IMG/VR virus record: IMGVR_UViG_3300044641_007115
Coordinates: 124,001-188,000 of that record
Strand: one strand, 5' to 3'
DNA from: a virus
DNA length: 64,000 nt
How positions within the stretch are numbered: position 1 is the stretch's first letter; every line of letters begins with the position of its first letter. The position numbers were made by a program, and so were the translations under genes. The notes under the pieces were generated by a model. The model worked only from the letters and a program-made list of their open reading frames with translations, did not search any database and had not been told where the DNA came from. Below are positions 1 to 64,000 of this stretch, one piece after another.

Positions 1-2
1 AA

Positions 3-560
3 TGGGTCAAGAAGAAGCTGTATGACCCGAAGTGGACGATGCTGTGGGGAAATCACGATCTTCACTACGCATTCGATATCCGGGCCTTCCGTTGCTCTGG
101 ATACTCTTCCTTGCGTGCGTCGATCATCAAACCGAAATACACCATGAAAGATTGGGCGCGGATGCGTTGTCATGCTTTCGTGGATGGTTGGTTGTTAACG
201 CATGCCGGGGTTGTGCCGCAATTGGTGACGGTGCCGGATGGAATGTCCTTTCCAGACTGGATGCATCAACAGGAAGCGGATATTCGCCGGGCACTAGGTC
301 AGGCGGTTCCGCACCCGTGGCTTGAGGCTGGCCGGTCGCGTGGTGGAAGTTTCCACAACGTCTATGGCGGTCTGGTGTGGGCGGACTGGTCGGAGATGGG
401 TGTGATTCCCGGTGTCAATCAGTTGGTCGGTCACACCGAAGCCCGGCAAGTCCGGCGCATCGAAGTGGACGGATTCCAGTCTGTTTGCATGGACACACAA
501 CGTCGTCATTTTGCTTGGATCGAAGATGGTATTCTGAAGTTCGAGCAAGTGAAGAATTGA
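3..560 (+). CDS. Metallophosphoesterase, 5' end outside window
   Basis: The open frame runs in from before the window, so the N-terminus is missing. Visible metallophosphatase (calcineurin-like) motifs are GNHD near the left edge, THAG in the middle and GHTE near the end, with the spacing of phage serine/threonine-phosphatase-like or bis(nucleoside)-tetraphosphatase-like enzymes. These residues normally bind two metal ions that hydrolyse phosphoesters. The DxH and GD motifs must lie upstream. An ATG at 39 is probably internal, because in-frame coding continues before it and it directly precedes GNHD. Substrate cannot be told. Confidence 0.75.
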   Translation, partial: WVKKKLYDPKWTMLWGNHDLHYAFDIRAFRCSGYSSLRASIIKPKYTMKDWARMRCHAFVDGWLLTHAGVVPQLVTVPDGMSFPDWMHQQEADIRRALGQAVPHPWLEAGRSRGGSFHNVYGGLVWADWSEMGVIPGVNQLVGHTEARQVRRIEVDGFQSVCMDTQRRHFAWIEDGILKFEQVKN

Positions 561-585
561 CATATAGGTCGGTATGATGTATACT
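557..585 (+). promoter_or_regulatory. Sigma70-type promoter
   Basis: TTGACA at 557-562, 17-bp spacer, TATACT at 580-585. It overlaps the stop codon of the phosphoesterase and leads to a GGAGAG ribosome site before the ATG at 602. Confidence 0.8.
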
Positions 586-601
586 GACTTTGGAGAGAAC
601 G

Positions 602-991
602 ATGCCGGATCAGGAATTAGTCATGCCTAAACCGCGCCGGGCCGCACGCCCCGTTGTGAAAAATTTTCGTTTGGTTCCGCCCGTAGTTGATCCAGCCAGC
701 TTCCTTGGCTCTTTGAATGCGCGGGCGGAATTTCACGTCAAGTTGTTGAAGGTGATCGAATCGAATGGAACGCGCTACTGGAAAGTGGAAACCCGCGAAC
801 ACAAGATTGGAATCATCCCGGAGTCTGCGGTATCCTATGCGTCAATGGTTGAAATTGTTGAAGTGAATGATTGCTTCCTGATGTCGGGCACTGTTCAGCG
901 ACAAGCCGCGACGGAATCGGGCGAAGCGCAAACGTTTTTCCGTGACGTAGAGATCACACGGAACTTCGGAACACCTACGAAAGCGAAGTGA
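602..991 (+). CDS. Hypothetical protein
   Basis: Not recognised. 129 residues, basic N-terminus (PKPRRAARP), mixed alpha/beta composition, no membrane segment. The ATG at 602 is chosen over the in-frame TTG at 590 because GGAGAG lies just upstream of it and the TTG lies inside the promoter-proximal leader. It is the first gene behind a consensus promoter and is followed within 5 bp by the next gene, so it probably heads the small operon that reaches rnh. Confidence 0.6.
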   Translation: MPDQELVMPKPRRAARPVVKNFRLVPPVVDPASFLGSLNARAEFHVKLLKVIESNGTRYWKVETREHKIGIIPESAVSYASMVEIVEVNDCFLMSGTVQRQAATESGEAQTFFRDVEITRNFGTPTKAK

Positions 992-995
992 TGGT

Positions 996-1655
996 ATGAA
1001 AAAGGTTCGAACCGAACCATTCTTTCGGGGCGATACATTCACCGGATCTGTCTCTGAAGCTCTGACATGGTATCGCAAGAACAGTACGGCCACCCAACAA
1101 AAACAATGGGTGATCGACTTCCTCATCTATCACAACCGCATAACTCGGTTACCGTTCACTGACGAAAAGCCATTCCCCGCTGATGTAGTGGATCGCGCCC
1201 GCGCGTGTGATGAGCACGGGTGTATAGGCGTCGGATCTGTTGCCCGACTGTTGACCAAAGGGGTCCCGCTGGACAAGAAAACGGTCACCCGCCTATACGA
1301 TCACATCCGGTCGCTGAAACCCAAACCGCCCCGTGCCGCCCGGCCCGTCGAAGACTCCGAACTCACCAAAATTCGCTACTACATCGATGGTGTGATCGAT
1401 GATATCTGTCTTCATCGAAAACCCAAACTACCGTCGCCAAATCGGGAGAAGTGGCGGGAGTCTTTGACATTGGAACAGCGGGCGATATTGGCCCGCGTTT
1501 ACCAGAAGACCTACGATGAGATTTTCGCGGCGGCATCGGAAGAAGACGAAGAGTTGATGGAAGCCTACAGCAATATGAGTGTTTTCCAGATGGATGCGCT
1601 GGTCAACTATTTGCAAAGCATCGTGGTCTACAAGAAAGCGAAGGCGGGCAAATGA
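996..1655 (+). CDS. Hypothetical protein
   Basis: Not recognised. 219 residues, soluble, with a basic proline-containing linker (KPKPPRAARP) near residue 115 separating two helical halves and an acidic stretch (EEDEELMEA) near residue 190. It starts 5 bp after the preceding stop and its stop overlaps the next ATG (ATGA), so it is translationally coupled to the RyR-domain gene. Confidence 0.6.
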   Translation: MKKVRTEPFFRGDTFTGSVSEALTWYRKNSTATQQKQWVIDFLIYHNRITRLPFTDEKPFPADVVDRARACDEHGCIGVGSVARLLTKGVPLDKKTVTRLYDHIRSLKPKPPRAARPVEDSELTKIRYYIDGVIDDICLHRKPKLPSPNREKWRESLTLEQRAILARVYQKTYDEIFAAASEEDEELMEAYSNMSVFQMDALVNYLQSIVVYKKAKAGK

Positions 1656-2005
1656 CCGAAGAACAAGTACGGGCGATTGCGGTGCGCATCTATTCCGTGA
1701 TTCGTGCTCTGAACAATGAGTTTGGGAAGTTGTACCCTGCATGGGAGCACGCCGGGGATGACCAGCAAACTACGTTTATTGAAGGTGTCCGTTTTCATCT
1801 GAACAACCCGGACATGACGCCGAAGGAAACGCACGATTGGTGGATGGAAGACAAGGCGGCGAAGGGATGGACCTATGGGCCGGTCAAAGATGAAGTCGCT
1901 AAGCATCATCCAAGCATGATCCCTTACGAAGACCTTTCCGAACTGGAACGCGGCAAGGATGTGGTGTTCATCGAACTGTGCCGAATCCTTTCTTCGCTGG
2001 TCTAA
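1652..2005 (+). CDS. RyR-domain protein
   Basis: 117 residues. The central and C-terminal part carries the ryanodine-receptor repeat (RyR) signature: HDWWMEDKAAKGWTYGP, then KHHPSMIPYEDLSELE. RyR domains occur as stand-alone small proteins in large phages; their role there is not established, though a nucleotide-ligand-binding or regulatory role has been proposed for the family. The start overlaps the upstream stop (ATGA). Confidence 0.75.
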   Translation: MTEEQVRAIAVRIYSVIRALNNEFGKLYPAWEHAGDDQQTTFIEGVRFHLNNPDMTPKETHDWWMEDKAAKGWTYGPVKDEVAKHHPSMIPYEDLSELERGKDVVFIELCRILSSLV

Positions 2006-2014
2006 TATAAGAGT

Positions 2015-2320
2015 ATGGGCATGGGATATCGGTATGAATTTGTCGATGGTGATTTGACCGCCGCGACGGGTGTGATTTTCAAGGGAGTGCAAATGCGCAA
2101 CGAACGACCGGGGCACATTTGGCCGATTGAAGACCGCAATGTGAAAGAACAGATGATTGCGATTCGTATCCCGGCGGGCAAAGTGTGGTCTGGAACCGGT
2201 CGTCCTTTCCGTCATGTCCCGCCAGAAGTCGTGATTATCAAGCTGGACCCCAAATCTCAAGAAGCCAATCCGGTGATGCATATTCCCATCGGGCGGGCGT
2301 CGAAATCTTCCCAAATTTGA
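2015..2320 (+). CDS. Hypothetical protein
   Basis: Not recognised. 101 residues, no transmembrane segment, beta-rich by eye. Two possible ATGs lie 6 nt apart (2015 and 2021). It follows the RyR gene by 9 bp. Confidence 0.5.
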   Translation: MGMGYRYEFVDGDLTAATGVIFKGVQMRNERPGHIWPIEDRNVKEQMIAIRIPAGKVWSGTGRPFRHVPPEVVIIKLDPKSQEANPVMHIPIGRASKSSQI

Positions 2321-2351
2321 TTCTCCGATTCCATTGATACACTGGCACTAA

Positions 2352-2519
2352 ATGCAAGTGAGCGAATGGATTAGCAACCTCAAACGATGGTGGTGCCGGA
2401 ACTTCCACAAAGGCATTTTGTGGGGCGGTGGACCGGAATATGAGTGTAGCGTGTGCTTTCGCCGATATCGGGTGCCGTGGGCATCATCGGAGAATCGAAA
2501 TGATCCTACTCGACTTTAG
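2352..2519 (+). CDS. Small cysteine-containing protein
   Basis: A 55-codon frame rich in Trp and Arg (LKRWWCRNFH) with a CSVC pair, ending inside the start region of rnh (20-base overlap). Tryptophan-rich small proteins just before a downstream start are common in T4-like phages. It fills the 180-bp gap between neighbours with no better alternative. Function unknown; codon use resembles its neighbours. Confidence 0.45.
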   Translation: MQVSEWISNLKRWWCRNFHKGILWGGGPEYECSVCFRRYRVPWASSENRNDPTRL

Positions 2520-3417
2520 CCAAGTCGTTATCAGCAACTACATGATGCAAGTCAAAAGCCAGCCGAAGCTGGACGAAGGCTTGTTTCGACATGTCACTCT
2601 GAATTCGCTTCGCATGTACAATGCGCAATTCCGTGAGACGCACGGTCGCATGGTCATTTGCACGGATTCTCATAACTCATGGCGTCGGGATGTTTTCCCC
2701 TTCTACAAGGCCGGGCGTCGCCGGGAGCGGGAAGACTCGAACATCGACTGGCAACACCTATTCGAAGTGCTTCGTATGGTCCGCCGGGAGATCGCGGAAG
2801 TGTTTCCGTACAAGGTGATGGAAGTGGACGGTGCGGAAGCCGACGACATCATTTCGACGTTGGCCCGGCGGTTCAGTCCATTGGAGAACGTCGTCATTAT
2901 TTCAAGCGACAAGGATTTCCAGCAACTTCAGCGCTGGCCGAACATTCAGCAGTTCAGTCCATACACCAAAGAGTTCGTCATCTGTCCGAATCCGCAACAG
3001 TTCCTCAAAGAACACATCATGCGCGGCGACCGGTCAGACGGCGTTCCGAACTTTCTGTCACCAGACGACATCTTCATGACCGAAGGTCGTCAGTCTCCTG
3101 TGATGGATAAGAAGTTGGCCGTTTGGTTGACACAAGAGCCGGAAACGTTCTGTGATTCGCGCATGCTTCGCAACTACCGGCGCAATGAACAGTTGGTTGA
3201 TTTGACGCGGACCCCGGATCACATTGAGCAAACGATTCTGGAAGAGTTTGCGAAACCACCCATCGGCGCGACCAACAAAATCTATAGCTACTTGGCGTCG
3301 AACCGCCTGTCCAATCTGGTCGAACATCTGTCGGAGTTCATGCCGGGAAATGTGCAAGCACCACCAGCGCCGCCGGAACAGCCGACCAAATCTACAGCAA
3401 GGCTGCAATTTGAATGA
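2500..3417 (+). CDS. rnh: RNase H, T4 Rnh-like FEN1-family 5' nuclease
   Basis: 305 residues from the ATG at 2500 (GGAG upstream); an earlier in-frame GTG at 2428 adds residues unlike the family. It resembles T4 RNase H, the flap endonuclease that removes RNA primers from lagging-strand fragments. Visible: N-terminal ILLDFSQV, CTDSHNSWRRD with basic arch residues, EVDGAEADDII (acidic metal ligands), IISSDKDFQQL, and a GDRSDGVPN loop matching the helix-hairpin-helix/metal region. Its partner DNA ligase is encoded at 54632-56071. The C-terminus ends in a proline-rich tail. Confidence 0.85.
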   Translation: MILLDFSQVVISNYMMQVKSQPKLDEGLFRHVTLNSLRMYNAQFRETHGRMVICTDSHNSWRRDVFPFYKAGRRREREDSNIDWQHLFEVLRMVRREIAEVFPYKVMEVDGAEADDIISTLARRFSPLENVVIISSDKDFQQLQRWPNIQQFSPYTKEFVICPNPQQFLKEHIMRGDRSDGVPNFLSPDDIFMTEGRQSPVMDKKLAVWLTQEPETFCDSRMLRNYRRNEQLVDLTRTPDHIEQTILEEFAKPPIGATNKIYSYLASNRLSNLVEHLSEFMPGNVQAPPAPPEQPTKSTARLQFE

Positions 3418-3659
3418 AGATGACAATTTGGAAATGTGATCGGTGCGGGAAGGAATATCGTGAAGGTCGGGGCCGGACGTTTGAAATCGCCGTAGGTACC
3501 GAACGCGATCAGATCGAAGGCCGCACGTTTGAAGTGACAGACTCGATAGACCTGTGTGTTCTGTGCGTCGAATCCGCGATGGAACAATTCGTTCGAGCAA
3601 TGGACTATCCGACTCGAAAAGCGTGGATTGAAGAGGTTCGAGCACGCCTTCCGAATTGA
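3414..3659 (+). CDS. Small zinc-ribbon protein
   Basis: 81 residues with CDRC near the N-terminus and CVLC near residue 48, a typical four-cysteine zinc ribbon of phage accessory proteins. ATGA overlap with rnh indicates translational coupling. Function unknown. Confidence 0.6.
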   Translation: MKMTIWKCDRCGKEYREGRGRTFEIAVGTERDQIEGRTFEVTDSIDLCVLCVESAMEQFVRAMDYPTRKAWIEEVRARLPN

Positions 3660-3684
3660 CATCGTGTGATTCATATGTCATAAT
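3656..3684 (+). promoter_or_regulatory. Sigma70-type promoter with leaderless start
   Basis: TTGACA 3656-3661, 17-bp spacer, CATAAT 3679-3684. The next start codon, GTG at 3691, lies exactly 7 nt after the -10 box, so the predicted mRNA begins at the start codon. Confidence 0.7.
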
Positions 3685-3690
3685 GGTGTC

Positions 3691-4083
3691 GTGACTGATG
3701 ACAAGAAGTTATGGGAGATTCTTGTACCTACGGTGAGCAACGAAGGGAAACCTTTCAGGTTGCGCTACCACCGGGTATGGGATGCCCATGTTCGCAAGAT
3801 CAGCGGCGGGATGACCATCTTACCGGTCGCCAAGGGCCAGTGGCTTGACGGTGACAAGGTGTATGCGGAACGAATGATCCCGGTGCGCATACTGGCGACC
3901 CGCGATCAGATGGAACAAATCGTAGAGTATACGATGCGTTATTACCATCAACTTGCCGTCCTTGCGTATAAAATCAGTGATGAGGTCATTCTAAAGAGAT
4001 GCGAATTGAAATCACCCAAGAGGGAACCGAAAACCGGGAAGTCCGCTCCGTTGAATCACTCCGACCCGTCGAAGATGAATTGA
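3691..4083 (+). CDS. Hypothetical protein, leaderless GTG start
   Basis: Not recognised. 130 residues; the first 100 look globular (LRYHRVWDAHVRKISGG), the last 30 are basic and low-complexity and overlap another frame (3999-4178), so the true 3' end is less certain. No Shine-Dalgarno sequence; the GTG sits at the predicted transcription start of the 3656 promoter. Confidence 0.55.
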   Translation: MTDDKKLWEILVPTVSNEGKPFRLRYHRVWDAHVRKISGGMTILPVAKGQWLDGDKVYAERMIPVRILATRDQMEQIVEYTMRYYHQLAVLAYKISDEVILKRCELKSPKREPKTGKSAPLNHSDPSKMN

Positions 4084-4178
4084 CGACGTTGCTTCAGGCG
4101 GAAGCCGGGTACAATATCACAATAGAGCACGGACGTTCGACATGGATGATCTTACCTACAGAGAAATCGGAATCCTAA
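3999..4178 (+). CDS. Small overlapping protein, possible
   Basis: A 59-codon frame with an AAAGAG site before its ATG. It overlaps the tail of the previous gene by 85 bp and the start of the next by 37 bp. Composition (acidic, soluble) is protein-like, and it would explain the otherwise non-coding 58-bp gap. No family recognised. Confidence 0.35.
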   Translation: MRIEITQEGTENREVRSVESLRPVEDELTTLLQAEAGYNITIEHGRSTWMILPTEKSES

Positions 4179-4516
4179 TTGACCTTTGGTTTGGGATTGT
4201 GTCGCATGAAAAATACATCGCGCGACCCAACGGCGTTTTTTCGATCAACTACGACAGTCTGATCGAAAAAGGTCTAGTGGAGCGGGTTCCTGAATTCACC
4301 GACGAAGAATTGGAACGAAATCAAAATGCGGTTGACGCTTTGAAGTTTGAAGCGATGGCCGCTCTTCACGTCGATACCATTCGGCGGGCGATTGAGTTTC
4401 TGGAAGAAGCGGAAACCATCGTTACGGAAAAGCGATGGGGATACCGTTTGACTGACAAGGGCATTCAGCACATGCATGCCCAAATTGATGCTATTCCCGA
4501 TCATGCTCACGCATGA
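4142..4516 (+). CDS. Hypothetical protein, winged-helix-like
   Basis: 124 residues. The ends (YREIGILIDLWFG at the N-terminus, RWGYRLTDKGIQHM at the C-terminus) resemble the first helix and the wing of small winged-helix proteins, where LT-x-KG is typical. The middle is acidic and helical. Possibly a small transcription regulator; inference only. Confidence 0.5.
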   Translation: MDDLTYREIGILIDLWFGIVSHEKYIARPNGVFSINYDSLIEKGLVERVPEFTDEELERNQNAVDALKFEAMAALHVDTIRRAIEFLEEAETIVTEKRWGYRLTDKGIQHMHAQIDAIPDHAHA

Positions 4517-4540
4517 TACGGACACAATGAAAGGACACAC

Positions 4541-4996
4541 ATGAAGGCACAGAGAATTGAAGATGTCGATTGGTCGCAGTTCAAAAGTGGCGACCAGTTC
4601 ACAGGATTGATCGCCACTCCGTTATCGCGGGAATGGCCGATCATGATCCGGGTATCGTCGCAATACCACCCGGACATGGAACTGGTCATCCATGACATGA
4701 TGGAGAACAACGGAATCGATCTGGTCGATTTGGGCGTGGACATGGACGCTGCGAATTTCCAAAAAGGTGAAGTCTATGACGCTCTGTTCGAACTGACCGA
4801 AGACGGCACCGAAGACGACGGACTCATTTTCAAGGTCGTGCGGGCGGTCCCGGCGTCGGTTCGTCAGACCCTTCAGCCGCGCATGAAGACAGATGGCATG
4901 ACTCAGCATGACCGTGACAAGGCTGTCGCGGCGGCGACGGGCGGTGAAGTGGAGAGCAACAGCGCTGCGTTGGGAATGATCCCGATCAAGTGGTAA
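4541..4996 (+). CDS. Hypothetical protein
   Basis: Not recognised. 151 residues, strongly acidic (DLVDLGVDMDAANF, EDGTEDDG), no membrane segment. A clear AAAGGA ribosome site precedes the ATG. The next gene starts 6 bp after its stop. Confidence 0.6.
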   Translation: MKAQRIEDVDWSQFKSGDQFTGLIATPLSREWPIMIRVSSQYHPDMELVIHDMMENNGIDLVDLGVDMDAANFQKGEVYDALFELTEDGTEDDGLIFKVVRAVPASVRQTLQPRMKTDGMTQHDRDKAVAAATGGEVESNSAALGMIPIKW

Positions 4997-5002
4997 TTCG
5001 CA

Positions 5003-5461
5003 ATGTCTGAAATGATCGTGTGGAAAAAGCCGTCGCTGGTCGTTGTTGGCGTCGCTATCGGCATTGTCATGTGCGGGCTATCTTTTAAGGTGGCCCGCGA
5101 CACCGCTCCGAAACCTGTGGTGGTCCCGGCGGTAGTTTCCAACCCGGCGAATCCACCGGCGACCGATCATCCATCGCCGGTGGATTTCCTGAAATGCATC
5201 GAAGGGAACACGACGCCGAAGAAGACATTTTTCGAAACAGTACTTCGCAATCGGTGTAATGTCGGGCTGGAAGCGTTCGTGGCAAAGTTCAAATTGTACG
5301 ATCTGACGGATTCGCGGGTCGGATGGTCGGAAGTTCCAATCGGCGAATTGGAACCCGGTGAAAAAGTCCGGTTCCGTTTGGATTACGACGTGCAAGAGAA
5401 TCCGAAGTTGACGGAAGGTGTGGGACGTGTCGCGCTGTATGACATGGTGCCGCAAAAATAG
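5003..5461 (+). CDS. Membrane-anchored hypothetical protein
   Basis: 152 residues: a single N-terminal membrane segment (about residues 11-28, LVVVGVAIGIVMCGLSF) that is an uncleaved anchor or signal peptide, a Pro/Val-rich linker, then a beta-rich domain of about 90 residues with two cysteines in the body (FLKC, RNRC). The globular part resembles periplasmic Ig-like domains by pattern only. Probably exposed to the periplasm. Confidence 0.55.
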   Translation: MSEMIVWKKPSLVVVGVAIGIVMCGLSFKVARDTAPKPVVVPAVVSNPANPPATDHPSPVDFLKCIEGNTTPKKTFFETVLRNRCNVGLEAFVAKFKLYDLTDSRVGWSEVPIGELEPGEKVRFRLDYDVQENPKLTEGVGRVALYDMVPQK

Positions 5462-5484
5462 TTCGAAAAAAGTTCAGAAAAGTG

Positions 5485-5514
5485 TTGACATCCGCTCAGC
5501 GGCATGTATAAATA
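5485..5514 (+). promoter_or_regulatory. Promoter ahead of the tRNA region
   Basis: TTGACA 5485-5490, 16-bp spacer, TATAAA 5507-5512. The -10 also forms TATAAATA (5507-5514), identical to the T4 late-promoter element, so it may serve early and late. It is the first promoter before the tRNA cluster. Confidence 0.65.
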
Positions 5515-5538
5515 GAATCAGAAGGACATCGCATTCAA

Positions 5539-5655
5539 ATGACGAACGTAGCCAATAAACGAAACGGAAACACCGCCCGGTGTGCCCGTGGCAATCGCTT
5601 CGTCACCTTCAATTGGTGCGGTAGCCGATTTAACGGGCGCGTCAAGCGCGGTTAA
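5539..5655 (+). CDS. Small basic peptide, possible
   Basis: 38 codons behind an AAGGAC site, 25 nt after the promoter. Very basic and Asn/Arg-rich (RNGNTARCARGNR), possibly nucleic-acid binding. The alternative is that this stretch is only the leader of the tRNA transcript. Confidence 0.35.
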   Translation: MTNVANKRNGNTARCARGNRFVTFNWCGSRFNGRVKRG

Positions 5656-5766
5656 TCCCCTCTCCCTGAAACAGTCCTGAACTGCAAAGCTGGAAGTAGC
5701 GATCCAGCAATGAGTGACACAGACAGGAACACTGGAGTAAGAAAGTTTCCCCTAAACAGTTTTCAA

Positions 5767-5857
5767 GGTAAGCCGACCGGTAACGGTTATCTGGTATAAC
5801 TTGGTTCGACTCCAAGACCACTTCGGTGGTTGACCCGTTCCAATCCAATTGCTTACC
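5767..5857 (+). ncRNA. Permuted RNA element A enclosing a tRNA fragment
   Basis: Ends are perfectly complementary: GGTAAGC (5767-5773) and GCTTACC (5851-5857). Inside the left end is the conserved CCGAYN...GGTTATC; inside the right end is CCAATT before GCTT, as in the five other copies (6932, 7286, 7393, 7530, 13392). Between them lies a good tRNA T-arm (5800-5816, loop TTCGACT) followed by a 5-bp stem ACCAC/GTGGT capped by TTCG (5822-5825). D- and anticodon arms are missing, so this cannot give a normal tRNA; it may be a remnant or a small circular RNA. Confidence 0.55.
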
Positions 5858-5864
5858 ACGCTAT

Positions 5865-5952
5865 GCACCCGTAGCCTAATGGATCAGGCAACACGCTACG
5901 AACGTGTGAGGCGAAAGTCTCTATGTGGGTTCGAGTCCCGCCGGGTGTTCCA
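5865..5952 (+). tRNA. tRNA-Arg(ACG) with long variable arm
   Basis: Acceptor GCACCCG/CGGGTGT, encoded CCA, D-arm AGCC...GGCA, anticodon stem ACACG/CGTGT with loop CTACGAA. The variable region is about 17 nt (GAGGCGAAAGTCTC hairpin), whereas bacterial tRNA-Arg is normally class I with 5 nt. Confidence 0.85.
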
Positions 5953-6041
5953 AACTATCGACGCTGATGCGTGAGAAACGCGCTACGGTGTTCTGTGATG
6001 CGGCTAAACAGGATGTGCATGTCGAAGTCGCCGCTGCAAAT

Positions 6042-6117
6042 GCGGGCATAGCTCAACTGGTCAGAGCACTGGCTTGCCAAGCCGGAGATACGGATTCGAA
6101 TTCCGTTGCCCGCTCCA
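6042..6117 (+). tRNA. tRNA-Gly(GCC)
   Basis: Acceptor GCGGGCA/TGCCCGC, anticodon stem CTGGC/GCCGG with loop TTGCCAA, T-loop TTCGAAT, encoded CCA. Canonical cloverleaf. Confidence 0.95.
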
Positions 6118-6122
6118 AACAT

Positions 6123-6200
6123 GGTCCTGTCGCCGGAACTGGTACTGGCACCTGTTTTACACACAGGCCGTTGTAGGTTCGATTCCTACCGGGACTACCA
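6123..6200 (+). tRNA. tRNA-Val(TAC)
   Basis: Acceptor GGTCCTG/CGGGACT with G-U pairs, anticodon stem CCTGT/ACAGG with loop TTTACAC, T-arm GTAGG TTCGATT CCTAC, encoded CCA. Confidence 0.93.
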
Positions 6201-6207
6201 AGATCGT

Positions 6208-6441
6208 ATGAAAGTGTTGATCGCACCTGACGGACAATTCTTCTTCGCGCAAGGCGTGGAGATGGATTACGCGGCTCAAGGTAACACTGTGGATGAGGCG
6301 AAGGCCAATTTCGCGGCGGGACTGGAAGCAACGAAGAAGCTCCACTTGGATCACTTCGGAGAAGTCAGGATCGATCCGGCACCGGAAGACGTGATTGCGG
6401 ATCTTCGGGCGACTGAAGGTCTGGTTGAAGTGGAGTTGTAA
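6208..6441 (+). CDS. Small HicB-like fold protein
   Basis: 77 residues. The pattern FFFAQGVEMDYAAQG then TVDEAKANFAAGLEAT resembles the partial RNase-H fold of HicB antitoxin-like proteins (aqG-x-T-x-eEA-x-x-N). No HicA partner lies beside it. The ATG at 6208 is chosen because everything upstream in frame is tRNA. It sits alone between tRNA genes. Confidence 0.55.
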   Translation: MKVLIAPDGQFFFAQGVEMDYAAQGNTVDEAKANFAAGLEATKKLHLDHFGEVRIDPAPEDVIADLRATEGLVEVEL

Positions 6442-6447
6442 TTTTAT

Positions 6448-6537
6448 TCCGGGATCGCCTAACTGGTAAGGCACCTGACTGTTACTCAGACGTGGCTTTA
6501 TGCCCATATGTAGGTTCGAATCCTACTCCCGGAGCCA
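6448..6537 (+). tRNA. tRNA-Asn(GTT) with long variable arm
   Basis: Acceptor TCCGGGA/TCCCGGA, D-arm GCC...GGC, anticodon stem CTGA/TCAG, loop CTGTTAC, then an unusually long variable region of about 19 nt (GTGGC...GCCCAT), T-loop TTCGAAT, discriminator G and encoded CCA. Long variable arms are not expected on tRNA-Asn. Confidence 0.8.
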
Positions 6538-6548
6538 AATTTTTCAAT

Positions 6549-6626
6549 GGGTCGGTAACTCAATAGGACTAGAGTAGCTGCCTCTTAAGCAGAAGGTTGT
6601 GGGTTCAAGTCCCACCCGGCCCACCA
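6549..6626 (+). tRNA. tRNA-Lys(CTT)
   Basis: Acceptor GGGTCGG/CCGGCCC, anticodon loop CTCTTAA, T-arm GTGGG TTCAAGT CCCAC, encoded CCA. A close paralogue lies at 6718. Confidence 0.9.
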
Positions 6627-6638
6627 AAGGAAAAGAAA

Positions 6639-6689
6639 ATGGAATTGACATTGTTCGAGAAACGAGTTGCCGGATCGGTCGCCGCCTAA
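6639..6689 (+). CDS. Possible 16-residue peptide
   Basis: A tiny frame (ATG GAA TTG...) directly after AAGGAAAAG between the two Lys tRNA genes. Length makes coding doubtful; it may be spacer. Confidence 0.2.
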   Translation: MELTLFEKRVAGSVAA

Positions 6690-6717
6690 CAAGCGGTTGG
6701 CCCGGTCCATTTCACAT

Positions 6718-6794
6718 GGGCCGGTAACTCAAATGGTCAGAGTAGCCGACTTTTAATCGGAAGGTTGTGGGTTCGAGTCCCACCCGGCCCACCA
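6718..6794 (+). tRNA. tRNA-Lys(TTT)
   Basis: Acceptor GGGCCGG/CCGGCCC, anticodon stem CCGA/TCGG with loop CTTTTAA, T-loop TTCGAGT, encoded CCA. Nearly the same body as the Lys(CTT) gene, so a duplication. Confidence 0.93.
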
Positions 6795-6880
6795 AGACCA
6801 AATCAAGTTCGCGCCGCCCGCGTAATCGGCAACGGCGCACAGATCATTGACAATTGAAGAGCCTGTTTAGGAACAAATGA

Positions 6881-6917
6881 CTCCCGGTCAGTCGTGGTAA
6901 GATTGACTCATTGGGAG
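6881..6917 (+). ncRNA. Two-stage hairpin before the permuted tRNA
   Basis: CTCCC (6881-6885)/GGGAG (6913-6917) encloses GTCAGTC/GATTGAC with loop GTGGTAA. No T-run follows, so not a terminator. It lies 15 nt upstream of element B and may be a processing site. Confidence 0.4.
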
Positions 6918-6931
6918 AGATCAAAGGAAGT

Positions 6932-7061
6932 GGCAAGCCGATAGGTGATGGTTATCCCTCTGCAAAAGGGGCAATATGGGTTCGAATCCCATCGTGTTCT
7001 TCGGAGCATGTCGTCTAATGGTAGGACGCCTAAAATCTCCGTCGCCGATACCTTGCTTGCC
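6932..7061 (+). tRNA. Circularly permuted tRNA-Cys(GCA), element B
   Basis: Order is reversed: GGCAAGC (6932-6938), conserved CCGATA...GGTTATC (to 6956), tRNA 3' half (6957-6999: anticodon loop CTGCAAA, T-arm ATGGG TTCGAAT CCCAT, acceptor CGTGTTC), a TTCG cap (7000-7003), tRNA 5' half (7004-7030: acceptor GAGCATG, D-arm GTC...GAC, then GCC), and the element's other half ending GCTTGCC (7055-7061), the exact complement of the start. Joined 7030 to 6957, the halves give a regular cloverleaf of about 70 nt with anticodon stem CCCCT/AGGGG. CCA is not encoded. A conventional tRNA-Cys lies at 7642. Confidence 0.75.
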
Positions 7062-7079
7062 GCTTCCTTTCAAAAAGAA

Positions 7080-7280
7080 ATGACCAAGTTCCGAATACTC
7101 ACTCCGTCCGGCGTTCAGGCCGAAGGGGAATGGGAAACGCTGGCGGAGATTCCGGCCCGGCTTCCTGATCGCTTCATGCATTACTTCGACACTGAAGATG
7201 CGGATGTGGTGGTCATAGGAGAAAATGGAAAAGAATCCCGGTTAGGAGTTTTGGGACTGGTTCGTGGAGTGATAAGATAG
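7080..7280 (+). CDS. Hypothetical protein between permuted elements
   Basis: 66 residues, acidic (FDTEDADVVVIGENG), no family recognised. It lies exactly between element B (ends 7061) and element C (starts 7286), with only a weak purine-rich ribosome site. The upstream in-frame extension is tRNA sequence, so the ATG at 7080 is used. Confidence 0.5.
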   Translation: MTKFRILTPSGVQAEGEWETLAEIPARLPDRFMHYFDTEDADVVVIGENGKESRLGVLGLVRGVIR

Positions 7281-7285
7281 TTTCA

Positions 7286-7361
7286 GTGACAGCCGACAGG
7301 TGGATGGTTATCTCAACTGTTAATTGACAAAAACCCGTTCGCCGTTCAACTTGCTGTTCAC
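7286..7361 (+). ncRNA. Permuted RNA element C with anticodon-like hairpin
   Basis: GTGACAGC (7286-7293) pairs with GCTGTTCAC (7353-7361, one bulge). Next comes the conserved CCGACA...GGTTATC (to 7312), a stem-loop TCAA CTGTTAA TTGA (7313-7327) identical in form to an Asn(GTT) anticodon arm, then the other half with CCGTTCGCC and GTTCAACTT before GCTG. The inner helix CCGTTCGCC/GGTGGATGG is 9 bp. No T-arm or acceptor is enclosed. A degenerate or minimal member of the family. Confidence 0.5.
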
Positions 7362-7364
7362 TAT

Positions 7365-7496
7365 GGATCGGTAGCTCAGTGGCAGAGCAACGTAACAAAT
7401 GGTCTTCACCGCCCATTTTGCTGGCAACAGCCGTTAGGTGAGGGTTATCGCCTATTAAGCCGTAGGTCGTAGGTTCGAATCCTACCCGGTCCACCA
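7365..7496 (+). tRNA. Intron-containing tRNA, predicted anticodon ATT
   Basis: Acceptor GGATCGG/CCGGTCC, D-arm GCTC AGTGGCA GAGC, T-arm GTAGG TTCGAAT CCTAC and encoded CCA are canonical, but 57 extra nt (7393-7449) interrupt the 5' strand of the anticodon stem. Removing them restores a perfect stem ACGGC/GCCGT with loop CTATTAA and a 75-nt tRNA. The insert starts TAAC, ends GTTATC and contains GCTG(GCAA)CAGC. The anticodon read as ATT (Asn codon AAT) depends on the exact splice site. Confidence 0.75.
7393..7449 (+). ncRNA. 57-nt tRNA insert, linear copy D
   Basis: UAAC/GUUA outer helix, 7-bp CUUCACC/GGUGAGG helix, conserved internal loop (GCCCAUUUU opposite CGUUA), and GCUG/CAGC capped by the GNRA loop GCAA. 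Same architecture as the 51-nt insert at 7530. Confidence 0.65.
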
Positions 7497-7502
7497 AATC
7501 TT

Positions 7503-7628
7503 CGGGAAGTAGCTCAGTGGCAGAGCACGTAACGGTCTTCGTCGCCAAATTGCTGGAGACAGCCGACTGATGAAGGTTATCGCATCATAAGCGCGGTGTC
7601 GTTGGTTCGAGTCCAACCTTCCCGACCA
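7503..7628 (+). tRNA. Intron-containing tRNA, anticodon CAT
   Basis: Acceptor CGGGAAG/CTTCCCG, D-arm GCTC AGTGGCA GAGC, T-arm GTTGG TTCGAGT CCAAC, encoded CCA. A 51-nt insert (7530-7580) splits the anticodon stem; without it the stem is CGCGC/GCGCG with loop ATCATAA, giving CAT (Met, or Ile if C34 were modified). A conventional CAT tRNA follows at 7899. Confidence 0.75.
7530..7580 (+). ncRNA. 51-nt tRNA insert, linear copy E
   Basis: UAAC/GUUA helix, CUUCGUC/GAUGAAG helix (7 bp), internal loop GCCAAAUU opposite CGACU, GCUG/CAGC capped by GAGA (GNRA). One base at each junction is ambiguous. Confidence 0.65.
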
Positions 7629-7641
7629 AATTCCTCAACAT

Positions 7642-7717
7642 GCACCGGAAGCTAAAGTGGATAAGCGGTGGTCTGCAAAACCATCAATAGCGGGTTCGAG
7701 TCCCGCCCGGTGCTCCA
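7642..7717 (+). tRNA. tRNA-Cys(GCA)
   Basis: Acceptor GCACCGG/CCGGTGC, anticodon stem TGGT/ACCA with loop CTGCAAA, T-arm GCGGG TTCGAGT CCCGC, encoded TCCA. Confidence 0.93.
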
Positions 7718-7740
7718 AAGTTCTCCGACTAAACAGTGGC

Positions 7741-7887
7741 ATGAGTCATCAAACAATCAGCTTCATCAAGAGTGCGGTACGAATCGCGGGTTACGCTTTG
7801 ATGTATACGATCCCCGGCGGGTTCTGGCCCGCGACTGTGCTGATCGCATCTGAAGTGATCGGCATCATCGAAGAGATCGGCCACTAG
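7741..7887 (+). CDS. Small hydrophobic protein
   Basis: 48 residues dominated by a hydrophobic, glycine-containing stretch (AGYALMYTIPGGFWPATVLIA), so a probable small inner-membrane protein. No clear ribosome site. Holin-like size, but nothing specific supports that role. Confidence 0.45.
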   Translation: MSHQTISFIKSAVRIAGYALMYTIPGGFWPATVLIASEVIGIIEEIGH

Positions 7888-7898
7888 TCGAACAAGTT

Positions 7899-7974
7899 TG
7901 CGGAGTAGAGCAGTGGTCAGCTTGTCAGTCTCATAAACTGAAGGTCACGGGTTCGAATCCCGTCTCCGCAACCA
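7899..7974 (+). tRNA. tRNA-Met(CAT)
   Basis: Acceptor TGCGGAG/CTCCGCA, anticodon stem TCAGT/ACTGA with loop CTCATAA, T-loop TTCGAAT, encoded CCA. The three G-C pairs of initiator tRNAs are absent, so elongator type (or Ile2). Confidence 0.9.
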
Positions 7975-7978
7975 ATTT

Positions 7979-8055
7979 TGTCCCGTAGCGCAGTTGGTCA
8001 GCGCGCTTCCCCGACACGGAAGAGGTCGTCGGTTCGAATCCGACCGGGACAACCA
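7979..8055 (+). tRNA. tRNA-Val(GAC) with C33
   Basis: Acceptor TGTCCCG/CGGGACA, anticodon stem CTTCC/GGAAG, loop CCGACAC. Position 33 is C rather than the near-universal U. T-loop TTCGAAT, encoded CCA. Confidence 0.85.
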
Positions 8056-8060
8056 ATTAC

Positions 8061-8137
8061 GCGGGATTCGTCTACGTTGCTTAAGACGACAGCCTTCCAA
8101 GCTGTAGAAACCGGATGGTCACCGGTATCCCGCTCCA
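8061..8137 (+). tRNA. Atypical tRNA-Gly(TCC)
   Basis: Acceptor GCGGGAT/ATCCCGC, anticodon stem ACAGC/GCTGT with loop CTTCCAA, encoded TCCA. The D-loop (TACGTTGCTTAA) lacks the GG pair and the T-loop is ATGGTCA instead of TTCRANY, although the T-stem ACCGG/CCGGT is perfect. The normal D-loop/T-loop contact cannot form. Confidence 0.75.
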
Positions 8138-8143
8138 AAGTTT

Positions 8144-8231
8144 GCAGCGCATCTGTAGTTCAGTTGGTAGATCCTTGGGTGGTGAGCTTAGCTCATCTGT
8201 GCGCCGGTTCGAGTCCGGCCAGATCGCTGCA
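8144..8231 (+). tRNA. Degenerate tRNA, possibly His(GTG)
   Basis: A T-arm (GCCGG TTCGAGT CCGGC) and a D-region (GTTCAGTTGGTAGATC) are clear. The acceptor pairs as ATCTG/CAGAT, extended by GCAGCG/CGCTGC around a bulged C. The anticodon stem TTGGG/CTTAG has three G-U pairs and loop TGGTGAG lacks U33. No CCA. Possibly a pseudo-tRNA. Confidence 0.45.
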
Positions 8232-8235
8232 ATAT

Positions 8236-8309
8236 GCTCCGGTAGCTTAACGTAAAGCGACAGATTCCAAACCTGTTAGATGTGGGTTCAAATCCTACCC
8301 GGAGTGCCA
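8236..8309 (+). tRNA. tRNA, probably Trp(CCA)-like
   Basis: Acceptor GCTCCGG/CCGGAGT, D-arm GCTT AACGTA AAGC, T-arm GTGGG TTCAAAT CCTAC, encoded GCCA. The anticodon stem ACAGA/CCTGT has one A-C mismatch and loop TTCCAAA reads CCA. A 9-nt-loop alternative would change the identity. Confidence 0.65.
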
Positions 8310-8316
8310 ATCTCAT

Positions 8317-8390
8317 GGGGGTGTAGCTTAATGGTAAAGCCTCGGTCTCCAAAACCGATCATGGGGGTTCGATTCCCTCCACCCCTGCCA
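8317..8390 (+). tRNA. tRNA-Trp(CCA)
   Basis: Acceptor GGGGGTG/CACCCCT, D-arm GCTT AATGGTA AAGC, anticodon stem TCGGT/ACCGA with loop CTCCAAA, T-loop TTCGATT, encoded GCCA. Confidence 0.92.
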
Positions 8391-8474
8391 AGTTTTCCAC
8401 GGGACCGCCGCCGGGCACGGCTAGGGTCACCAGACAGTCCAGTCCAAAGAGGGTGAGGGTGGTCACCGTGGCGC

Positions 8475-8505
8475 GAAATAAAAAGCCGGACCCGAAGGCC
8501 CGGCT
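8475..8505 (-). terminator. Rho-independent terminator (minus strand)
   Basis: On the minus strand AGCCGGGCC TTCG GGTCCGGCT (8484-8505) is followed by TTTTTATTT. It ends the 8531-9166 gene. Confidence 0.85.
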
Positions 8506-8530
8506 GAGTTGAAAAACGCACTGTCAGTAC

Positions 8531-9166
8531 TTATTGCTTCTCAAACCATGCGGATGAGCCGAATGGATTGTCCACGGATTTGAAGATGTACTTGACACCA
8601 TTCTCCGTGATGGTTTTCCCGCTGGTCAATCCAGCGGCCTTGCGAAGTTCCGAAGTTGCCGCACCCGGACCAAGCCCACAGATGTTGCTGCCATCAAAGC
8701 ATGCACCAACCAAAGCCTTGGTGTTGACAACCGGAACCACTACCGGCGGCGGATCGAAGGGCGGATAGTCCTTCGCGTCCAGCGACACGATGATGGAACC
8801 CGGTGGTGGGTTTTTCGGATCGTAGGCTTGCACGCCGGGCATAGAAAGGCCGGGAGCAATCACGATATTCGGCTGAAGGGCGGAAGGCACCCAAGTGTAG
8901 CCGTAGTCTTTTCGCATGCCCATCATGCACACAGGGTTCCATCCCCATACCATGATCGGTACATCGATTTTGTAGCCTTGCGTCGCTAGTGCCAAAGCCT
9001 TGCTTTGCTGGTCACCGGGCGACACATTTCCGTTTGAATTTCGAAGCGCACGGACAGCGGGTGGCTGTGCCGACCAATAGATGTCACTGGTCAGCGTCGC
9101 TCCGGGATACTTGCACTGTGCCATTGCCGACAACATGGTCATGGCTAACAGAAGTAGGTGTTTCAT
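8531..9166 (-). CDS. Secreted hypothetical protein
   Basis: 211 residues with a signal peptide (MKHLLLLAMTMLSAMA, cleavage near AMAQC; the Cys after AMAQ could make it a lipoprotein). The mature part is Pro-rich in the middle (PPFDPPPVVVP) with paired cysteines near the C-terminus (GACFDGSNICG). It is flanked by its own terminator and has tRNA genes on the opposite strand on both sides. Function unknown; periplasmic or envelope location is inferred. Confidence 0.65.
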   Translation of the reverse strand: MKHLLLLAMTMLSAMAQCKYPGATLTSDIYWSAQPPAVRALRNSNGNVSPGDQQSKALALATQGYKIDVPIMVWGWNPVCMMGMRKDYGYTWVPSALQPNIVIAPGLSMPGVQAYDPKNPPPGSIIVSLDAKDYPPFDPPPVVVPVVNTKALVGACFDGSNICGLGPGAATSELRKAAGLTSGKTITENGVKYIFKSVDNPFGSSAWFEKQ

Positions 9167-9219
9167 AAATCACTCTTGACCGCACAACGGTCAATCAGTA
9201 TGTATATGTCAAGTTTCAT

Positions 9220-9295
9220 TCTCCTGTAGCTCAGTTGGTAGAGCGTCCGGCTGTTAACCGGATTGTCGCAGGTTCGAGTCCTGCCGGGAGAGCCA
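9220..9295 (+). tRNA. tRNA-Asn(GTT)
   Basis: Acceptor TCTCCTG/CGGGAGA, anticodon stem TCCGG/CCGGA with loop CTGTTAA, T-arm GCAGG TTCGAGT CCTGC, encoded GCCA. The HNH frame on the minus strand runs into this gene. Confidence 0.95.
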
Positions 9296-9719
9296 ATTTC
9301 CTGTATCCGAATTGGATTGCGGTGCGCCGTCGATGGCAATTTGCGCACCGAATATCACACTTTGCGATTTCTTTTTCGATGCGTGTCCAAGACCATGCCC
9401 CATGAATGAGTTTTCCGACTTCTCGATCTTTGGAGGATGGATCGCGATGATCGAAATCGAGTACAAGTGGATCAGTAATACCGCAATCTACACACCGGCT
9501 GATGGAGAGAATTTGTAGGTATTTTTCATAGTTTTCTGATCTGCGGTTGATAGCTCTATCAATGGTCTTCTGTTTGATGGTCGGAGAGTGATGATAAGAC
9601 AACCGAACACGTTGATTTTGGCATATTTTGCAATGCGTTTGAAGACCATCTGTTCGAGTTCGGTTCTTTGAAAATTCTGAGGTTGGCTTGTTAATGCGAC
9701 ATGAGGCACAGAACTTCAT
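9231..9719 (-). CDS. HNH homing-type endonuclease
   Basis: 162 residues from the ATG at 9719. N-terminal four-cysteine zinc finger (KFCASCRINKPTSEF ... HCKICQN) as in phage HNH proteins, then RCVDCG, LVLDFDHRDP (the DH of HNH), and CANCHRRRTA. Such proteins make site-specific nicks or breaks and move as free-standing homing elements. The last 20 or so residues are antisense to the tRNA-Asn gene, so the frame reads into the tRNA before stopping; the gene is wedged between tRNA-Asn and tRNA-Phe. Confidence 0.8.
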   Translation of the reverse strand: MKFCASCRINKPTSEFSKNRTRTDGLQTHCKICQNQRVRLSYHHSPTIKQKTIDRAINRRSENYEKYLQILSISRCVDCGITDPLVLDFDHRDPSSKDREVGKLIHGAWSWTRIEKEIAKCDIRCANCHRRRTAIQFGYRKLALPAGLEPATIRLTAGRSTN

Positions 9720-9731
9720 GTCGATATCTAT

Positions 9732-9806
9732 GGTCGGGTAGCTGAGATGGATTAGCGCCGTTCTGAAAAAGCGGAGAGACGGGTTCAATACCCGTACCGA
9801 CCACCA
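9732..9806 (+). tRNA. tRNA-Phe(GAA), copy 1
   Basis: Acceptor GGTCGG.../...CCGACC (7th pair mismatched), anticodon stem CCGTT/AGCGG with loop CTGAAAA, T-arm ACGGG TTCAATA CCCGT, encoded ACCA. Confidence 0.85.
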
Positions 9807-9810
9807 AAAG

Positions 9811-9852
9811 AAAAATGCGACTTTCGCGTCCTTGAGGAACGAGAAAGTCGCA
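9811..9852 (-). terminator. Rho-independent terminator (minus strand)
   Basis: A 10-bp perfect stem TGCGACTTTC/GAAAGTCGCA (9816-9825, 9843-9852) with an inner TCC/GGA stem, followed on the minus strand by TTTTTCTTTT. It lies beyond the 9936-10271 gene. Confidence 0.75.
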
Positions 9853-9855
9853 AAT

Positions 9856-9930
9856 CGCTTCTTAGCTGAGATGGATTAGCGGTGGACTGAAAACCCACAG
9901 AGGTCGGTTCGATCCCGACAGAAGCGGCCA
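9856..9930 (+). tRNA. tRNA-Phe(GAA), copy 2
   Basis: Acceptor CGCTTCT/AGAAGCG, anticodon region GTGGA CTGAAAA CCCAC (A-C at the loop-closing pair), T-arm GTCGG TTCGATC CCGAC, discriminator G, encoded CCA. The second Phe gene within 130 bp, with a different acceptor. Confidence 0.85.
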
Positions 9931-9935
9931 ATCCT

Positions 9936-10271
9936 TTACTTACGGGAGACGATCACCGGGATCGACGCAAATGTGTCGTCGTCCATCACCGCGTCGATAT
10001 TCCATACCGGCTTGTTCGAGACGGCAATGATCGTGTAGGTTTCAGCATTCGGCACCGTGAAGCCGACGTGACAATTGAACACGAAGACATCGCGCTTCGA
10101 ATCGAACGTCGGTGGTTGTTGCGGATAGAACTTGCCATCAGCAGAGTACACGAACAGTTGAAGGTTGTGGCGAAGTGGAGCGTCGGTAACTTTTACCTCT
10201 ACGGTGACCCACTCCGGGACGATACTACCAGTCGTCGGAGAAACGATGGTGATGTGGTTGGTTGTAGTCAT
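9936..10271 (-). CDS. Hypothetical beta-sandwich protein
   Basis: 111 residues with alternating hydrophobic strands (VTVEVKVTDAP, LQLFVYSADGKFY, ETYTIIAVSNKPVW) typical of Ig-like or fibronectin-like single domains. No signal peptide. Possibly a structural decoration protein; inferred from pattern only. Confidence 0.5.
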   Translation of the reverse strand: MTTTNHITIVSPTTGSIVPEWVTVEVKVTDAPLRHNLQLFVYSADGKFYPQQPPTFDSKRDVFVFNCHVGFTVPNAETYTIIAVSNKPVWNIDAVMDDDTFASIPVIVSRK

Positions 10272-10326
10272 GACATTCGATGTTTAGACTCCGGTCAGCT
10301 TTCAGATCGTGGTAGACTGGACAAAA

Positions 10327-11118
10327 ATGGCGAAAAAGAAAGCCGCTGTCCAGCCGGTCATTGAACAGTCAACACCAGCACAGCACCGAAAAAACATCGT
10401 GAAGCTGATCCATGATGCGGCCCGGCGGACGGACTATCGCAAGGTCTTCGCTGATTTCGTGGAAATGGCGGCTCTGTGTGTCAGTAACGCCGTCGATCAT
10501 CCACAAGCGGAAGAACGCGAAAAGCGGTACATGGAAATCGTCAAGTTTTATCAGCCGGAAGAGATTTCGCTGTTCCCTAAGATGTTGGCGGAATTGACTT
10601 TAGCGCTGGAAGCGGAACCGCATGATGCTCTTGGAATGATCTATGGTGAACTAGAGATCACCAACAAGTATGCCGGGCAGTTCTTCACACCATACGAACT
10701 GTGCCGGATGATGGCCCGGATGATGATCGACGATCAGATGCGGGAGTTGATTCGAACGAACGGATACATCACTGTTCAAGAACCGGCGTGTGGTGCTGGT
10801 GCGAATGTGATCGGATTGGCTCATGAAATGAAGGAAGCCGGGATCAACTATCAGACCAGCATGCATGTCACCGCGATTGATGTGGACCCGAAGTGCGTTC
10901 ATATGTGCTACTTGCAGTTGTCATTGCTTCATGTGCCCGCGATGGTTTATCACGGGAACACCTTGTCACTCAAAATGCACAGCGTATGGAAGACCCCGGC
11001 GCATATCATGGGCGGGTGGTGGTGGAAATTGGATCGTGCCAAACGGCCCGTGGAAACGGTGAACCGGCCCGGTCCTATCGAAGTGGATCTTTCGGAAGGT
11101 CTGCCGGGCGCGGCCTAA
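10327..11118 (+). CDS. N6-adenine methyltransferase-like, truncated catalytic motif
   Basis: 263 residues. The sequence YAGQFFTPYELCRMMARMM, followed by the SAM-binding motif PACGAGANVIG and AIDVDPKCVHMCYLQL, matches the HsdM/N6-Mtase family of type I modification subunits, where FFTP begins the methyltransferase fold. The catalytic NPP(F/Y) motif, expected after the HGNTL stretch, is not visible; the chain goes to MGGWWWKLDRAK instead. It may be catalytically altered, acting as an anti-restriction or SAM-binding protein. ATG 10327 chosen; an upstream in-frame GTG (10309) is possible. Confidence 0.75.
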   Translation: MAKKKAAVQPVIEQSTPAQHRKNIVKLIHDAARRTDYRKVFADFVEMAALCVSNAVDHPQAEEREKRYMEIVKFYQPEEISLFPKMLAELTLALEAEPHDALGMIYGELEITNKYAGQFFTPYELCRMMARMMIDDQMRELIRTNGYITVQEPACGAGANVIGLAHEMKEAGINYQTSMHVTAIDVDPKCVHMCYLQLSLLHVPAMVYHGNTLSLKMHSVWKTPAHIMGGWWWKLDRAKRPVETVNRPGPIEVDLSEGLPGAA

Positions 11119-11134
11119 ACAGGTTCTACAACAT

Positions 11135-11220
11135 GACGGCGTAGTCTAAAGGATCAGGCACCACCCTCCGAAGGTGGGGACGCAAGTCCAATGTGGGTTC
11201 GAGTCCCACCGCCGTCTCCA
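11135..11220 (+). tRNA. tRNA-Arg(CCG) with long variable arm
   Basis: Acceptor GACGGCG/CGCCGTC, anticodon stem CCACC/GGTGG with loop CTCCGAA, variable hairpin GGAC GCAA GTCC, T-arm GTGGG TTCGAGT CCCAC, encoded TCCA. Class-II-like variable arm on an Arg tRNA, as at 5865. Confidence 0.9.
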
Positions 11221-11225
11221 ATCTC

Positions 11226-11254
11226 TTGACAAACTCGGTTTAACGAGTTACAAT
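11226..11254 (+). promoter_or_regulatory. Sigma70-type promoter, leaderless start
   Basis: TTGACA 11226-11231, 17-bp spacer, TACAAT 11249-11254. ATG at 11261 is exactly 7 nt after the -10 box. Confidence 0.8.
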
Positions 11255-11260
11255 GTGGGT

Positions 11261-11470
11261 ATGAATACCAAACCGGGATGTGTCGGTTGCAAGTGGGCCA
11301 AATGGGATATGGCCGGGCGCAAGCGTTTGACAAAAAACACGGTAGGCCACTGTCAGTGGCCGGTTCCTGAACTTCCGAAAGTTCCGGTGGTCTTCAAGAT
11401 CGAAGTTCAGAACAACTCTGCAATCTGGCCGGACTACAAAGATGTCTGTCCGGTGCGCGAAGAAGCCTAA
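11261..11470 (+). CDS. Small cysteine-rich protein
   Basis: 69 residues with CVGC near the start, HCQW in the middle and C near the end, a probable zinc-binding miniprotein of unknown role. No Shine-Dalgarno site; the ATG coincides with the predicted transcription start. Convergent with the metalloprotease gene, 1 bp apart. Confidence 0.6.
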   Translation: MNTKPGCVGCKWAKWDMAGRKRLTKNTVGHCQWPVPELPKVPVVFKIEVQNNSAIWPDYKDVCPVREEA

Positions 11471-11471
11471 G

Positions 11472-12761
11472 CTATTTGGCCGGGAAGCCGGTGATGCGGA
11501 GAAACTGGTTCTCCATAAACAGCGCCAACCCGCGACCCATGATGTAGTAGGAAAACGTCTCACAGAAGGCTTCGTCCGGGTTCTTGTTTGAATATCCAGT
11601 CGGCACGTGATACGCGAACGTACCGCCCGCCGTTTTTTCAAACTTGGACCATGCGGCATTGATGTCGTTCTTCATCGGTGACGGGATGTACATGTCGCCG
11701 CCGTTATTGGTGTATTGTCGCCAGAACGCCACAAACAAATCTTTCGTTTGTGGATTGTCGATGTACCGGGGAAGATTTTCCCACACACCTTCAATGCGAT
11801 TTCTCCATTCATCCGTGTTTTGCATTCCGATGGCGATTACCTTATCATAGGCCCGGCGCAAAGATCGCACGTCACTGTCGGTGAAGCTGACTTGGTTCTT
11901 CTTGATGAGATCGATCCATCCTTCGCGCTGGCTTGGCTTGAGGATGCGGGCATAGACGTGATGTCCGACTTCATGTGCGATGACACGCGGATCGGAATAC
12001 CCGAACATGGTTGAACGGATCGTATTGTTGTAATCGTAAGTGCCAGCCGCCCAATCGTTCGATGCAAAGTCCGCTTCGAAGATCAATTCTTTGAGAAGGT
12101 TGCCGAATCCAAAGTGACGTAGCCGGTCGGTTGCCATCTTCAAGGCGTGAAGGTACTCTTTCAGTTTTGCTTTGTCGCGCTGTTCGGTTTCGTCTGTCGT
12201 CACAAAGCGAACGCGCACATCGGCGAACTTGAACTCTTCGTGCTTCAGGTAGGATTCCAGCTTGTCACCTTTTTGCGCCAGCCATTCATCCATCGCGGCG
12301 AACATTTCGCGGGTCAGCTTACCGTACTTCGTATAGACGCTGTTCCGCGCTTTATCGAATCCGGCGTAGTACTTCGACCATTCGGCTTCTTTTCCGTCGA
12401 AACGGAATTGCTTGTACTTCTCCCCGTTGGCCGGTCGGAGAACGTCAGATCCGCGCGGCCAATCGACAAAGAAGATGCCGGTGCCGTCGATGTGAAGGTT
12501 CCACCATTTTTCCCGCACCTGTTTTTCTTCCCATGACTCATGGGGCTTTTCCCGCTTCTGTGTGCCGCTGATGGAGAAAACAGACATGAGGATGCCTTCC
12601 ATGTGGGCCAGCCATTTGTCGTAGGCTTGAACGACGATGTACAGATCGCGGGGAGACTTGATGCGCCGGATGTTCTTGCTGAACATCGCCGCGTCCTTGC
12701 GGAGTGATTCAATCTCTGATTTGTTGACCGCTTCCGAAAGGAACTGTTCGAAGGTGAGCAT
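11472..12761 (-). CDS. Zincin metalloprotease with capsid-targeting-like N-terminus
   Basis: 429 residues. Zinc protease motif IAHEVGHHVY (His263, Glu264, His267), then a downstream glutamate in NPDEAFCETFSYY that could be the third ligand, as in gluzincin-type toxins and proteases. No signal peptide. The N-terminus MLTFEQFLSEAVN follows the pattern of T4 internal-protein targeting peptides (MKTYQEFIAEA), with a predicted prohead-protease cut after FLSE. It lies immediately downstream of the Dps-like gene, which shares the motif, so both may be packaged and injected. Target unknown. Confidence 0.75.
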   Translation of the reverse strand: MLTFEQFLSEAVNKSEIESLRKDAAMFSKNIRRIKSPRDLYIVVQAYDKWLAHMEGILMSVFSISGTQKREKPHESWEEKQVREKWWNLHIDGTGIFFVDWPRGSDVLRPANGEKYKQFRFDGKEAEWSKYYAGFDKARNSVYTKYGKLTREMFAAMDEWLAQKGDKLESYLKHEEFKFADVRVRFVTTDETEQRDKAKLKEYLHALKMATDRLRHFGFGNLLKELIFEADFASNDWAAGTYDYNNTIRSTMFGYSDPRVIAHEVGHHVYARILKPSQREGWIDLIKKNQVSFTDSDVRSLRRAYDKVIAIGMQNTDEWRNRIEGVWENLPRYIDNPQTKDLFVAFWRQYTNNGGDMYIPSPMKNDINAAWSKFEKTAGGTFAYHVPTGYSNKNPDEAFCETFSYYIMGRGLALFMENQFLRITGFPAK

Positions 12762-13351
12762 TATTCCTCTTCGTCGTCGGATTCTTCGTCATCATCCGCC
12801 TCTTCATCATCGGCGGTGTCTTCTTCCTCTTCAGGCTCTTCTTCGGGTTCCGGTTCGCGTTCGTTGTCTTCTAACTCTTCGTCGGTAGCGACGTGGGAGC
12901 GAACGAACCAAGCATCCTTATCGATGGATTCGATCATGTTGGCGATCATGTTTTTGGTGCCTTCGTCGTTCACGTCGTTCATGATCGTGTTGAGCCGGTC
13001 GGAGATATCGACCAGATCGGTATGAAGATCCAGAAGCATGTTCTTGGCCGGTTGAAGTTGGCCGGTCGTTTCTTGGATTGTCGCAAGGTCCAGAAACTCT
13101 TGCATGGAGCCGGGCGCGACCAGTCGAAGGGCACGCATGCGTTCGGCCACGACATCGATGTGTTCATTCAGGTGACCATAGATGTCGTCGAACAGTTTGT
13201 GTAGCGGGCCAAAAAAGGGACCGCGAACGTTCCAGTGGAAGTTGTGAACTTTGATTGATACGACGTGCAAATCCGCCAACAAAACGGGAAGTTCGTGTTC
13301 GGTGGAACTGTCGGCTACGGATTCCTTGAGAAACTGGTGAAAGCCCTTCAT
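12761..13351 (-). CDS. Dps/ferritin-like protein with capsid-targeting-like N-terminus
   Basis: 196 residues. The Dps core is clear: VKVHNFHWNVRGPFF, LHKLFDDIYGHLNEHIDVVAERM, with the His, Asp and Glu residues of the inter-subunit ferroxidase site, so it should bind iron and may coat DNA. The C-terminal 45 residues are almost all Glu and Asp, unlike bacterial Dps. The first residues, MKGFHQFLKESVAD, match the T4 capsid-targeting pattern with a cut after FLKE. The late-promoter motif AATAAATA lies 8 nt before the ATG. A packaged ferritin protecting the genome is the simplest reading. Confidence 0.85.
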   Translation of the reverse strand: MKGFHQFLKESVADSSTEHELPVLLADLHVVSIKVHNFHWNVRGPFFGPLHKLFDDIYGHLNEHIDVVAERMRALRLVAPGSMQEFLDLATIQETTGQLQPAKNMLLDLHTDLVDISDRLNTIMNDVNDEGTKNMIANMIESIDKDAWFVRSHVATDEELEDNEREPEPEEEPEEEEDTADDEEADDDEESDDEEE

Positions 13352-13358
13352 GCTTCCT

Positions 13359-13366
13359 ATTTATTG
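13359..13366 (-). promoter_or_regulatory. Late promoter motif AATAAATA
   Basis: Minus-strand AATAAATA ends 8 nt before the ATG of the Dps-like gene; no Shine-Dalgarno room, so a 1-2 nt leader is predicted. Confidence 0.6.
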
Positions 13367-13391
13367 CAGACGTGTGGTATGATGTTTCTAT

Positions 13392-13528
13392 GGGTCAGCC
13401 GTAGGATCAAGGTTATCGCCCCAAACCGCCATGCGCGGGTTCGATTCCCGTCATCATCCTTTGGTGGGTGGTGTTGACCAGTGGTAGGTCAGCGGATCAG
13501 ATTCCTTGGCCGTTCAATTTGCTGACCC
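13392..13528 (+). tRNA. Circularly permuted tRNA, element F, anticodon probably CCA
   Basis: GGGTCAGC (13392-13399) is the exact complement of GCTGACCC (13521-13528). Inside are CCGTAG...GGTTATC (to 13417), a tRNA 3' half with T-arm GCGGG TTCGATT CCCGT and acceptor CATCATCC, a 6-nt loop, then the 5' half: acceptor GGGTGGTG (8 pairs), D-arm GACC AGTGGTA GGTC, AGCG, and the element's CCTTGG...CAATTT. Rejoining gives a cloverleaf with loop CCCCAAA (CCA, Trp, C33), or U33 with a shifted junction. No CCA end. An extended -10 (TGTGGTATGAT, to 13383) starts transcription about at the element. Confidence 0.7.
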
Positions 13529-13535
13529 CTAAATA
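13529..13535 (+). promoter_or_regulatory. Late promoter motif CTAAATA
   Basis: CTAAATA directly after element F and 12 nt before the ATG at 13547; AGGATT between them can act as ribosome site. Confidence 0.6.
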
Positions 13536-13546
13536 GGATTGCCGTC

Positions 13547-13966
13547 ATGAAGCATTTCGACACCATCATTCTGTGCGTCTTGGTATTCATCGGGTCGTCG
13601 TATTTTCTGTCGCCAGATGTATTGGGACAGACGCGCACCGATATGAAGAATCAGGTGCGGAATCTTCATGGCATCATCACACCCCGGCCCGGCACGATTG
13701 TGATCTGTGTGGCGGATACGAAGTGTGAAGCCCTGCCAGATGGGGCATACGTGGTCTACAGGACGTTGCCACCCGCCGGGCCGGGTCCATGCACCACAGT
13801 CGGCACTGGAGCCTTCAGCGTCGATGAGAAGGGCTACATGTACTGGTGTTCGCCGCCGTGGGATGGACCCATTGGACAGAACAACAGCGTGTGGATGAGA
13901 ACGGCGGAACCGATGGTCAAAACGTGGACGCCGGATAGACCTGTAGGCGCACCGACCATCAAATAG
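13547..13966 (+). CDS. Secreted or membrane-anchored hypothetical protein
   Basis: 139 residues. An N-terminal hydrophobic segment (IILCVLVFIGSSYFL) is a signal peptide or anchor. The rest is Pro/Gly-rich with paired cysteines (VICVADTKCEAL, GPCTTV, YWCSPP), as expected for a disulfide-bonded periplasmic protein. A late-type promoter precedes it. Function unknown. Confidence 0.6.
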   Translation: MKHFDTIILCVLVFIGSSYFLSPDVLGQTRTDMKNQVRNLHGIITPRPGTIVICVADTKCEALPDGAYVVYRTLPPAGPGPCTTVGTGAFSVDEKGYMYWCSPPWDGPIGQNNSVWMRTAEPMVKTWTPDRPVGAPTIK

Positions 13967-14036
13967 CTGGCCGTCTGCCTGACCGTTCCAGAAGGTAAGA
14001 GCGAAGGTCCTTAATACAAGAGCCGCCAGCGATCAC

Positions 14037-14115
14037 GTCCCCGTAGCTCAGTTTTGGAAAGAGCGTCCGCCTCCTAAGCGGAAGGTCGTAGGTTCGAATC
14101 CTACCGGGGACACCA
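14037..14115 (+). tRNA. tRNA-Arg(CCT)
   Basis: Acceptor GTCCCCG/CGGGGAC, D-arm GCTC AGTTTTGGAAA GAGC, anticodon stem TCCGC/GCGGA with loop CTCCTAA, T-arm GTAGG TTCGAAT CCTAC, encoded ACCA. Confidence 0.93.
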
Positions 14116-14117
14116 AT

Positions 14118-14342
14118 TCACAGGACCATCATGCGGTTCAGTTCAGCAACTTCAGCATCCGTCTTTTCGATGTGTTCGGCTGTTTGGAGTTTGATGTCCA
14201 GCCCATCTTCGATGATTGATGTGATGCACCATAATTTCTGTAGCGCGTCTGGTACAAGTTCCGGGCAATGTGTTGCGGCCAGAATGTAGTGGCGCTGAGC
14301 ATTCATGAGTTCACGGAGAGCGGCCCGCTGATTGTCAGTCAT
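14118..14342 (-). CDS. Hypothetical helical protein
   Basis: 74 residues from the ATG at 14342 (an in-frame GTG at 14360 would add six). All-helical composition (DNQRAALRELMNAQRH, IEKTDAEVAELNRM), no cysteine motif beyond two scattered Cys. It lies between two tRNA-Arg genes on the opposite strand. Confidence 0.5.
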   Translation of the reverse strand: MTDNQRAALRELMNAQRHYILAATHCPELVPDALQKLWCITSIIEDGLDIKLQTAEHIEKTDAEVAELNRMMVL

Positions 14343-14360
14343 CTTCGAGCATTTATACAC

Positions 14361-14437
14361 GGCCCCATCGCCTAACGGAATAAGGCATCGGTCTTCTAAA
14401 CCGATCTATCCGGGTTCGAGTCCCGGTGGGGCTTCCA
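14361..14437 (+). tRNA. tRNA-Arg(TCT)
   Basis: Acceptor GGCCCCA/TGGGGCT, D-arm GCC...GGC, anticodon stem TCGGT/ACCGA with loop CTTCTAA, T-arm CCGGG TTCGAGT CCCGG, encoded TCCA. Confidence 0.93.
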
Positions 14438-14460
14438 ATACACCTGTGGAAAATACTAGG

Positions 14461-14489
14461 TTGACAACGGGAGTATAATCCGTTCTAAT
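14461..14489 (+). promoter_or_regulatory. Sigma70-type promoter, leaderless start
   Basis: TTGACA 14461-14466, 17-bp spacer, TCTAAT 14484-14489; ATG at 14496 is 7 nt after the -10 box. Confidence 0.75.
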
Positions 14490-14495
14490 GTAGGC

Positions 14496-14828
14496 ATGAA
14501 ACTGTATGCAGTCACAGTCACCCTTCGGTCAGATCCTTGGTTGGCAACGGAGTTCAAATCCGTTCTTGCCAAGCTCCCGGAGTTCGATGAAATCGCAGCG
14601 GAGAAAGCATTAGTGCTGGCGCACAACATCGCCAGTGCAAAGAGTCAGGTCCACAGGGAAATCGTCAAAGCCATCGCTAAGAATCAGTTGATGGACAACG
14701 AAACTCTCAAACAGATCAACATGGCGCTGGACCACAAAGACAGCATCGTGGCTGAACTCATTCCTATGTCGATGCCGCGTGTCATGTTCATTCATGACGG
14801 CATCAGTAGCATTCCGGTCGCTGCCTAA
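14496..14828 (+). CDS. Hypothetical protein, leaderless
   Basis: 110 residues, no family recognised; a beta start (KLYAVTVTLR) followed by helices rich in Ala/Lys. No ribosome site; the ATG lies at the predicted transcription start of the 14461 promoter. Confidence 0.6.
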   Translation: MKLYAVTVTLRSDPWLATEFKSVLAKLPEFDEIAAEKALVLAHNIASAKSQVHREIVKAIAKNQLMDNETLKQINMALDHKDSIVAELIPMSMPRVMFIHDGISSIPVAA

Positions 14829-14853
14829 ACGACCGACAACCTCTTTGAAACGG

Positions 14854-14882
14854 GGTCCATTCGCTAAATTGGTGAATGGACC
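14854..14882 (+). promoter_or_regulatory. Start-codon hairpin
   Basis: GGTCCATTC (14854-14862) and GAATGGACC (14874-14882) form a perfect 9-bp stem that contains the ATG at 14876. It could hide the start codon of the next gene until melted or processed. Confidence 0.5.
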
Positions 14883-15073
14883 GGCTATTTGTGTACTCTG
14901 TTCTCTTAGGCAACACGGAAGAACGCGCACGGGAATTTCTTTCCCGGAACGGCATCGATTATCTGATCGTGTCGCGCAATGGAACTGAGTATAAGAATAG
15001 GCTTCATCGCTCCTATACCCGTATCTTGCTGTCTATCTTTGAAGGCCGCGTGTCTAAAGTAGAATGGAGATAA
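14876..15073 (+). CDS. Small hypothetical protein
   Basis: 65 residues, mixed alpha/beta (RLFVYSVLLGNTEERAREFL, DYLIVSRNGTEYK), no family recognised. Its start codon is inside a 9-bp inverted repeat. Seven nt separate it from the next gene. Confidence 0.5.
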   Translation: MDRLFVYSVLLGNTEERAREFLSRNGIDYLIVSRNGTEYKNRLHRSYTRILLSIFEGRVSKVEWR

Positions 15074-15079
15074 ACCATC

Positions 15080-15298
15080 ATGTACAGACAATGCACATTA
15101 CAACGCGGAACGACTCAACAAGTCGCATGGATTCCTGAAACATTTGCCAAGGTCGGATCATATGTGAATATCACAGAAAATGGAAAGTCGGAAGACGGTT
15201 GGAAGGTTCTGTCCGTCAGCGACATTCGTCAGACAGAAGACTATCGCCGGTCGCATGAACGCGATCACATGTACCAGCGGCAAGCATCAGACATCTAG
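15080..15298 (+). CDS. Small hypothetical protein
   Basis: 72 residues, resembling small phage beta-barrel proteins by pattern (CTLQRGTTQQVAWIP, VGSYVNI, GWKVLSVSD); typical of T4-like accessory genes. The start is preceded by GGAGATAAACC. Function unknown. Confidence 0.55.
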   Translation: MYRQCTLQRGTTQQVAWIPETFAKVGSYVNITENGKSEDGWKVLSVSDIRQTEDYRRSHERDHMYQRQASDI

Positions 15299-15308
15299 TT
15301 CTCGGTTT

Positions 15309-15815
15309 TCACATGAACTTGTTGAATTCGTGGCGCTCTTCGGCTTCGAGAACGATATCGAACTTTGGAAGCGGTAGGTGTTCGAATTCAACGTGGCGGG
15401 TTTTGAACTGAGCGACGCTGATGTGTGGAAGGAAGTTGGGGAAGACCAGTTCCGCCTTCATCTTCTTGGCAATCTCCAGTTGCTTCTTGATCCGATCATG
15501 CGGCGTAGTGATGATCGCCAAGTAGTAGTTCGGATTGCCGCCCAATAGCCGCCATTGGAGTGGTTTGACCCGGATGGTCTGTTTGTCTGGCACGTAGTTC
15601 GGCAAGTCGTTTTCTGACCGAATGATGCTCATGTGGATGTCCGGCGGAAGCAAAGACGGTGAAGGAAGCGATCCGTTCGCCACCAGCGTTTGAACGAACC
15701 GGTGCAAACTCACCGTGGTGGCCCGATCCGTGGCGCGCCACGTGTAGAACATCGTGTCGCCGCCTTCCTCAAAGAGTAGAGACGGAATGCGGCTGAAAGC
15801 GCTGAAAGACATCAT
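15309..15815 (-). CDS. 2H phosphoesterase (LigT/Acb1-like)
   Basis: Up to 168 residues. Two H-x-S motifs define the 2H family: IHMSII in the first half and PHISVA near the end, about 80 residues apart. Family members hydrolyse or form 2',5' or cyclic phosphodiesters: RNA 2',3'-cyclic phosphodiesterases of tRNA repair, and phage Acb1, which destroys CBASS cyclic nucleotides. Both uses fit here. AATAAATA (late-promoter motif) ends 7 nt before the ATG, implying a leaderless late mRNA. The first 20 residues (to FEEGGD) may be extra; a second ATG is at 15812. Confidence 0.75.
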   Translation of the reverse strand: MMSFSAFSRIPSLLFEEGGDTMFYTWRATDRATTVSLHRFVQTLVANGSLPSPSLLPPDIHMSIIRSENDLPNYVPDKQTIRVKPLQWRLLGGNPNYYLAIITTPHDRIKKQLEIAKKMKAELVFPNFLPHISVAQFKTRHVEFEHLPLPKFDIVLEAEERHEFNKFM

Positions 15816-15821
15816 AACAGA

Positions 15822-15829
15822 TATTTATT
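15822..15829 (-). promoter_or_regulatory. Late promoter motif AATAAATA
   Basis: Minus strand, 7 nt before the ATG of the 2H phosphoesterase. It overlaps the -35 box of the divergent 15828 promoter. Confidence 0.6.
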
Positions 15830-15856
15830 GACAAGACGGTCGCCAGATGCTATATT
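15828..15856 (+). promoter_or_regulatory. Sigma70-type promoter
   Basis: TTGACA 15828-15833, 17-bp spacer, TATATT 15851-15856; ATG at 15868 leaves a leader of about 5 nt. Confidence 0.75.
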
Positions 15857-15867
15857 GGTATTGGACA

Positions 15868-16218
15868 ATGACACTGGAAGCACCACATATCGACGCAGTA
15901 CTAGGAGTCACAGAACTCTTAGAACTTTTGCGCGAATTCAAAAGCGTCTTCGTCGTCGGTGTCCGGGCTAAGTCCTTTTGGGAAAAGGACATAGAAGCCT
16001 ACCCGTTTCCACAGGGAGCGCTGTTGATAGCTACCGACAATGATGAAGTTCGATACCCGGCGGCATTTGTTCGCGGCGATCAAGATAGCTTCATTATATC
16101 ACGGACACCATCGTGGTTCGGGGCATCATGGTCCGCCCATCTGGAAGGCATCGTAGAAAGCAAGCCGGGATTCCATTTACCGGATTATGCCTTCCCGCCG
16201 ATGACGATACAATGGTAG
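15868..16218 (+). CDS. Hypothetical protein
   Basis: 116 residues, alpha/beta, soluble; no family recognised. ATG 15868 is used because the in-frame TTG at 15847 overlaps the promoter. The next gene starts with GTG 1 nt after its stop codon. Confidence 0.55.
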   Translation: MTLEAPHIDAVLGVTELLELLREFKSVFVVGVRAKSFWEKDIEAYPFPQGALLIATDNDEVRYPAAFVRGDQDSFIISRTPSWFGASWSAHLEGIVESKPGFHLPDYAFPPMTIQW

Positions 16219-16219
16219 T

Positions 16220-16477
16220 GTGAATCGTCTCATTCCTAATCGCGCCAATACCCCTGAACAGAAAGAAGAAGTTCTTCGCCGGATCGCGGAGTTCTGGCAC
16301 CGTCATCCCGAATTGCGGCTCATGCAGATGTTGACATGTGCGATGAAAGTCAATGACTGGTATGCCTTCAACGTGGAAGATTACGATCTGTTGAAATATC
16401 TTGAGGAAGCGTTTCCATCGACGCTAAATCAAGGCGATGGCACAAAAAACATCGCTACTGATCCCGGAACACTTTGA
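16220..16477 (+). CDS. Hypothetical protein
   Basis: 85 residues, GTG start right after the previous stop, helical (PEQKEEVLRRIAEFWHRHPE), resembling the small helical proteins that precede clamp-loader or packaging genes in T4-likes but without specific signature. It overlaps the next gene by 41 bp. Confidence 0.5.
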   Translation: MNRLIPNRANTPEQKEEVLRRIAEFWHRHPELRLMQMLTCAMKVNDWYAFNVEDYDLLKYLEEAFPSTLNQGDGTKNIATDPGTL

Positions 16478-16991
16478 CCGGCTTGTTGTACTTGACACTT
16501 TTGATGAGAAAGTCGCGTACCTCCGTTCGGTCGGCACACCGGCCTTGAAAGAAATTCTGCGTCTGGTGTACGACCCGGCTGTCGAATTCGACACGGAGTT
16601 CCCAAAATACACACCGGACGATTCTCCCCTTGGACTGGCTTTCAACAGTCTATATGCGGAGTACCGCCGGTTCTATCTTTTCCAGAAGACGGCGCAACAC
16701 ATCAATCATGCCAAGAAGCAAAACTTGCTGGCACAGATCCTCGAATCTATTCATGTGACGGAAGCCATGCTGGTGGAAAAGGTCTTCGCCAAGGATCTGA
16801 GTGATTGGGAGATTACCGAAGACCTTGTGCGGGCCACCTTCCCGGATCTTCTCCCGCCCGCGCCTGAGCGTGCGCCCGCGCCCGCAATGGTGCCTGTGAG
16901 CGCGCCCGCGCCCGCGCAAGAGGATGCGCCGTCCAAGAAAACGCGGAAACCCCGTGCGGTGAAAAAGGCGACTGCAAAATCCAAAGCATAG
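16437..16991 (+). CDS. Phage protein of the cyanophage/T4-like LREILRL type
   Basis: 184 residues. The motif ALKEILRLVYDPAVEFD resembles a conserved uncharacterised family of T4-like phages. The C-terminal 50 residues are low-complexity: Pro/Ala repeats (APAPAMVPVSAPAPA) followed by a Lys/Arg/Ala tail (KKTRKPRAVKKATAKSK), typical of a flexible nucleic-acid-binding end. Function unknown. Confidence 0.6.
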   Translation: MAQKTSLLIPEHFDRLVVLDTFDEKVAYLRSVGTPALKEILRLVYDPAVEFDTEFPKYTPDDSPLGLAFNSLYAEYRRFYLFQKTAQHINHAKKQNLLAQILESIHVTEAMLVEKVFAKDLSDWEITEDLVRATFPDLLPPAPERAPAPAMVPVSAPAPAQEDAPSKKTRKPRAVKKATAKSKA

Positions 16992-17000
16992 TGCCGAAAG

Positions 17001-17007
17001 GTAAATA
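17001..17007 (+). promoter_or_regulatory. Late promoter motif GTAAATA
   Basis: GTAAATA 22 nt before the ATG at 17029, with CCGGGA as a possible ribosome site between. Confidence 0.5.
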
Positions 17008-17028
17008 CTGTCTTCCGGGAAAATCATA

Positions 17029-18354
17029 ATGGCAACCAAACCGAAAGACACCAACAAGAAGACGAAGGCTGTGAAAGAAGCCTTGGTCGTTTTCTCCAAT
17101 CTGATGAGCGCATCTGGCCCGCGAATCCGCGCCAGTGTGTTCGCCGATGGCAAAGTCAAAGGTGCGTCCGCGCCTATGACCGACAAAGGAATCAATCGTC
17201 TTCGTGAGTGGGCGAAGAAACTGGCCGGTACGACCAAGCTGGCCGAAATGGTCAACGTATCGGAAGCCGGTGTCTTCACCACCAAGATCGAAGAAAAGTT
17301 GCTCAATGAGAGCAAAACCATTGTGCTCGAACCGAACGATCCGATGGCGAAGAAGCTGGCACATGCCTCGTTTCCCGACTACACAGGCCGGAAGTTCAAG
17401 GTTCAGGTGATGCCGGAAGGTTCGAGCGTTGATGTCACAAGCTATTGGGACGGCGGATCGCGCGAATACTTCGTGGTCATGAATCTGGTCACGTTGAAGT
17501 CTTTACCGGTTCCGCAAAACGGCAATCCGAACACGAAGCGCATTGCGCCAGTGAAGATCCATGAAAACATGTGTGTGATTCAACACAGCATCTTCATGGG
17601 GAAGGACATGGGCCTGACGTTCATCATCAGCGATAAGAATGCCGCTCAGTTGCTCCCGGATACTGGCACCAACCTCGACAAGAAAGAGAAGACTGTCCTG
17701 TTGCTGTTGCGCGCATACAAACCCGCCTACCGCCGCGAAGAAGCGCGCCATGCCGGTATCAGCCCGACCGAATACGACACGATTGTTGCCAACCTCAAAG
17801 TGAAGCAATACGTGAATTCGAGCGGTGCGATCACACCGAAAGGCCGGAACGCGATCAGTGATATCCGGGATCTGTACCAGCTTCGGAATGAATCTGTGAA
17901 GCCGAAGGTTGTTGAAGATACAGTCGTGAAAGAAGAGACAGAACCGTTCTGCGACAAGTGCGACCGTACTCACCCGACCGAAGAGGCATGTGCTGGCGAC
18001 GATATCATGGAGTCGGTCAGCCCGGATCAAATGGCTTCAATTCTGAAGAACTTCGCTTCGAAGTTTGCGGGAGTTGAGTTCCTTATCAAGAGCGATCTGT
18101 TCGATCACAAGATCAAGGACGTGACGGTCATTCCTATGGCTGGTTCTTTCATGGAGTACCGCGAAGGTAAGTTGCGTGTCGAGTTCCGCAATCATCCGAC
18201 GCAGGGAGATGTGAAGGGAGAATCCTATCGGTTCGCCAGCATCTTCCACGCCTTCAAAGATGGAAAGGCCACGGCCACCAAAAAAGGTAAAGACGTAACC
18301 CGCGCCGTCAAAGCGGAAGTGCTCCGTATCGGAACTCTTATGGGAGAAGATTGA
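17029..18354 (+). CDS. Large hypothetical protein with winged-helix segment
   Basis: 441 residues, not recognised. The N-terminus is Lys-rich and disordered. About residues 215-285 look like a winged helix (LLLLRAYKPAYRREEARHAGI, then VKQYVNSSGAITPKG). A CDKCDRTHPTEEAC motif near residue 310 is a possible zinc site. The C-terminal 120 residues form a separate domain. A late-type promoter suggests a virion or late function. The last 17 bp overlap the convergent synthetase gene. Confidence 0.55.
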   Translation: MATKPKDTNKKTKAVKEALVVFSNLMSASGPRIRASVFADGKVKGASAPMTDKGINRLREWAKKLAGTTKLAEMVNVSEAGVFTTKIEEKLLNESKTIVLEPNDPMAKKLAHASFPDYTGRKFKVQVMPEGSSVDVTSYWDGGSREYFVVMNLVTLKSLPVPQNGNPNTKRIAPVKIHENMCVIQHSIFMGKDMGLTFIISDKNAAQLLPDTGTNLDKKEKTVLLLLRAYKPAYRREEARHAGISPTEYDTIVANLKVKQYVNSSGAITPKGRNAISDIRDLYQLRNESVKPKVVEDTVVKEETEPFCDKCDRTHPTEEACAGDDIMESVSPDQMASILKNFASKFAGVEFLIKSDLFDHKIKDVTVIPMAGSFMEYREGKLRVEFRNHPTQGDVKGESYRFASIFHAFKDGKATATKKGKDVTRAVKAEVLRIGTLMGED

Positions 18355-19585
18355 GTTTGTCTTTATAGGTAGGACCAGACGAAGTATACCCGACGCGCAC
18401 GCCTAGATGATCTTCTAGCGTGCGCGTCATGTTTTTGGTGTAGTCGTACTGTTTCGGTTCCGCACGCATGAGCCGGTTGGTGGACACCCCAAAGGGAATT
18501 TCGTTCATGTCTTGATAGGACACACAATACCGCGTCAACACGCCGGGGATTTTGTCCAGATGGGTTAGAAAGAGTTTATCGACTGGTCCGGCGGCGCGCA
18601 TGGCGTACTTCAACATCAGCATGTCCATGTGCCCGAAACGAAAGTTGCCTTGCCATTCATTCAGCGTATTGTGGTCGCCTTCATAGCGGACCTGTTCAGA
18701 TTCCGTGGGAAAAGGCCCGGCACCGTGGCGGGTCAGGATAGTGCGGAGTACTCCGATCCGTGTAGATTCCACGCCTGTGTCATTCAACAGTTCGTGAGCA
18801 TTCCCAAAGGTGGTGTCAGTCCATGTGTAGTAGGGAGCAAACCCATACCGTTCGTCCAGAAGGACGCCTTGTGCGCCTTCAAAGATCGACACTGACTTGG
18901 TGAGCATTTCTTTCAGCCGGTCGGTGTTGCCAAATTCGAAACGGGAACGGAAGTCGCGGTAGGTGTGGCAAAGCGCGCGGACGTTTTCGTTGTAGATGGC
19001 CGCGACATAGGGGTTGTCTTGATTTTCTGGATTGATGTCATAGCGGTGGATCGAATCGATTTTTGCCCTACGGATCAACTGTAGCTTGGTTTCTGTGATC
19101 GCCGGGTTTTTAAGATCGCGAACGAAAAGAGAAATTTGGCCGGACAGGAAATCGGCGCGGGCTTCTCCGACGCCGTGGCCGCATGAACCGTGCCGGTCGT
19201 CACCGCGAAGCGATTCCCGGAAACGGTTCATGAGCCAGTGAAATGGAGTGATGACTAGACAGTCCTCATCTATGATGATCCTGTCGAAAGGATTATCGCC
19301 GTTCACCGACTGTAGCGTTTTTGCCTCATTGAGTAAGGCGAATGGTTCTACAAGCATGTGACGGGACAGATATGTCTTCACCCCATCCACGAAGTAGGCG
19401 GACCCGAACTGAGCGAACGTATGGTGCCGTCCGTCAGGCAATACTACATTGTGTGCGCATTGGGGTCCGCCATTGTATCGAACGACTAGCGACGCATCAT
19501 GTATCCGGGCAAGGTAATCAACAGCAGTACCCTTGCCTTCGTCGCCGAAGGTCATCCCGGCTACAATATGCGCGCGTGCGATCAC
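18338..19585 (-). CDS. Adenylosuccinate synthetase-like enzyme (PurA/PurZ family)
   Basis: 415 residues, close to bacterial PurA length. Motifs: MTFGDEGKGTAVDYLA (P-loop with the catalytic Asp), GGPQCAHNVV (catalytic His conserved, motif altered from GGHNAGHT), ILTRHGAGPFPTE, and YTSSGPTYKD at the C-terminus. The family joins aspartate to IMP using GTP; phage PurZ acts on dGMP for 2-aminoadenine DNA. Asp is retained here, unlike classical PurZ, so PurA or a PurZ0-type enzyme are both possible. GTG start overlaps the VWA stop (GTGA). No diaminopurine polymerase, MazZ or DatZ is in the window. Confidence 0.8.
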   Translation of the reverse strand: MIARAHIVAGMTFGDEGKGTAVDYLARIHDASLVVRYNGGPQCAHNVVLPDGRHHTFAQFGSAYFVDGVKTYLSRHMLVEPFALLNEAKTLQSVNGDNPFDRIIIDEDCLVITPFHWLMNRFRESLRGDDRHGSCGHGVGEARADFLSGQISLFVRDLKNPAITETKLQLIRRAKIDSIHRYDINPENQDNPYVAAIYNENVRALCHTYRDFRSRFEFGNTDRLKEMLTKSVSIFEGAQGVLLDERYGFAPYYTWTDTTFGNAHELLNDTGVESTRIGVLRTILTRHGAGPFPTESEQVRYEGDHNTLNEWQGNFRFGHMDMLMLKYAMRAAGPVDKLFLTHLDKIPGVLTRYCVSYQDMNEIPFGVSTNRLMRAEPKQYDYTKNMTRTLEDHLGVRVGYTSSGPTYKDKLNLLP

Positions 19586-20586
19586 AGGCGTTCCGTACCG
19601 CCGCTGGTGGACGTGGTGGCCGGAAGACCGGAAGCGTCATACTTGCTGATATCGCCCACCTTGCGGGAGAGAGGCACCAGCGCTTTGTCGAGTCCGGTGG
19701 CGATGCCATCGGCGGTCAGATCGGCAAGATCCGCGTTCTCTTCGAACAGAGCGACCGTGGAGACGATCAGTTCGCAAATCTTGTTCGGGTCGTCCAACAG
19801 GAGAACGTGTTCCGGGTTGATCGTTTCGCGCCAGAAGTTCAGGATGCGTTCTTCCTGCCAGTGGGAAGTCATATTCGGCTGGACGTAGAAAATGTGCCAG
19901 CGTTCGGAGCACTCCTGTACGATGTCCTTGATCGGGATGTCCTTGTCGATCTGGTCGCCGAAGAGCGCGCGGACCTGATCGGCTTTCACCGGGGCGTAGG
20001 CTTTTTCGTCGCCGAACAGGAAGAGGAAGCCTTTGCGACCGCGCTTTTCCCAATGATCGGTGGAAGTGTGCCGGGCGAAGAAGTACAGCATCAGTTCATA
20101 GCTTTCGCGGGGTTCGCCGCCGCCGCCGTTGCCCGTGAACCACAGCCGCCCAAGGTCGTCGTCGATTTCGATGCCGGATTCGAACTGTCCGACTTGGACC
20201 GTGCCTTGCACGCCGCCCATCGCCGCGTAGTCGTCGTGACCGGCGATACAGATGGCCGGGTATCCTTCGCCAAGGTAGCGCTTGCCGCTGGCTTTGTCTT
20301 CAAGGAAGTGACCCATCAACTTCGCAAGGGCTTTCTGGAAGATTTTCGGCACCGTGGACATGGACCCGGTGAGATCCATCGACACACCGATGGGAATGGT
20401 GATCGGATGTTCCGGGGAGTCGCGGGATTCGCGATACTTCACCCCGAAGGGGTTCATCTTTTCGTTGACACCGTAGGCTTTTCCGGCCTTCACATCGGCA
20501 TCGTAGGCAAATGCTGATGTGCCGGTGCTACTACGGTAGTCTTCGCGTGCTGCGTAATCGTCGCGGGAGAAATATGTTCCGCCCAT
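19582..20586 (-). CDS. VWA-domain protein
   Basis: 334 residues. A von Willebrand factor A domain starts near residue 62 with the metal-site motif SMDLTGSMS (D71-x-T-x-S). A glycine-rich loop (FTGNGGGGEPRESYE) and FLFGDEKAY follow. VWA proteins assemble complexes through a bound divalent cation. It sits between the J-domain/kinase gene (22 bp upstream) and the synthetase gene (stop-start overlap), so the three are probably one operon. VWA plus kinase pairs are known in TerY-type stress operons; that link is inference. Confidence 0.75.
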   Translation of the reverse strand: MGGTYFSRDDYAAREDYRSSTGTSAFAYDADVKAGKAYGVNEKMNPFGVKYRESRDSPEHPITIPIGVSMDLTGSMSTVPKIFQKALAKLMGHFLEDKASGKRYLGEGYPAICIAGHDDYAAMGGVQGTVQVGQFESGIEIDDDLGRLWFTGNGGGGEPRESYELMLYFFARHTSTDHWEKRGRKGFLFLFGDEKAYAPVKADQVRALFGDQIDKDIPIKDIVQECSERWHIFYVQPNMTSHWQEERILNFWRETINPEHVLLLDDPNKICELIVSTVALFEENADLADLTADGIATGLDKALVPLSRKVGDISKYDASGLPATTSTSGGTERL

Positions 20587-20607
20587 AGTTTTGATTGTCC
20601 TTGTGTT

Positions 20608-21648
20608 TTAGAGATTGAGTTTGAGGTAACGTGGCTTTCCGAATTCTTCTTGGGCCAGTTTACCCCACTTGTCCTGCACGCTCCATGCATCTTGCGGGCG
20701 CGTGCGTGCTGAGTCTGCTAGACACCAATCCAGCAAACCTTTGAAACGCGGCGGAATGAATTCAGCCGTGTTCCGAACCATCATCGCCCACATGAAAATG
20801 TCGGTCGCTGGCGTCGGTTTCTCTTTTCGCAAAACTTCGCGTGGGTACCACGATTTGTAGTTTTTGACGATGGCCGGGATGTTGGTCGGTGTCGCTGCAT
20901 CAACAGAATAGCACCAATCTACCAGCATCAAAGTATGCGACAAAGGACCATACAACAGATGTGGCGGCACAATGGCACCATGCACGATTCCGTTGTTGTG
21001 GACGAATCCTAATGCGGATAACAGCCGGTTCGACATCCAGACAATGTGCCGCATGTCCAGTTTCCCGGTGATGGTAGTGATGTCTTCAAGCGACATCATG
21101 GCTTCCATGCCGCCTTCGCGAAGTTCGGCTTCCGCCATGTTGAGCACAACGGCGCGGCGGTTAGACGCTTTGAAGCTGTCGATGGCCTGTGGGATGTAAT
21201 GTTTGAATTTGTCGGAGCGGGTGTCGCTGTGGAGTTTTTTGAGCGCGGTGATTTCCCGATCCATCAGGTCATTGTCGCCATGTGAGCGGGCGATTTTCAG
21301 GACCGCACGTTTGTGAGTGCTCGAAGTCGTCTGGTAAAGGTCTGCGATGTCGCCGCCGGTGATTGGATGTTCGATGATCCATTTTCCAAAGACGACGGGT
21401 GAAGCTGGCGCACTCTTCCCATTGAGGGCGGCATACATCTGACTGAGTTTGGCGAATGCGTCGTTTCCCCGTTTTTGCATCGCGGCGGGTTGTGTCGCCA
21501 ATTTGTCCGGGTGGCACAATTGTGCCAGCGTGCGGTAGGTTTTTTCAGGGTCGGCACCAAACAGAACAGATGCCGTTGTCGCTTTTTCGATGTGTCGAAT
21601 CGCTGAGACGGCATCTGTGTAAGGTGCGGGAGCGGAGCCAGCCTTCAT
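20608..21648 (-). CDS. J-domain and protein-kinase-like fusion
   Basis: 346 residues. Residues 14-75 form a DnaJ domain with the HPD motif (LCHPDKL, 46-48), which normally stimulates Hsp70 ATPase. Residues 85-330 resemble a protein kinase: beta-3 lysine in RAVLKIA (K118), catalytic-loop position VHGAIVPPHLL (HRD replaced by HGA) and DFG position VDWCYS (DWC). Loss of HRD and DFG suggests a pseudokinase. The start lies 9 nt after a TATGAT -10 box with no ribosome site, so near-leaderless. It may bring a host chaperone to the VWA partner. Confidence 0.75.
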   Translation of the reverse strand: MKAGSAPAPYTDAVSAIRHIEKATTASVLFGADPEKTYRTLAQLCHPDKLATQPAAMQKRGNDAFAKLSQMYAALNGKSAPASPVVFGKWIIEHPITGGDIADLYQTTSSTHKRAVLKIARSHGDNDLMDREITALKKLHSDTRSDKFKHYIPQAIDSFKASNRRAVVLNMAEAELREGGMEAMMSLEDITTITGKLDMRHIVWMSNRLLSALGFVHNNGIVHGAIVPPHLLYGPLSHTLMLVDWCYSVDAATPTNIPAIVKNYKSWYPREVLRKEKPTPATDIFMWAMMVRNTAEFIPPRFKGLLDWCLADSARTRPQDAWSVQDKWGKLAQEEFGKPRYLKLNL

Positions 21649-21690
21649 ATGTCATTATCATACCCCAATTCCTTGGAATGAAAATGAATT

Positions 21691-22185
21691 TTATTCAGGC
21701 AATTTCGATTCCGCGACCGCGACTGGTTTGGGTTGAACGAGCATTGCCGCGACCGGGGCATTGTCGATTTCCATCATGGCCCGGCGGACTTTTTCCGGGT
21801 ATGCCCGGTTCGCTGGATTGTATGTCCGCATCGCCGCAACGAAAGTCTTGGTGCGGTACCAGCGGGCACTTCCCAATGCATCACCGACAACCGTGATTGC
21901 CTGTTCCGCGCTGGTGAATCGTTTGTTGCCGGATGCCCATCCGAACAGGTTGTTGTGTCGCATGGCCTTTCCCGCACTGGATTCTACGATTGCCAACGCC
22001 GGAAGAAGACGCCAATCCAATCCCTTCTGATCTGCGATGCCAATGAAAACCGGCGCTAGGTGTGCCACCGGGCTATGGTAGGCGCGCAAGTACTCTTCCA
22101 GACGCACGACGCGCGCATCTGCATTCTGTGCGTTCAGAAACCAACTGAAAACACAAATAGCCAACAGAAGCCGAAATAGCTTCAT
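21691..22185 (-). CDS. Secreted glucosaminidase/muramidase-like protein
   Basis: 164 residues. N-terminal signal (MKLFRLLLAICVFSWFLNAQNADA). The mature part has LLPALAIVESSAGK (candidate catalytic Glu), NNLFGWASG, and ALGSARWYR with TYNPANRAYPEKV, the pattern of the Bax/FlgJ-like N-acetylglucosaminidase and transglycosylase fold. It would cut peptidoglycan from the periplasm; lysis or virion entry are both possible. A strong GGAGG precedes the ATG. The C-terminal tail is short and Pro/Val-rich. Confidence 0.65.
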   Translation of the reverse strand: MKLFRLLLAICVFSWFLNAQNADARVVRLEEYLRAYHSPVAHLAPVFIGIADQKGLDWRLLPALAIVESSAGKAMRHNNLFGWASGNKRFTSAEQAITVVGDALGSARWYRTKTFVAAMRTYNPANRAYPEKVRRAMMEIDNAPVAAMLVQPKPVAVAESKLPE

Positions 22186-24093
<1,908 letters not shown>

Positions 24094-24120
24094 GTAGACC
24101 GCCCAAAAGCGGCGGGAAAC

Positions 24121-24127
24121 CTAAATA
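24121..24127 (+). promoter_or_regulatory. Late promoter motif CTAAATA
   Basis: 45 nt before the tail-sheath ATG; leader contains TAGGAGAAAAAGG. Confidence 0.65.
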
Positions 24128-24171
24128 TCCATCGACGAACAAGTCTCTTCAAGTTCTAGGAGAAAAAGGCA

Positions 24172-26502
24172 ATGGCACAATTCCTCTCACCCGGTATTAA
24201 CGCTACAGAAATCGACCTGACGACAATCATCCCGGCGGTATCAACATCGACCGGCGCGATTGCGGGTCCGTTTCGGTGGGGACCGGTCCAAGAGCGCACG
24301 TTGGTTGACAGTGAACTAACGCTGCGTGACTATTTTGGAACCCCCGACAACCTGTGCGCTGAAACGTGGTTCACAGCATCTAGCTTCCTTGCGTACACGA
24401 ATTCTCTGTATGTCGTCCGTGCAATTTCGACGACGGGATTGACTCCCCACAAGAATTCGACGGCGGATGGAGCCGGTATCCTCATCAAAAATCGCGATCA
24501 CTATCTTGGCTCATACGCCAATGGTCAGGGTGCGGTTGGTATGTGGGCCGCGCGCTACCCCGGTACGCTTGGCAACAGCATTCGTGTGTCGGTCGCTGAC
24601 GTAAACAGCTTCGACACATGGGCATACAAAGACAATTTTGACGGCGTTCCGGGCACTTCCAAGTCGGTTGCTGACAATAGCGGAACGAATGATGAAATTC
24701 ACGTTGTTGTCGTTGACAAAGACGGCAAGCTGACTGGTGTGGCTGGCACGGTTCTTGAGCGCTATGCGTTCTTGAGCAAGGCAGCGCTGGCGAAGACCGA
24801 AGATGGTTCTTCTCAGTACTACGCTGAAGTCATTAACCGCAAGAGCCGCTGGATCTGGTGGATGGACCACCCGACTAGCTCCAATTGGGGCGGCGCACTG
24901 AACACCGCATTCTCCACTTTGGACACGGTGTTGACGCTCAACTCTCCGTCTGGTACGTTCCAAGTCAATGAAACGGTTCGCTACGCCATCAATGTGACTG
25001 TGGTTTCGCCGGGTTCCGGCGCGACGGCAACAGCCGCTTTGAATTCTGGTGCGGTGGATACCATCACTGTGACCGCTCCGGGTACGCTTTACAGCGGCGC
25101 TCCGATTGTGACCATTACTGGTGACGGTACCGGTGCAACGGCTACGGCCACGGTTTCTGGTGGCGGCGTGACTGCAATCACGGTTACTTCGGGTGGTTCC
25201 GGCTACACGAACGCGACTGTGACGATCACCCCGGCTGGTTCGGGTGCTACGGTTTCTCCGGTGTTGGATGCTGACACGGGCGCGATCTTGTCGATTGCGG
25301 TTGTTTCTGGCGGTTCCGGTTACACCGGCGCTCCGAACATCGTTATCACTGGTCCGGGTTCCGGTGCAACGGCTACGGCCACGATTTCGACTGGCGCGGT
25401 GTCGGCTGTGGCTGTCACCAACGGCGGAACGAACTACTTGCCGGTGGAAGGTAAGGTTATCAACTGGACGACTCCGACGTTGCGAATCAAGCCGACCAAG
25501 AAAGCATTTGTGAACGGATTTGTTCCGGTCGGATTGACTTCATCCGCTACGGGCACGGTTTCGAATGTGTCTGGTGGTGTGTTGACCTCCAATTTGGGCG
25601 GCGGCGTGGACGACAATGCGAACGTCACGACTCAGGAATACATCTTGGGATACGAAGAGTTCCGGTCGGTCGAAGAAGTTGACATCAGCTTGGTCCTTGG
25701 TGGCCCGGCCAACTCCACGGTGGCGATGAAGTTGATTGACATCTGCGAATTCCGCAAGGATTGCATTGTGTTGCTCAGCCCGCCGAAGGTGTCGGTGGTT
25801 AACAACTTTGGTCATGAGGTTGATGACATCATCGCATTCCGCAACCTGTTGCCGTCCACGTCTTACGGCGTGATCGACAGCGGTTGGAAGGAAATGTACG
25901 ACGTATACAATGACGTGTACCGTTGGGTGCCGCTGAACGGCGACGTGGCTGGCCTTTGCGCCCGCACCGACGACGAACGCGACGCTTGGTGGTCGCCCGC
26001 CGGTTACAACCGGGGCATCATGAAGAACGTCGTTCGCTTGGCGTTCAACCCGAAGAAGGCATTCCGCGATCAACTGTACCAGAATGGCATCAACAGTGTC
26101 ATGACGGAACGTGGTCAGGGAACCTTGCTCTTCGGCGACAAGACGATGCTGACGAAGCCGTCTGCGTTCGACCGTATCAACGTCCGCCGCTTGTTCATCG
26201 TGCTCCGCAAGGCTATCACACGGGCCGCGAAGTACACTCTGTTCGAGTTCAACGACGACTTCACCCGCGCACAATTCGTGGCGATGGTGGAACCGTACTT
26301 GCGCGACGTACAGGGTCGCCGTGGTATCTACGCCTTCCGCGTGGTCTGCGATGCGACGAACAACACGCCGGAAGTCATCGACGGCAACCGCTTCGTGGGT
26401 GACATCTACATCAAGCCCGCCCGGTCGATCAACTACATCCAGTTGAACTTCATCGCGGTGCGCACGGGTGTGGACTTCTCCGAAGTTGTCGGTAAGTTCT
26501 AA
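24172..26502 (+). CDS. Tail sheath protein (gp18-like)
   Basis: 776 residues. The N-terminus (FLSPGINATEIDLTTIIPAVST) and C-terminal domain (GYNRGIMKNVVRLAFNP, LRKAITRAAKYTLFEFND, FRVVCDATNNTPEVID, KPARSINYIQLNFIAVRTG) are those of contractile-tail sheaths. It polymerises around the tube and contracts. About residues 272-424 are an insertion of glycine/threonine-rich beta repeats (GGSGYT-x-APNIVITGPGSGATATATIS-like units), absent from T4 gp18, probably a surface domain. A good GGAG site precedes the ATG and a terminator follows. Confidence 0.93.
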   Translation: MAQFLSPGINATEIDLTTIIPAVSTSTGAIAGPFRWGPVQERTLVDSELTLRDYFGTPDNLCAETWFTASSFLAYTNSLYVVRAISTTGLTPHKNSTADGAGILIKNRDHYLGSYANGQGAVGMWAARYPGTLGNSIRVSVADVNSFDTWAYKDNFDGVPGTSKSVADNSGTNDEIHVVVVDKDGKLTGVAGTVLERYAFLSKAALAKTEDGSSQYYAEVINRKSRWIWWMDHPTSSNWGGALNTAFSTLDTVLTLNSPSGTFQVNETVRYAINVTVVSPGSGATATAALNSGAVDTITVTAPGTLYSGAPIVTITGDGTGATATATVSGGGVTAITVTSGGSGYTNATVTITPAGSGATVSPVLDADTGAILSIAVVSGGSGYTGAPNIVITGPGSGATATATISTGAVSAVAVTNGGTNYLPVEGKVINWTTPTLRIKPTKKAFVNGFVPVGLTSSATGTVSNVSGGVLTSNLGGGVDDNANVTTQEYILGYEEFRSVEEVDISLVLGGPANSTVAMKLIDICEFRKDCIVLLSPPKVSVVNNFGHEVDDIIAFRNLLPSTSYGVIDSGWKEMYDVYNDVYRWVPLNGDVAGLCARTDDERDAWWSPAGYNRGIMKNVVRLAFNPKKAFRDQLYQNGINSVMTERGQGTLLFGDKTMLTKPSAFDRINVRRLFIVLRKAITRAAKYTLFEFNDDFTRAQFVAMVEPYLRDVQGRRGIYAFRVVCDATNNTPEVIDGNRFVGDIYIKPARSINYIQLNFIAVRTGVDFSEVVGKF
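24985..25443 (+). repeat. Coding repeats in the tail sheath
   Basis: Three to four imperfect units of about 35-45 codons, each containing a VVSPGSGATATA- or ITGPGSGATATAT-like segment and a TSGGSGYT-like turn. Repeated DNA words include GGTTCCGGC and GCAACGGCTACGGCCACG. Confidence 0.75.
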
Positions 26503-26526
26503 TCCTGAACCTGAAAGACGATCAAG

Positions 26527-26555
26527 CCGCCGGGGTCACTCCCCGGCGGTTTTTT
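26527..26555 (+). terminator. Rho-independent terminator after tail sheath
   Basis: CCGCCGGGG TCACT CCCCGGCGG (26527-26549) followed by TTTTTTC. It overlaps the 3' end of the convergent 26536 gene. Confidence 0.9.
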
Positions 26556-27174
26556 CATTTTGGGTCAGGTTCTCCAGATACTTTCCGACTTCCGGTGCGA
26601 ACCGGTCGTAGTATTCTTGCACTTCGGGTTCGCTGATCGTACCGAACATTTTGGTGCGACCTTTGTACTTTTCCGTCTCTTGTGTATGGGACTCCATCGG
26701 CCCGGCGAAGACCAACATCCGTTTCCCGTTGACGGTCATTTCCTCAAATTTCCGCGACACGACTGTCGTCCATTCCGGGGTTTGTGCGACGATGAAGAGA
26801 ACTTGGTGGACAACTCCATATCCGTTCTCTACCAACCATTTGAAGCCGGTGTCGATGTGTTTCATCCACCCGCCTTCTAACTGATCGCACTTCTCATTCC
26901 CCTGAAAAGACCACGCTTCGGTGTGGATATAGACCGCTTCCGCGCGACAGGATTCGATCCAGTGTCGGGTGATCGCGAAAAGCATGTCTTTTCCTTGGCC
27001 GCTGTTGAGAAGGGGTGAGATTGCCGAACCATAGGCGAAGAAACGGGGCGCTTCGCCTCGATTGAGTTCGTTGTGCAACCAAAATCCGGCGGCGACTTGC
27101 TCTTGTCGTTTGACCTTTGTCACACACTCATCGAAGAGACTAACCGCTGTCAATTCAAGGGTTTCCTTGTTCAT
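26536..27174 (-). CDS. Hypothetical protein, leaderless
   Basis: 212 residues, not recognised; soluble, with a C-terminal acidic helix. ATG 27174 lies 7 nt after TATGAT (27181-27186), so no leader is predicted; the in-frame extension to 27249 crosses the promoter and is rejected. It interrupts the head/tail late cluster on the opposite strand, behind an early-type promoter. Confidence 0.6.
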   Translation of the reverse strand: MNKETLELTAVSLFDECVTKVKRQEQVAAGFWLHNELNRGEAPRFFAYGSAISPLLNSGQGKDMLFAITRHWIESCRAEAVYIHTEAWSFQGNEKCDQLEGGWMKHIDTGFKWLVENGYGVVHQVLFIVAQTPEWTTVVSRKFEEMTVNGKRMLVFAGPMESHTQETEKYKGRTKMFGTISEPEVQEYYDRFAPEVGKYLENLTQNEKTAGE

Positions 27175-27180
27175 AGAAGC

Positions 27181-27210
27181 ATCATACCACATATTGACAT
27201 ATAAGACCAA
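27181..27210 (-). promoter_or_regulatory. Sigma70-type promoter, leaderless start
   Basis: Minus strand TTGGTC (27205-27210), 18-bp spacer, extended -10 TGTGGTATGAT (-10 at 27181-27186). Confidence 0.7.
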
Positions 27211-27228
27211 ACCGGGGATGTGAAAAGG

Positions 27229-27235
27229 GTAAATA
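27229..27235 (+). promoter_or_regulatory. Late promoter motif GTAAATA
   Basis: 17 nt before the ATG at 27252 (a GTG at 27237 is also in frame). Confidence 0.5.
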
Positions 27236-27251
27236 GGTGCAAGGGTCACGG

Positions 27252-27749
27252 ATGCAACTAGTCGAATGGATCAATACCACACTCATCAAAAACGGAAAAC
27301 TGGTATCTAGCCGGTGCAATCCAAAATGGCTTTTGAAGAATGCTTCCGCCCAATGGGACGCTATCGTAAACGCAACCATTCATCTACCGTTGACAGCAAG
27401 CCGTGCTGAACGAATTCATTGCGTACTTCATGGCATTTCGGCACCTGTACGGTGTCCAGTTTGCCACATCCGTCCAGTCCCTTTTCGAAAGGTTGGGTAC
27501 GCCGCGACCTGTGGCGAACGAGCATGTGTCAAGGTGCAATCCGAACACATCCCGGTCGCGGAGCCGATCAAAAAAGATGTCCGGGACAAGCTGTTGTCAA
27601 AGACGTGGTTGAAGGATCAGCTTGCGTCAAAAGGCGCAACAGCCATCGCAGCGGACCTTCGCGTGCCTGTTCCAGTGGTGCTCAATTACGCCATTCGGTT
27701 CGATTTGGAAGTCCAACAGGAAGCCGAACAGGGAGTGGGGAAGGGGTAG
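27252..27749 (+). CDS. Zinc-finger protein between sheath and tube
   Basis: 165 residues. The centre has CPVCHIRPVPFRKVGYAATC then ERACVK, a four-cysteine finger of the kind found at the N-terminus of phage homing endonucleases and DNA-binding proteins. The C-terminal part (LKDQLASKGATAIAADLRVP) looks like a helix-turn-helix. No HNH or GIY-YIG catalytic motif is visible, so it may be a regulator or a degenerate homing protein. Confidence 0.55.
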   Translation: MQLVEWINTTLIKNGKLVSSRCNPKWLLKNASAQWDAIVNATIHLPLTASRAERIHCVLHGISAPVRCPVCHIRPVPFRKVGYAATCGERACVKVQSEHIPVAEPIKKDVRDKLLSKTWLKDQLASKGATAIAADLRVPVPVVLNYAIRFDLEVQQEAEQGVGKG

Positions 27750-27763
27750 TGCGCTGGTCGTTG

Positions 27764-27770
27764 CTAAATA
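27764..27770 (+). promoter_or_regulatory. Late promoter motif CTAAATA
   Basis: 40 nt before the tail-tube ATG; leader has CAGGAGAAGGA. Confidence 0.65.
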
Positions 27771-27809
27771 CAACTGACGAATCTCTTTCAGGAGAAGGAT
27801 AAACACATT

Positions 27810-28352
27810 ATGGCTTTCAACGTTCAAGAATTTCGCGCGCAATTCCAGTATGGCGGCGCACGGAAGAATCTCTTCAAGTGCCTCATCACCTTCCCCGCGT
27901 TTGTGCCCGGTGGTACGGCGGCGGGATCGAAGGCGGAATTCATGTGCAAGACCGCACAGATGCCCGGTCAGCAGATTGGCAGCATCGAAGTCGGGTATTT
28001 TGGCCGCAAGTTGAAGGTGCCGGGCGACCGCACGTTCGATGAACTGTCGTTGACGATCATCAATGACGAAGACTTTTTGATCCGCAAGGCATTCGAAGAG
28101 TGGTCGAATGGTCTAAACGCTCACATCTTGAACGTTCGCCGTCAGGATGCCCTCGAAACCAACAGCTACCAGTCTGACTTGACGATGGTTCACTATGACA
28201 AGACCGGTCAGGAGAACAAGCGTTACAAGTTTGTTGGCGTTTGGCCGTCGCAGGTTGGTTCCATCGATCTAGGATGGGACGACAACGACAGCATTTCCGA
28301 CACGCCAATCACGCTTCAGTATCAGTGGTGGCAGTCCGACACGACCGACTAA
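27810..28352 (+). CDS. Tail tube protein (gp19-like)
   Basis: 180 residues, close to T4 gp19 (163). The pattern NLFKCLITFP near the start, GYFGRKLKVPGDRTFDELSLTIINDEDF in the middle and ISDTPITLQYQWWQSD at the end is that of myovirus tube proteins; hexamer rings stack to form the DNA conduit. It follows T4 order (sheath, tube, portal). Confidence 0.92.
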   Translation: MAFNVQEFRAQFQYGGARKNLFKCLITFPAFVPGGTAAGSKAEFMCKTAQMPGQQIGSIEVGYFGRKLKVPGDRTFDELSLTIINDEDFLIRKAFEEWSNGLNAHILNVRRQDALETNSYQSDLTMVHYDKTGQENKRYKFVGVWPSQVGSIDLGWDDNDSISDTPITLQYQWWQSDTTD

Positions 28353-28442
28353 TCGGGCGTGACAAATCAATTTTAGCTGACGTACCACGTGTACGAACAG
28401 TGACGGTTCCGTCTGTAGAGCATGGGCGGTACCAGCGAAGAT

Positions 28443-28472
28443 GGCCCGGCCTAGCCGGGCCGTTTTCTTTTT
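28443..28472 (+). terminator. Rho-independent terminator after tail tube
   Basis: GGCCCGGC CTA GCCGGGCC (28443-28461), then GTTTTCTTTTT. The T-run overlaps the end of the convergent NAD kinase gene. Confidence 0.9.
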
Positions 28473-29310
28473 ATGCTCCCCATCCTAGCTTCGATCTGAG
28501 CACGTCGAAATAAGGCATGTGTCGCGGCTGAATGAGGTTGATGGTTTTCGGACTGATCTGGCACACGACTTCATGATTGCGGTCGATTTCCGCGACATCC
28601 CGTCCATCGACGTAGAGTTTCGACTGATCGGCCACGATGACGATTTCAACGGTATCCGGGACCACGACCGGGCGGAATGTCAGGGTGTGGGGACAGATGG
28701 GCGTGATGGTCATAGCTTTCAGCGTGGGGTAGATGATCGGCCCGCCCGCCGCCAGCGAATATGCTGTGGACCCGGTGGGCGTCGAAATGATAATGCCATC
28801 CGCCCGGTATTGCGCAACCGGTTGACGGTCGATGCTCAAATTGAAGGAAAGGGTCCGCCCGGAATCCGCCGATTTGATGACCACATCATTCATGGCTTCA
28901 AAGGACAAGGTTTCCACACCGAAGCGTTTGAGGCGGGCACCCATGAATGTTCTCTCCAATGTGTCGAAGTCGTCCTTCAGAACACGTTGTACGGTCTGCA
29001 TCATCTTGTCTGATGTGGTTGTGGTCAAGAACCCAAGGTTGCCAAGATTGACGGCCAGCACGGGCACATTCGCCGGGATCTTTTGGGCATTGGTCAGGAG
29101 AGTTCCGTCGCCACCCAACACGATGGCCGCATTCGCGCCGGTACAGATGTCTTGGGGAATCGGAAAGGCCCGACCACCGACGTAACCAGCGGCATATTCA
29201 TCCAACCGGTATTGGACGCCATCCGCGTCTAGTTGTTCGAGCAATGAAGCTATCACACTTCTCACAGAAGGGTCTGTGATATTGGGCCGGGCAAAGATCG
29301 CAACAAGCAT
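28471..29310 (-). CDS. nadK: NAD kinase
   Basis: 279 residues, normal bacterial length. Motifs: AIVLGGDGTLL (GGDG catalytic loop), NLGNLGFL, MNDVVIKSADSGRTL, RADGIIISTPTGSTAYSLAAGGP. It phosphorylates NAD to NADP with ATP. It sits alone on the minus strand between the tube and portal genes, with a strong promoter and no leader: the ATG is 6 nt after TATGAT. Expression is probably early. It would redirect the NAD pool during infection; other NAD-linked genes occur at 37861, 48013 and 52488. Confidence 0.93.
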   Translation of the reverse strand: MLVAIFARPNITDPSVRSVIASLLEQLDADGVQYRLDEYAAGYVGGRAFPIPQDICTGANAAIVLGGDGTLLTNAQKIPANVPVLAVNLGNLGFLTTTTSDKMMQTVQRVLKDDFDTLERTFMGARLKRFGVETLSFEAMNDVVIKSADSGRTLSFNLSIDRQPVAQYRADGIIISTPTGSTAYSLAAGGPIIYPTLKAMTITPICPHTLTFRPVVVPDTVEIVIVADQSKLYVDGRDVAEIDRNHEVVCQISPKTINLIQPRHMPYFDVLRSKLGWGA

Positions 29311-29315
29311 GGCTT

Positions 29316-29345
29316 ATCATACCACGGAGCCGACTTGTATGTCAA
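29316..29345 (-). promoter_or_regulatory. Sigma70-type promoter of nadK, leaderless
   Basis: Minus strand TTGACA (29340-29345), 18-bp spacer, TATGAT (29316-29321); ATG at 29310. Confidence 0.8.
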
Positions 29346-29380
29346 ACATCAACATTTACAGGACCTTGCAAAACGTCGTT

Positions 29381-29387
29381 CTAAATA
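29381..29387 (+). promoter_or_regulatory. Late promoter motif CTAAATA at portal start
   Basis: Ends 10 nt before the portal ATG; no ribosome site lies between, so a leader of about 4 nt is predicted. Confidence 0.65.
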
Positions 29388-29396
29388 AATTGCGAT

Positions 29397-31325
29397 ATGC
29401 CATTGAAATTGTTTGGATTCAGGATCGGGCGCGACCGGCGCAACAAAACGCAAGAACGCCGGTCATTCGTTCCACCTGAGAATCAGGACGGCGCGATTCT
29501 TGTTGAATCCGGCGGTATGTTCGGCACCTTCGTTGACATGGATGGATCAGTCCGCAACGAAGCGGAACTTATCACGCGGTACCGCGACATGTCGATTCAG
29601 CCGGAAATTGACACTGCTATTCGACACATCGTCAACGAAGCCATCGTGGTGGAAGAGAACCAAAGCAGTGTGTCTTTGGTGCTTGACAAGCTCGATTATG
29701 CCGAAAGCGTCAAGGATCAGATTCGTGAAGAGTATGAAACTATCATGAGTCTGTTGAACTTCAACAATGAAGGGCAAGACATCTTTCGGCGCTGGTACAT
29801 CGATGGCCGGTTGCACTATCACATTCTGATCGATTCGAAGAACCCGCGTGACGGCATCAAGGAACTTCGCTACATCGACCCGCGCAAGATCCACAAAGTC
29901 AATACTATTGAACGCGCGATGACTAGCACCAACGTGGAAGTCATCACGGACATGCAAGAGTACTACATCTTCAACGAAATGGGCATTGACTACACCAATG
30001 CCGGGCAAGGTGGAGCAATTATTGCGCCGGATGCAATTGCCTATGCGCACAGCGGGATCATCGATCACAACTCACAGATCATTCTGAGCCATCTACACAA
30101 GGCGATCAAACCGCTGAACCAACTCCGCATGATGGAAGACGCTACAGTCATCTATCGTATGAGCCGCGCGCCGGAACGCCGGGCCTTCTATATCGACGTT
30201 GGAAATCTTCCGAAGACGAAGGCCGAACAGTATCTCCGCGACATCATGAACCAGTACCGGAACAAGATCGTCTATGACGCACAGACCGGTGAGATTCGTG
30301 ACGACAAAAAGTTCCTTTCGATGATGGAAGACTTCTGGCTTCCGCGACGTGACGGTAGCCGTGGAACGGAAATCCAGACGCTTCAAGGTGGTGCAAACCT
30401 GTCCGAATTGGCGGACGTGGAGTACTTCCAAATGAAGTTGTATCAGGCCCTCAACGTACCGGTGAGTCGTTTGAAACCCGACACAGGATTCAGTTTGGGC
30501 CGCGCGGCGGAAGTGACCCGCGATGAAATTTCTTTCGGTAAGTTTGTTTCGTCCATGCGAAGCAAATTCACCATGTTGATGGATACCTTACTGAGTCGCC
30601 AATTGATGCTGAAGGGCATCATTGCCTATGAAGATTGGGACTACATCAAGCAACGGATCTTTTACTCATTCCTCAAAGACACCTATTTCAGCGAACTGAA
30701 AGAGATGGAAATCATGCGCGAACGGTTCAATTTCGCCCGTGATTTGGGTGTCCAAGAATTCGTTGGTTCGTATGTCTCGAACATGTGGATTCGTCAGAAC
30801 ATCTTACAGCAAACCGAAGATGTCATTGAAAACGAAGACCGCCAGATCGCCGAAGAAAAGGCCAAAGGCGAAGGCCAGCCCGGTATGGGAATGGATGACG
30901 GCATGGGCGGCGATGGTATGGACGGTGGCGATGCTGATATGACCGGCGGCGATGAAGGTGGCGATCTTCCACCGGATGAAGGGGAAGACGTGGAGCCGGA
31001 AGAAGATGACGAAGAAGACACGGTGGAGTTCACCGACAAGGAACGGGCAGCTATCACCAAAGCCGCCCGGCAATCTGGTCTGAACCCGAAAGAAGTGATG
31101 GGAACTTTCACCGACATTCTGAGTGGTGACGGAGACATCGGCGAACTCAGCGATGAAGAGAAAGAAAACATCGAAAATGCGGCCAAAGAAGCCGGTGTCG
31201 ATGTGAAGACTGTCATGCGGACGCTCAATGATTTGGGCGGCGAAACTGACGACGAAGAGGATGAAGAACCTACGGCGGAATCGCGGATGCGGTTTCGGAC
31301 TCAGCTAGAAAAGTTGTGGGAGTAA
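29397..31325 (+). CDS. Portal protein (gp20-like)
   Basis: 642 residues against 524 in T4. The N-terminal 490 residues match gp20: PEIDTAIRHIVNEAIV, EYETIMSLLNFNNEGQDIFRRWYIDGRLHYH, YRMSRAPERRAFYIDVGNLPK, ADVEYFQMKLYQALNVPVSRL. Portals form the dodecameric vertex for DNA entry and tail joining. The last 150 residues are an added acidic tail (Met/Gly/Asp-rich, then two repeats of a small helical unit, KAARQSGLNPKEVMGTFTDIL and NAAKEAGVDVKTVMRTLNDLG). Confidence 0.93.
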   Translation: MPLKLFGFRIGRDRRNKTQERRSFVPPENQDGAILVESGGMFGTFVDMDGSVRNEAELITRYRDMSIQPEIDTAIRHIVNEAIVVEENQSSVSLVLDKLDYAESVKDQIREEYETIMSLLNFNNEGQDIFRRWYIDGRLHYHILIDSKNPRDGIKELRYIDPRKIHKVNTIERAMTSTNVEVITDMQEYYIFNEMGIDYTNAGQGGAIIAPDAIAYAHSGIIDHNSQIILSHLHKAIKPLNQLRMMEDATVIYRMSRAPERRAFYIDVGNLPKTKAEQYLRDIMNQYRNKIVYDAQTGEIRDDKKFLSMMEDFWLPRRDGSRGTEIQTLQGGANLSELADVEYFQMKLYQALNVPVSRLKPDTGFSLGRAAEVTRDEISFGKFVSSMRSKFTMLMDTLLSRQLMLKGIIAYEDWDYIKQRIFYSFLKDTYFSELKEMEIMRERFNFARDLGVQEFVGSYVSNMWIRQNILQQTEDVIENEDRQIAEEKAKGEGQPGMGMDDGMGGDGMDGGDADMTGGDEGGDLPPDEGEDVEPEEDDEEDTVEFTDKERAAITKAARQSGLNPKEVMGTFTDILSGDGDIGELSDEEKENIENAAKEAGVDVKTVMRTLNDLGGETDDEEDEEPTAESRMRFRTQLEKLWE

Positions 31326-31334
31326 ACACATAAC

Positions 31335-31739
31335 ATGAACAATGAACGTTTTGGCGGCTCTCTAGTCGCACCCTATCGCACAGAAGAACCGGAACATGTT
31401 TCATCTGGCACCCCGATCCCTGATCCGGCAGATGGTCGGTTTGGTGGTACTGTCGCGGCCAGCTACGTGCCGCCGGTTTCTGAAGTGATCGAAGAACCTG
31501 TCCCGGTTTCGGTTCCGGTCGTTGAAGAGCCGGTCCCGGTTGTCGAGCCTATCGAAGAACCCGCGCCGGTTGTAGAAGATTTTGTTCAGACCGAAGAACT
31601 ATCGGGATTCGGAACGGAATTGGAAACTTTGCCCGGCCCCGAAGATTTCGAAGATTCTGAGGAACTTCATCACGTTGAAGATGAGCACATCCCGAATGAC
31701 TCAAAGCACTTCCACGGGAAGAACAAAAAGCGCCGCTAA
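31335..31739 (+). CDS. Acidic Pro/Val/Glu-rich repeat protein
   Basis: 134 residues. The middle is made of EEPVPV-type repeats (about residues 50-85). N-terminal RFGGSLVAPYR and RFGGTVAASYV are an internal duplication. It lies in the place of T4 genes 67/68 (head core), between portal and protease, so a core or internal head protein is likely by position. A short basic tail (GKNKKRR) ends it. Confidence 0.6.
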   Translation: MNNERFGGSLVAPYRTEEPEHVSSGTPIPDPADGRFGGTVAASYVPPVSEVIEEPVPVSVPVVEEPVPVVEPIEEPAPVVEDFVQTEELSGFGTELETLPGPEDFEDSEELHHVEDEHIPNDSKHFHGKNKKRR

Positions 31740-31751
31740 AGCGGTTCACGG

Positions 31752-31758
31752 CTAAATA
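31752..31758 (+). promoter_or_regulatory. Late promoter motif CTAAATA
   Basis: 34 nt before the ATG at 31786; leader contains AAGAGGA. Confidence 0.65.
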
Positions 31759-31785
31759 CAGCATTAGCAAGAGGATTCCACAACA

Positions 31786-32712
31786 ATGAACATCATCACT
31801 GCCATTCGAGAAGGACGGCTATTTGACGCGAACGAACTGATCCGTGAAGGTCTGAACCGTTCTATGCTGTCTGCCATCTACGCCAATTGCCCACCGGTCA
31901 TGAAGGAAGCATACGGCGGGCCGGGTGCTGGCGTTATTTCTGAAGACGAAATCGAGTATGTCGAAGAGTGCGACGACACCGACGAAGACGACGACGAAGA
32001 CGGAATGGTCGAAGGTGTCAAGCACGGATTCAAGGGCGTGCTGGAAAAGCCGGGTAAGGGAAAGGGCAGCAAGAACGGAAAGATCAAGACCTACTCCCCT
32101 TTTTTCGACACGAAGTCGGAAGCTGAGAAATGGGTGAACGACCACAAATCTGAAGGATCGGCGTGGGTGATCCCGGCTGGCGAAATCTCCGATGAGTTTG
32201 TCAACGAAGGTTTCCAAGGCGTGCTTGACAAGCGCCACGACAATCCAAGCAAAGGAAAGTTTGGGACGACCAAAACGTATTCGCGTGTTTTCTCTGACAA
32301 GGCCGATGCTGAAAAGTGGGCGAATGAACGGAAGTCGCAAGGCAAAACATGGGTAGCTCCCGTCAATGAAGCCTTACAGCTTGACGAAGCGCGTGACAAG
32401 GCCGGTTGGCAAGCCTACATCGGTCGTTTGAACGCATCCGTTGTGGAGAAACAGCACCAGATCGCCGGTGCCCGTCAGCGGGTGGCTGATTTGCGCCGGA
32501 AGAAGGCCAAGCCGGAAAGCGTAGCCAAAGCGAACGAAGCTATCGCGAAGAAGCAAGCTGGTTTGTCCAGCCTGAAGAAGCGCGTCGCTGAAGCACAGAA
32601 GAAATATCAGGAATGGTTGAAGAAGGAAGCTGAAAAGGCAAAGAAGGCCCGTGAGAAAGCGGCCAAGGCCCGGAAAGCTGCACCGAAGAAACCCACCACA
32701 GTTAAGAAGTAA
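31786..32712 (+). CDS. Probable prohead core protein with duplicated domain
   Basis: 308 residues. After an acidic stretch (DDTDEDDDEDG) two copies of a 55-residue domain follow: HGFKGVLEK...AEKWVNDHKSEGSAWVIP and EGFQGVLDK...AEKWANERKSQGKTWVAP. The C-terminal 110 residues are a Lys/Ala-rich coiled coil. Candidate gp21-type cut sites near the N-terminus are AIRE/G and LIRE/G. Position between portal and protease supports a core role. Confidence 0.65.
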   Translation: MNIITAIREGRLFDANELIREGLNRSMLSAIYANCPPVMKEAYGGPGAGVISEDEIEYVEECDDTDEDDDEDGMVEGVKHGFKGVLEKPGKGKGSKNGKIKTYSPFFDTKSEAEKWVNDHKSEGSAWVIPAGEISDEFVNEGFQGVLDKRHDNPSKGKFGTTKTYSRVFSDKADAEKWANERKSQGKTWVAPVNEALQLDEARDKAGWQAYIGRLNASVVEKQHQIAGARQRVADLRRKKAKPESVAKANEAIAKKQAGLSSLKKRVAEAQKKYQEWLKKEAEKAKKAREKAAKARKAAPKKPTTVKK

Positions 32713-32727
32713 CAGGACAGGAGTCCA

Positions 32728-33708
32728 GTGAAACCCAAGGTACAACGGCTCATTGAGCATGAACTATTCCGGCGCGCCGCAATTCTAGTTGAGGCGCGCC
32801 GCATCACCTTGGCTGAACACTTGTTGGAAAAGGGACCGGAAGGTGATGACCAGAAAGCAAAGCTCAAAGCCATCAAACAACAGATTCGTGATCTGATCCA
32901 ACAGGCAGAAGATGCCGGTGACGAAGGCGACGAAAAGACCAACGAAAAACTCCTAAAGCGGGCCGAAGATTTGGCACAGGCAAATGGTTTGAAACTGAAC
33001 GACATCAAGTCTAAAGTGAAGCCGTCTGCCAAACCCAAAGACCCGGAACCGGAACCCGAATCGGATGAAGATGAAACTCCCGAACCGGAAGAGCCGGAAA
33101 CTGAAGTAGGTGGTGTTGCTGACAAATCTGATTCGTCTTTCGAAGACGACGAAGATGGTAGCAATGACTTCGGCAATTACGATGACGAAGACAATGCGCC
33201 GCCGATGCCCAAAGATGGCACAGCGGATGACGACATCAAAAAAGGCGAAGTCACGTACAAAATTGCGGGAAGGAAGCCCGGTGAATTTGAAGTCAAAGCC
33301 ATTCCTTCGCAGTGGTTCCAGCAATGGTTAGAACGTGAGAAGTTTGGCCCGGCGGAACTCAAAGCGAAGTTGACCAATGCGCAACATACGTCCCGCGAAT
33401 TGACGCCGCCGCGAACGGATGATCGCGACAAACTGAACAATTTCCGGGAACGCCAATCCGGGTATCAGAACAAGATCAAGGCCATTCAGAATGTTCTTCG
33501 GTCTTTGCAGAAGGTACACAACAAAGACATCGACGATCACAATCAGAAACAAGAGCGCCGCAAGGAACGCATCAATACCTTGGTGGACACGCTTTCAGAC
33601 GGAAACCCGCTGATGAAAGTGATTGTTGGTTTGTTAGCGGACAAGTTGTTGAAGAACAAAGATAAGGTCAACTACACGGGCGACGAAGATCCATACGGAG
33701 ACGATTAA
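32728..33708 (+). CDS. Probable prohead core/scaffold-associated protein
   Basis: 326 residues, GTG start behind AGGACAGGAG. Helical N-terminus (IEHELFRRAAILVEARRITLAEHLLEKGP, with possible gp21 sites), a long acidic Pro/Glu/Asp linker (residues 105-165), and a charged helical C-terminus. No family recognised; between portal and protease in a T4-ordered cluster. Confidence 0.6.
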   Translation: MKPKVQRLIEHELFRRAAILVEARRITLAEHLLEKGPEGDDQKAKLKAIKQQIRDLIQQAEDAGDEGDEKTNEKLLKRAEDLAQANGLKLNDIKSKVKPSAKPKDPEPEPESDEDETPEPEEPETEVGGVADKSDSSFEDDEDGSNDFGNYDDEDNAPPMPKDGTADDDIKKGEVTYKIAGRKPGEFEVKAIPSQWFQQWLEREKFGPAELKAKLTNAQHTSRELTPPRTDDRDKLNNFRERQSGYQNKIKAIQNVLRSLQKVHNKDIDDHNQKQERRKERINTLVDTLSDGNPLMKVIVGLLADKLLKNKDKVNYTGDEDPYGDD

Positions 33709-33709
33709 C

Positions 33710-34372
33710 ATGTCACAAAAACCACTACGCCTCATCACTGAGGTAAACGAGAATATCACCGTTGCAAAGTCGCAATCGAAGGGTTACTTCATCGAAGGCA
33801 TCTTTCTGCAAGCGTCATTGAAGAATCGGAACGGGCGCATTTACCCGATGGAAGTCATGGAGCCGGAAGTGAACCGGTACGTGAATGAGTACGTCAAGCA
33901 CAATCGTGCTTTTGGCGAACTGAATCACCCGGACAGCCCGTCGATCAATCTGGATCGCGTTTCGCACATCATCAAGGAACTTCGCAAGGAAGGAACGAAT
34001 TTCATCGGAAAAGCGAAGATCATGACTGAAACCCCGATGGGGAAGATCGTGAAATCGTTGATGGACGAAGACGCCAAATTGGGAGTTTCTAGCCGTGGAA
34101 TGGGATCGCTGAGCGAAGAAGCGGATGGCACGCAAGTCGTTCAGGATGATTTCCAGTTGAACACGGCGGCGGATATTGTGGCCGATCCATCCGCGCCGCA
34201 AGCCTTTGTCCGGGGCGTGATGGAAGGCCGGGAATGGGTCTGGAACAACGGCATTTTGGTCGAACGTCAGGTCGCTAAGTACAAGCGGATTGTTGAAAAA
34301 GAATTCCGCGACACCGACAAGATGGTCGAAGCCTTCAGCCGTTTCCTTTCTGAACTTTCGCGGAAACACTAA
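33710..34372 (+). CDS. Prohead protease (gp21-like)
   Basis: 220 residues, as in T4 gp21 (212). Catalytic residues of the herpes-type serine protease fold are visible: His in FGELNHPDSP, Ser in LGVSSRGMGSL, with NRNGRIYPMEV upstream. It matures the capsid by cutting after Glu in (L/I)-x-E motifs, removing core proteins and the gp23 and targeting propeptides. Its ATG follows the preceding stop by 1 nt. Confidence 0.93.
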   Translation: MSQKPLRLITEVNENITVAKSQSKGYFIEGIFLQASLKNRNGRIYPMEVMEPEVNRYVNEYVKHNRAFGELNHPDSPSINLDRVSHIIKELRKEGTNFIGKAKIMTETPMGKIVKSLMDEDAKLGVSSRGMGSLSEEADGTQVVQDDFQLNTAADIVADPSAPQAFVRGVMEGREWVWNNGILVERQVAKYKRIVEKEFRDTDKMVEAFSRFLSELSRKH

Positions 34373-34375
34373 ATA
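34369..34375 (+). promoter_or_regulatory. Late promoter motif CTAAATA
   Basis: Overlaps the protease stop; 35 nt before the scaffold ATG with TTTAGGAGAAC in the leader. Confidence 0.65.
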
Positions 34376-34409
34376 CCGAACAGCCAAACCTTTTTAGGAG
34401 AACAAACAA

Positions 34410-35864
34410 ATGGGTGCTTTTGAAAGCAAAATTCTCGAAATGCTCAAGGAAGCGACGGCGGCTGGTAACTACCCCGCTGACTTCTCAGCGGACGTAAAGC
34501 AAGCCGACGTTCCTCAAGCAAACGCAATCGATAAGAAGTGGCCGATGGAAGCGGAAGAAGATGACGCTGACAAGATGGTCGCAGAAGATGATTTCGACGT
34601 TGACGACATGAGCGACGACGAAGTTGTTGAAGATGCCGATGCCGACGAAGACGATGAAATCGTGACGGAAGACGACGACAAGGACGAAGACGACGTTGTG
34701 GCCGAAGAAGCCGACGAAGACGACGATCTTGACAAGACGTTCTCCGAAATGATTGCGCGTTTGAAGGAAGCCGAAGGCGATCCTGACAAGCCGGAAGGCG
34801 AACTGTCGGAAGACGACGACAACGACGAAGACGACGTTGTGGCTGAAGAAGCCGACGAAGACGAAGACGATGTTGTGGCGGAATCCAAGACCAAGAAGAA
34901 GGTCAAGGAAACCAAGAAGCCGTTCGTGAAGGGCAAGAAGGTCAAGGAAGACAAGGACGACATGCCGGACTTCTTGAAGAAGAAGTTGGACAAGGATGGC
35001 GATGGCGAACCGGATGTGAAGGAAGACGTTCAGCCGGGCGAAATCGGTATCACTGAACCGGAGCCGCCGGAACCGAAGCTGCAAGTGACCGAAGGCGAAG
35101 ACGACGAAGTGACCGACGATGAGAAGGCGATCTTCGGTGAAGCGAACTTGCCGGAAGATTTCCGCAAGAAAGCGTCTGTCGTGTTCGAAGCCGCTGTCAA
35201 GGCCCGCGCCACCGCAACCCGTAAGCGTGTTGCTGAAGAAGCGTCGAAGAAGTTGAAGGAAGCGTATGCGCTGTTGAAGAAGAAGTCGGACGCGCGCATT
35301 GCCGCACATGAAGCGAAGCTGTCGGAACAGGTTGACCGCTACCTGACCTACGTTTCGTCGCAGTGGTTGAAGGAAAATCGTTTGGCCGTTGAAGCCGGTA
35401 TCCGCGCTGAGTTGGCCGAAGATTTCCTGACTGGTCTGAAGAAGCTGTTCGTTGAGCACTACATCGAAGTTCCGCAGTCGAAGGTTGATGTGCTCAAGGT
35501 CATGGGCAAGAAGTTGTCCAAGCTCGAAGGCCGTCTGAATGAACAGAGCAAGGAGAACATGAAGTTGCGTGAATCCTTGACCCGTTACCGCCGCACCGAA
35601 ATGGTCCGCAAGGCTTCCACCGGTCTGACCGCTACACAAGCTGATCGTCTGAACAAGTTGGCTGAAGGTTTGGCCTTCCAGAACAGCACTCAGTTTGCCA
35701 GCGCGCTGACCACGCTCAAGGAATCGTACTTCCCGAAGGAAAAGGCAAAGGGCACTCTGACCGAACAGGATCAGAAGAAAGCCGCGCCGAAGGCCGCTGA
35801 TGCTGAGCCTCTTTCGGAAGACATCGCGCTCTACGTGAAAACGTTGAACAAGAGCCAGCGCTAA
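34410..35864 (+). CDS. Prohead core scaffold (gp22-like)
   Basis: 484 residues, much longer than T4 gp22 (269). The N-terminal half is an acidic repeat region (three copies of a DEDDVVAEEADEDDD-like unit) with a Lys-rich interruption (KTKKKVKETKKP). The C-terminal half, from FRKKASVVFEAAVKARA on, is the helical scaffold core found in gp22 proteins (KLSEQVDRYLTYVSSQW, FLTGLKKLFVEHYIEVP). The N-terminus has MLKE/A as a possible protease site. It lies between protease and major capsid protein, as in T4. Confidence 0.88.
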   Translation: MGAFESKILEMLKEATAAGNYPADFSADVKQADVPQANAIDKKWPMEAEEDDADKMVAEDDFDVDDMSDDEVVEDADADEDDEIVTEDDDKDEDDVVAEEADEDDDLDKTFSEMIARLKEAEGDPDKPEGELSEDDDNDEDDVVAEEADEDEDDVVAESKTKKKVKETKKPFVKGKKVKEDKDDMPDFLKKKLDKDGDGEPDVKEDVQPGEIGITEPEPPEPKLQVTEGEDDEVTDDEKAIFGEANLPEDFRKKASVVFEAAVKARATATRKRVAEEASKKLKEAYALLKKKSDARIAAHEAKLSEQVDRYLTYVSSQWLKENRLAVEAGIRAELAEDFLTGLKKLFVEHYIEVPQSKVDVLKVMGKKLSKLEGRLNEQSKENMKLRESLTRYRRTEMVRKASTGLTATQADRLNKLAEGLAFQNSTQFASALTTLKESYFPKEKAKGTLTEQDQKKAAPKAADAEPLSEDIALYVKTLNKSQR

Positions 35865-35867
35865 ATA
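35861..35867 (+). promoter_or_regulatory. Late promoter motif CTAAATA
   Basis: Overlaps the scaffold stop; 32 nt before the major capsid ATG, leader TTTAGGAGAAAC. Confidence 0.65.
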
Positions 35868-35898
35868 GTTTTGACTCACAGTCCTTTAGGAGAAACAA

Positions 35899-37233
35899 AT
35901 GAACCTCTCACCAGCACTACGCGAAAAGTGGAAGAAAATCATTGAACACACTGACATGCCGAAGATCACTGATCTTCAGGGCAAGGTCGATGCTCACCGT
36001 CGTGACGTTACCATTCAGATTCTCGAAAATCAATATCGTGATCTGAAGGAACAGAAGGCAACTTTGCTGTCGGAAGGCAGCAACACGATGGGCGGCGGAA
36101 ACATCGGTGCGTGGGACCCCATCATGATTTCGATGGTGCGCCGCGCAATGCCGAACCTTGTGGCATATGACATTTGCGGTGTTCAGCCCATGACTGGACC
36201 GACCGGACTCATCTTCGCGATGCGTTCCAAGTACGGCCCGCAGTCGTCTTCCGCCAACTACAACCAGACCAACGAAGCCTTCATGTCGGAATCCGACACG
36301 GACTTCGCCGGTCAGAAGCCGGGCGCTCCCAACGCCGGTCATAACGGTACCGCCCACAGCGGTAGCAACCCGTTCGCTGGCGGTTACGCCACCGGTCGCG
36401 GTATGACCACGTTGCAGGGTGAAGTCCTTGGCGAAACGAACCAGCCGACGTTCAACGAAATGTCGATCTTCATCGACAAGGTGACCGTCACGGCAAAGAC
36501 CCGCGCGCTGAAGGCAGAATACTCTGTCGAACTTGCGCAGGACTTGAAGGCTCTGCACGGTATGGACGCCGAAACGGAATTGGCCTCGATTCTCTCCACG
36601 GAAATCTTGGCTGAAATCAACCGTGAAGTCGTTCGCACCCTGTACTTCATCGCCAAGCCGGGCGCACAGAAGGGCACCGCTAACGCCGGTGTGTTTGACC
36701 TTGACACTGACTCCAACGGTCGTTGGTTGGCTGAAAAGTTCAAGGGTTTGATGTTCCAAGTCGAGCGTGACGCGAACCAGATTGGTCGTGACACCCGTCG
36801 CGGCAAGGGTAACTTCATCGTGTGCTCTTCGGACGTTGCGTCCGCTCTGCACATGGCGGGTGTCCTGAACTACGCCCCGGCGCTGAACACCAACCTGACG
36901 GTTGACGACACTGGCAACACGTTTGCTGGCGTTATCAACGGTCGTTACAAGGTGTTCGTCGATCCGTACTTCGACAATACGGGTGACCTGAATACGGAAC
37001 TCTTGATGGTCGGCTACAAGGGCACCAATGCCTATGACGCTGGCTTCTTCTATTGCCCGTACATTCCGTTGCAGATGGTACGCGCGGTTGGTGAAAACAC
37101 CCTCCAGCCGAAGATCGCGTTCCGTACCCGCTACGGTTTGGTCAGCAACCCGTACTACACGAACGCTTCGGGCGACATCCTCTCCGCAAGCAACCCGTAC
37201 TACCGCTTGGTCAAGGTCATCAACCTCACCTAA
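35899..37233 (+). CDS. Major capsid protein (gp23-like)
   Basis: 444 residues. Matches gp23: LREKWKKIIEH at the start, MVRRAMPNLVAYDICGVQPMTGPTGLIFAMRSKYG, EYSVELAQDLKALHGMDAETELASILSTEILAEINREVV, and GLVSNPYY near the end. A propeptide cut by the gp21-type protease is predicted after Glu59 in LLSE/GSN. Preceded by a late-promoter motif and followed by a strong terminator, as expected for the most abundant virion protein. Confidence 0.95.
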   Translation: MNLSPALREKWKKIIEHTDMPKITDLQGKVDAHRRDVTIQILENQYRDLKEQKATLLSEGSNTMGGGNIGAWDPIMISMVRRAMPNLVAYDICGVQPMTGPTGLIFAMRSKYGPQSSSANYNQTNEAFMSESDTDFAGQKPGAPNAGHNGTAHSGSNPFAGGYATGRGMTTLQGEVLGETNQPTFNEMSIFIDKVTVTAKTRALKAEYSVELAQDLKALHGMDAETELASILSTEILAEINREVVRTLYFIAKPGAQKGTANAGVFDLDTDSNGRWLAEKFKGLMFQVERDANQIGRDTRRGKGNFIVCSSDVASALHMAGVLNYAPALNTNLTVDDTGNTFAGVINGRYKVFVDPYFDNTGDLNTELLMVGYKGTNAYDAGFFYCPYIPLQMVRAVGENTLQPKIAFRTRYGLVSNPYYTNASGDILSASNPYYRLVKVINLT

Positions 37234-37251
37234 GCATAGTCCTAGCGACAA

Positions 37252-37285
37252 AAAAGGCCCGGCAGAAATGCCGGGCCTTTTTCTT
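37252..37285. terminator. Bidirectional terminator after major capsid gene
   Basis: AAAAGGCCCGGC AGAAAT GCCGGGCCTTTTT (37252-37282) and a further TCTTTTT; A-run and T-run on opposite sides serve both strands, including the minus-strand HNH gene. Confidence 0.9.
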
Positions 37286-37291
37286 TTTGGG

Positions 37292-37864
37292 TTACGCACC
37301 AACGGTCATGATCTTCTCTTCAACCGCCGCGACGAAAGATTGTTGTTGCTGGTGTGCTTGTCGCTTCAGTTTGCGCCGTTGCTTCTTGGTCAGCCCGTCA
37401 TTCGGAATACCGTTCGCCACCGCCATTTCCCGCAACTTCTGCAATAAACGAGATTCTTCCTTCGCCTTTCCCCAATTGTGCCAGCAACACATCGTCCGCG
37501 TGTTCTCTAGTGAATCCGATCCACCGTGGCTACGCGCGCGTGTATGATCGTGCGTGAAGAGAACTTCCCGGCCATCTTCCGTGATGCCCCACAAATTCAA
37601 GTGGTACGGTTTGGCAACCGGATCTTTCCCGGCATCTGTCATGTCCCTTTCAATAGCAAAGAACGATCCGACGTAGATGCATTCCGGGTGTGAACACTTC
37701 GGACCATAGGTCAGGAAAGTTAACAGCCGGGTGGATCGGCGACTGACCAACGCCCCGTCAATCATCACCCGCGTTTCCTCTACACCTTCACGGATCAGTG
37801 CAAACCCTTCTTCGAGCGTGAGAGTTTTCAATCGGTCGTATTTTTTGATGTTGCTTTTCTTCAA
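37292..37864 (-). CDS. HNH endonuclease-like protein
   Basis: 190 residues from a TTG at 37864 that overlaps the stop of the upstream glycohydrolase (TTGA). CSHPEC zinc pair, then FTHDHTRARSHGGSDSLENTRTMCCWHNWGKAKE, the HNH-type pattern (DH, N, H with a second Cys pair). The N-terminal half (TLTLEEGFALIREGVEETRVMIDG) is not a known module. Longer in-frame extensions overlap the glycohydrolase gene and are rejected. A C-terminal basic helix (TKKQRRKLKRQ) may bind DNA. Confidence 0.7.
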   Translation of the reverse strand: MKKSNIKKYDRLKTLTLEEGFALIREGVEETRVMIDGALVSRRSTRLLTFLTYGPKCSHPECIYVGSFFAIERDMTDAGKDPVAKPYHLNLWGITEDGREVLFTHDHTRARSHGGSDSLENTRTMCCWHNWGKAKEESRLLQKLREMAVANGIPNDGLTKKQRRKLKRQAHQQQQSFVAAVEEKIMTVGA

Positions 37865-38712
37865 AGCTCTTCTCCGATTTCTGCCAGTTTGATGGCCGTT
37901 TTTCGAATTTCTTCCGACCATGATAACCGATTCAACCACTCCGATGGAATGCCAGATTCGCCATAATACGCCCCGGCCAGTTGTCCATAGATCGCCGCGA
38001 TGGTGTCCGCATCGCCGCCGAAATTTGCCGCCATCAAACACCCATCCCGGAATGTATCGGTGTTGGCGAAACAGTACAGCGCCGCATGCATGCTTTCCAG
38101 CACATACCCGGACGGTTCAACATCTTCCCTTCGCGACGGCACATGGACGCCGGATAGAATGTCTTGCTTGCTCTGTCCATGCAATGCCCGGTGGATCAAC
38201 ATTGCATAGGTCTGACAACACTCCAAACAGACCGGCGCGGCGTGGGTGAGTAGCGATTGAGCAATCGCATTCTCTTTGGTCTTGGTTAGATCCTTCCAGA
38301 AGAGGATAGGAATCGGTGCCAGCCGCATCAGGGAGCCGTTTCCCGCGACTTCCGGGTCGGGGTTGCCCGCAAAGTACACCCCGGTCTTCTCGAAGCGCTG
38401 TAGGGCCGCTTTCGTGGCATTACCGATGTCAAAGCAATAGCCAAGGACGCTCATGTATCCTTGTCGCCACCACAAAAGGAATCGGTTCATCACGTCCAGC
38501 CCATTGAACCCTTTGTAGGCTTTCAGGCTTTCGGCCAGACATAATGCCATCGAAGTGTCATCGGTCCATTCGCCCGCCGCCAGATGAAATGGCCCACCGC
38601 CTACCATATCGTCAATGGGAGCGGGTGCCATTTCGAATTCATTCGTGGCACCCACCGCGTCACCGACAGCCAATCCTAGTAATGATCCAGTGGCCCGGTT
38701 CCGATCAATCAT
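37861..38712 (-). CDS. ADP-ribosylglycohydrolase family protein (DraG/ARH-like)
   Basis: 283 residues. Family motifs are complete: GSLLGLAVGDAVGATNEFE, EWTDDTSMALCLAESL (metal ligands), AGNGSLMRLAPI, and FGGDADTIAAIYGQLAGAYYG (second metal site). Such enzymes remove ADP-ribose from proteins, DNA or small molecules. In a phage they may undo host ADP-ribosylation defence or reverse phage-made marks; an ADP-ribosyltransferase-fold protein is encoded at 48013. ATGA overlap with the YiaA-like gene upstream and TTGA overlap with HNH downstream make a three-gene operon. Confidence 0.9.
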   Translation of the reverse strand: MIDRNRATGSLLGLAVGDAVGATNEFEMAPAPIDDMVGGGPFHLAAGEWTDDTSMALCLAESLKAYKGFNGLDVMNRFLLWWRQGYMSVLGYCFDIGNATKAALQRFEKTGVYFAGNPDPEVAGNGSLMRLAPIPILFWKDLTKTKENAIAQSLLTHAAPVCLECCQTYAMLIHRALHGQSKQDILSGVHVPSRREDVEPSGYVLESMHAALYCFANTDTFRDGCLMAANFGGDADTIAAIYGQLAGAYYGESGIPSEWLNRLSWSEEIRKTAIKLAEIGEEL

Positions 38713-39137
38713 TCCCGTTCCCTGATGCCCGCCATATCGCGCGTGTTCTTCTGAACGGCGATGGACCCGAACAACGACAGCAGATAACAGGCCCCGAAGA
38801 AGCCCTTCTCACTGAGCACGATTTCCGCGTTCCACAGCCCGGCCAGCAACAGCGTCAGGCACATCAGCACGGAAATCCAACACAGTCCGTAGTACAGGTT
38901 GCTCACGGGAATGTTCTCAGACCGGTCCCGCACCGACTTTTGAACCGACACGGCGGCGAACAGTCCGAACATCAGCAGGATGAAGTAGAAACCCTTGCTG
39001 GCTAAGGGCATGGAAGCATTCCACAGCCCGACGTTGTAGCTGAGCGCCCCGGCCAGAAGCGCGATCCAACTGGTGCCAATGAAGGCAGCGGTAGGCGGTT
39101 GTACTGTGGGAAGTTGATTGGTTGGGTTAGTTGACAT
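38709..39137 (-). CDS. YiaA-like inner membrane protein
   Basis: 142 residues, four membrane segments in two tandem units (SWIALLAGALSYNVGLWNASMPLASKGFYF, then CLTLLLAGLWNAEIVLSEKGFFG), with SVQKSVRDRSENIP and AVQKNTRDMAG after each. This is the YiaA/YiaB layout of enterobacteria, whose function is unknown. Probably acquired from a host. ATG 39137 is used; the in-frame extension to 39155 lies in the promoter region. Confidence 0.8.
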   Translation of the reverse strand: MSTNPTNQLPTVQPPTAAFIGTSWIALLAGALSYNVGLWNASMPLASKGFYFILLMFGLFAAVSVQKSVRDRSENIPVSNLYYGLCWISVLMCLTLLLAGLWNAEIVLSEKGFFGACYLLSLFGSIAVQKNTRDMAGIRERE

Positions 39138-39163
39138 ATAAGAAAAGCATACCACAACTCGTT

Positions 39164-39193
39164 TTACATTTTGGAAATGATCTGAGGTATAAT
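39164..39193 (+). promoter_or_regulatory. Promoter with leader
   Basis: TTACAT (39164-39169), 18-bp spacer, TATAAT (39188-39193). A GTGCG/CGCAC hairpin (39201-39217) follows in the leader. Confidence 0.6.
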
Positions 39194-39239
39194 TACAGGA
39201 GTGCGACGACCGCGCACACTATTTTCAATCACAGGAGGA

Positions 39240-39263
39240 ATGTCTATGACAGGTTTCAGGTAA
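39240..39263 (+). CDS. Seven-codon leader peptide
   Basis: ATG TCT ATG ACA GGT TTC AGG TAA behind a perfect AGGAGG site. Its stop overlaps the AAGGAGG site of the next gene, whose ATG is 14 nt further on. A translated upstream frame that would couple or attenuate expression. Confidence 0.5.
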   Translation: MSMTGFR

Positions 39264-39276
39264 GGAGGTAGTACCT

Positions 39277-40173
39277 ATGCGTCCTGACATGGACAAGTTG
39301 ATCTGTGAACGTCAACGTCGCGGTAGCCGCAATCTGTCGAAAAAGACCGGTGCCCGGTTGTCGGTGAAAGTTGACTATGATGATGATTACGATTCCGGTC
39401 CTACGTTTTTGCCGAACGGTCGGCGGCGGATGTACGGATGGAAAGCGAAGGAACTGAACGAAAATCTCAGCCCGCTGTACCGGTATCTGGATTCGTCCGC
39501 CGGTCGCCCGTGGGATGAGGTTTACAGCGAAATCCGTACCAATATCGACACCCGTAGCGCCATCGGTCTGCATGTCATGCAGCACCTTTATCAGCACGTT
39601 GAGCGCGAAGTGGTCGTGACGGACGGTGTGCCCTACCGTTGTAGCTATGGTTGGGTGCGGGAAGTGGACGGACTCTACATTCACCCCGATACCGGGATGC
39701 TCGAACACCACACGTCTTCGACGGCGTGGCGGAAACGGGACAACCGGAAGACGGCGGACCCGGATCGGCTTCACTGGTACGGGAACACGTTCTTGATTCG
39801 GGAAAAGAGAATGAAGTCTGTGTGTCGTTGCAATCAGCCGAAGTGGGACGAACGTCCCCGGTGGGAGAAGTATCATCAGCCCGCCCCGTTGATTTGCCAG
39901 CACGGTAATCCGTTGACTGTCTTTTACGTTTGGACGGTGGTGGAATATGAGTATCGCCACCCGGAAGATGTGTACAAGGTCCACACGTATGAGAACAGCG
40001 ACGAATGGACCCGCCGCCGGTTCAATCTGGTCGAACCCGGTATGCGCCACGTGATTCGGTATCGCGACGTGCCGGACAAAATGGCGGAACCGATTGTGGT
40101 TCGCCGGAAGACGGCCAATCGGAAGGAAATGAAAATCATTGCCCGGATGCTGGAAACGGCATCCGGCAAATAG
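39277..40173 (+). CDS. Hypothetical protein behind a leader peptide
   Basis: 298 residues, not recognised. Rich in Arg, Trp, Tyr and His; a CRCNQPKWDE motif with a later CQHG may bind metal. N-terminal 35 residues are basic. It has the strongest ribosome site in the window, so it is probably made in quantity, and has its own promoter and terminator. Composition suggests nucleic-acid contact; inference only. Confidence 0.6.
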   Translation: MRPDMDKLICERQRRGSRNLSKKTGARLSVKVDYDDDYDSGPTFLPNGRRRMYGWKAKELNENLSPLYRYLDSSAGRPWDEVYSEIRTNIDTRSAIGLHVMQHLYQHVEREVVVTDGVPYRCSYGWVREVDGLYIHPDTGMLEHHTSSTAWRKRDNRKTADPDRLHWYGNTFLIREKRMKSVCRCNQPKWDERPRWEKYHQPAPLICQHGNPLTVFYVWTVVEYEYRHPEDVYKVHTYENSDEWTRRRFNLVEPGMRHVIRYRDVPDKMAEPIVVRRKTANRKEMKIIARMLETASGK

Positions 40174-40176
40174 AAA

Positions 40177-40208
40177 GGCCCGGCGGGAGTGCCGGGCCGT
40201 TTCTTTTC
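40177..40208 (+). terminator. Rho-independent terminator
   Basis: GGCCCGGC GGGAGT GCCGGGCC (40177-40198), then GTTTCTTTTC. Same stem as the terminators at 28443 and 37252. Confidence 0.88.
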
Positions 40209-40398
40209 TGGTGTTCGTCTACATACTACGCAATTCGCACGCTCTTCCCAAATCTGGCACGCGCGCGCGGATGCATGCGGAATCGGGGCCGGAACGTTGG
40301 AAGGTTTTTTTCATGCAGCAAAACCGCAAGTATGTCCGATATGATAATACCCACCGAAAGGAAATCCATAAAATCATAGACCAGTTTTTCGGGCAACA

Positions 40399-40944
40399 TC
40401 ACCGATTCAGTTCCTTTTCAATCGCGTGTCTCACAACACCGTGAAGGTTCCCCGGTGTCAGATGTTGGTGTAAGTCGTCGAACGCCTGTAGAGCGTTCTG
40501 GAAATGAATGCCGATGCCACCGGCGGCATTCCACCGGTCGATGTTGAGCCGGTAGTCGTCGATCAGGATGTCGCCGGGTTTGGCATGCTGTCCTTTGTTG
40601 GCGCGCGGCGGCGTGATGACCACCGGGTCCAGCCGTGGCAAAACGCCGTGGATTTCCAGCCACGTCAATTTATTTTCCCGGCATTGATCCGGCAGATGTT
40701 TCGACGTGCTGCTACAAATTCCAGTGCGGGTGATTCCCATGACGTATTCCAGCAAAAGCCGGGACCCTTTCATCCACGGAAGATCGCGGAAAAAGGTCCC
40801 GTGCTTTTCGTAGAACGCCTGTCTCTTCTCGTTCGGCCAAGGATTCGCATGGTCATAGACTTCACCGGTGAGCCGGAAGTATTCCCCTTCGGCGTCTGCC
40901 AGCACCATGTCCATGTCGAAGTAGACTAGCGGGCTTGTGGACAT
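40399..40944 (-). CDS. 5'(3')-deoxyribonucleotidase-like HAD protein
   Basis: 181 residues from ATG 40944. HAD motif I is YFDMDMVLAD, motif II ICSSTSKH, and motif IV ILIDDYRLNIDRW. The layout matches phage and bacterial 5'(3')-nucleotidases (NT5C type), which dephosphorylate dNMPs and adjust nucleotide pools. It overlaps the upstream gene by 19 bp. Confidence 0.8.
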   Translation of the reverse strand: MSTSPLVYFDMDMVLADAEGEYFRLTGEVYDHANPWPNEKRQAFYEKHGTFFRDLPWMKGSRLLLEYVMGITRTGICSSTSKHLPDQCRENKLTWLEIHGVLPRLDPVVITPPRANKGQHAKPGDILIDDYRLNIDRWNAAGGIGIHFQNALQAFDDLHQHLTPGNLHGVVRHAIEKELNR

Positions 40945-41339
40945 TTTTCCCGCCACTGGAACATCGCCCATTCCCAATCCGTGAAGTCGTCCGGCTTAAC
41001 CAGACCGTTCAGCGTGCGATCATACAGCCGCTCCGGGAGCACGATACAAACCGCCGTCAGTGCGCCGTTGAGCGCTTCCATCGATTCGTTGAACGAACAC
41101 CACGGGAACGGGTTGTCCGGCGACTGCAACAGCGCTTCGAGTTCCAGAAGCGAACTCTGATATCCGCCATTGAGCACGACCACCGTCTTGTGATTGTCTT
41201 CCCACTCACACAACGTTGCCGCTTGCCCGGATTCCGGGTCGCTGAAGTATCGCCGCCACATCGCCGAAGTTGCGTGAAGCGACTGGATTCCGGCGTGGAT
41301 TCCCGCCGTGTACATGTTTGCGAAACAGTAAAGTCTCAT
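40926..41339 (-). CDS. Phage protein of the MRLYCFANMY type
   Basis: 137 residues. The start MRLYCFANMYTAGIHAGIQSLHATS resembles a T4-like family with a possible peptidyl-tRNA-hydrolase-2-like pattern (IQ...HA), but the rest is not diagnostic. GGAGAAG lies just before ATG 41339; the in-frame extension upstream is rejected. Function unknown. Confidence 0.55.
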   Translation of the reverse strand: MRLYCFANMYTAGIHAGIQSLHATSAMWRRYFSDPESGQAATLCEWEDNHKTVVVLNGGYQSSLLELEALLQSPDNPFPWCSFNESMEALNGALTAVCIVLPERLYDRTLNGLVKPDDFTDWEWAMFQWREKCPQAR

Positions 41340-41350
41340 TCTTCTCCATT

Positions 41351-41752
41351 CTAACTGATGTGACCAAGCGCGCGTGCCCACCGAAGAACGCCGTGTTGCT
41401 TGGTGATCGGCACACACGATACCACTATCCGTTCGACCAGCGCGTCCAGTTCCTTGCACCGGGCCTTTCGCTTCTCATACCGTTGCGGATCTTTCATGTC
41501 ATAGGACATGTCGAATTCCGCCGTGCAAGGCATGCACTGATGGGCGGGCTTTGGCGACACTTGGAATGCCACCATACGCCAGACGTAGGACGCTTCGCCC
41601 GTGCGCGGGTCGTCTTTCTTGATGGTCGGTTTGCTCGAACGCAACCGATTCTTCCGGCCTTTGATGGCGTTGAACAGGAACTCTTCGATTTCATTGGCCG
41701 GGTTGAATCCGACCAGTGTGGGCATTTCGCGGGTGAAGGATGCAAAGTTCAT
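41351..41752 (-). CDS. Hypothetical protein
   Basis: 133 residues, basic, with one CMPC pair and a Lys/Arg-rich middle (AIKGRKNRLRSSKPTIKKDD). ATG 41752 overlaps the stop of the small upstream gene; the TTG extension to 41764 is rejected. Function unknown. Confidence 0.55.
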   Translation of the reverse strand: MNFASFTREMPTLVGFNPANEIEEFLFNAIKGRKNRLRSSKPTIKKDDPRTGEASYVWRMVAFQVSPKPAHQCMPCTAEFDMSYDMKDPQRYEKRKARCKELDALVERIVVSCVPITKQHGVLRWARALGHIS

Positions 41753-41753
41753 G

Positions 41754-41903
41754 TTAGTACCCAAGAACCCAACCGATCACGTTCAGGACGAAGCTCTCGA
41801 ACTTCGTCTCTTCAGACTTCATCGGCAACGCAAGGGCATTGCGACGGGCTTGTTTGCGGAAGGCGTTCATTCTCTGAGTCGTGATGGCGGCGGCGTAAGT
41901 CAT
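41754..41903 (-). CDS. Small protein at head of early operon
   Basis: 49 codons: basic first half (TTQRMNAFRKQARRNALA), hydrophobic end (SFVLNVIGWVLG). A strong GGAGAGAG site and a consensus promoter directly upstream support it. Possibly membrane-associated. Confidence 0.6.
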   Translation of the reverse strand: MTYAAAITTQRMNAFRKQARRNALALPMKSEETKFESFVLNVIGWVLGY

Positions 41904-41923
41904 TTCGTTCTCTCTCCATATTC

Positions 41924-41952
41924 AGAGTAGCAAACGCTGACTTATATGTCAA
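41924..41952 (-). promoter_or_regulatory. Early promoter
   Basis: Minus strand TTGACA (41947-41952), 17-bp spacer, TACTCT (41924-41929), followed by TATGGAGAGAG-type ribosome site. Nearly the same promoter as at 43835. Confidence 0.8.
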
Positions 41953-41962
41953 CACCTTTTTT

Positions 41963-42352
41963 TCAAATTTCGTCGCTGGCCTTGAGTTTTCCTTCGATGG
42001 CCTTATTCACGGTCGCGGTGGATGTTCGGAAGAACCGGGCGATGTCCGGGATCGTCCATTTTTCCTTCTTGTTGTAGTACAGATCCCGCATGTGATCGAT
42101 TTCTTCCCGCGTGTGCTTGGGCGGGCGTCCGCGCGTGTGCCCGCCCGCGCGGGTGTTTTTCTTGAGTAATGCGGTGTAGTGGTCAGCATCTTCCTTCGGC
42201 CCGTGTTTGCTATACACCTTCAGCATTGACATCCGAACGATGCGGCACTCCATTGGCGTTCGGAAGTCATGCATGCCGCCCCGTGGACAGTTGGCGTACT
42301 TGATGTCTTCGGTCGCCGAAATGTCGCACTTCGCACAGATGTGGCCGGTCAT
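41963..42352 (-). CDS. DNA-binding protein, zinc finger plus helix-turn-helix
   Basis: 129 residues: ICAKCDISATEDIKYANC zinc motif at the start, a basic GGHTRGRPPKHT segment (AT-hook-like GRP core), and a resolvase-like helix-turn-helix at the end (IPDIARFFRTSTATVNKAIEGK). A candidate early regulator. ATGA overlap with the upstream gene. Confidence 0.7.
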   Translation of the reverse strand: MTGHICAKCDISATEDIKYANCPRGGMHDFRTPMECRIVRMSMLKVYSKHGPKEDADHYTALLKKNTRAGGHTRGRPPKHTREEIDHMRDLYYNKKEKWTIPDIARFFRTSTATVNKAIEGKLKASDEI

Positions 42353-42873
42353 TCCTCTTCCGCCCCGATAGCGAATTTGAATTCGGCGGCGATAGCCCGG
42401 CCCGCATCGGTGATTCGCAACACCTTGGTTTCGTTGTCCCGGAGCAAACTGGATGCCATTTTCAGTCCCACAGACATTGACTTCCATGCTTCGGTTATCT
42501 CTTCCGTTTCACCCGGCGCGATCAACACCGGATCGTATGGCCCATGTTGTCGGGCCATTTCAAAAACCCCGTGAAAAATGGCATCCGCTGTCTGTGACCG
42601 CTTCGCCCGCGTCGCTTCGTCGTAGAGGAATTCCGACTGGATCAAGCCTTTGTTCTCAAGCGCGCTGAGAGTGTCCTGACGGACGTGGTAGGTGGGAACC
42701 TGACCGTCATGCAATTCCGGCATCGGACCCGGCGACCAGTTCTTGTATTTGCGCGCGGCTTCCCGGAGCACACCGATCTGTAATGCGGACAAACCATGTT
42801 TCTTGGTGACCGCGATACCCAATTTGCCCGCCGAAGCGCGGCGCTGATCCAGTGTCATTTCGGTGGCGTTCAT
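42349..42873 (-). CDS. Hypothetical protein, possible winged-helix
   Basis: 174 residues, not recognised; LSALQIGVLREAARKY then VRQDTLSALENKGLIQ look like two winged-helix half-motifs, and VLRITDAGRAI a wing. Start and stop overlap both neighbours (ATGA each side). Confidence 0.55.
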   Translation of the reverse strand: MNATEMTLDQRRASAGKLGIAVTKKHGLSALQIGVLREAARKYKNWSPGPMPELHDGQVPTYHVRQDTLSALENKGLIQSEFLYDEATRAKRSQTADAIFHGVFEMARQHGPYDPVLIAPGETEEITEAWKSMSVGLKMASSLLRDNETKVLRITDAGRAIAAEFKFAIGAEEE

Positions 42874-43313
42874 TTCTTCCCTTTCGCTTGGCAGAGCCAG
42901 CACGGTGACGCCTTCTTCTCCGCTTCACCGGTGGCGATATCGGCGTCTGTTCCGTTGATGATGACTTCACAGGTATGGCCGCACGTATGAGTAACGGCGA
43001 ATTTCACAGTTCGCGTGGTTCGACTGGCCGAACGATCCAAGAACGAACGGAGCGTTGCCGCGAAGCTGTTGGACTTGCGGAAAACACTCTGTAGCGTCGT
43101 CAGGGAGTTGCGGTCGGACGTATCGGCGTGAAGGGCTTTGATGCCTTCTTCCACAACGTCGTAGTATTTGTTGAAGGCGGCTTCAACGTCGGCTTGACAT
43201 TGGACCGCATCCAATTCTTTGTCCAGCGTCACTTCCGCCGCGTCCATCGTCGGAAGGAAGGCTTTGACGTTTTCCCACGTCAGTTTACGGGTTAGGTCGT
43301 TCCATTCACTCAT
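42870..43313 (-). CDS. Hypothetical protein with zinc motif
   Basis: 147 residues, helical body and a C-terminal CGHTC...CWLC zinc site. ATG 43313 overlaps the end of the upstream gene; a GTG at 43322 is the alternative. Part of the early operon. Confidence 0.55.
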   Translation of the reverse strand: MSEWNDLTRKLTWENVKAFLPTMDAAEVTLDKELDAVQCQADVEAAFNKYYDVVEEGIKALHADTSDRNSLTTLQSVFRKSNSFAATLRSFLDRSASRTTRTVKFAVTHTCGHTCEVIINGTDADIATGEAEKKASPCWLCQAKGKK

Positions 43314-43506
43314 GATCTTCACCAGCCAATCTGTTTCGTTCCTTGATCCAAAATTCTACATCATTTCCTAGCCGGGTTCCGTAGACTCCCGACGTATGCC
43401 ATTCTGACGCCGCGCCGCCTTCAAAGTAGAAATACCCGCTTGCTCGAACCAATCGTTCCGGGATTCCACGCCGCTGAAATTCGGCATTGACGGTCGCAAC
43501 GGTCAT
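43306..43506 (-). CDS. Small hypothetical protein
   Basis: 66 residues, mixed fold (TVATVNAEFQRRGIPERLVRASGYFYF), resembling small DNA-mimic or phage nucleotide-binding proteins only loosely. GGTGAAGAAG site before ATG 43506. Confidence 0.5.
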   Translation of the reverse strand: MTVATVNAEFQRRGIPERLVRASGYFYFEGGAASEWHTSGVYGTRLGNDVEFWIKERNRLAGEDHE

Positions 43507-43511
43507 CTTCT

Positions 43512-43817
43512 TCACCACTTCTCAACCGGCTTGCTCAGCAAAGCATCGGCGTAGGCGTCGAACCCATCGGCAAGCTGGCGAAGGAAATTCACTTCTTCTT
43601 TCAGAGTGAAGACGGTGGAAGTAATCGCGGAAGTGTCACCCGGCATGCCTTCGTTGTAGGCGGCTTCGAGGATCGCAGCGCGATTGACGTGCGCTTTCAT
43701 GATCGCTTCGACGGCGGCGAACAATCGCTCATGCGTCTCAGCAACCTGACCAGTCTTCACGGCAAGGGCTTTGATGTCGGTCGGGGTTTTCGCGGTAACT
43801 TTCGGGGTCTTTGTCAT
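43512..43817 (-). CDS. Hypothetical helical protein
   Basis: 101 residues, all-helical, no family recognised. First gene behind the 43835 promoter, with GGAGAGACGAC before the ATG. Confidence 0.55.
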   Translation of the reverse strand: MTKTPKVTAKTPTDIKALAVKTGQVAETHERLFAAVEAIMKAHVNRAAILEAAYNEGMPGDTSAITSTVFTLKEEVNFLRQLADGFDAYADALLSKPVEKW

Positions 43818-43834
43818 GTCGTCTCTCCATACTC

Positions 43835-43863
43835 AGAGTAACAAACCACGACATATATGTCAA
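43835..43863 (-). promoter_or_regulatory. Early promoter
   Basis: Minus strand TTGACA (43858-43863), 17-bp spacer, TACTCT (43835-43840). Confidence 0.8.
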
Positions 43864-44051
43864 GAGGTTACCGTAGAAATTTTCACCGGACGATAGTCGT
43901 AGCACTTGTACTGGTCGTTGTAGGTCTTGGTGGCTTCGCCCCGGCGCACATGCATGTTCATGTGGGCGGCGAATCCGAATCCGTTGGCCGGAATTTCTTT
44001 CGGACAGCACATACACCGGCGCGGTTTCATTTTCGTGTGACGTTGTGGCAT
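43860..44051 (-). CDS. Small zinc-finger protein
   Basis: 63 residues: basic N-terminus then RCMCCPKEIPANGFGFAAHMNMH, a C2H2-like finger with CMCC and H-x3-H. Overlapping TAATG with the upstream gene. Confidence 0.6.
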   Translation of the reverse strand: MPQRHTKMKPRRCMCCPKEIPANGFGFAAHMNMHVRRGEATKTYNDQYKCYDYRPVKISTVTS

Positions 44052-44401
44052 TACAATGTTCCCCGTAGTCCGAAATCGGAAAATTTGAAGTTCTCGATGC
44101 GCTCCGCTTCGGCGATGATCTGTTCCGCCGTCCCGGTCAGGTTGACGCCGATCCCCTTGATATCCAAGATCATAGAGAATTCGAAGGCCGGGAACCGTGT
44201 CTGAACGGCTTTCAGCGCCTCTTTCCAGTTGCCAGAGTCCGCACGGATGGTAATCTGATCGATGGTCCCTTCGGAAAACTGACGAATCACTTCAGTTTCC
44301 TTCGTCGTCACGGAATGTTCACTGGCAGTGACGGATGGGTAGATGTTCCCGTGCCCGACTTTGTACCCGTCTATCGGAGGAATGTATCCTTTAGGTATCA
44401 T
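44051..44401 (-). CDS. Hypothetical protein
   Basis: 116 residues from ATG 44401, soluble alpha/beta, no family recognised. TAATG overlaps at both ends, so translationally coupled in a three-gene unit. Confidence 0.55.
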   Translation of the reverse strand: MIPKGYIPPIDGYKVGHGNIYPSVTASEHSVTTKETEVIRQFSEGTIDQITIRADSGNWKEALKAVQTRFPAFEFSMILDIKGIGVNLTGTAEQIIAEAERIENFKFSDFGLRGTL

Positions 44402-44688
44402 TAGAGAAACGCTCCCGCTCCCAACTGGTCCATCGCGTTGGACAATCGCGCTTGCGCGCCCCGGCTGTGGCCTTCGATCACCCACGAATTGTAGCCGGTC
44501 TTCATGCCGTTCTTCCAGCCAAGAATCTCGAACACGCGGTTGGCAAGTTCTTCAGATTCAGTGTATTCGCAGTATTTGCCGCCTTCGGCCATCACTCCGA
44601 CTTCCACTTCATCTTTCTTGGCTTCGAGGATGTGTTTCGGGTCAATCCCGGCGTCGGTCAGCTTCTTGATGATTTGTTTTCCTGACAT
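44401..44688 (-). CDS. Hypothetical protein
   Basis: 95 residues, soluble, acidic; first gene of a three-gene early unit. GGAGAGAAACG precedes ATG 44688. The frame extension to 44715 lies in the promoter leader. Confidence 0.55.
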   Translation of the reverse strand: MSGKQIIKKLTDAGIDPKHILEAKKDEVEVGVMAEGGKYCEYTESEELANRVFEILGWKNGMKTGYNSWVIEGHSRGAQARLSNAMDQLGAGAFL

Positions 44689-44705
44689 CGTTTCTCTCCA
44701 AAACC

Positions 44706-44734
44706 AGTATCGCACAGCGGCACATATATGTCAA
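44706..44734 (-). promoter_or_regulatory. Early promoter
   Basis: Minus strand TTGACA (44729-44734), 17-bp spacer, GATACT (44706-44711). Its TTGACATATATG start matches the 43835 and 41924 promoters. Confidence 0.8.
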
Positions 44735-44826
44735 GTCGGTTCTACTCGTTTCCCGCTGACCGGGTAAAAAAATTTGGTTTGTTCCGCAAAAAACTGGTCG
44801 AGACATAGAATCCAGAGTTTTCGAGA

Positions 44827-45858
44827 GTGCTAGATATTCACGTGCTCTACAATCCGACAAACCCACAATTCATGCGCCCGCATGGAACGCAACTGTCTGG
44901 TGAGGCTACCCTGCACGTTTGTACAGTGGTTAGCAACCCGGTGCGCTATGCCAGCCGCTACAAACTCTTTGAAGCATTCAAGTCACAGACGGAAGGCCAG
45001 CATGTCAAGCTGTGGACCGTCGAAATGGCTTACGGAAACCGCCCGTTCGTAGTTACAGAACAGGACAACGACTATCATCTGCAATTGCGAACTCCATATG
45101 AGATTTGGCACAAAGAAAATGCGCTGAATCTCCTGATGAACCACATTTGTTCCGAATATCCCGACGCGGAGTATTTCGCGTGGGTGGACGCGGACATTAC
45201 GTTCGTCCGGTCTGATTGGGCTTACGAAACCATCCAAGTGTTGCAGCACTATGATTTCGTTCAGATGTTCAGTCACGCACAGGACGTTGGACCGAAGTTT
45301 GAGCCGATTGGATCGCCGCACGTTGGTTTCCTGTATGCCTACTGCAACGATCTTCCGAACCAAGCGAAAAGCACGCGGTATGTGCCGTATGGCTACGGAG
45401 CGGACTTTGCGCACCCCGGTTACGCATGGGCGGCGCGTCGGTCGGCACTAGACAAGACCGGTGGCCTGTTGGATGTGTGCATCCTTGGTTCCGCCGATCA
45501 CAACATGGCAATGGGCCTTGTGGACCAGATGGAACGGTCGATTGACCAGCGTCTTGGTGAACCCTACAAGGAACAGATGCGCATTTGGGGCGACCGCTGC
45601 GTCAAGCACATCAAGCGCAATGTCGGCTACGTTCCGGGGATGATTATGCACCACTGGCATGGCCGCAAGGCTGATCGGCAATACCGGGATCGCGGTAAGA
45701 TTCTGGTGGAGAACAACTACAACCCGCATTACGATCTGAAGCGTGATACGCAAGGACTGTATCAGTTGACCGAACGGAGCACCAAACTCCGGGACGACAT
45801 CCGCAGTTACTTCCGTGCGCGCAACGAAGACAGCATCGATTACGCGGAATCCAACTAA
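44827..45858 (+). CDS. Glycosyltransferase, GT-A type
   Basis: 343 residues. Cytosolic GT-A enzyme: FAWVDADITFVRSDW carries the DxD metal/nucleotide-sugar site, LGSADHNMAMGL and MIMHHWHG are typical of galactosyl- or N-acetylgalactosaminyl-type family members. It may glycosylate phage DNA bases, virion proteins or host surface sugars. GTG 44827 is taken as start; GTG 44842 or ATG 44872 are possible. It is followed by a terminator. Confidence 0.75.
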   Translation: MLDIHVLYNPTNPQFMRPHGTQLSGEATLHVCTVVSNPVRYASRYKLFEAFKSQTEGQHVKLWTVEMAYGNRPFVVTEQDNDYHLQLRTPYEIWHKENALNLLMNHICSEYPDAEYFAWVDADITFVRSDWAYETIQVLQHYDFVQMFSHAQDVGPKFEPIGSPHVGFLYAYCNDLPNQAKSTRYVPYGYGADFAHPGYAWAARRSALDKTGGLLDVCILGSADHNMAMGLVDQMERSIDQRLGEPYKEQMRIWGDRCVKHIKRNVGYVPGMIMHHWHGRKADRQYRDRGKILVENNYNPHYDLKRDTQGLYQLTERSTKLRDDIRSYFRARNEDSIDYAESN

Positions 45859-45879
45859 TCGAAATCTTCGAACAGTTCA

Positions 45880-45910
45880 GGCCGGGCCTTCGGGTCCGGC
45901 CTTGTTTTTT
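45880..45910 (+). terminator. Rho-independent terminator
   Basis: GGCCGGGCC TTCG GGTCCGGCC (45880-45901), then TTGTTTTTT. Confidence 0.9.
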
Positions 45911-45912
45911 GC

Positions 45913-45919
45913 CTAAATA
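45913..45919 (+). promoter_or_regulatory. Late promoter motif CTAAATA
   Basis: Ends 10 nt before the ATG at 45929; no ribosome site between. Confidence 0.6.
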
Positions 45920-45928
45920 CCTTACACC

Positions 45929-46609
45929 ATGTTTGAAGCGTCTTGCCGCAAGGACTTCCGATCCTCTACTGAGTTTTCTGACAAGTTGTTAGTTGGGAAT
46001 CTTCCTTCCAATCAAAAGGTCTTTGTGGCCGTCCACGGGTATCGCGCAGAGTACTCGAAGACGCTGATCGCCTACAAGACGATTGAAACTTCTCTACAGC
46101 GTAAGCGCCCGGAGTTTGGCGCAATGGTTGGTTTCTTCTGGCCCGGATCTTGGTCCTATGCGATTGGATACGTCGCCGCTGACCGGCGGGCGGCACAGGC
46201 GGCACCCTATCTGGTCCAGTTGGTCAAGATGCTTCAGGAACGCGGCAATACCGTCGTGCTGGAAGCGCACAGCCTTGGCAACAAAGTCATGCTGGAAGCC
46301 TTGATGCATATTCCGCCGGGATCGATTGAGAAATACATTATGGCGGCACCGGCGGTTGACAATGGCGTGTTGACGGGGAAGTATGCCGTCCATATCGACG
46401 GACATGAAGGGAAACTGATGTACAGCCGCCGGGACAATGTTCTGAAGTGGTCCTATCGGATGGTGCCCTACAACTGGACAAGCCCGGCCCTTGGATATGA
46501 TGGACCGGCGACGAAGCCGGTCCCGAATGTAGAATTGCTGGATATGACACCGTTCATCGACGGACATTCTGCATACCGCGACGCCGATGAGTTCTACAAA
46601 CTGATCTAA
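45929..46609 (+). CDS. Alpha/beta hydrolase
   Basis: 226 residues. FVAVHGYRAEYSKT (oxyanion-hole HGY), VLEAHSLGNKVM (nucleophile Ser in AHSLG), and a C-terminal FIDGHSAY supplying the His; an Asp lies between. Resembles DUF900-type or esterase/lipase serine hydrolases. Late promoter and no leader. Role unknown; a virion or lysis esterase is possible. Confidence 0.7.
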   Translation: MFEASCRKDFRSSTEFSDKLLVGNLPSNQKVFVAVHGYRAEYSKTLIAYKTIETSLQRKRPEFGAMVGFFWPGSWSYAIGYVAADRRAAQAAPYLVQLVKMLQERGNTVVLEAHSLGNKVMLEALMHIPPGSIEKYIMAAPAVDNGVLTGKYAVHIDGHEGKLMYSRRDNVLKWSYRMVPYNWTSPALGYDGPATKPVPNVELLDMTPFIDGHSAYRDADEFYKLI

Positions 46610-46857
46610 AACATGTTGATGACGTAAGGGATGTCGTCCAGTTCGCTCAGCTTGACATCCACTTCTTCACGGGACATGATTTCTTCCAAGAACTCTTCGT
46701 CCGCCAGATCATCACAATCCACGGCCAAGTTCGTTTGGTCTTCCGTCAGTCCCGTGAGCCGCGTCCATTCGGCGATAGTTGCCGAATGGACTTCTTCGAA
46801 GGCATCCTTGCCCGTGCGTGTGAGCCGGATCAGGATCTTGTCATCCGGTTTTAGCAT
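46606..46857 (-). CDS. Hypothetical acidic protein
   Basis: 83 residues, very acidic C-terminal half (DCDDLADEEFLEEIMSREEVD). Overlaps its upstream neighbour by 7 bp and the convergent hydrolase by 4 bp. No family recognised; the acidity suggests a DNA-mimic possibility, untested. Confidence 0.5.
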   Translation of the reverse strand: MLKPDDKILIRLTRTGKDAFEEVHSATIAEWTRLTGLTEDQTNLAVDCDDLADEEFLEEIMSREEVDVKLSELDDIPYVINMF

Positions 46858-47378
46858 CGCGTGTTGTCCGTTTGCACCTGAAGTCCATCGGAGATTTCTT
46901 TGCACGTCGCGCGGCGCGGCGCAATGGGCATTTCTTCACCGACATGCCATTCCACTTCAACATGCCCAACGCGGTTGTAGATCCGGCACTGTGCCATCAC
47001 GACTTCCGGGTATTGTTCCCGAACCGCCGCGATAATGCCGCCCGCCAGTTGTTCACAGGAAGCGACAAACACATCACCGGACCAACGATTGTAGATGCTG
47101 TCCGGGAACCGACTGTCGATACTGAATCCCTTTTCATTGACGCCAGCCGTCTTCACGATCAGATCATACTTGAAATGACCGTCCCGGCTGTCGTTGCCGC
47201 ACACATTGGTCGCGGCAAGTTTCGCCAAGGCTTGTTGATTGCGCATGTTGACGGTGTAGGACGGTTGACGCACCTGTACGGGGACCTCAAACCGGGGTTC
47301 GTTCTGAAGGATTTCTTCTAACAGCGTCGAAGATTCGACGACAGTTGTACTCGATACAGCTTTAGCCGTTGCAGCCAT
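46851..47378 (-). CDS. Hypothetical protein
   Basis: 175 residues, soluble alpha/beta, not recognised. Several Cys scattered (NVCGND, VASCEQ, AQCRIYN). In a minus-strand unit with the acidic protein; upstream lies the RNA ligase gene. Confidence 0.5.
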   Translation of the reverse strand: MAATAKAVSSTTVVESSTLLEEILQNEPRFEVPVQVRQPSYTVNMRNQQALAKLAATNVCGNDSRDGHFKYDLIVKTAGVNEKGFSIDSRFPDSIYNRWSGDVFVASCEQLAGGIIAAVREQYPEVVMAQCRIYNRVGHVEVEWHVGEEMPIAPRRATCKEISDGLQVQTDNTRC

Positions 47379-47429
47379 TGATGGTCTATTCTTTCCGGGC
47401 TTGGCCCTTGAATGGTTGGTTTTTCTATT

Positions 47430-48029
47430 CTACTCCCAATACTTCCGGTAGTCGGTACCGTAAACTTCGTTCAACTTGGCGAAGAAAGCATTGGTCTTGA
47501 TCTTGCACATGAAATCGTCGCCCTTGGCGATCACGCCTTCCCACACCGGGTATTGTCCTTCCCGGACTGCCTTGGCGAATTCTTTGGTGAGTTCCCCTTC
47601 ATAGATGACTTCCGCCACCCACGGTAGATCACCGAACATCTTGAGAAATTGGCGCGGTGGAATCAATCCCTTCTTGAACAGGTACACGTCAAACAGACGG
47701 AGTTCCATCGGATCGCCGGGCACGTGCTGACCGGCGAATGAGCCGGGGCCGAAATACTCGGTAAACGCAGTGATTCGTTGACACTTCGGGTCCTGATCCT
47801 TCACCCGGCGGACAATTTCGTCTCCCATCGTGTTCAAGAAAATGGGAATCGCCGGGGCATAGACTTCATCGGTGCGGTCGAAGAGACGCTTCCGGGTGCC
47901 GAATTTGTGCCAGCCCTGTTTGAGCGACCATTCCCACCGAAGATTCGAACCGTCATATTTGTAGAAGGCGATGCACTGTTTTCCATACGGTGCGCCCGCG
48001 CTTCCTTCGATGCTAGGATATTGTTCCAA
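47430..48029 (-). CDS. RNA ligase (Rnl2-like nucleotidyltransferase)
   Basis: 199 residues. Ligase motif I AFYKYDGSNLRWEWS (adenylated Lys24), motif III-like AFTEYFGPGSFAG, motif IV WEGVIAKG and motif V CKIKT, in correct order; only the catalytic domain is present. Such enzymes seal RNA nicks, for example in tRNA repair. TTG start overlapping the upstream ART-fold gene by 17 bp, with no ATG available until mid-protein. With the CCA enzyme and the ART-fold protein it forms an apparent RNA-processing operon, of interest given the split and permuted tRNA genes at 5767-13528. Confidence 0.8.
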   Translation of the reverse strand: MEQYPSIEGSAGAPYGKQCIAFYKYDGSNLRWEWSLKQGWHKFGTRKRLFDRTDEVYAPAIPIFLNTMGDEIVRRVKDQDPKCQRITAFTEYFGPGSFAGQHVPGDPMELRLFDVYLFKKGLIPPRQFLKMFGDLPWVAEVIYEGELTKEFAKAVREGQYPVWEGVIAKGDDFMCKIKTNAFFAKLNEVYGTDYRKYWE

Positions 48030-48450
48030 ACGCCAAACCTTTCTGTGCGGTGTCGAGCCTGAACAATACGTTCAGATCGTACTCACCCACTTTGTTGATT
48101 TTTTCGGGCGGGATGATTTCGGTGATGATGATCGCCGGTGTTCTCTCATGATACACCCACGACCCTAGTTTACCGTCGTGTTGAATTTCGACCGGCTGGC
48201 CGTCACGAAAAAGCAGAGAACCACTGTCATATTCGACAGACAGTTGAACTACCTGTGTGGTGTTCTTGGTCATCGTTTGCCACAGGATCGATCCGACGTG
48301 TTCGTCTCCGACTAAAGGCCGGGACCACACCCACACACCGAAGAGCGGGCCTAGTGTCGCTAGGTCCGGTTTCTCTATGGTGTATGGGCGTAGCCCTTCG
48401 GAACGGATGTGTCGATAGTTTTCCAGACTGGTGTAGTGGTATCCGATCAT
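48013..48450 (-). CDS. ADP-ribosyltransferase-fold protein (DarT/Tpt1-like)
   Basis: 145 residues from ATG 48450. GYHYTSLENYRHIRSEGLRP matches the NAD-binding start of ADP-ribosyltransferase folds such as DarT and RNA 2'-phosphotransferase (H-x-T-S then I-x-x-x-GL), followed by VWVWSRP, VQLSVEYDSGSLL and IITEIIPPEKI as in that fold. It could ADP-ribosylate nucleic acid or remove 2'-phosphates from ligated tRNA using NAD. Its position between CCA and RNA ligase genes favours an RNA role; this is inference. Confidence 0.6.
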   Translation of the reverse strand: MIGYHYTSLENYRHIRSEGLRPYTIEKPDLATLGPLFGVWVWSRPLVGDEHVGSILWQTMTKNTTQVVQLSVEYDSGSLLFRDGQPVEIQHDGKLGSWVYHERTPAIIITEIIPPEKINKVGEYDLNVLFRLDTAQKGLAFGTIS

Positions 48451-48452
48451 GC

Positions 48453-49874
48453 CTACTTCTTTCCAGCGGCATCGCGAATCATGCTCTGTGCCAACAGCGT
48501 GGCATCCTTCTTCGAGAAAGAGGGAGTCTCCAGAACCTTGTCGAGAATGCGGCCTTTGATCTTGCCGATCAGCGGTCCCTTTGCGCCCAAGGCGGCGATT
48601 TCGTTGCCGTCCAGAACACTGGTGGTGTTCAGGATGGATTCGATGTCCCAATCCTTGATGCGTTGGCGAATCCGATCAATCTGATTCGGCATGTTGGCAT
48701 GTTCCGCGTGGCTGATGTTGTCGGCATGCATCAGACTCAACAGCGGGTCCAGTTTGTCGGCTACACGGAAGATCAGCTTCCGAAGACTCTTGTCCTTCAG
48801 CGTTGCCAGATCATCACCGGCGAACTTCATGTCCATGTGGTGAAAAACGATCTTGCGGATCTTCTCCGTGTCATCGTTCGAATACTTCAGCCGTTTCATG
48901 ACTTCCACGGCAATGTCAGCACCGACATTAGCGTGACCAAGGAAACGTACCTTACCACCATCGTCGGTGCGGGTCGCGGCCTTGCCGATGTCATGGAACA
49001 ACGCGGCCAGCCGGACAGTCAAATCCGGCGGGGCATTGTCCAGCACATCAAGTGTGTGGTCGAATGCGTCATGCTTGTGATAGGCGTTCTGAGTGACGCC
49101 GGACAGCGATTGCAATTCCGGCATGAACTCTTTCAGCAACCCGGTGATCTTGAACAGCCGGATAGCGCGCGACGGCTTCTTCAGCACAAGGATCTTGTTC
49201 AGTTCGTCTTGAATGCGTTCCTTGCTGATCGTCTGCAACCGCCGGGCATTGACCTTGATGGCTTTGATGAGAGCCAATGGCAATTCGAAGTCGTACTTGA
49301 TCGCGAAACGGACGGCGCGCAACATCCGCAACGGATCTTCGCTGAAGATGTATGTCGCGTCGCTGGTCGTCTGGATAGTCTTTCGCTTCAGATCGGCCAA
49401 ACCGCGTCCGGTCAAATCCCGGAGTTCGGAGTTCGACAGGCGCATGAAAAGCGAATTGATCGTGAAGTCCCGGCGGAACGCATCATCTTCGAGCGTACCA
49501 GCCGACACCACCGGCTTGCGGCTGTTCGCGTCGTACTTCTCTTTCCGGGGCGCGACGAACTCCACGTCAAAGCCGCTTTTCAGAGTCAGCTTGGCCGTGC
49601 CGAAGCGCGGGAAGATGACCGGGTTGGAATCCGGTCGATAGACGCCAAGTGCCTTCGCCAAGAACGTGGCGCATTCGATGCCGCCTTCGAGTCCGTGGTT
49701 GTCCACCACCAAATCCAAGTCCTTGACTGGTAAACCCATTTGCATGTCGCGCACCGCGCCGCCAACAAGGTACACGTCTTGCTCATACTTCGAACCGATG
49801 AGCGCATTGCGCACCGCGTTCAAGGCGTCTTCGGCCTTTGCGCTTTCAAATAGGAATTGTCTGAACGACATCAT
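48453..49874 (-). CDS. cca: CCA-adding enzyme / poly(A) polymerase family, with HD domain
   Basis: 473 residues from ATG 49874. Nucleotidyltransferase head: DVYLVGGAVRDMQMG, DLDLVV (metal Asp pair), AFRRDFTINSLF, DPLRMLRAVRFA; then an HD domain (HDAFDHTLDVLD, LAALFHDIGK). It adds or repairs the 3' CCA of tRNAs, needed because some tRNAs here lack encoded CCA. The N-terminus MMSFRQFLFESAKA has the capsid-targeting-like pattern with a cut after FLFE. ATG lies 5 nt after TATACT, so leaderless. Confidence 0.88.
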   Translation of the reverse strand: MMSFRQFLFESAKAEDALNAVRNALIGSKYEQDVYLVGGAVRDMQMGLPVKDLDLVVDNHGLEGGIECATFLAKALGVYRPDSNPVIFPRFGTAKLTLKSGFDVEFVAPRKEKYDANSRKPVVSAGTLEDDAFRRDFTINSLFMRLSNSELRDLTGRGLADLKRKTIQTTSDATYIFSEDPLRMLRAVRFAIKYDFELPLALIKAIKVNARRLQTISKERIQDELNKILVLKKPSRAIRLFKITGLLKEFMPELQSLSGVTQNAYHKHDAFDHTLDVLDNAPPDLTVRLAALFHDIGKAATRTDDGGKVRFLGHANVGADIAVEVMKRLKYSNDDTEKIRKIVFHHMDMKFAGDDLATLKDKSLRKLIFRVADKLDPLLSLMHADNISHAEHANMPNQIDRIRQRIKDWDIESILNTTSVLDGNEIAALGAKGPLIGKIKGRILDKVLETPSFSKKDATLLAQSMIRDAAGKK

Positions 49875-49878
49875 ATTG

Positions 49879-49908
49879 AGTATACCACAGGACATCTATG
49901 TCAGACAA
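49879..49908 (-). promoter_or_regulatory. Sigma70-type promoter of cca, leaderless
   Basis: Minus strand TTGTCT (49903-49908), 18-bp spacer, extended -10 TGTGGTATACT (-10 at 49879-49884). Confidence 0.7.
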
Positions 49909-50269
49909 GCAAGTCTGATGGAATATCCCCTTCCTTTTTTCGATTTGGTGTAGAGACTTTGATCGACATCCCTTTCGCCGCCGCATTCGCGATTCGATGT
50001 CGTCCATCCAACACATCCACCCGCCCGGCCCAATCCATGAACACTTGCGGGTAGGCATCGACGGATTGCAAGTCCTTCAGCCGGTCGGAACGGCCCGCAT
50101 TCCAGTCCAGTTTTTGCCCTTGCTCCGCTTCGAACCGGGCTTTGAATTTGGCGGCGTCAATGCGGACGATCTTCTTGTAACCACGGCTCAGCCGGATCTG
50201 TTTTTGATGCGGGGTTTCCTTCACCGGGAATTCCGCCATCTCCCGGATGAACTGGCCGAACGTGTACAT
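49901..50269 (-). CDS. ParB/sulfiredoxin-fold protein with capsid-targeting-like N-terminus
   Basis: 122 residues. DVLDGRHRIANAAAKG is the ParB/Srx nucleotide-binding GxxR motif. The N-terminus MYTFGQFIREMAEF matches the targeting pattern of the Dps-like, protease and CCA proteins, with a cut after FIRE. GTAAATA (late motif) ends 7 nt before the ATG. May be a packaged DNA-binding or nuclease-like protein. Confidence 0.65.
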   Translation of the reverse strand: MYTFGQFIREMAEFPVKETPHQKQIRLSRGYKKIVRIDAAKFKARFEAEQGQKLDWNAGRSDRLKDLQSVDAYPQVFMDWAGRVDVLDGRHRIANAAAKGMSIKVSTPNRKKEGDIPSDLLV

Positions 50270-50275
50270 ACCGAC

Positions 50276-50282
50276 TATTTAC
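50276..50282 (-). promoter_or_regulatory. Late promoter motif GTAAATA
   Basis: Minus strand; 7 nt before the ParB-like ATG. Divergent from the AATAAATA at 50303. Confidence 0.6.
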
Positions 50283-50302
50283 CGTTTCTTGCCGGGATAC
50301 CG

Positions 50303-50310
50303 AATAAATA
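50303..50310 (+). promoter_or_regulatory. Late promoter motif AATAAATA
   Basis: Ends 8 nt before the tail-tube-cap ATG at 50318. Confidence 0.6.
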
Positions 50311-50317
50311 GAAACAC

Positions 50318-51349
50318 ATGGCGAACCCGAACAACCCGAACGACATCACGCAACTTGGACCGCGACCGTCCGATGGTCCCTTGGCGGGATTGGAAGGTAG
50401 CAGCTACAAGTACAACAGTTTCATCTATCCACTCAATCTTGGACAGCCGGGAGCCGGGTTGGATCACTACGTCATCTTCTACATCAACGAAACCGCCACC
50501 ACACAGTTTGGCACCCGATCCACCGCCGCTGGCCCGCCACCACAACAGCCGACTTTATATCGCAACAGTCAAACAGACGTAATCCAAGGCACACGGGATG
50601 CTCCGGTGGCCGCGCCCACGGGTAACCAGCAAGGACAAGGCGGGACCACCCCGTCGCCCGCACAGCGCGGAAATGGCACGTATGTCCCGATCCGTCGTGT
50701 GAGCACAGCGATTGTCCTGTACATGCCAGAAGACATCGTGGTCAACTACGATGCCGAATGGGAAGATACGGAAATGGGCAACACGAAGGTCATTCTTGAC
50801 GCCATCGGCGGCGAAGGCAGCATGACAGACGTGTTCAGGAGTCTTGGAATTTCGGGCGGTATTCATGCTACGGATGCGATGTCAGCCGTGACCGGTTTGT
50901 CATTGAAAGACGCTCTGAGTACACGTGGACGACTGGCTATCAACCCGCACTTGGAAGCTATCTTTCGTGGTATTCGGTTCCGTGAGTTCAGCTTCAAATT
51001 CAAGTTCACTCCGCAAACCGAGAAAGAAGCGGAGAATGTTTCGAACATCATCAGCGCGTTCAAATTTTACAGCGCGCCTGAAATCGCAGCCGGTACAGCG
51101 GGTCGGTTTTGGATCTATCCGGCGGAATTCGACATCAAGTTCATCAGCCACGGGCAAGAGAATCCATTCATCCACAAAATCAGCACGTGTGCTTTGAAAC
51201 GAATGACGGTGAACTATACTCCGCTAGGCGCGTGGGTAGCTCATCGTGAGCACCCGTGGGGCGGCGCGCCGCCCGTTGCGACGACGATTGATCTGGAGTT
51301 CATGGAACTCGAAATCATGCAGAAGCAACGCATCTTGGAAGGATACTAA
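50318..51349 (+). CDS. Baseplate/tail-tube cap protein (gp48/gp54-like)
   Basis: 343 residues. IVLYMPEDIVVNYDAEWED, then RGIRFREFSFKFKFTPQTEKEAENVSNIISAFKFYSAPE and GRFWIYPAEFDIKFI, are the pattern of T4 gp48/gp54 paralogues that start the tail tube on the baseplate hub. A Pro/Gln/Gly-rich linker (residues 85-125) is an addition. Late promoter and almost no leader. Confidence 0.8.
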   Translation: MANPNNPNDITQLGPRPSDGPLAGLEGSSYKYNSFIYPLNLGQPGAGLDHYVIFYINETATTQFGTRSTAAGPPPQQPTLYRNSQTDVIQGTRDAPVAAPTGNQQGQGGTTPSPAQRGNGTYVPIRRVSTAIVLYMPEDIVVNYDAEWEDTEMGNTKVILDAIGGEGSMTDVFRSLGISGGIHATDAMSAVTGLSLKDALSTRGRLAINPHLEAIFRGIRFREFSFKFKFTPQTEKEAENVSNIISAFKFYSAPEIAAGTAGRFWIYPAEFDIKFISHGQENPFIHKISTCALKRMTVNYTPLGAWVAHREHPWGGAPPVATTIDLEFMELEIMQKQRILEGY

Positions 51350-51352
51350 TCG

Positions 51353-51359
51353 GTAAATA
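51353..51359 (+). promoter_or_regulatory. Late promoter motif GTAAATA, leaderless
   Basis: Ends 6 nt before the GTG at 51365. Confidence 0.6.
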
Positions 51360-51364
51360 CAAAG

Positions 51365-51742
51365 GTGCTTCAACATAAACACCTGATCTTCCGCATTGAG
51401 ACGAAGACGCCACCGAAAGATGTAGATGTTATCACCAATTGGCTTGCCGATCTGGTGAAGAGATTGGGAATGGAATTGTACGCGGGTCCGTTCGTCAAGT
51501 ATCTTGATGAGCCGGGCAATCGCGGCGCAACCGGTGTCTGTATCATCAAGACATCGCATATTGCCTTGCACGTTTGGGACGAAACCGATCCCGGCATCAT
51601 GCAACTGGACGTTTACACGTGTGGATGCATGGAACTCAACGATGTCGTGAGTGCGTTAGAAGTGTTCCAACCGACCAAGGTTGAATACAAATTCTTGGAC
51701 CGGGAACACGATCTGACTTTGTTGGCCGAAGGTCACGTTTAG
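51365..51742 (+). CDS. speD: S-adenosylmethionine decarboxylase-like protein
   Basis: 125 residues, class 1b SpeD length. GVCIIKTSHIALHVWDETDPGIMQLDVYTCG corresponds to the AdoMetDC self-cleavage region, normally ESHISIHTWPE; the Glu before the pyruvoyl-forming Ser is Thr here (K-T-S-H). SpeD makes decarboxylated SAM for spermidine; some divergent homologues decarboxylate arginine or ornithine. Substrate and processing are uncertain because of this change. GTG start at the predicted start of late transcription. Confidence 0.75.
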   Translation: MLQHKHLIFRIETKTPPKDVDVITNWLADLVKRLGMELYAGPFVKYLDEPGNRGATGVCIIKTSHIALHVWDETDPGIMQLDVYTCGCMELNDVVSALEVFQPTKVEYKFLDREHDLTLLAEGHV

Positions 51743-52233
51743 CGGATTCTTGGATCACCGATCCGGGCCAAAATTCCCATGAGGGAGTTTTCCGGCCACC
51801 GGTTCATCATGTCGTAAAACTCCGGTAAGTTGGCTGGAATGATGCCGTCTCTTTTCATGCGGGCGTACAAAGTCGAGTAACGCCCGCCGTACTTCGATTC
51901 GACTTCTTCCGGCGGCATGCCGTGCGACATCGTGTATCCAAAAACCATCAGAGGCGAACGGCATGCACCGGCGGCGCAATGGATCAGAACCTTGGCGTCC
52001 GGGTGGGCGTCGATGATGCGTTTCACGAAGAAGAATGGCGCATATCCCCACGGGGCGACTTCGTTGATCGGGAACCAAAACTGTGAACTCTCTTCGGTGT
52101 AGGCATCATTCACGTTGATGACCAAATCGAATTCGGATCTCAACATCACACCGGCTTCGAGATTGCCAGCGCTAACCCGTCCGACTGTCCACGTAACTCT
52201 TGGTTCATCCCAACCGGAGCGATCAATGCTCAT
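51739..52233 (-). CDS. Dual-specificity / tyrosine phosphatase
   Basis: 164 residues. The P-loop VLIHCAAGACRSPLM (HCx5RS, Cys and Arg catalytic) is complete; a general-acid Asp may be in INVNDAYTEES. Removes phosphate from Tyr/Ser/Thr proteins, RNA 5' ends or sugars. Overlaps the convergent speD by 4 bp and the upstream small gene by 11 bp. Confidence 0.85.
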   Translation of the reverse strand: MSIDRSGWDEPRVTWTVGRVSAGNLEAGVMLRSEFDLVINVNDAYTEESSQFWFPINEVAPWGYAPFFFVKRIIDAHPDAKVLIHCAAGACRSPLMVFGYTMSHGMPPEEVESKYGGRYSTLYARMKRDGIIPANLPEFYDMMNRWPENSLMGILARIGDPRIR

Positions 52234-52459
52234 TGTTCTCTCCTACGACCATGACAGCCTGATCTGCCTTACGTGCCTGTTTCTCTTCGTATCGCGGGCG
52301 GTAGGTTTCTAGCTCTTGCCGCAACAAAGGCTCATGGTCATTTACATCCGGGTCGTATGCAGGGTACATCGTTTGCTCAAAGAGGATGTCCAACAAACCA
52401 CGGCGATTTTCTTGAGGGTAGTATTCTTGGGCGATTTGAAGTGCGGTATCCCGATCCAT
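52223..52459 (-). CDS. Small hypothetical protein
   Basis: 78 residues, acidic helical, not recognised; overlaps the phosphatase start, so coupled to it. Confidence 0.5.
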   Translation of the reverse strand: MDRDTALQIAQEYYPQENRRGLLDILFEQTMYPAYDPDVNDHEPLLRQELETYRPRYEEKQARKADQAVMVVGENNEH

Positions 52460-52487
52460 AGGATTCTAGTATATTCCGATGATCGGA

Positions 52488-53465
52488 CTATGCAGAAACC
52501 GTTTGCTTCTTGCTTGGGAACAGAGAACTGATTGAATCTCCGTTGTGTGTTGCCATGATCGCTTGCGCCATGAGTGGTGCAATGCTAACCCGGCGAATTT
52601 GCCCGCGTCCCCACACACGATGCGCCCGCTGTTGGTCAATTGAATCGGTGACAATCACATCCATTTCGCTGTCCAAGATCCGATCCAGCGCGGGGCCGGA
52701 CAATACGCCATGAGTTGCCGCGAACGTGACTGATAGTGCCCCGGCGTCCAGAAGAGCTTTGCGCCCTTCGCATGCTGTACCGGCGGTATCAATCAAGTCA
52801 TCCAACATGAAGCAATGACGGCCCTTCACATCGCCGATGATGTGCATGACTTCCGCGACGTTGTGTTGTTCGCGGCGTTTGTCGATGATCGCCATCGGAG
52901 CACCGTTGAGGATTTCGGCCATCCGCCGGGCACGGGCAACGCCACCTACATCGGGTGAAACAACCGTCAACAGTGCCGGGTCGTACTTGAAATTCCGAAG
53001 GAAGGAATCCGCAATCACCGGCCCGCCATACAGGTTATCCACCGGGATGTTGAAAAACCCTTGAATCGGCGCGGCATGAAGATCGACGGCGATGATACGG
53101 TCGGCACCGGCGGATTCAATCGCGTTGGCGATAACGCGCGCGGAGATTGCCACACGGGACATTTCCTTACGGTCCTGTCGAGCATACCCGTAGTAAGGAA
53201 TGACACACGTGATACGTTCAGCAGACGCACGCCGGGCGGCATCAATCAACAGCAACAATTCGACCACCCGATCATTGGTTGGCGAACTGGTGGACTGGAC
53301 GATGAACACGTCGCCGTTACGGATGTTTTGCGTGATCTGAACGAAAATTTCTCCGTCAGAGAACTTCTTGGAAATGACCGGATTGTCTTCCGGGATGCCC
53401 ATCACTTGCTGAATTGTCGGCAACAGATGTTCACCACCTGAACCGGCAATGATGTGTGGTTTCAT
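52488..53465 (-). CDS. prs: Ribose-phosphate pyrophosphokinase (PRPP synthetase)
   Basis: 325 residues. Standard bacterial Prs motifs: FSDGEIFVQI, FIVQSTSSPTNDRVVELLLLIDAARRASA, VIPYYGYARQDRKE, DLHAAPIQGFFNIPVDNLYG, VVSPDVGGVARARRMAE, and the PRPP loop MLDDLIDTAGT. It makes PRPP from ribose-5-phosphate and ATP for nucleotide and NAD synthesis. Phage relatives can act on ADP-ribose in NAD rebuilding, but the motifs here look conventional and no nicotinamide phosphoribosyltransferase is in the window. Confidence 0.92.
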   Translation of the reverse strand: MKPHIIAGSGGEHLLPTIQQVMGIPEDNPVISKKFSDGEIFVQITQNIRNGDVFIVQSTSSPTNDRVVELLLLIDAARRASAERITCVIPYYGYARQDRKEMSRVAISARVIANAIESAGADRIIAVDLHAAPIQGFFNIPVDNLYGGPVIADSFLRNFKYDPALLTVVSPDVGGVARARRMAEILNGAPMAIIDKRREQHNVAEVMHIIGDVKGRHCFMLDDLIDTAGTACEGRKALLDAGALSVTFAATHGVLSGPALDRILDSEMDVIVTDSIDQQRAHRVWGRGQIRRVSIAPLMAQAIMATHNGDSISSLFPSKKQTVSA

Positions 53466-53474
53466 TGGAATCCT

Positions 53475-53810
53475 TTAACAGAGAGCGGGGTTGTTCTTGC
53501 GGTTCATGAGCAAGATGTACTCCTGAATTTTATCACGGATCGCAAGTAAACGTGGGTCTTGCGCTTTGAGGCCGGGCACGCTGATGTGAATTCCCGTGAT
53601 AAGGTCTTTGTCAAACTGGAACATCTTGGCGTTGAACCGGCGCAAATCCGACCACACATGCATGCCTAGATCCACGATGTCACCTGTGTACTCTAATGAA
53701 CTCTGTGGTTTCATCGTTTCGACGGTAAACCCGCACATGTAATGCACAACAAGAGGCAGTTCTTTGTTTTGCAAAACGGTTTGAGGATCAGTAGGAATGT
53801 ACAGTGTCAT
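53475..53810 (-). CDS. Hypothetical protein
   Basis: 111 residues, soluble, not recognised. Lies 9 bp upstream of prs, so probably in its operon. Confidence 0.5.
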   Translation of the reverse strand: MTLYIPTDPQTVLQNKELPLVVHYMCGFTVETMKPQSSLEYTGDIVDLGMHVWSDLRRFNAKMFQFDKDLITGIHISVPGLKAQDPRLLAIRDKIQEYILLMNRKNNPALC

Positions 53811-53839
53811 GGCTCTTTTCTAAACGGTACCGTGGGATG

Positions 53840-54247
53840 CTATTCGAGAAAACCTGTTTGCATGAACTTCTTGATGCGGGATACGGATTCATCCAGCGAC
53901 CGTTGCGTGTACCCAATAATCGGCACACTGAAGTCGGGCACTTGCCATTCTTCTAACAGTTCATGCTCTTTGCTGGACGCGCAAGCGTACACGTTCACAT
54001 CATTGGTGCATTCAATGTCGGCATACCGATCTTGATTGACAGGATGCACCCATACCAGCGCAATCCCGCCATTGGTGCTAGGAACACAGTCGGTGGGATT
54101 GAACTGGAAACGAGAAACAGACAGCTTGGCGATTTTCCATGCGGTTTCAATGGCTACGGTGTTTGGCGGTGTAGCCTTCTGTTGATCCCAATTGGCTGGC
54201 AATGCCGCGAAAGTGTATAGCCGCTCTTGGATCTCAAGTAACGTCAC
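53840..54247 (-). CDS. Hypothetical protein, leaderless GTG start
   Basis: 135 residues, not recognised; contains NWDQQKATPPNTVAIETAWKIA, a pattern seen in small phage and bacterial proteins of unknown function. GTG 54247 is 5 nt after TATACT (54252-54257; TTACCG at 54275-54280, 17-bp spacer). The longer ATG start at 54295 would lie inside the upstream gene. Confidence 0.5.
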   Translation of the reverse strand: MTLLEIQERLYTFAALPANWDQQKATPPNTVAIETAWKIAKLSVSRFQFNPTDCVPSTNGGIALVWVHPVNQDRYADIECTNDVNVYACASSKEHELLEEWQVPDFSVPIIGYTQRSLDESVSRIKKFMQTGFLE

Positions 54248-54266
54248 GCTGAGTATATAGGGCAGT

Positions 54267-54569
54267 CTATGTGACGGTAAGTCCTGTCTCTTCAACCTGT
54301 TTCGAGATACAGACTTTGTGGATCATCATCGTGCCGGTTTCAAACAGCGGAATGGTTTGAAGGATGTCGCTCTTGGAATCGGCATACTTTTGCCGCCGGG
54401 CGATCATTTGTTCAAGGACGGGGCGAAGGTGCTCCGGGGATGGATACATCTTAGCCTCATGCCATTCTGTCACCCAATGACAGAACAATTCTGATGCGAT
54501 GCCGCCGCCGAAAAACCGGTTGGTTCGCATGTCCCGAAGGATGTAGGCTTCAGAAAGAAAGGGTTCCAT
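54267..54569 (-). CDS. Hypothetical protein
   Basis: 100 residues, helical, not recognised. The N-terminus MEPFLSEAYIL contains FLSE/A, a weak resemblance to the targeting motif of four other proteins, but lacks the Q-F part. Confidence 0.5.
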   Translation of the reverse strand: MEPFLSEAYILRDMRTNRFFGGGIASELFCHWVTEWHEAKMYPSPEHLRPVLEQMIARRQKYADSKSDILQTIPLFETGTMMIHKVCISKQVEETGLTVT

Positions 54570-54631
54570 GCCAACTGTTTATAGTGGCACGGAACCCGTG
54601 ATGAAAGCACAAGTTGCAAAGGAGAGAAATA

Positions 54632-56071
54632 CTAGGCAGCTTCTTCCGCCCGGTCATCGCGCAACCGGACGAAGACAGGGAAACGAAGTGCTCCGTCGAT
54701 GTCAGGCTCTTGATACCGAACTTCAACGATCCGGCCAACCAACTCACCGGCCTTGTGCAAGTCCCACAGTTTTTGTCGTAGAACATCGGTGAAACCGCTA
54801 CCGACTTCGGTACGAACCTTGTGTGGGCGATTGTTGAAGGTAACAGAGCCTTCTACGATCAGTGCTCCCAAAGAGCCTACCAGACGATGATTTCCTTCGA
54901 TAGCATCGACGATGGTGATGTCGGTGTCATGCGATGGTTTCATCTTCATCCATGTCTTCGTGCGCTTGTACTCATAGTGACAGTTGTGCTCTTTCAGGAT
55001 GATGCCTTCGAAACCAGCGGCGACGCATTCACGATAGAAGGCTTCCGCCGCCGCATTCGATCCGATCAACTTAGCGGGGACATATTGCACGGGCCAAGAC
55101 GGATCATCTTTCGGCTCTTCCAAAGGAGGCGGAATCGCGACTCCACGAATGCCGCCCTTCTTGGCGATCTCTTCAAGTTTCGCCTTCACTTCTTCCACGG
55201 TCGGTTTTGGCGGACGCTCAAACTCATTGATGTCGTCCACCACCGCCCGAAGTACTTCTTTGCGCCGGAACAGTGGCAGAGAAGACGTTTGTGCGTTCCA
55301 GTCTTCCAGTGGGATGGCGTCGAACGCGAACAATTGCAGGTTCACGGCCAGCGGGTGTTCCGACTGAGTACTGACGATGCTCTGTGTAGTGTGGAAGTCC
55401 TTGTAGAATACTTCGCCATCGACCACGATTTTGTTATTGTCTGATTTGGCGATCAGGTCACACAGCCGTTCGGTGTTGAACAGCCGTTTTCCTTCGCGGC
55501 TGAACGCGATGACCGTGCCGTTTTCTTGAGGCACGAAGACCGCGCGGATGCCGTCGTATTTCGGTTCCACGTACATGGGTTCCACGATGGTGCGGTTGTC
55601 GAATTTGTCGCACAGTTGTGGATTGACGTTGGTTGTCAGGCCGGGAATGTATTTGGCCCATGTGCTTGCGGCGACGCCGGAAATGCGAAGATTCCGGTTG
55701 ATGATACCGACCCACCACTTGCGGTATGGGGCCGGGGTCATCCTGATGATCTCTTCGATGGCGTACTGAGCCGCATTGCCGGTAAGGGATCGCGCGGCCA
55801 GTTTCGAGAGAACTTCTTTGGTGGTAGTCCAGTGTTCCAGCAGACCGTCTTCTTCAACGGCTTGTATTAGGGATGTGCTGGCAGTTGGCATCGTAGCGGT
55901 GACGCCAAAGGTTATGTAAGGATCGTATGTGTGCTGAAGGATTTCCGTCAGGTATGAATTGAGTTCGGTTTCCGCGATCAGTTCTTCGATGATCGCTACT
56001 TTGAGGTTCCGGCCCTTCGCCGCGTGGATGCGCTCGAAGAACTCGAAAATTCTCTTGATTGGATTCGTCAT
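54632..56071 (-). CDS. ATP-dependent DNA ligase (T4 gp30-like)
   Basis: 479 residues (T4 ligase 487). Motif I YVEPKYDGIRAVF (adenylated Lys), motif III IVVDGEVFY, motif IV GFEGIILKE, motif V WMKMKP, and the OB fold IVDAIEGNHRLVGSLGALIVEG. It seals nicks at replication forks with the RNase H at 2500. ATG 56071 overlaps the upstream coiled-coil gene (ATGA). An insertion rich in Pro/Glu/Lys (about residues 300-355) is unusual. Confidence 0.92.
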   Translation of the reverse strand: MTNPIKRIFEFFERIHAAKGRNLKVAIIEELIAETELNSYLTEILQHTYDPYITFGVTATMPTASTSLIQAVEEDGLLEHWTTTKEVLSKLAARSLTGNAAQYAIEEIIRMTPAPYRKWWVGIINRNLRISGVAASTWAKYIPGLTTNVNPQLCDKFDNRTIVEPMYVEPKYDGIRAVFVPQENGTVIAFSREGKRLFNTERLCDLIAKSDNNKIVVDGEVFYKDFHTTQSIVSTQSEHPLAVNLQLFAFDAIPLEDWNAQTSSLPLFRRKEVLRAVVDDINEFERPPKPTVEEVKAKLEEIAKKGGIRGVAIPPPLEEPKDDPSWPVQYVPAKLIGSNAAAEAFYRECVAAGFEGIILKEHNCHYEYKRTKTWMKMKPSHDTDITIVDAIEGNHRLVGSLGALIVEGSVTFNNRPHKVRTEVGSGFTDVLRQKLWDLHKAGELVGRIVEVRYQEPDIDGALRFPVFVRLRDDRAEEAA

Positions 56072-56436
56072 GCGACTTGTTCTCCGTCGATTTTGATGTT
56101 GTTGTCGGTACAGATCCTTTCCAGACGCGCGACTTGTTGGCGCATCTTTTCTAATTGCGACCGCATGATCCGCAACCGGGTGATATACCATTGTGGATCT
56201 GAACTGGCCGGGTTCTTGCCGTCGATCTCACGGTGGAGGTCGTCCAGTTCTTTCTTGGTCGCAATCAGCGTCTTGTTCTCATTCCGGGCGTTTGCCAGCA
56301 TCCTGTCAACGGTGTCTTTCAGGTCTTCCTGCACTTCGTCGAGTTCCGCTTTCAAACGGGCGTTGTCTTTCGCTAGCGCCGTGACCACAGCATTCAACTG
56401 ACTGGTGGTCGGGGGCAGTGCTTTCTTCCTTGGCAT
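56068..56436 (-). CDS. Coiled-coil protein
   Basis: 122 residues, long coiled coil from residue 15 (VVTALAKDNARLKAELDEVQEDL) to the end, basic N-terminus. First gene of the ligase operon. Function unknown. Confidence 0.55.
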   Translation of the reverse strand: MPRKKALPPTTSQLNAVVTALAKDNARLKAELDEVQEDLKDTVDRMLANARNENKTLIATKKELDDLHREIDGKNPASSDPQWYITRLRIMRSQLEKMRQQVARLERICTDNNIKIDGEQVA

Positions 56437-56705
56437 GTATGAAACCCCTCATCGATGTCAATCATAGGCGGATGTGTGTTTTTCTGCGACAACATCAACA
56501 TGGTACCTACATAAGCGACGGTTCCTTTCGTTTGGACTCCGGTCGTTTGGCCGCAACGAAGTCCGTGTATATTCCCGTACAACGACTGAGAATAGCCAAG
56601 TATAGCAAACGCCAAGAGGCGCTGAAACACTTTAGATGCCATATCGGAGTACTGTTCTTCAATTTTTCATAGAACTGTGAAAAATTGAAGAACAGGACCT
56701 TAGTA
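56437..56705. other. Intergenic region with large inverted repeats
   Basis: No convincing gene in 270 bp. The right part holds the 18-bp hairpin (56652-56695) and a 14-bp palindrome running to 56711, listed separately. Confidence 0.6.
56652..56695. repeat. Perfect 18-bp inverted repeat
   Basis: CTGTTCTTCAATTTTTCA (56652-56669), 8-nt loop, exact complement 56678-56695. AT-rich with no GC terminator core. Could be a bidirectional transcription stop, an origin hairpin or a protein site. Confidence 0.8.
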
Positions 56706-56711
56706 CTAAGG
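56698..56711. repeat. 14-bp perfect palindrome
   Basis: CCTTAGTACTAAGG next to the 18-bp inverted repeat; the stop codon of the 56706 gene lies inside it. Confidence 0.7.
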
Positions 56712-57161
56712 TGTTTGTGTGGTTTCAACGTTCATTTTTGCTTCAGCTTCGTCCGCCGGGGCCAGCTTCGTCAACATGCGGGCAATCAAAGTCCGCACCA
56801 ATTCTTGACATTCCGTCGTCGGTTCTGTTGAATCCGCTTCGTCGAACAGTTTGGCTTCTTCGACCAGCCGGTCGCAAATTTCATAGGCCAAACGCGCTTG
56901 AGTCCCACTGACGAATCCTGAAACGACTTCGTTTTCGGTGGCTTCCTTCGCCCGTTCCGCGATTTCCGAAATCATGCGCACGTGCAACTGGTGCTTCGGA
57001 TCGTTCAGTTTGTCCAATGCAGATTCACAGGTGCGAACGACTCCCATCAATGCATCCCGCTGGAACAGAACCATATTCATCATCTGTACGTGGTACAGGC
57101 GGGCGGCGGCGTCGTCTTGTTGGCCTAGAGGCTTTCCATCAATTCCGTAGAGCATACCCAT
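56706..57161 (-). CDS. Hypothetical helical protein
   Basis: 151 residues, almost entirely helical, acidic C-terminus, not recognised. Two possible ATGs (57161, 57155). 2 bp after the upstream gene. Confidence 0.55.
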   Translation of the reverse strand: MGMLYGIDGKPLGQQDDAAARLYHVQMMNMVLFQRDALMGVVRTCESALDKLNDPKHQLHVRMISEIAERAKEATENEVVSGFVSGTQARLAYEICDRLVEEAKLFDEADSTEPTTECQELVRTLIARMLTKLAPADEAEAKMNVETTQTP

Positions 57162-57163
57162 GT

Positions 57164-57601
57164 TTAGATGTTCTCATTCCGGCGGCGTGCGTGGCTTTCC
57201 TCAACCCGACGATGAATCGCGACCATCTTCTTATCGTGCTCACTGCCATGAATTGACAGGTGGTCCCAAACGGCCATCCTCATCCTCTTTTCCCATCGCT
57301 CATAGTCCACCCTGACGTTTTCGGAGCGGGTTTCGCCATCCAAAGGGATCACCGCGCCCGGTTCAACTTCCAAAAGAGGAAGGAAGTAGTCGAAGTGGTT
57401 GTCGTGCGCATCTTCCGGGTGCTGAATTTTTTCAACGAAGAAGGCGTTGAATTTTGTGCGCCAGTGAAGGAAGACACCAAGACTCGAATCCCACCGCGCT
57501 ACGAAGGCGTTGCGGCACTTCCCGGCGTAGTAGTGTCCATGTGTCAATGTTTTCTTAGGGATAGCAATTGTCAAATCGAATTCGAGTTTCGGGTCGCTCA
57601 T
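57164..57601 (-). CDS. Hypothetical protein
   Basis: 145 residues, not recognised; alpha/beta start (KLEFDLTIAIPKKTL) and a His-rich middle (AHDNHFDYF). A TATAAT box lies upstream with a weak -35 (TTGAAC, 15-bp spacer). Confidence 0.5.
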   Translation of the reverse strand: MSDPKLEFDLTIAIPKKTLTHGHYYAGKCRNAFVARWDSSLGVFLHWRTKFNAFFVEKIQHPEDAHDNHFDYFLPLLEVEPGAVIPLDGETRSENVRVDYERWEKRMRMAVWDHLSIHGSEHDKKMVAIHRRVEESHARRRNENI

Positions 57602-57718
57602 AGGCTATGGTACGATTATATGTCACCGGGGAGATGTTCAAGACAGGATGAAGCCCTATGGCGAAGGCGTGGTGAAACGAGTCGGGTGAAATGATCTGTA
57701 TGTCCGATGCGTTTGGTG

Positions 57719-57748
57719 TTGACAGGACATACTATGTCAGGCTATACT
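57719..57748 (+). promoter_or_regulatory. Promoter of the ABC/OmpA operon
   Basis: TTGACA 57719-57724, 18-bp spacer, TATACT 57743-57748, followed by a 40-nt leader with GGGAG before ATG 57793. The only promoter seen for the six-gene operon. Confidence 0.85.
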
Positions 57749-57792
57749 GATTTTGGACACACTTTTATGTCAAACCACACGGGAGTTTCCCC

Positions 57793-58218
57793 ATGAGCAA
57801 CATCAAGCCACAGAAGACCGATGCCGCCTTGCTGAAGCGTGTTTCCACGCTCGAAGCACTGGTCGGTAAACTCAGCAACGAAGTCGTGAAGCTGCATGAA
57901 ATCATCAAGTTGATTGCGCCCACGATCAACGTGAGCCTGTCGAAATCGATGAAGACGACGGTGATCCAAGTGATCCAGTGGTCGATGCGTCGCGATGCTC
58001 CGCAACAGGAAGCCATCAAGAACGCCTTCGACCGCCTGAAAGAACGCGGGTTCGTCGAAAAAGACTTCACGCCCGAACTGACGAAGTACATCCGGGAAAA
58101 CGCGGCGCGCATCTACGCCGAAGCCGCCGGTGAAGGTTGGCCCGCGTCCGAAGAAGTGCCGGGCACCGAATCGGAACCGGAAAATCAGACCAAGACGGCG
58201 GGAGACGGAACCGAATGA
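57793..58218 (+). CDS. Coiled-coil protein, operon gene 1
   Basis: 141 residues: N-terminal coiled coil (LKRVSTLEALVGKLSNEVVKLHEII), a helical middle, and an acidic disordered tail (SEEVPGTESEPENQT). No membrane segment. ATGA overlap with the next gene. Probably a cytosolic or peripheral component of the envelope system encoded downstream. Confidence 0.65.
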   Translation: MSNIKPQKTDAALLKRVSTLEALVGKLSNEVVKLHEIIKLIAPTINVSLSKSMKTTVIQVIQWSMRRDAPQQEAIKNAFDRLKERGFVEKDFTPELTKYIRENAARIYAEAAGEGWPASEEVPGTESEPENQTKTAGDGTE

Positions 58219-58898
58219 GTATTTTCGACAGCCTCAAAAAACTGGCCTTTGAAGAAGAAACGACGCCACCGGCGACCACACAATCCCCGGCGACTCCACC
58301 GGCCCGGACGACCTTCGTGCCGACTGGCACGGGCATTCCGGCATACCAAGCACCGGCAAACATTTTTCCGACCACGGCGGCGATTGCGTTCGACCCGGAG
58401 AAACTGAAGGAACTGCGTGAGAAGGTCCATCCGACCGCCGGGCCGCTGATCCTGTTCATCCAGACCCTTCAAGGATTGCAACAGTTCATCCCGGATGAAA
58501 TCACCCGCTTCCGCGCCGCCGCGAATACGCTGGCCGGGCAAGGAATCACGGTGAATCAGATCATTGCGGAACTCAACGCCGTGATGACGCGGATCGAAGA
58601 GAATCGGACGGCGGCGGAAACGGCGAAGAATCGCAAGTTCGACACCGAAGTCACGGCCCGCGAAAACCGAGTTGCGGAAATCGGCAAGGTGATCGAAGGC
58701 AAACAGGCTGAAATCGCCGCGTTGATGCAGGAACGCGATCAGGTGTTTGGCGAAGCTCAAGTCGCCAAGGCCAAGATCGAAGAGAAGTGGGCCGGATGGG
58801 AAGCTGTCCGCCAAACCCTTGTCGCGGAGTATAACGACAGCATCCGCAAGCTGCAATCGTATTTCGCCAACACCACCACAACCACAGGAGCACAATAA
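58215..58898 (+). CDS. PspA-like helical protein, operon gene 2
   Basis: 227 residues: short amphipathic start (MSIFDSLKKLAFEEE), Pro/Thr-rich linker to residue 55, then long helices (residues 95-220, ENRVAEIGKVIEGKQAEIAALMQERD) in the style of PspA/IM30 membrane-stress proteins. No transmembrane segment. Coupled to gene 1 by ATGA. Confidence 0.6.
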   Translation: MSIFDSLKKLAFEEETTPPATTQSPATPPARTTFVPTGTGIPAYQAPANIFPTTAAIAFDPEKLKELREKVHPTAGPLILFIQTLQGLQQFIPDEITRFRAAANTLAGQGITVNQIIAELNAVMTRIEENRTAAETAKNRKFDTEVTARENRVAEIGKVIEGKQAEIAALMQERDQVFGEAQVAKAKIEEKWAGWEAVRQTLVAEYNDSIRKLQSYFANTTTTTGAQ

Positions 58899-58905
58899 CA
58901 ACGCC

Positions 58906-60000
58906 ATGAGCACCATGCCAACTCTACCGGGCGGAACCGGCGACAATCTGAGCGGTAAGAAATCTTTCTGGTCGAAGCCTGAAGGCAAAACCGGACTGAT
59001 CGTCAACGCCGTTCTGATCGCCGCTTTGATCTACTTTTGGGGGAGCATCGTCCCGTTCCTCTTGTCTACCGCCGAAAACACCCTACATTTGCTGGTCGTC
59101 TGTATCGCCATCGGCGCGATCTTGTACATCGCCTTCGACAGCAATTTCCGCCGGTTCCTGTGGTACGGATACCGGGCGATGATGCGATGGATCACACAAT
59201 GGTTCGTCGATCTCAACCCGATCAGTGTCCTCAAGACCTACATGGAGAAGCTGAGCGAAAAGAAGAGCGAACTGGACACCGCTGTCGGTGAAATCAAAGG
59301 ACAGCGCCAGAAACTTTCCCGCGACATCGAAAAGAATGCCGGGACATTCGAAGCGTCGCTGGCGAAGCTGAATGCCGCGAAGTCTCAACAGAACGACTCC
59401 GATCCGAACAAACGCCATCAGGCCGGGCGAATCGTCGGCATCGAATCCAAACAAGTCACGCGGCTGGAAGCGTTGCTGAACATGCAGCGGAAGCACATGC
59501 AGAAGTTCGACTTCATCGTCACGGTGTTGACCCGATACGGTGAGGTTTGCGAAGATTCCATCACGGACATGGGCCACGAAATCAAGTTCCGTGAACAGGA
59601 ACGCGATCAGGCCAAGTCGTTCCACAAGGGAATGTCCGCCGCGTTTGGCATCCTCAAAGGAATGCCGGACGATCAGGAAATGTACGATATGGCTCTGGAG
59701 TCGTTGGAACGCGACTACACGACCAAGATGGGCGAAGTCGAGAATGCGCTTGACCTGACGAAGAACATCATCATGCAAGCCGATTTCAGCGACGAAGCCG
59801 CGATGCAGAAGGCCGATGCTTTGCTGAACAAATGGCGGAATGACAACGCCGATGCTCAGTTGGGCAAAGGTGGAGTCACCAAACAGCAATTGCTCAGCGC
59901 CGCCGAAACCGGCATCCCGATGAGCATGAGCACTAATCAAGGCATCCCTGTCTACCGTCCGGTTGGGCAATCGGGCGACTACGACAAGATGTTCGACTAA
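58906..60000 (+). CDS. Two-TM coiled-coil membrane protein, operon gene 3
   Basis: 364 residues. Two adjacent membrane segments (about residues 29-50 TGLIVNAVLIAALIYFW and 59-80 LLVVCIAIGAILYIAF) then 240 residues of cytoplasmic coiled coil (EKLSEKKSELDTAVGEIKGQRQKL...). ATG 58906 is used; the frame upstream overlaps gene 2. Likely links the membrane complex to genes 1 and 2. Confidence 0.7.
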   Translation: MSTMPTLPGGTGDNLSGKKSFWSKPEGKTGLIVNAVLIAALIYFWGSIVPFLLSTAENTLHLLVVCIAIGAILYIAFDSNFRRFLWYGYRAMMRWITQWFVDLNPISVLKTYMEKLSEKKSELDTAVGEIKGQRQKLSRDIEKNAGTFEASLAKLNAAKSQQNDSDPNKRHQAGRIVGIESKQVTRLEALLNMQRKHMQKFDFIVTVLTRYGEVCEDSITDMGHEIKFREQERDQAKSFHKGMSAAFGILKGMPDDQEMYDMALESLERDYTTKMGEVENALDLTKNIIMQADFSDEAAMQKADALLNKWRNDNADAQLGKGGVTKQQLLSAAETGIPMSMSTNQGIPVYRPVGQSGDYDKMFD

Positions 60001-60039
60001 TAACCACAAACTGACTGATCTGAAAGGACACACACGAAA

Positions 60040-61821
60040 ATGGGAAAATTGAAACCCGGAGCAAAACTGATTATCTTCGCCATTCTGGTGGGCACGCTGT
60101 ACTTCGGCGTCACCAAGGCGATGTACTATGGCTGGATTCCGCGTCCGAACGCGCTGAAGTCGATGGTCCCGGCGAAGACCGACATCATCGAAGCGGAAGT
60201 TCTGGAGCACAACACCAACGTCAAACCCGTCGCTTTGCCGTCGAAGACGGCGACGACACAGGGCGGCACGCCGATCCGCTTCCTTCTGTGGGCATGGAAC
60301 TCTCAGCTTGGCGCGATGTTCGCCAATGGCGGGCCGGTGACCACGCAAGGTTCGCTGGTGGAGAAACAAGGCGTGAAAGTCGCCTTCACCCGTCAGGATG
60401 CGCCTGACCAGATGCAAAACGAACTGGTCGCTTTCGCCACGGAACTGGAAAAGGGCAACCCGCAACCGTCCGCTGGTGCTCACTTTGTTGCGATCATGGG
60501 CGACGGTGCCGCCGCGTTCTTGCAAGCGATCAATCCGCGTCTTCAGAAGTTGGGCGACGAATACATCGCCGAAGTGGTCGGGTCCGCCGGATACAGCCGG
60601 GGCGAAGATCAATTCATGGGCCTTCCCGAATGGAAGACCAACCCCAATGCCGCGCGCGGTGCTGTGATCGCTGGCGTTCTTCGGGACGGTGACTGGAACA
60701 TCGCGATGCGGTGGGCACAGATCAACGACATCCCGAACAACCCCGACACGACGACCTACGATCCGAACGCTCTGAATTGGGTGGGCACCGACAGCTATAT
60801 CGACGCCAGCCAAAAATACATCACGGGCTACTGTGAAGAGCGTCCGATCAAGGACAAGCGGAGTGAACGGAAGAAGGTCTGTGTCAATGCCGTTGTGACG
60901 TGGACGCCGGGCGATGTGATGATTGCCGAACAGAAGGGCGGACTGGTCACACTTCTGTCCACGAAGACGGCGATCTTCCAGATGCCCAACACCATCATCG
61001 GCATCAAGAAATGGAATGCCGCGAACGCTGACAAGGTGGCTGGTATGCTGGCCGCGTTTGGTCAGGGTGCCGATCAGGTGCGTACCAATGCCGACGCCTT
61101 CATGAAGGGTGCGGAAGTCAGTGCCGCCGTCTACAAAGAACAGGACGCCGCGTATTGGGCGAAGTACTACCGGGGCGTGACGAAGAAAGACATCACGGGC
61201 AACCAAGTCGATCTTGGCGGTTCCTATGTCTCGAACATCGCCGACACGATGCAACTCTTCGGAATGTCCGGTGGTCCGAATCTCTTCAAGGCGACCTACG
61301 AAACGTGGGGCAACGTCGTCATCCAGCAGTATCCGAATGTGATGAAGGAATATCCGCCCACGGATCAAATCCTGAACACCCGGTACGTCCAGATGGCTTC
61401 AAGCCGCATCAACGTGAACGAACAAGCCCCGGCGGAAAAGATCACCTATAGTCCCAACAAGGGCATTAGTGAAGTCATCGGCAAACGCAACTACAGCATC
61501 ACCTTCGCATTGGGATCAGCGACCATTCTTCCGGCCAGCTATCCGACACTCGAAGGTATCGTGAATGATCTGGTCACGTCCAATACGTCGGTCATCATCC
61601 ACGGGCACACTGACAACACCGGCACGCCGCAAGGCAACATCATGCTGAGCGAATCGCGGGCGAACTCTGTCCGGCGCTATCTCATGGAGAAGGGCGGCAC
61701 CGCCATTCCCGGAAGCCGTATCCGCGTCGTGGCGCACGGTCAGGAAGAGCCGCTGGCAGACAACAGCACCGACGTTGGCCGCGCGAAAAACCGCCGTGTT
61801 GAAGTTGTGATCGGTCGCTAA
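60040..61821 (+). CDS. Substrate-binding protein fused to OmpA domain, operon gene 4
   Basis: 593 residues. A single N-terminal membrane anchor (LIIFAILVGTLYFGVTKAM), then a periplasmic solute-binding fold of the nitrate/sulfonate/phosphate type (residues about 70-460, IRFLLWAWNSQLGAMFANGG at its start), and a C-terminal OmpA/MotB peptidoglycan-binding domain (from about 470: ITFALGSATILP, VIIHGHTDNTGTPQG, LSESRANSVRRYL, AKNRRVEVVIG). The binding protein is thus tethered to both inner membrane and cell wall. Strong AAAGGA site. Confidence 0.85.
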   Translation: MGKLKPGAKLIIFAILVGTLYFGVTKAMYYGWIPRPNALKSMVPAKTDIIEAEVLEHNTNVKPVALPSKTATTQGGTPIRFLLWAWNSQLGAMFANGGPVTTQGSLVEKQGVKVAFTRQDAPDQMQNELVAFATELEKGNPQPSAGAHFVAIMGDGAAAFLQAINPRLQKLGDEYIAEVVGSAGYSRGEDQFMGLPEWKTNPNAARGAVIAGVLRDGDWNIAMRWAQINDIPNNPDTTTYDPNALNWVGTDSYIDASQKYITGYCEERPIKDKRSERKKVCVNAVVTWTPGDVMIAEQKGGLVTLLSTKTAIFQMPNTIIGIKKWNAANADKVAGMLAAFGQGADQVRTNADAFMKGAEVSAAVYKEQDAAYWAKYYRGVTKKDITGNQVDLGGSYVSNIADTMQLFGMSGGPNLFKATYETWGNVVIQQYPNVMKEYPPTDQILNTRYVQMASSRINVNEQAPAEKITYSPNKGISEVIGKRNYSITFALGSATILPASYPTLEGIVNDLVTSNTSVIIHGHTDNTGTPQGNIMLSESRANSVRRYLMEKGGTAIPGSRIRVVAHGQEEPLADNSTDVGRAKNRRVEVVIGR

Positions 61822-61840
61822 GGAAAGGACGGGAACCAAC

Positions 61841-62689
61841 ATGGCTACGACCGCTAACGCGCCAGTGTCCATGCCCGCCCCTGTGAAGCCCGGCACGAAG
61901 GTCCAGAAGGATCTTCGTGCCGCCTTCGCGGTTAACGGCAAGGCCAACAACAACCTTCAACGATCTATCTTCATCGGCTACGTTATCGCCGGGGTCATCT
62001 TTTGGCTGGCGTCGCCTTCGAAGGTCTTGCCTTCTCCGATTGATGTTCTCTACGCCTTCCCGCATCTGTGGAATGAAGGTCTAGGCGTCGAACTCATGAC
62101 CAGTCTGGAACTGAATTTGCACGCCATCGCCTTAACCGTGCTCATCAGCCTTCTGGTCGCCTACAGTACCGCGATCCCGGCTTTGCGACCGGTCGCAACT
62201 TTCTTCTCCACCTTTCGCTTCAACGGATTTGTCGGATTGCCGTTGTTGCTCACCTTCCTGATCGGCGACCAGCATTGGATCAAAGTCTCTTTGTTGGTGA
62301 TCGCCATGTCGGTCTTCACCATCCCGGCAATCGTCGCTGCTATCGAAGCCATCCCACAAGAAGCCTACGACCACGGGCGGGTTCTCCGCATGAGTGAATG
62401 GCGGGTCCTGTGGGAAGTCGTCATTGTCGGGCGGTTCCACGAAGTCATCGACATCATCTTGACAAACATCGCGATTGGTTGGACCATGTTGCCGATGGTG
62501 GAAGGAATTTTCCGTGCCGAAGGCGGCATCGGGGTCATGATCCTGACAGAGAACAAGTACTTCAAACTGGAGTCGGTCTATGCGATCATCATCACCATGA
62601 TGTTGGTCGGTATGACCATTGATTACATCGGGCGAACCATCAAGCGTATTCTCTGCCCATACGCATTCATCAACACGGAGCGGAAATGA
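61841..62689 (+). CDS. ABC transporter permease (SsuC/TauC-like), operon gene 5
   Basis: 282 residues with about six membrane segments and the cytoplasmic EAA-type loop (VIAAIEAIPQEAYDHGRVLRMSEWRVLWEVVIVGRFHEVIDIILTN) that contacts the ATPase. Typical of sulfonate/taurine/nitrate importers. The end overlaps the ATPase start (ATGA). Confidence 0.88.
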   Translation: MATTANAPVSMPAPVKPGTKVQKDLRAAFAVNGKANNNLQRSIFIGYVIAGVIFWLASPSKVLPSPIDVLYAFPHLWNEGLGVELMTSLELNLHAIALTVLISLLVAYSTAIPALRPVATFFSTFRFNGFVGLPLLLTFLIGDQHWIKVSLLVIAMSVFTIPAIVAAIEAIPQEAYDHGRVLRMSEWRVLWEVVIVGRFHEVIDIILTNIAIGWTMLPMVEGIFRAEGGIGVMILTENKYFKLESVYAIIITMMLVGMTIDYIGRTIKRILCPYAFINTERK

Positions 62690-63546
62690 GCGTCCACGGT
62701 CAACGATACGAAAGAAACGAAGTCCTACTGGACATCCGCAACGTGTCGATGCGGTACGGTGACAACACCGTTCTCGAAAACATCAACGCTCAAGTGCGGA
62801 ATCTGCAATGCACCAGCGACACCAATGTCACCGGGCAAGTCATCGCCTTCCTTGGGCCATCCGGGTGCGGCAAGACACAACTTCTCCGCATCATCGCGGG
62901 ACTGCAAGAGCCGACTGAAGGTGGCGTGTTCATCGACCCGGATGGCAAACCGGCGAAGAAGGGCATGTCCGGCGTCGTATTTCAGAAATACCCGCTCTTC
63001 GGCCACCGCACCGTTTTGGGAAATCTGATGTTGGCCGGGACGATGGCGGGCATGAAAGAAGACCAAGCCAAACATCACGCGATGGAACTGATGACATTGT
63101 TCGAACTCGAACCGGCCATCAACAAGTATCCAGCGGAACTGTCCGGCGGCATGCAACAGCGCGTGGCGATCTCACAGCAACTCATGAACATGGACGGGCC
63201 GAACAACACGTACACCCGGCTCATGCTCATGGATGAACCGTTCGCCGCACTGGACCCGCGCAATACCCGCACCACCTGTACCCGGATTCGGAAAGTCGCT
63301 GACATGCACGATACGAACACCATCATCGTCGTCACGCATGATCTCCGCGCCGCGCTGATGATCGGTGACATCGTTTGGGTGATGGGCCGGGATCGTGATG
63401 CGCAAGGGAAAGTTTGTTCCGGCGGCAAGATCGTGCGCCAGTTGGATTTGATCGATGAGGGATTGACGTGGCATCCCGACATCGAACAGCAACCCAACTT
63501 CATCCGCATCGAACGCGAACTGGCCGCGATGTTCCACACCCTCTAA
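62686..63546 (+). CDS. ABC transporter ATPase, operon gene 6
   Basis: 286 residues. Walker A LGPSGCGKTQLLRIIAG, signature LSGGMQQRVAISQQL, Walker B RLMLMDEPFAAL, H-loop IVVTHDLRA: all catalytic residues present, so a working ATPase is expected. Closest in type to SsuB/TauB/NrtD. Completes a full importer with genes 4 and 5. Confidence 0.92.
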   Translation: MSVHGQRYERNEVLLDIRNVSMRYGDNTVLENINAQVRNLQCTSDTNVTGQVIAFLGPSGCGKTQLLRIIAGLQEPTEGGVFIDPDGKPAKKGMSGVVFQKYPLFGHRTVLGNLMLAGTMAGMKEDQAKHHAMELMTLFELEPAINKYPAELSGGMQQRVAISQQLMNMDGPNNTYTRLMLMDEPFAALDPRNTRTTCTRIRKVADMHDTNTIIVVTHDLRAALMIGDIVWVMGRDRDAQGKVCSGGKIVRQLDLIDEGLTWHPDIEQQPNFIRIERELAAMFHTL

Positions 63547-63564
63547 CCGATTGGAGTTTGGGCT

Positions 63565-64000
63565 ATGGCTCTTGATCGTTTTATCCATTTCGAAGACGGA
63601 GAGTGTCCGTCATTCGAGCAAGTCCGCGATGTGTGTGTCCACTACATCGGCGGGTCTGGAACAATCACTTCTGATCCGCCGCGTGTATTCGCGGAAGTTC
63701 CGGGCGTGTCCCATAGCCCATTGGCGCGCCCGGAACGTTTCATTGAAGTCTATGTCGCAGACGATAACGTCGATGTGATGACCCGTCAGGCCGATGAATT
63801 CACCAACGCACTGGCAGAAGGTCTAGCATCGTTGATCGCCCGGAAGTTCAAAGGGAAACGAGAATTCAATGGATCATTCCCGGATAGGTATGCTTCCGAT
63901 ATGGATGAGTTCGCCCGGTTCCGGTGGAAAGAGCGGTATGACAGTCGCTATCCCGGCGGGCCAATGGCGGCATTTGACACCATGCTTGCCATCGCCGAAG
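63565..64000 (+). CDS. Hypothetical protein, 3' end outside window
   Basis: At least 145 residues, open to the right edge. ATG 63565 follows TTGGAGTTTGGGCT. No membrane segment; starts ALDRFIHFEDGECPSFEQV. Not recognised. Eighteen bp after the ATPase stop, so possibly the last part of the same operon. Confidence 0.6.
   Translation, partial: MALDRFIHFEDGECPSFEQVRDVCVHYIGGSGTITSDPPRVFAEVPGVSHSPLARPERFIEVYVADDNVDVMTRQADEFTNALAEGLASLIARKFKGKREFNGSFPDRYASDMDEFARFRWKERYDSRYPGGPMAAFDTMLAIAE

What the first reader, a model, noticed from the sequence alone, without database searches (positions are those of the whole stretch)
5767..5857. Permuted element around a tRNA fragment capped by UUCG
The element ends are intact (7-bp perfect pairing) but the interior has only a T-arm and a UUCG-capped stem. 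If processed like the others it would yield a circle of roughly 40-50 nt that cannot be a tRNA. Element C at 7286 similarly holds only an Asn-like anticodon hairpin. Either decaying copies or small circular RNAs with another use, such as decoys for anticodon nucleases.
Basis: inference. Interest (0 to 1): 0.7.

Follow-up and report, generated by a model that had tools for sequence, protein, structure and literature searches.

The report
Cut-down permuted tRNA-splicing element
A phage stretch that looks like a scrambled, trimmed-down tRNA gene turns out to belong to a widespread, apparently undescribed family of roughly 50-letter RNA elements that sit inside tRNA genes of phages and bacteria and, when arranged back-to-front as here, should release small RNA circles carrying whole tRNAs or just pieces of them.

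Summary
5767-5857 is a permuted element with a perfect 7-bp outer helix; it encloses only a T-arm and an ACCAC-UUCG-GUGGU stem. It is one of at least ten such elements in this phage's 224-kb record.

The shared ends are the two halves of an RNA element missing from Rfam 15. In contiguous form it is a ~50-nt insert between tRNA positions 28 and 29, found in tRNA arrays of many bacteria (Nostoc, Crocosphaera, Anaerolineae, Armatimonadetes, Sorangium) and unrelated phages. It has two helices (97% paired cells, strong covariation) and invariant GCCG and GGUUAUC. Opened at its P1 loop it gives permuted genes, which should yield circles: whole tRNAs (some with CCA), circles with the acceptor closed by a tetraloop, upper halves like this one, or a lone anticodon arm like element C.

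Mini forms recur in unrelated phages and keep anticodon-loop features. This element is 98-100% conserved where its flanks are 91-96%. Both argue against simple decay.

Splicing, circles and function are inferred from sequence; no RNA data were available. This element has no anticodon, so it cannot be an anticodon-nuclease decoy; element C could be. Whether the insert is a ribozyme or a protein substrate is open.

The parts
5767..5857 (+). Element A (the finding): permuted 28/29 element with a T-arm/UUCG-stem cargo
5767..5773 (+). P1 5' strand GGUAAGC (outer helix)
   Evidence: pairs 7/7 with 5851-5857
5774..5791 (+). 3' half of the element: CG-ACCGGU-[P2 AACGG 5782-5786]-UUAUC (5787-5791, invariant in the family)
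5800..5816 (+). T-arm CUUGG-UUCGACU-CCAAG
   Evidence: relative L140 differs only at two T-loop bases
5817..5830 (+). Shortened acceptor-like stem ACCAC-UUCG-GUGGU
   Evidence: centroid
5835..5850 (+). 5' half of the element: P2 CCGUU (5835-5839), CCAAUCCAA, UU
5851..5857 (+). P1 3' strand GCUUACC
6927..7066 (+). Element B: permuted whole tRNA-Cys(GCA), acceptor stem closed by UUCG, outer helix 12 bp
   Evidence: folds as a permuted cloverleaf, -47.1 kcal/mol, z -2.9; compensatory acceptor change in L140
7285..7362 (+). Element C: mini form, cargo UCAA-CUGUUAA-UUGA (Asn-type anticodon hairpin)
7393..7449 (+). Contiguous insert D in the tRNA at 7365-7496 (anticodon AUU after joining)
   Evidence: identical copy in L147; E 2.2e-9
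7530..7580 (+). Contiguous insert E in the tRNA at 7503-7628 (CAU anticodon), between positions 28 and 29
   Evidence: identical copy in L147; E 1.5e-11
13392..13528 (+). Element F: permuted tRNA-like gene, acceptor loop CUUUGGUG, outer helix 8 bp

Best explanation
Element A is a permuted member of an uncatalogued family of ~50-nt structured RNA elements (called here 28/29 elements). In the contiguous form the element is an insert between tRNA positions 28 and 29: 5' (U)AAAACAU, P2 5' strand, CC-rich joint, UUGC-P1 hairpin-GCCG, joint, P2 3' strand, GGUUAU. It is most likely removed and the exons joined. If the P1 loop is opened so that P1 becomes the outer helix of the transcript, the same reaction joins the two ends of the enclosed RNA and releases it as a circle. 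Circles with a CCA-bearing acceptor loop can be opened into true tRNAs. Circles closed by a tetraloop, and the truncated ones, remain small stable RNAs. A holds the tRNA upper half (T-arm plus a shortened, UUCG-closed acceptor stem) and is kept in this form. Shown from sequence: the architecture, covariation, family distribution, the 28|29 junction from restored anticodon stems, recurrence of truncated cargoes, and conservation of A. Inferred: excision, circle formation and any role. The likeliest role for A, at low confidence, is a stable mimic of the tRNA upper half that occupies an enzyme reading that half (RNase P, tRNase Z, CCA-adding enzyme, EF-Tu or a T-arm modifier); anticodon-arm circles would mimic the lower half.
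For: Family and chance: 148 distinct permuted elements vs 1 in shuffled sequence; 160 contiguous elements, 121 with a T-loop downstream, vs 0. Covariation: 97% of cells paired, score 0.748 vs 0.275 shuffled, 55 two-sided changes vs 16; P2 >=8 bp in 42 of 106 vs ~3 with swapped partners. Junction: 60 of 98 joined tRNAs have a full 5-bp anticodon stem; of 44 unique solutions 23 begin exon 2 at the C of GUUAU|C, and 15 of 16 ambiguous ones include that site. Permuted tRNAs: 39 of 69 have a perfect 7-bp acceptor, some followed by NCCA. Minis: 7-nt loops 43 vs 18, Y32-U33-R37 15 vs 3.8 with 0 of 5000 shuffles. Upper-half analogues: L357 (z -5.2), L405. A conserved 98-100% against flanks of 91-96%. 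Not in Rfam.
Against: No transcript, circle or cleavage data were available. A lacks the A-rich 5' splice sequence (it has UGAC) and its P2 is only 5 bp. The inferred 3' splice site varies: after C in D, before C in E, before AUC in one L260 element. Several permuted tRNAs are imperfect (no U33, 8-nt loops), and B has lost part of its core in relative L248, so decay also happens. Only two informative relatives exist for A.
Confidence: 0.6

Rival explanations
1. A and C are decaying copies. Permuted tRNA genes lost their arms by deletion; the ends persist for now and the interior has no use.
For: A complete permuted tRNA-Cys (B) lies nearby. B has lost 7 nt of its core in relative L248 while A stays intact. 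Cargo sequence of orthologous element H changed in about a third of its bases (L010 vs L233). Mini anticodons are of mixed type, as random remnants would be.
Against: Mini elements in unrelated phages keep perfect P1 and often 8-9-bp P2, 7-nt loops and anticodon-loop signatures. A is better conserved than its flanks. In H the loop changed but the 4-bp stem and 7-nt loop were kept. Upper-half elements recur.
Confidence: 0.22
2. The element is not spliced. It is a structured RNA (self-cleaving ribozyme, nuclease site or spacer) that separates tRNAs in polycistronic arrays or acts as an intact hairpin RNA.
For: Minis often lie directly between tRNAs (L308 between two tRNA-Val). In the 490-kb phage contig one mini appears to sit between a promoter-like and a terminator-like sequence (by eye). 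In several minis UUAUC is fully paired into one long hairpin.
Against: 121 contiguous copies interrupt otherwise intact tRNAs at one position, and removal restores the anticodon stem. Permuted copies restore acceptor stems. Mere cutting would leave these tRNAs in halves.
Confidence: 0.15
3. The circles are counter-defence decoys: C-type minis bait anticodon nucleases (PrrC-, RloC- or PARIS-like), while A-type ones bait nucleases or enzymes acting on the upper half.
For: Minis carry real anticodon-loop features, with U33-loop anticodons Lys 4, Ser 4, Leu 4, Asn 3, Arg 3, Cys 3. Circles closed by tetraloops cannot be charged. Such elements are found in large phages.
Against: No single target anticodon dominates. 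Minis also occur in bacterial genomes (L473, L468, L496). A has no anticodon. No link to defence genes was tested.
Confidence: 0.15
4. It is a permuted group I or group II intron, or a BHB intron of the archaeal kind.
For: Permuted introns and permuted tRNAs of those kinds exist (PMC8637638, PMC3978253). Short Nostoc/Gloeocapsa tRNA inserts were labelled group I in PMC5733544.
Against: 46-57 nt is far below group I or II size. No Rfam group I or II match. The anatomy (P2 joining the anticodon stem as a side helix) is not the 3-4-3 bulge-helix-bulge.
Confidence: 0.03

Closest known systems
Circularly permuted tRNA genes of red/green algae and archaea (review PMC3978253)
   Same: 3' half before 5' half, circular intermediate, acceptor loop of variable length (1-74 bp there, 2-38 here), encoded CCA in some
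   Different: Those use BHB motifs cut by tRNA splicing endonuclease. These have a conserved ~50-nt P1/P2 element at 28/29, occur in bacteria and phages, and often enclose only part of a tRNA.
Short inserts (22-49 nt) in Nostoc and Gloeocapsa tRNAs, called group I introns (PMC5733544)
   Same: Two of the three share motifs (CTTGxCT, AAGxC, GAAGAAT) with the contiguous form, so this is very probably a previous sighting
   Different: They were labelled group I and placed in the anticodon loop; no structure, no permuted or mini forms and no phage copies were reported. The authors noted a possible unknown intron element.
Natural circularly permuted group II introns (PMC8637638)
   Same: An intron split and turned inside out so that the enclosed RNA becomes a circle
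   Different: Large ribozymes with six domains; no sequence or size relation
tRNA repair/ligation by RtcB; TrcR controls both the trn operon and rtcB in Anabaena (PMC10272220)
   Same: A ligase regulated together with a tRNA array would fit protein-assisted exon joining
   Different: RtcB is absent from 7 of 38 genomes carrying the pattern and from 20 of 22 phage records, so it is not strictly required

Membership tests
Permuted tRNA genes (algal/archaeal type) | 3' half precedes 5' half and the halves pair into an acceptor stem | tested here: met
   39 of 69 permuted elements with perfect 7-bp acceptor; true for B, not for A, which has only a 5-bp stem
Permuted tRNA genes (algal/archaeal type) | BHB motif at the junction | tested here: not met
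   by inspection of the aligned inserts and junctions: side helix P2 with unpaired UUAU and AAAACAU, no central 4-bp helix between two 3-nt bulges
Permuted tRNA genes (algal/archaeal type) | circular RNA intermediate | not testable with these tools
   no RNA data
Group I introns | conserved P3-P8 core, about 200 nt or more | tested here: not met
   length ~50 nt; no Rfam match
Group II introns | domain V and six-domain structure | tested here: not met
   length; no Rfam match
Known small self-cleaving ribozymes (Rfam) | match to a covariance model | tested here: not met
   no hit at gathering score in any locus; none of note at E<=5 in 5400-8420
28/29 element (new family defined here) | invariant GCCG and GGUUAUC, UUGC, P1 and P2 | tested here: met
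   A has all: P1 7 bp, P2 5 bp, GCCG, GGUUAUC, UUGC
28/29 element (new family defined here) | A-rich 5' splice region (AAAACAU-like) | tested here: not met
   A has UGAC before P2; C and H have A-rich linkers
Anticodon-nuclease decoy | anticodon loop displayed | tested here: not met
   A has none; C has CUGUUAA

The most novel reading that the evidence does not exclude
The ~50-nt 28/29 element is a self-splicing RNA, the smallest natural intron ribozyme. Phages have opened it at its P1 loop to make sets of small circular RNAs, including circles that are only the upper half (A) or the anticodon arm (C) of a tRNA, which act on host tRNA enzymes or nucleases.
Probability: 0.25. Interest if true: 0.97.

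Novelty: categorically new. Interest (0 to 1): 0.82.

Why it matters
Bacterial and phage tRNAs are generally thought to carry only group I introns, and permuted tRNA genes were known from algae and archaea. A compact element that interrupts tRNAs at one fixed place in many bacterial groups, exists naturally in both intron and circle-making layouts, and is invisible to ARAGORN and Rfam, would mean that tRNA sets of many phages and cyanobacteria are under-counted. It poses a sharp chemical question (a ~50-nt self-splicing RNA, or an unknown bacterial tRNA splicing enzyme). It is also a natural design for very small RNA circles. The truncated cargoes make the idea of tRNA-mimic circles directly testable.

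Tried and rejected
Loose pattern CAGCCGA..GGTTATC in viral contigs: mostly chance. BLASTN of the inserts against named phages and plasmids: only tRNA-body or chance matches, so no named isolate phage is known to carry the family by that test. Rfam searches: only tRNA models and trivial hits. RtcB, Rnl1 and Rnl2 as phage-encoded ligases for this phage: none in the 224-kb record; Rnl1 in 7 of 22 other phage records, RtcB in 2, so no consistent ligase. A fixed 3' splice site after UUAUC: rejected, since most solutions place it before the C. MAFFT alignment with leader bases (A1) misaligned P2; inserts trimmed to P2 (A2) were used instead. Some low-scoring mini candidates (for example L258, L259, L265, L286, L287, L266) look like chance and are not relied on. 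Ten literature searches found no description; the library has no preprints and few subscription journals.

Full report
OBSERVATION. The window is bases 124001-188000 of a 224-kb phage record. At 5767-5857 the sequence is GGTAAGC-CGACCGGT-AACGG-TTATC-TGGTATAA-[CTTGG TTCGACT CCAAG]-[ACCAC TTCG GTGGT]-TGAC-CCGTT-CCAATCCAA-TT-GCTTACC. The outer strands pair 7 of 7. Inside are only a T-arm and a UUCG-capped 5-bp stem. Neighbouring element C (7285-7362) carries an Asn-type anticodon hairpin, and B (6927-7066) a complete permuted tRNA-Cys whose acceptor is closed by UUCG; B folds as such on its own.

THE SHARED ENDS. Two ordinary-looking tRNAs nearby (7365-7496 and 7503-7628), missed by ARAGORN, are interrupted in the anticodon stem by 51-57 nt that contain the same two halves in the other order, joined by a short hairpin. 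So the permuted elements are this insert opened at its hairpin loop. Further copies lie elsewhere in the record, at about 38.0 and 38.6 kb and at 209.4 and 209.6 kb. None matches Rfam.

A FAMILY. Pattern scans of IMG/VR and of GTDB genomes brought in many relatives. In all loci fetched at the time, scripts found 148 distinct permuted elements with an outer helix of at least 6 bp, against 1 in block-shuffled sequence. They also found 160 contiguous ones, 121 followed by a T-loop, against none in shuffled sequence. The contiguous form occurs in Nostoc, Calothrix, Crocosphaera, Symploca, Sorangium, Armatimonadetes, Anaerolineae and others, usually in tRNA arrays. A covariance model finds it in 16 of 116 sampled genomes of the class of a Nostoc and 3 of 120 of the class of an Anaerolineaceae MAG, so it is patchy. 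In 18 aligned inserts 97% of cells pair, with a covariation score of 0.748 against 0.275 shuffled and 0.10-0.18 for slid partners. P2, tested on elements chosen only by P1 and motif, reaches 8 bp or more in 42 of 106, against about 3 with partners swapped. GCCG and GGUUAUC were part of the search patterns, so their invariance is partly by construction; the pairing tests are not.

JUNCTION. Removing the insert and asking which joint restores a 5-bp anticodon stem gives a full stem in 60 of 98 tRNAs. Of 44 unique solutions, 23 place the joint between positions 28 and 29 with exon 2 starting at the C of GUUAU|C, and 15 of 16 ambiguous ones include that site. The insert begins (U)AAAA. A minority need a shift of one to three bases, including insert D here.

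CARGOES. Of 69 permuted elements with a T-arm, 39 have a perfect 7-bp acceptor. The loop joining its strands is 3-38 nt in those 39: some carry NCCA and an AT-rich spacer (L316, L346, L379), as in algal permuted tRNAs (PMC3978253), while others are tight loops such as AUU, UUCG and GCAA that leave no room for CCA. Some elements hold only parts: T-arm plus capped acceptor without D or anticodon arm (A; L357:4798; L405:10498; L441:12314), T-arm plus acceptor plus D-arm (L429:168; L385:10302), four arms without acceptor (L010:3401), or only a small hairpin. L357, L405 and L429 fold as described. Among 72 nonredundant mini elements, hairpins with 7-nt loops are enriched (43 against 18 expected), and those loops have Y32-U33-R37 15 times against 3.8 expected, with none of 5000 shuffles reaching it. 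These are anticodon arms, of mixed identity.

IS A DECAYING? Its copies in two relatives are 97.8% and 100% identical, while its flanks are 90.7% and 95-96% identical; the two changes fall in the T-loop. Orthologous element H changed its loop but kept a 4-bp stem and 7-nt loop. B shows a compensatory acceptor change in one relative and a damaged core in another. So decay occurs in the family but is not the best reading of A. The number of relatives is small.

HOW IT MAY WORK. The simplest reading is a splicing unit acting where P2 meets the cargo, between ...GGUUAU and AAAACAU.... With P1 closed it is an intron; with P1 open it makes a circle. Ligases give no clear partner: this phage's record has no RtcB, Rnl1 or Rnl2 hit; RtcB is present in 31 of 38 bacterial genomes but absent in 7, including the isolates Lihuaxuella and Enemella, the latter by pattern match only; and in 22 other phage records RtcB appears in 2 and Rnl1 in 7. 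That leaves a self-splicing RNA or an unknown host enzyme. In Anabaena, TrcR controls the trn operon and rtcB together (PMC10272220), which favours protein help there. A lacks the A-rich 5' splice sequence, so its own excision is the weakest step.

FUNCTION OF A. It has no anticodon, so the decoy-for-anticodon-nuclease idea fits C, not A. A would mimic the tRNA upper half read by RNase P, tRNase Z, the CCA-adding enzyme (the phage encodes a candidate at 48453-49895), EF-Tu or T-arm modifying enzymes. This is inference.

COMPARISON. It works like algal and archaeal permuted tRNA genes but fails their defining BHB motif. It fails group I and II by size and by Rfam. Short Nostoc/Gloeocapsa inserts sharing its motifs were noted in 2017 and called group I, with the remark that an unknown intron element may exist (PMC5733544). 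No description of the family, the permuted forms or the mini forms was found; preprints and most subscription journals are outside the library.

Noticed in passing
L003 minus strand around 19045 (record 38.0 kb); L134, L139, L144: A tRNA with intact acceptor, D- and T-arms in which the contiguous element takes the place of the whole anticodon arm; T-stem changes in relatives are compensated.
   Followed up: partly
L010:3395-3517 (record 209.4 kb): A permuted element holding D-, anticodon (Leu CAA), variable and T-arms but no acceptor stem; conserved in L233.
   Followed up: partly
L260:2030-2510 and 2806-2885: An unrelated AT-rich phage with three permuted tRNA-like genes in a row plus one mini element.
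   Followed up: partly
L405:10415-10911; L429:168-812: Arrays made of consecutive permuted elements; several such loci show few or no tRNAs to ARAGORN, so their tRNAs are under-counted.
   Followed up: partly
L473:6900-7640 (Anaerolineaceae MAG): Four mini elements with differing cargoes interspersed with tRNAs, some carrying contiguous inserts, in a genome without an RtcB hit.
   Followed up: no
window 48453-49895 (-): Phage-encoded poly(A)-polymerase/CCA-adding-enzyme-like protein with HD domain.
   Followed up: partly
L004:6855-7219 (-): Phage tmRNA gene with predicted tag ANSNVLAMAA.
   Followed up: no
L009:4143-4206: Possible further degenerate element (AGCCGAAGATTGTTGGTTACC) in the same phage, not near known tRNAs.
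   Followed up: no
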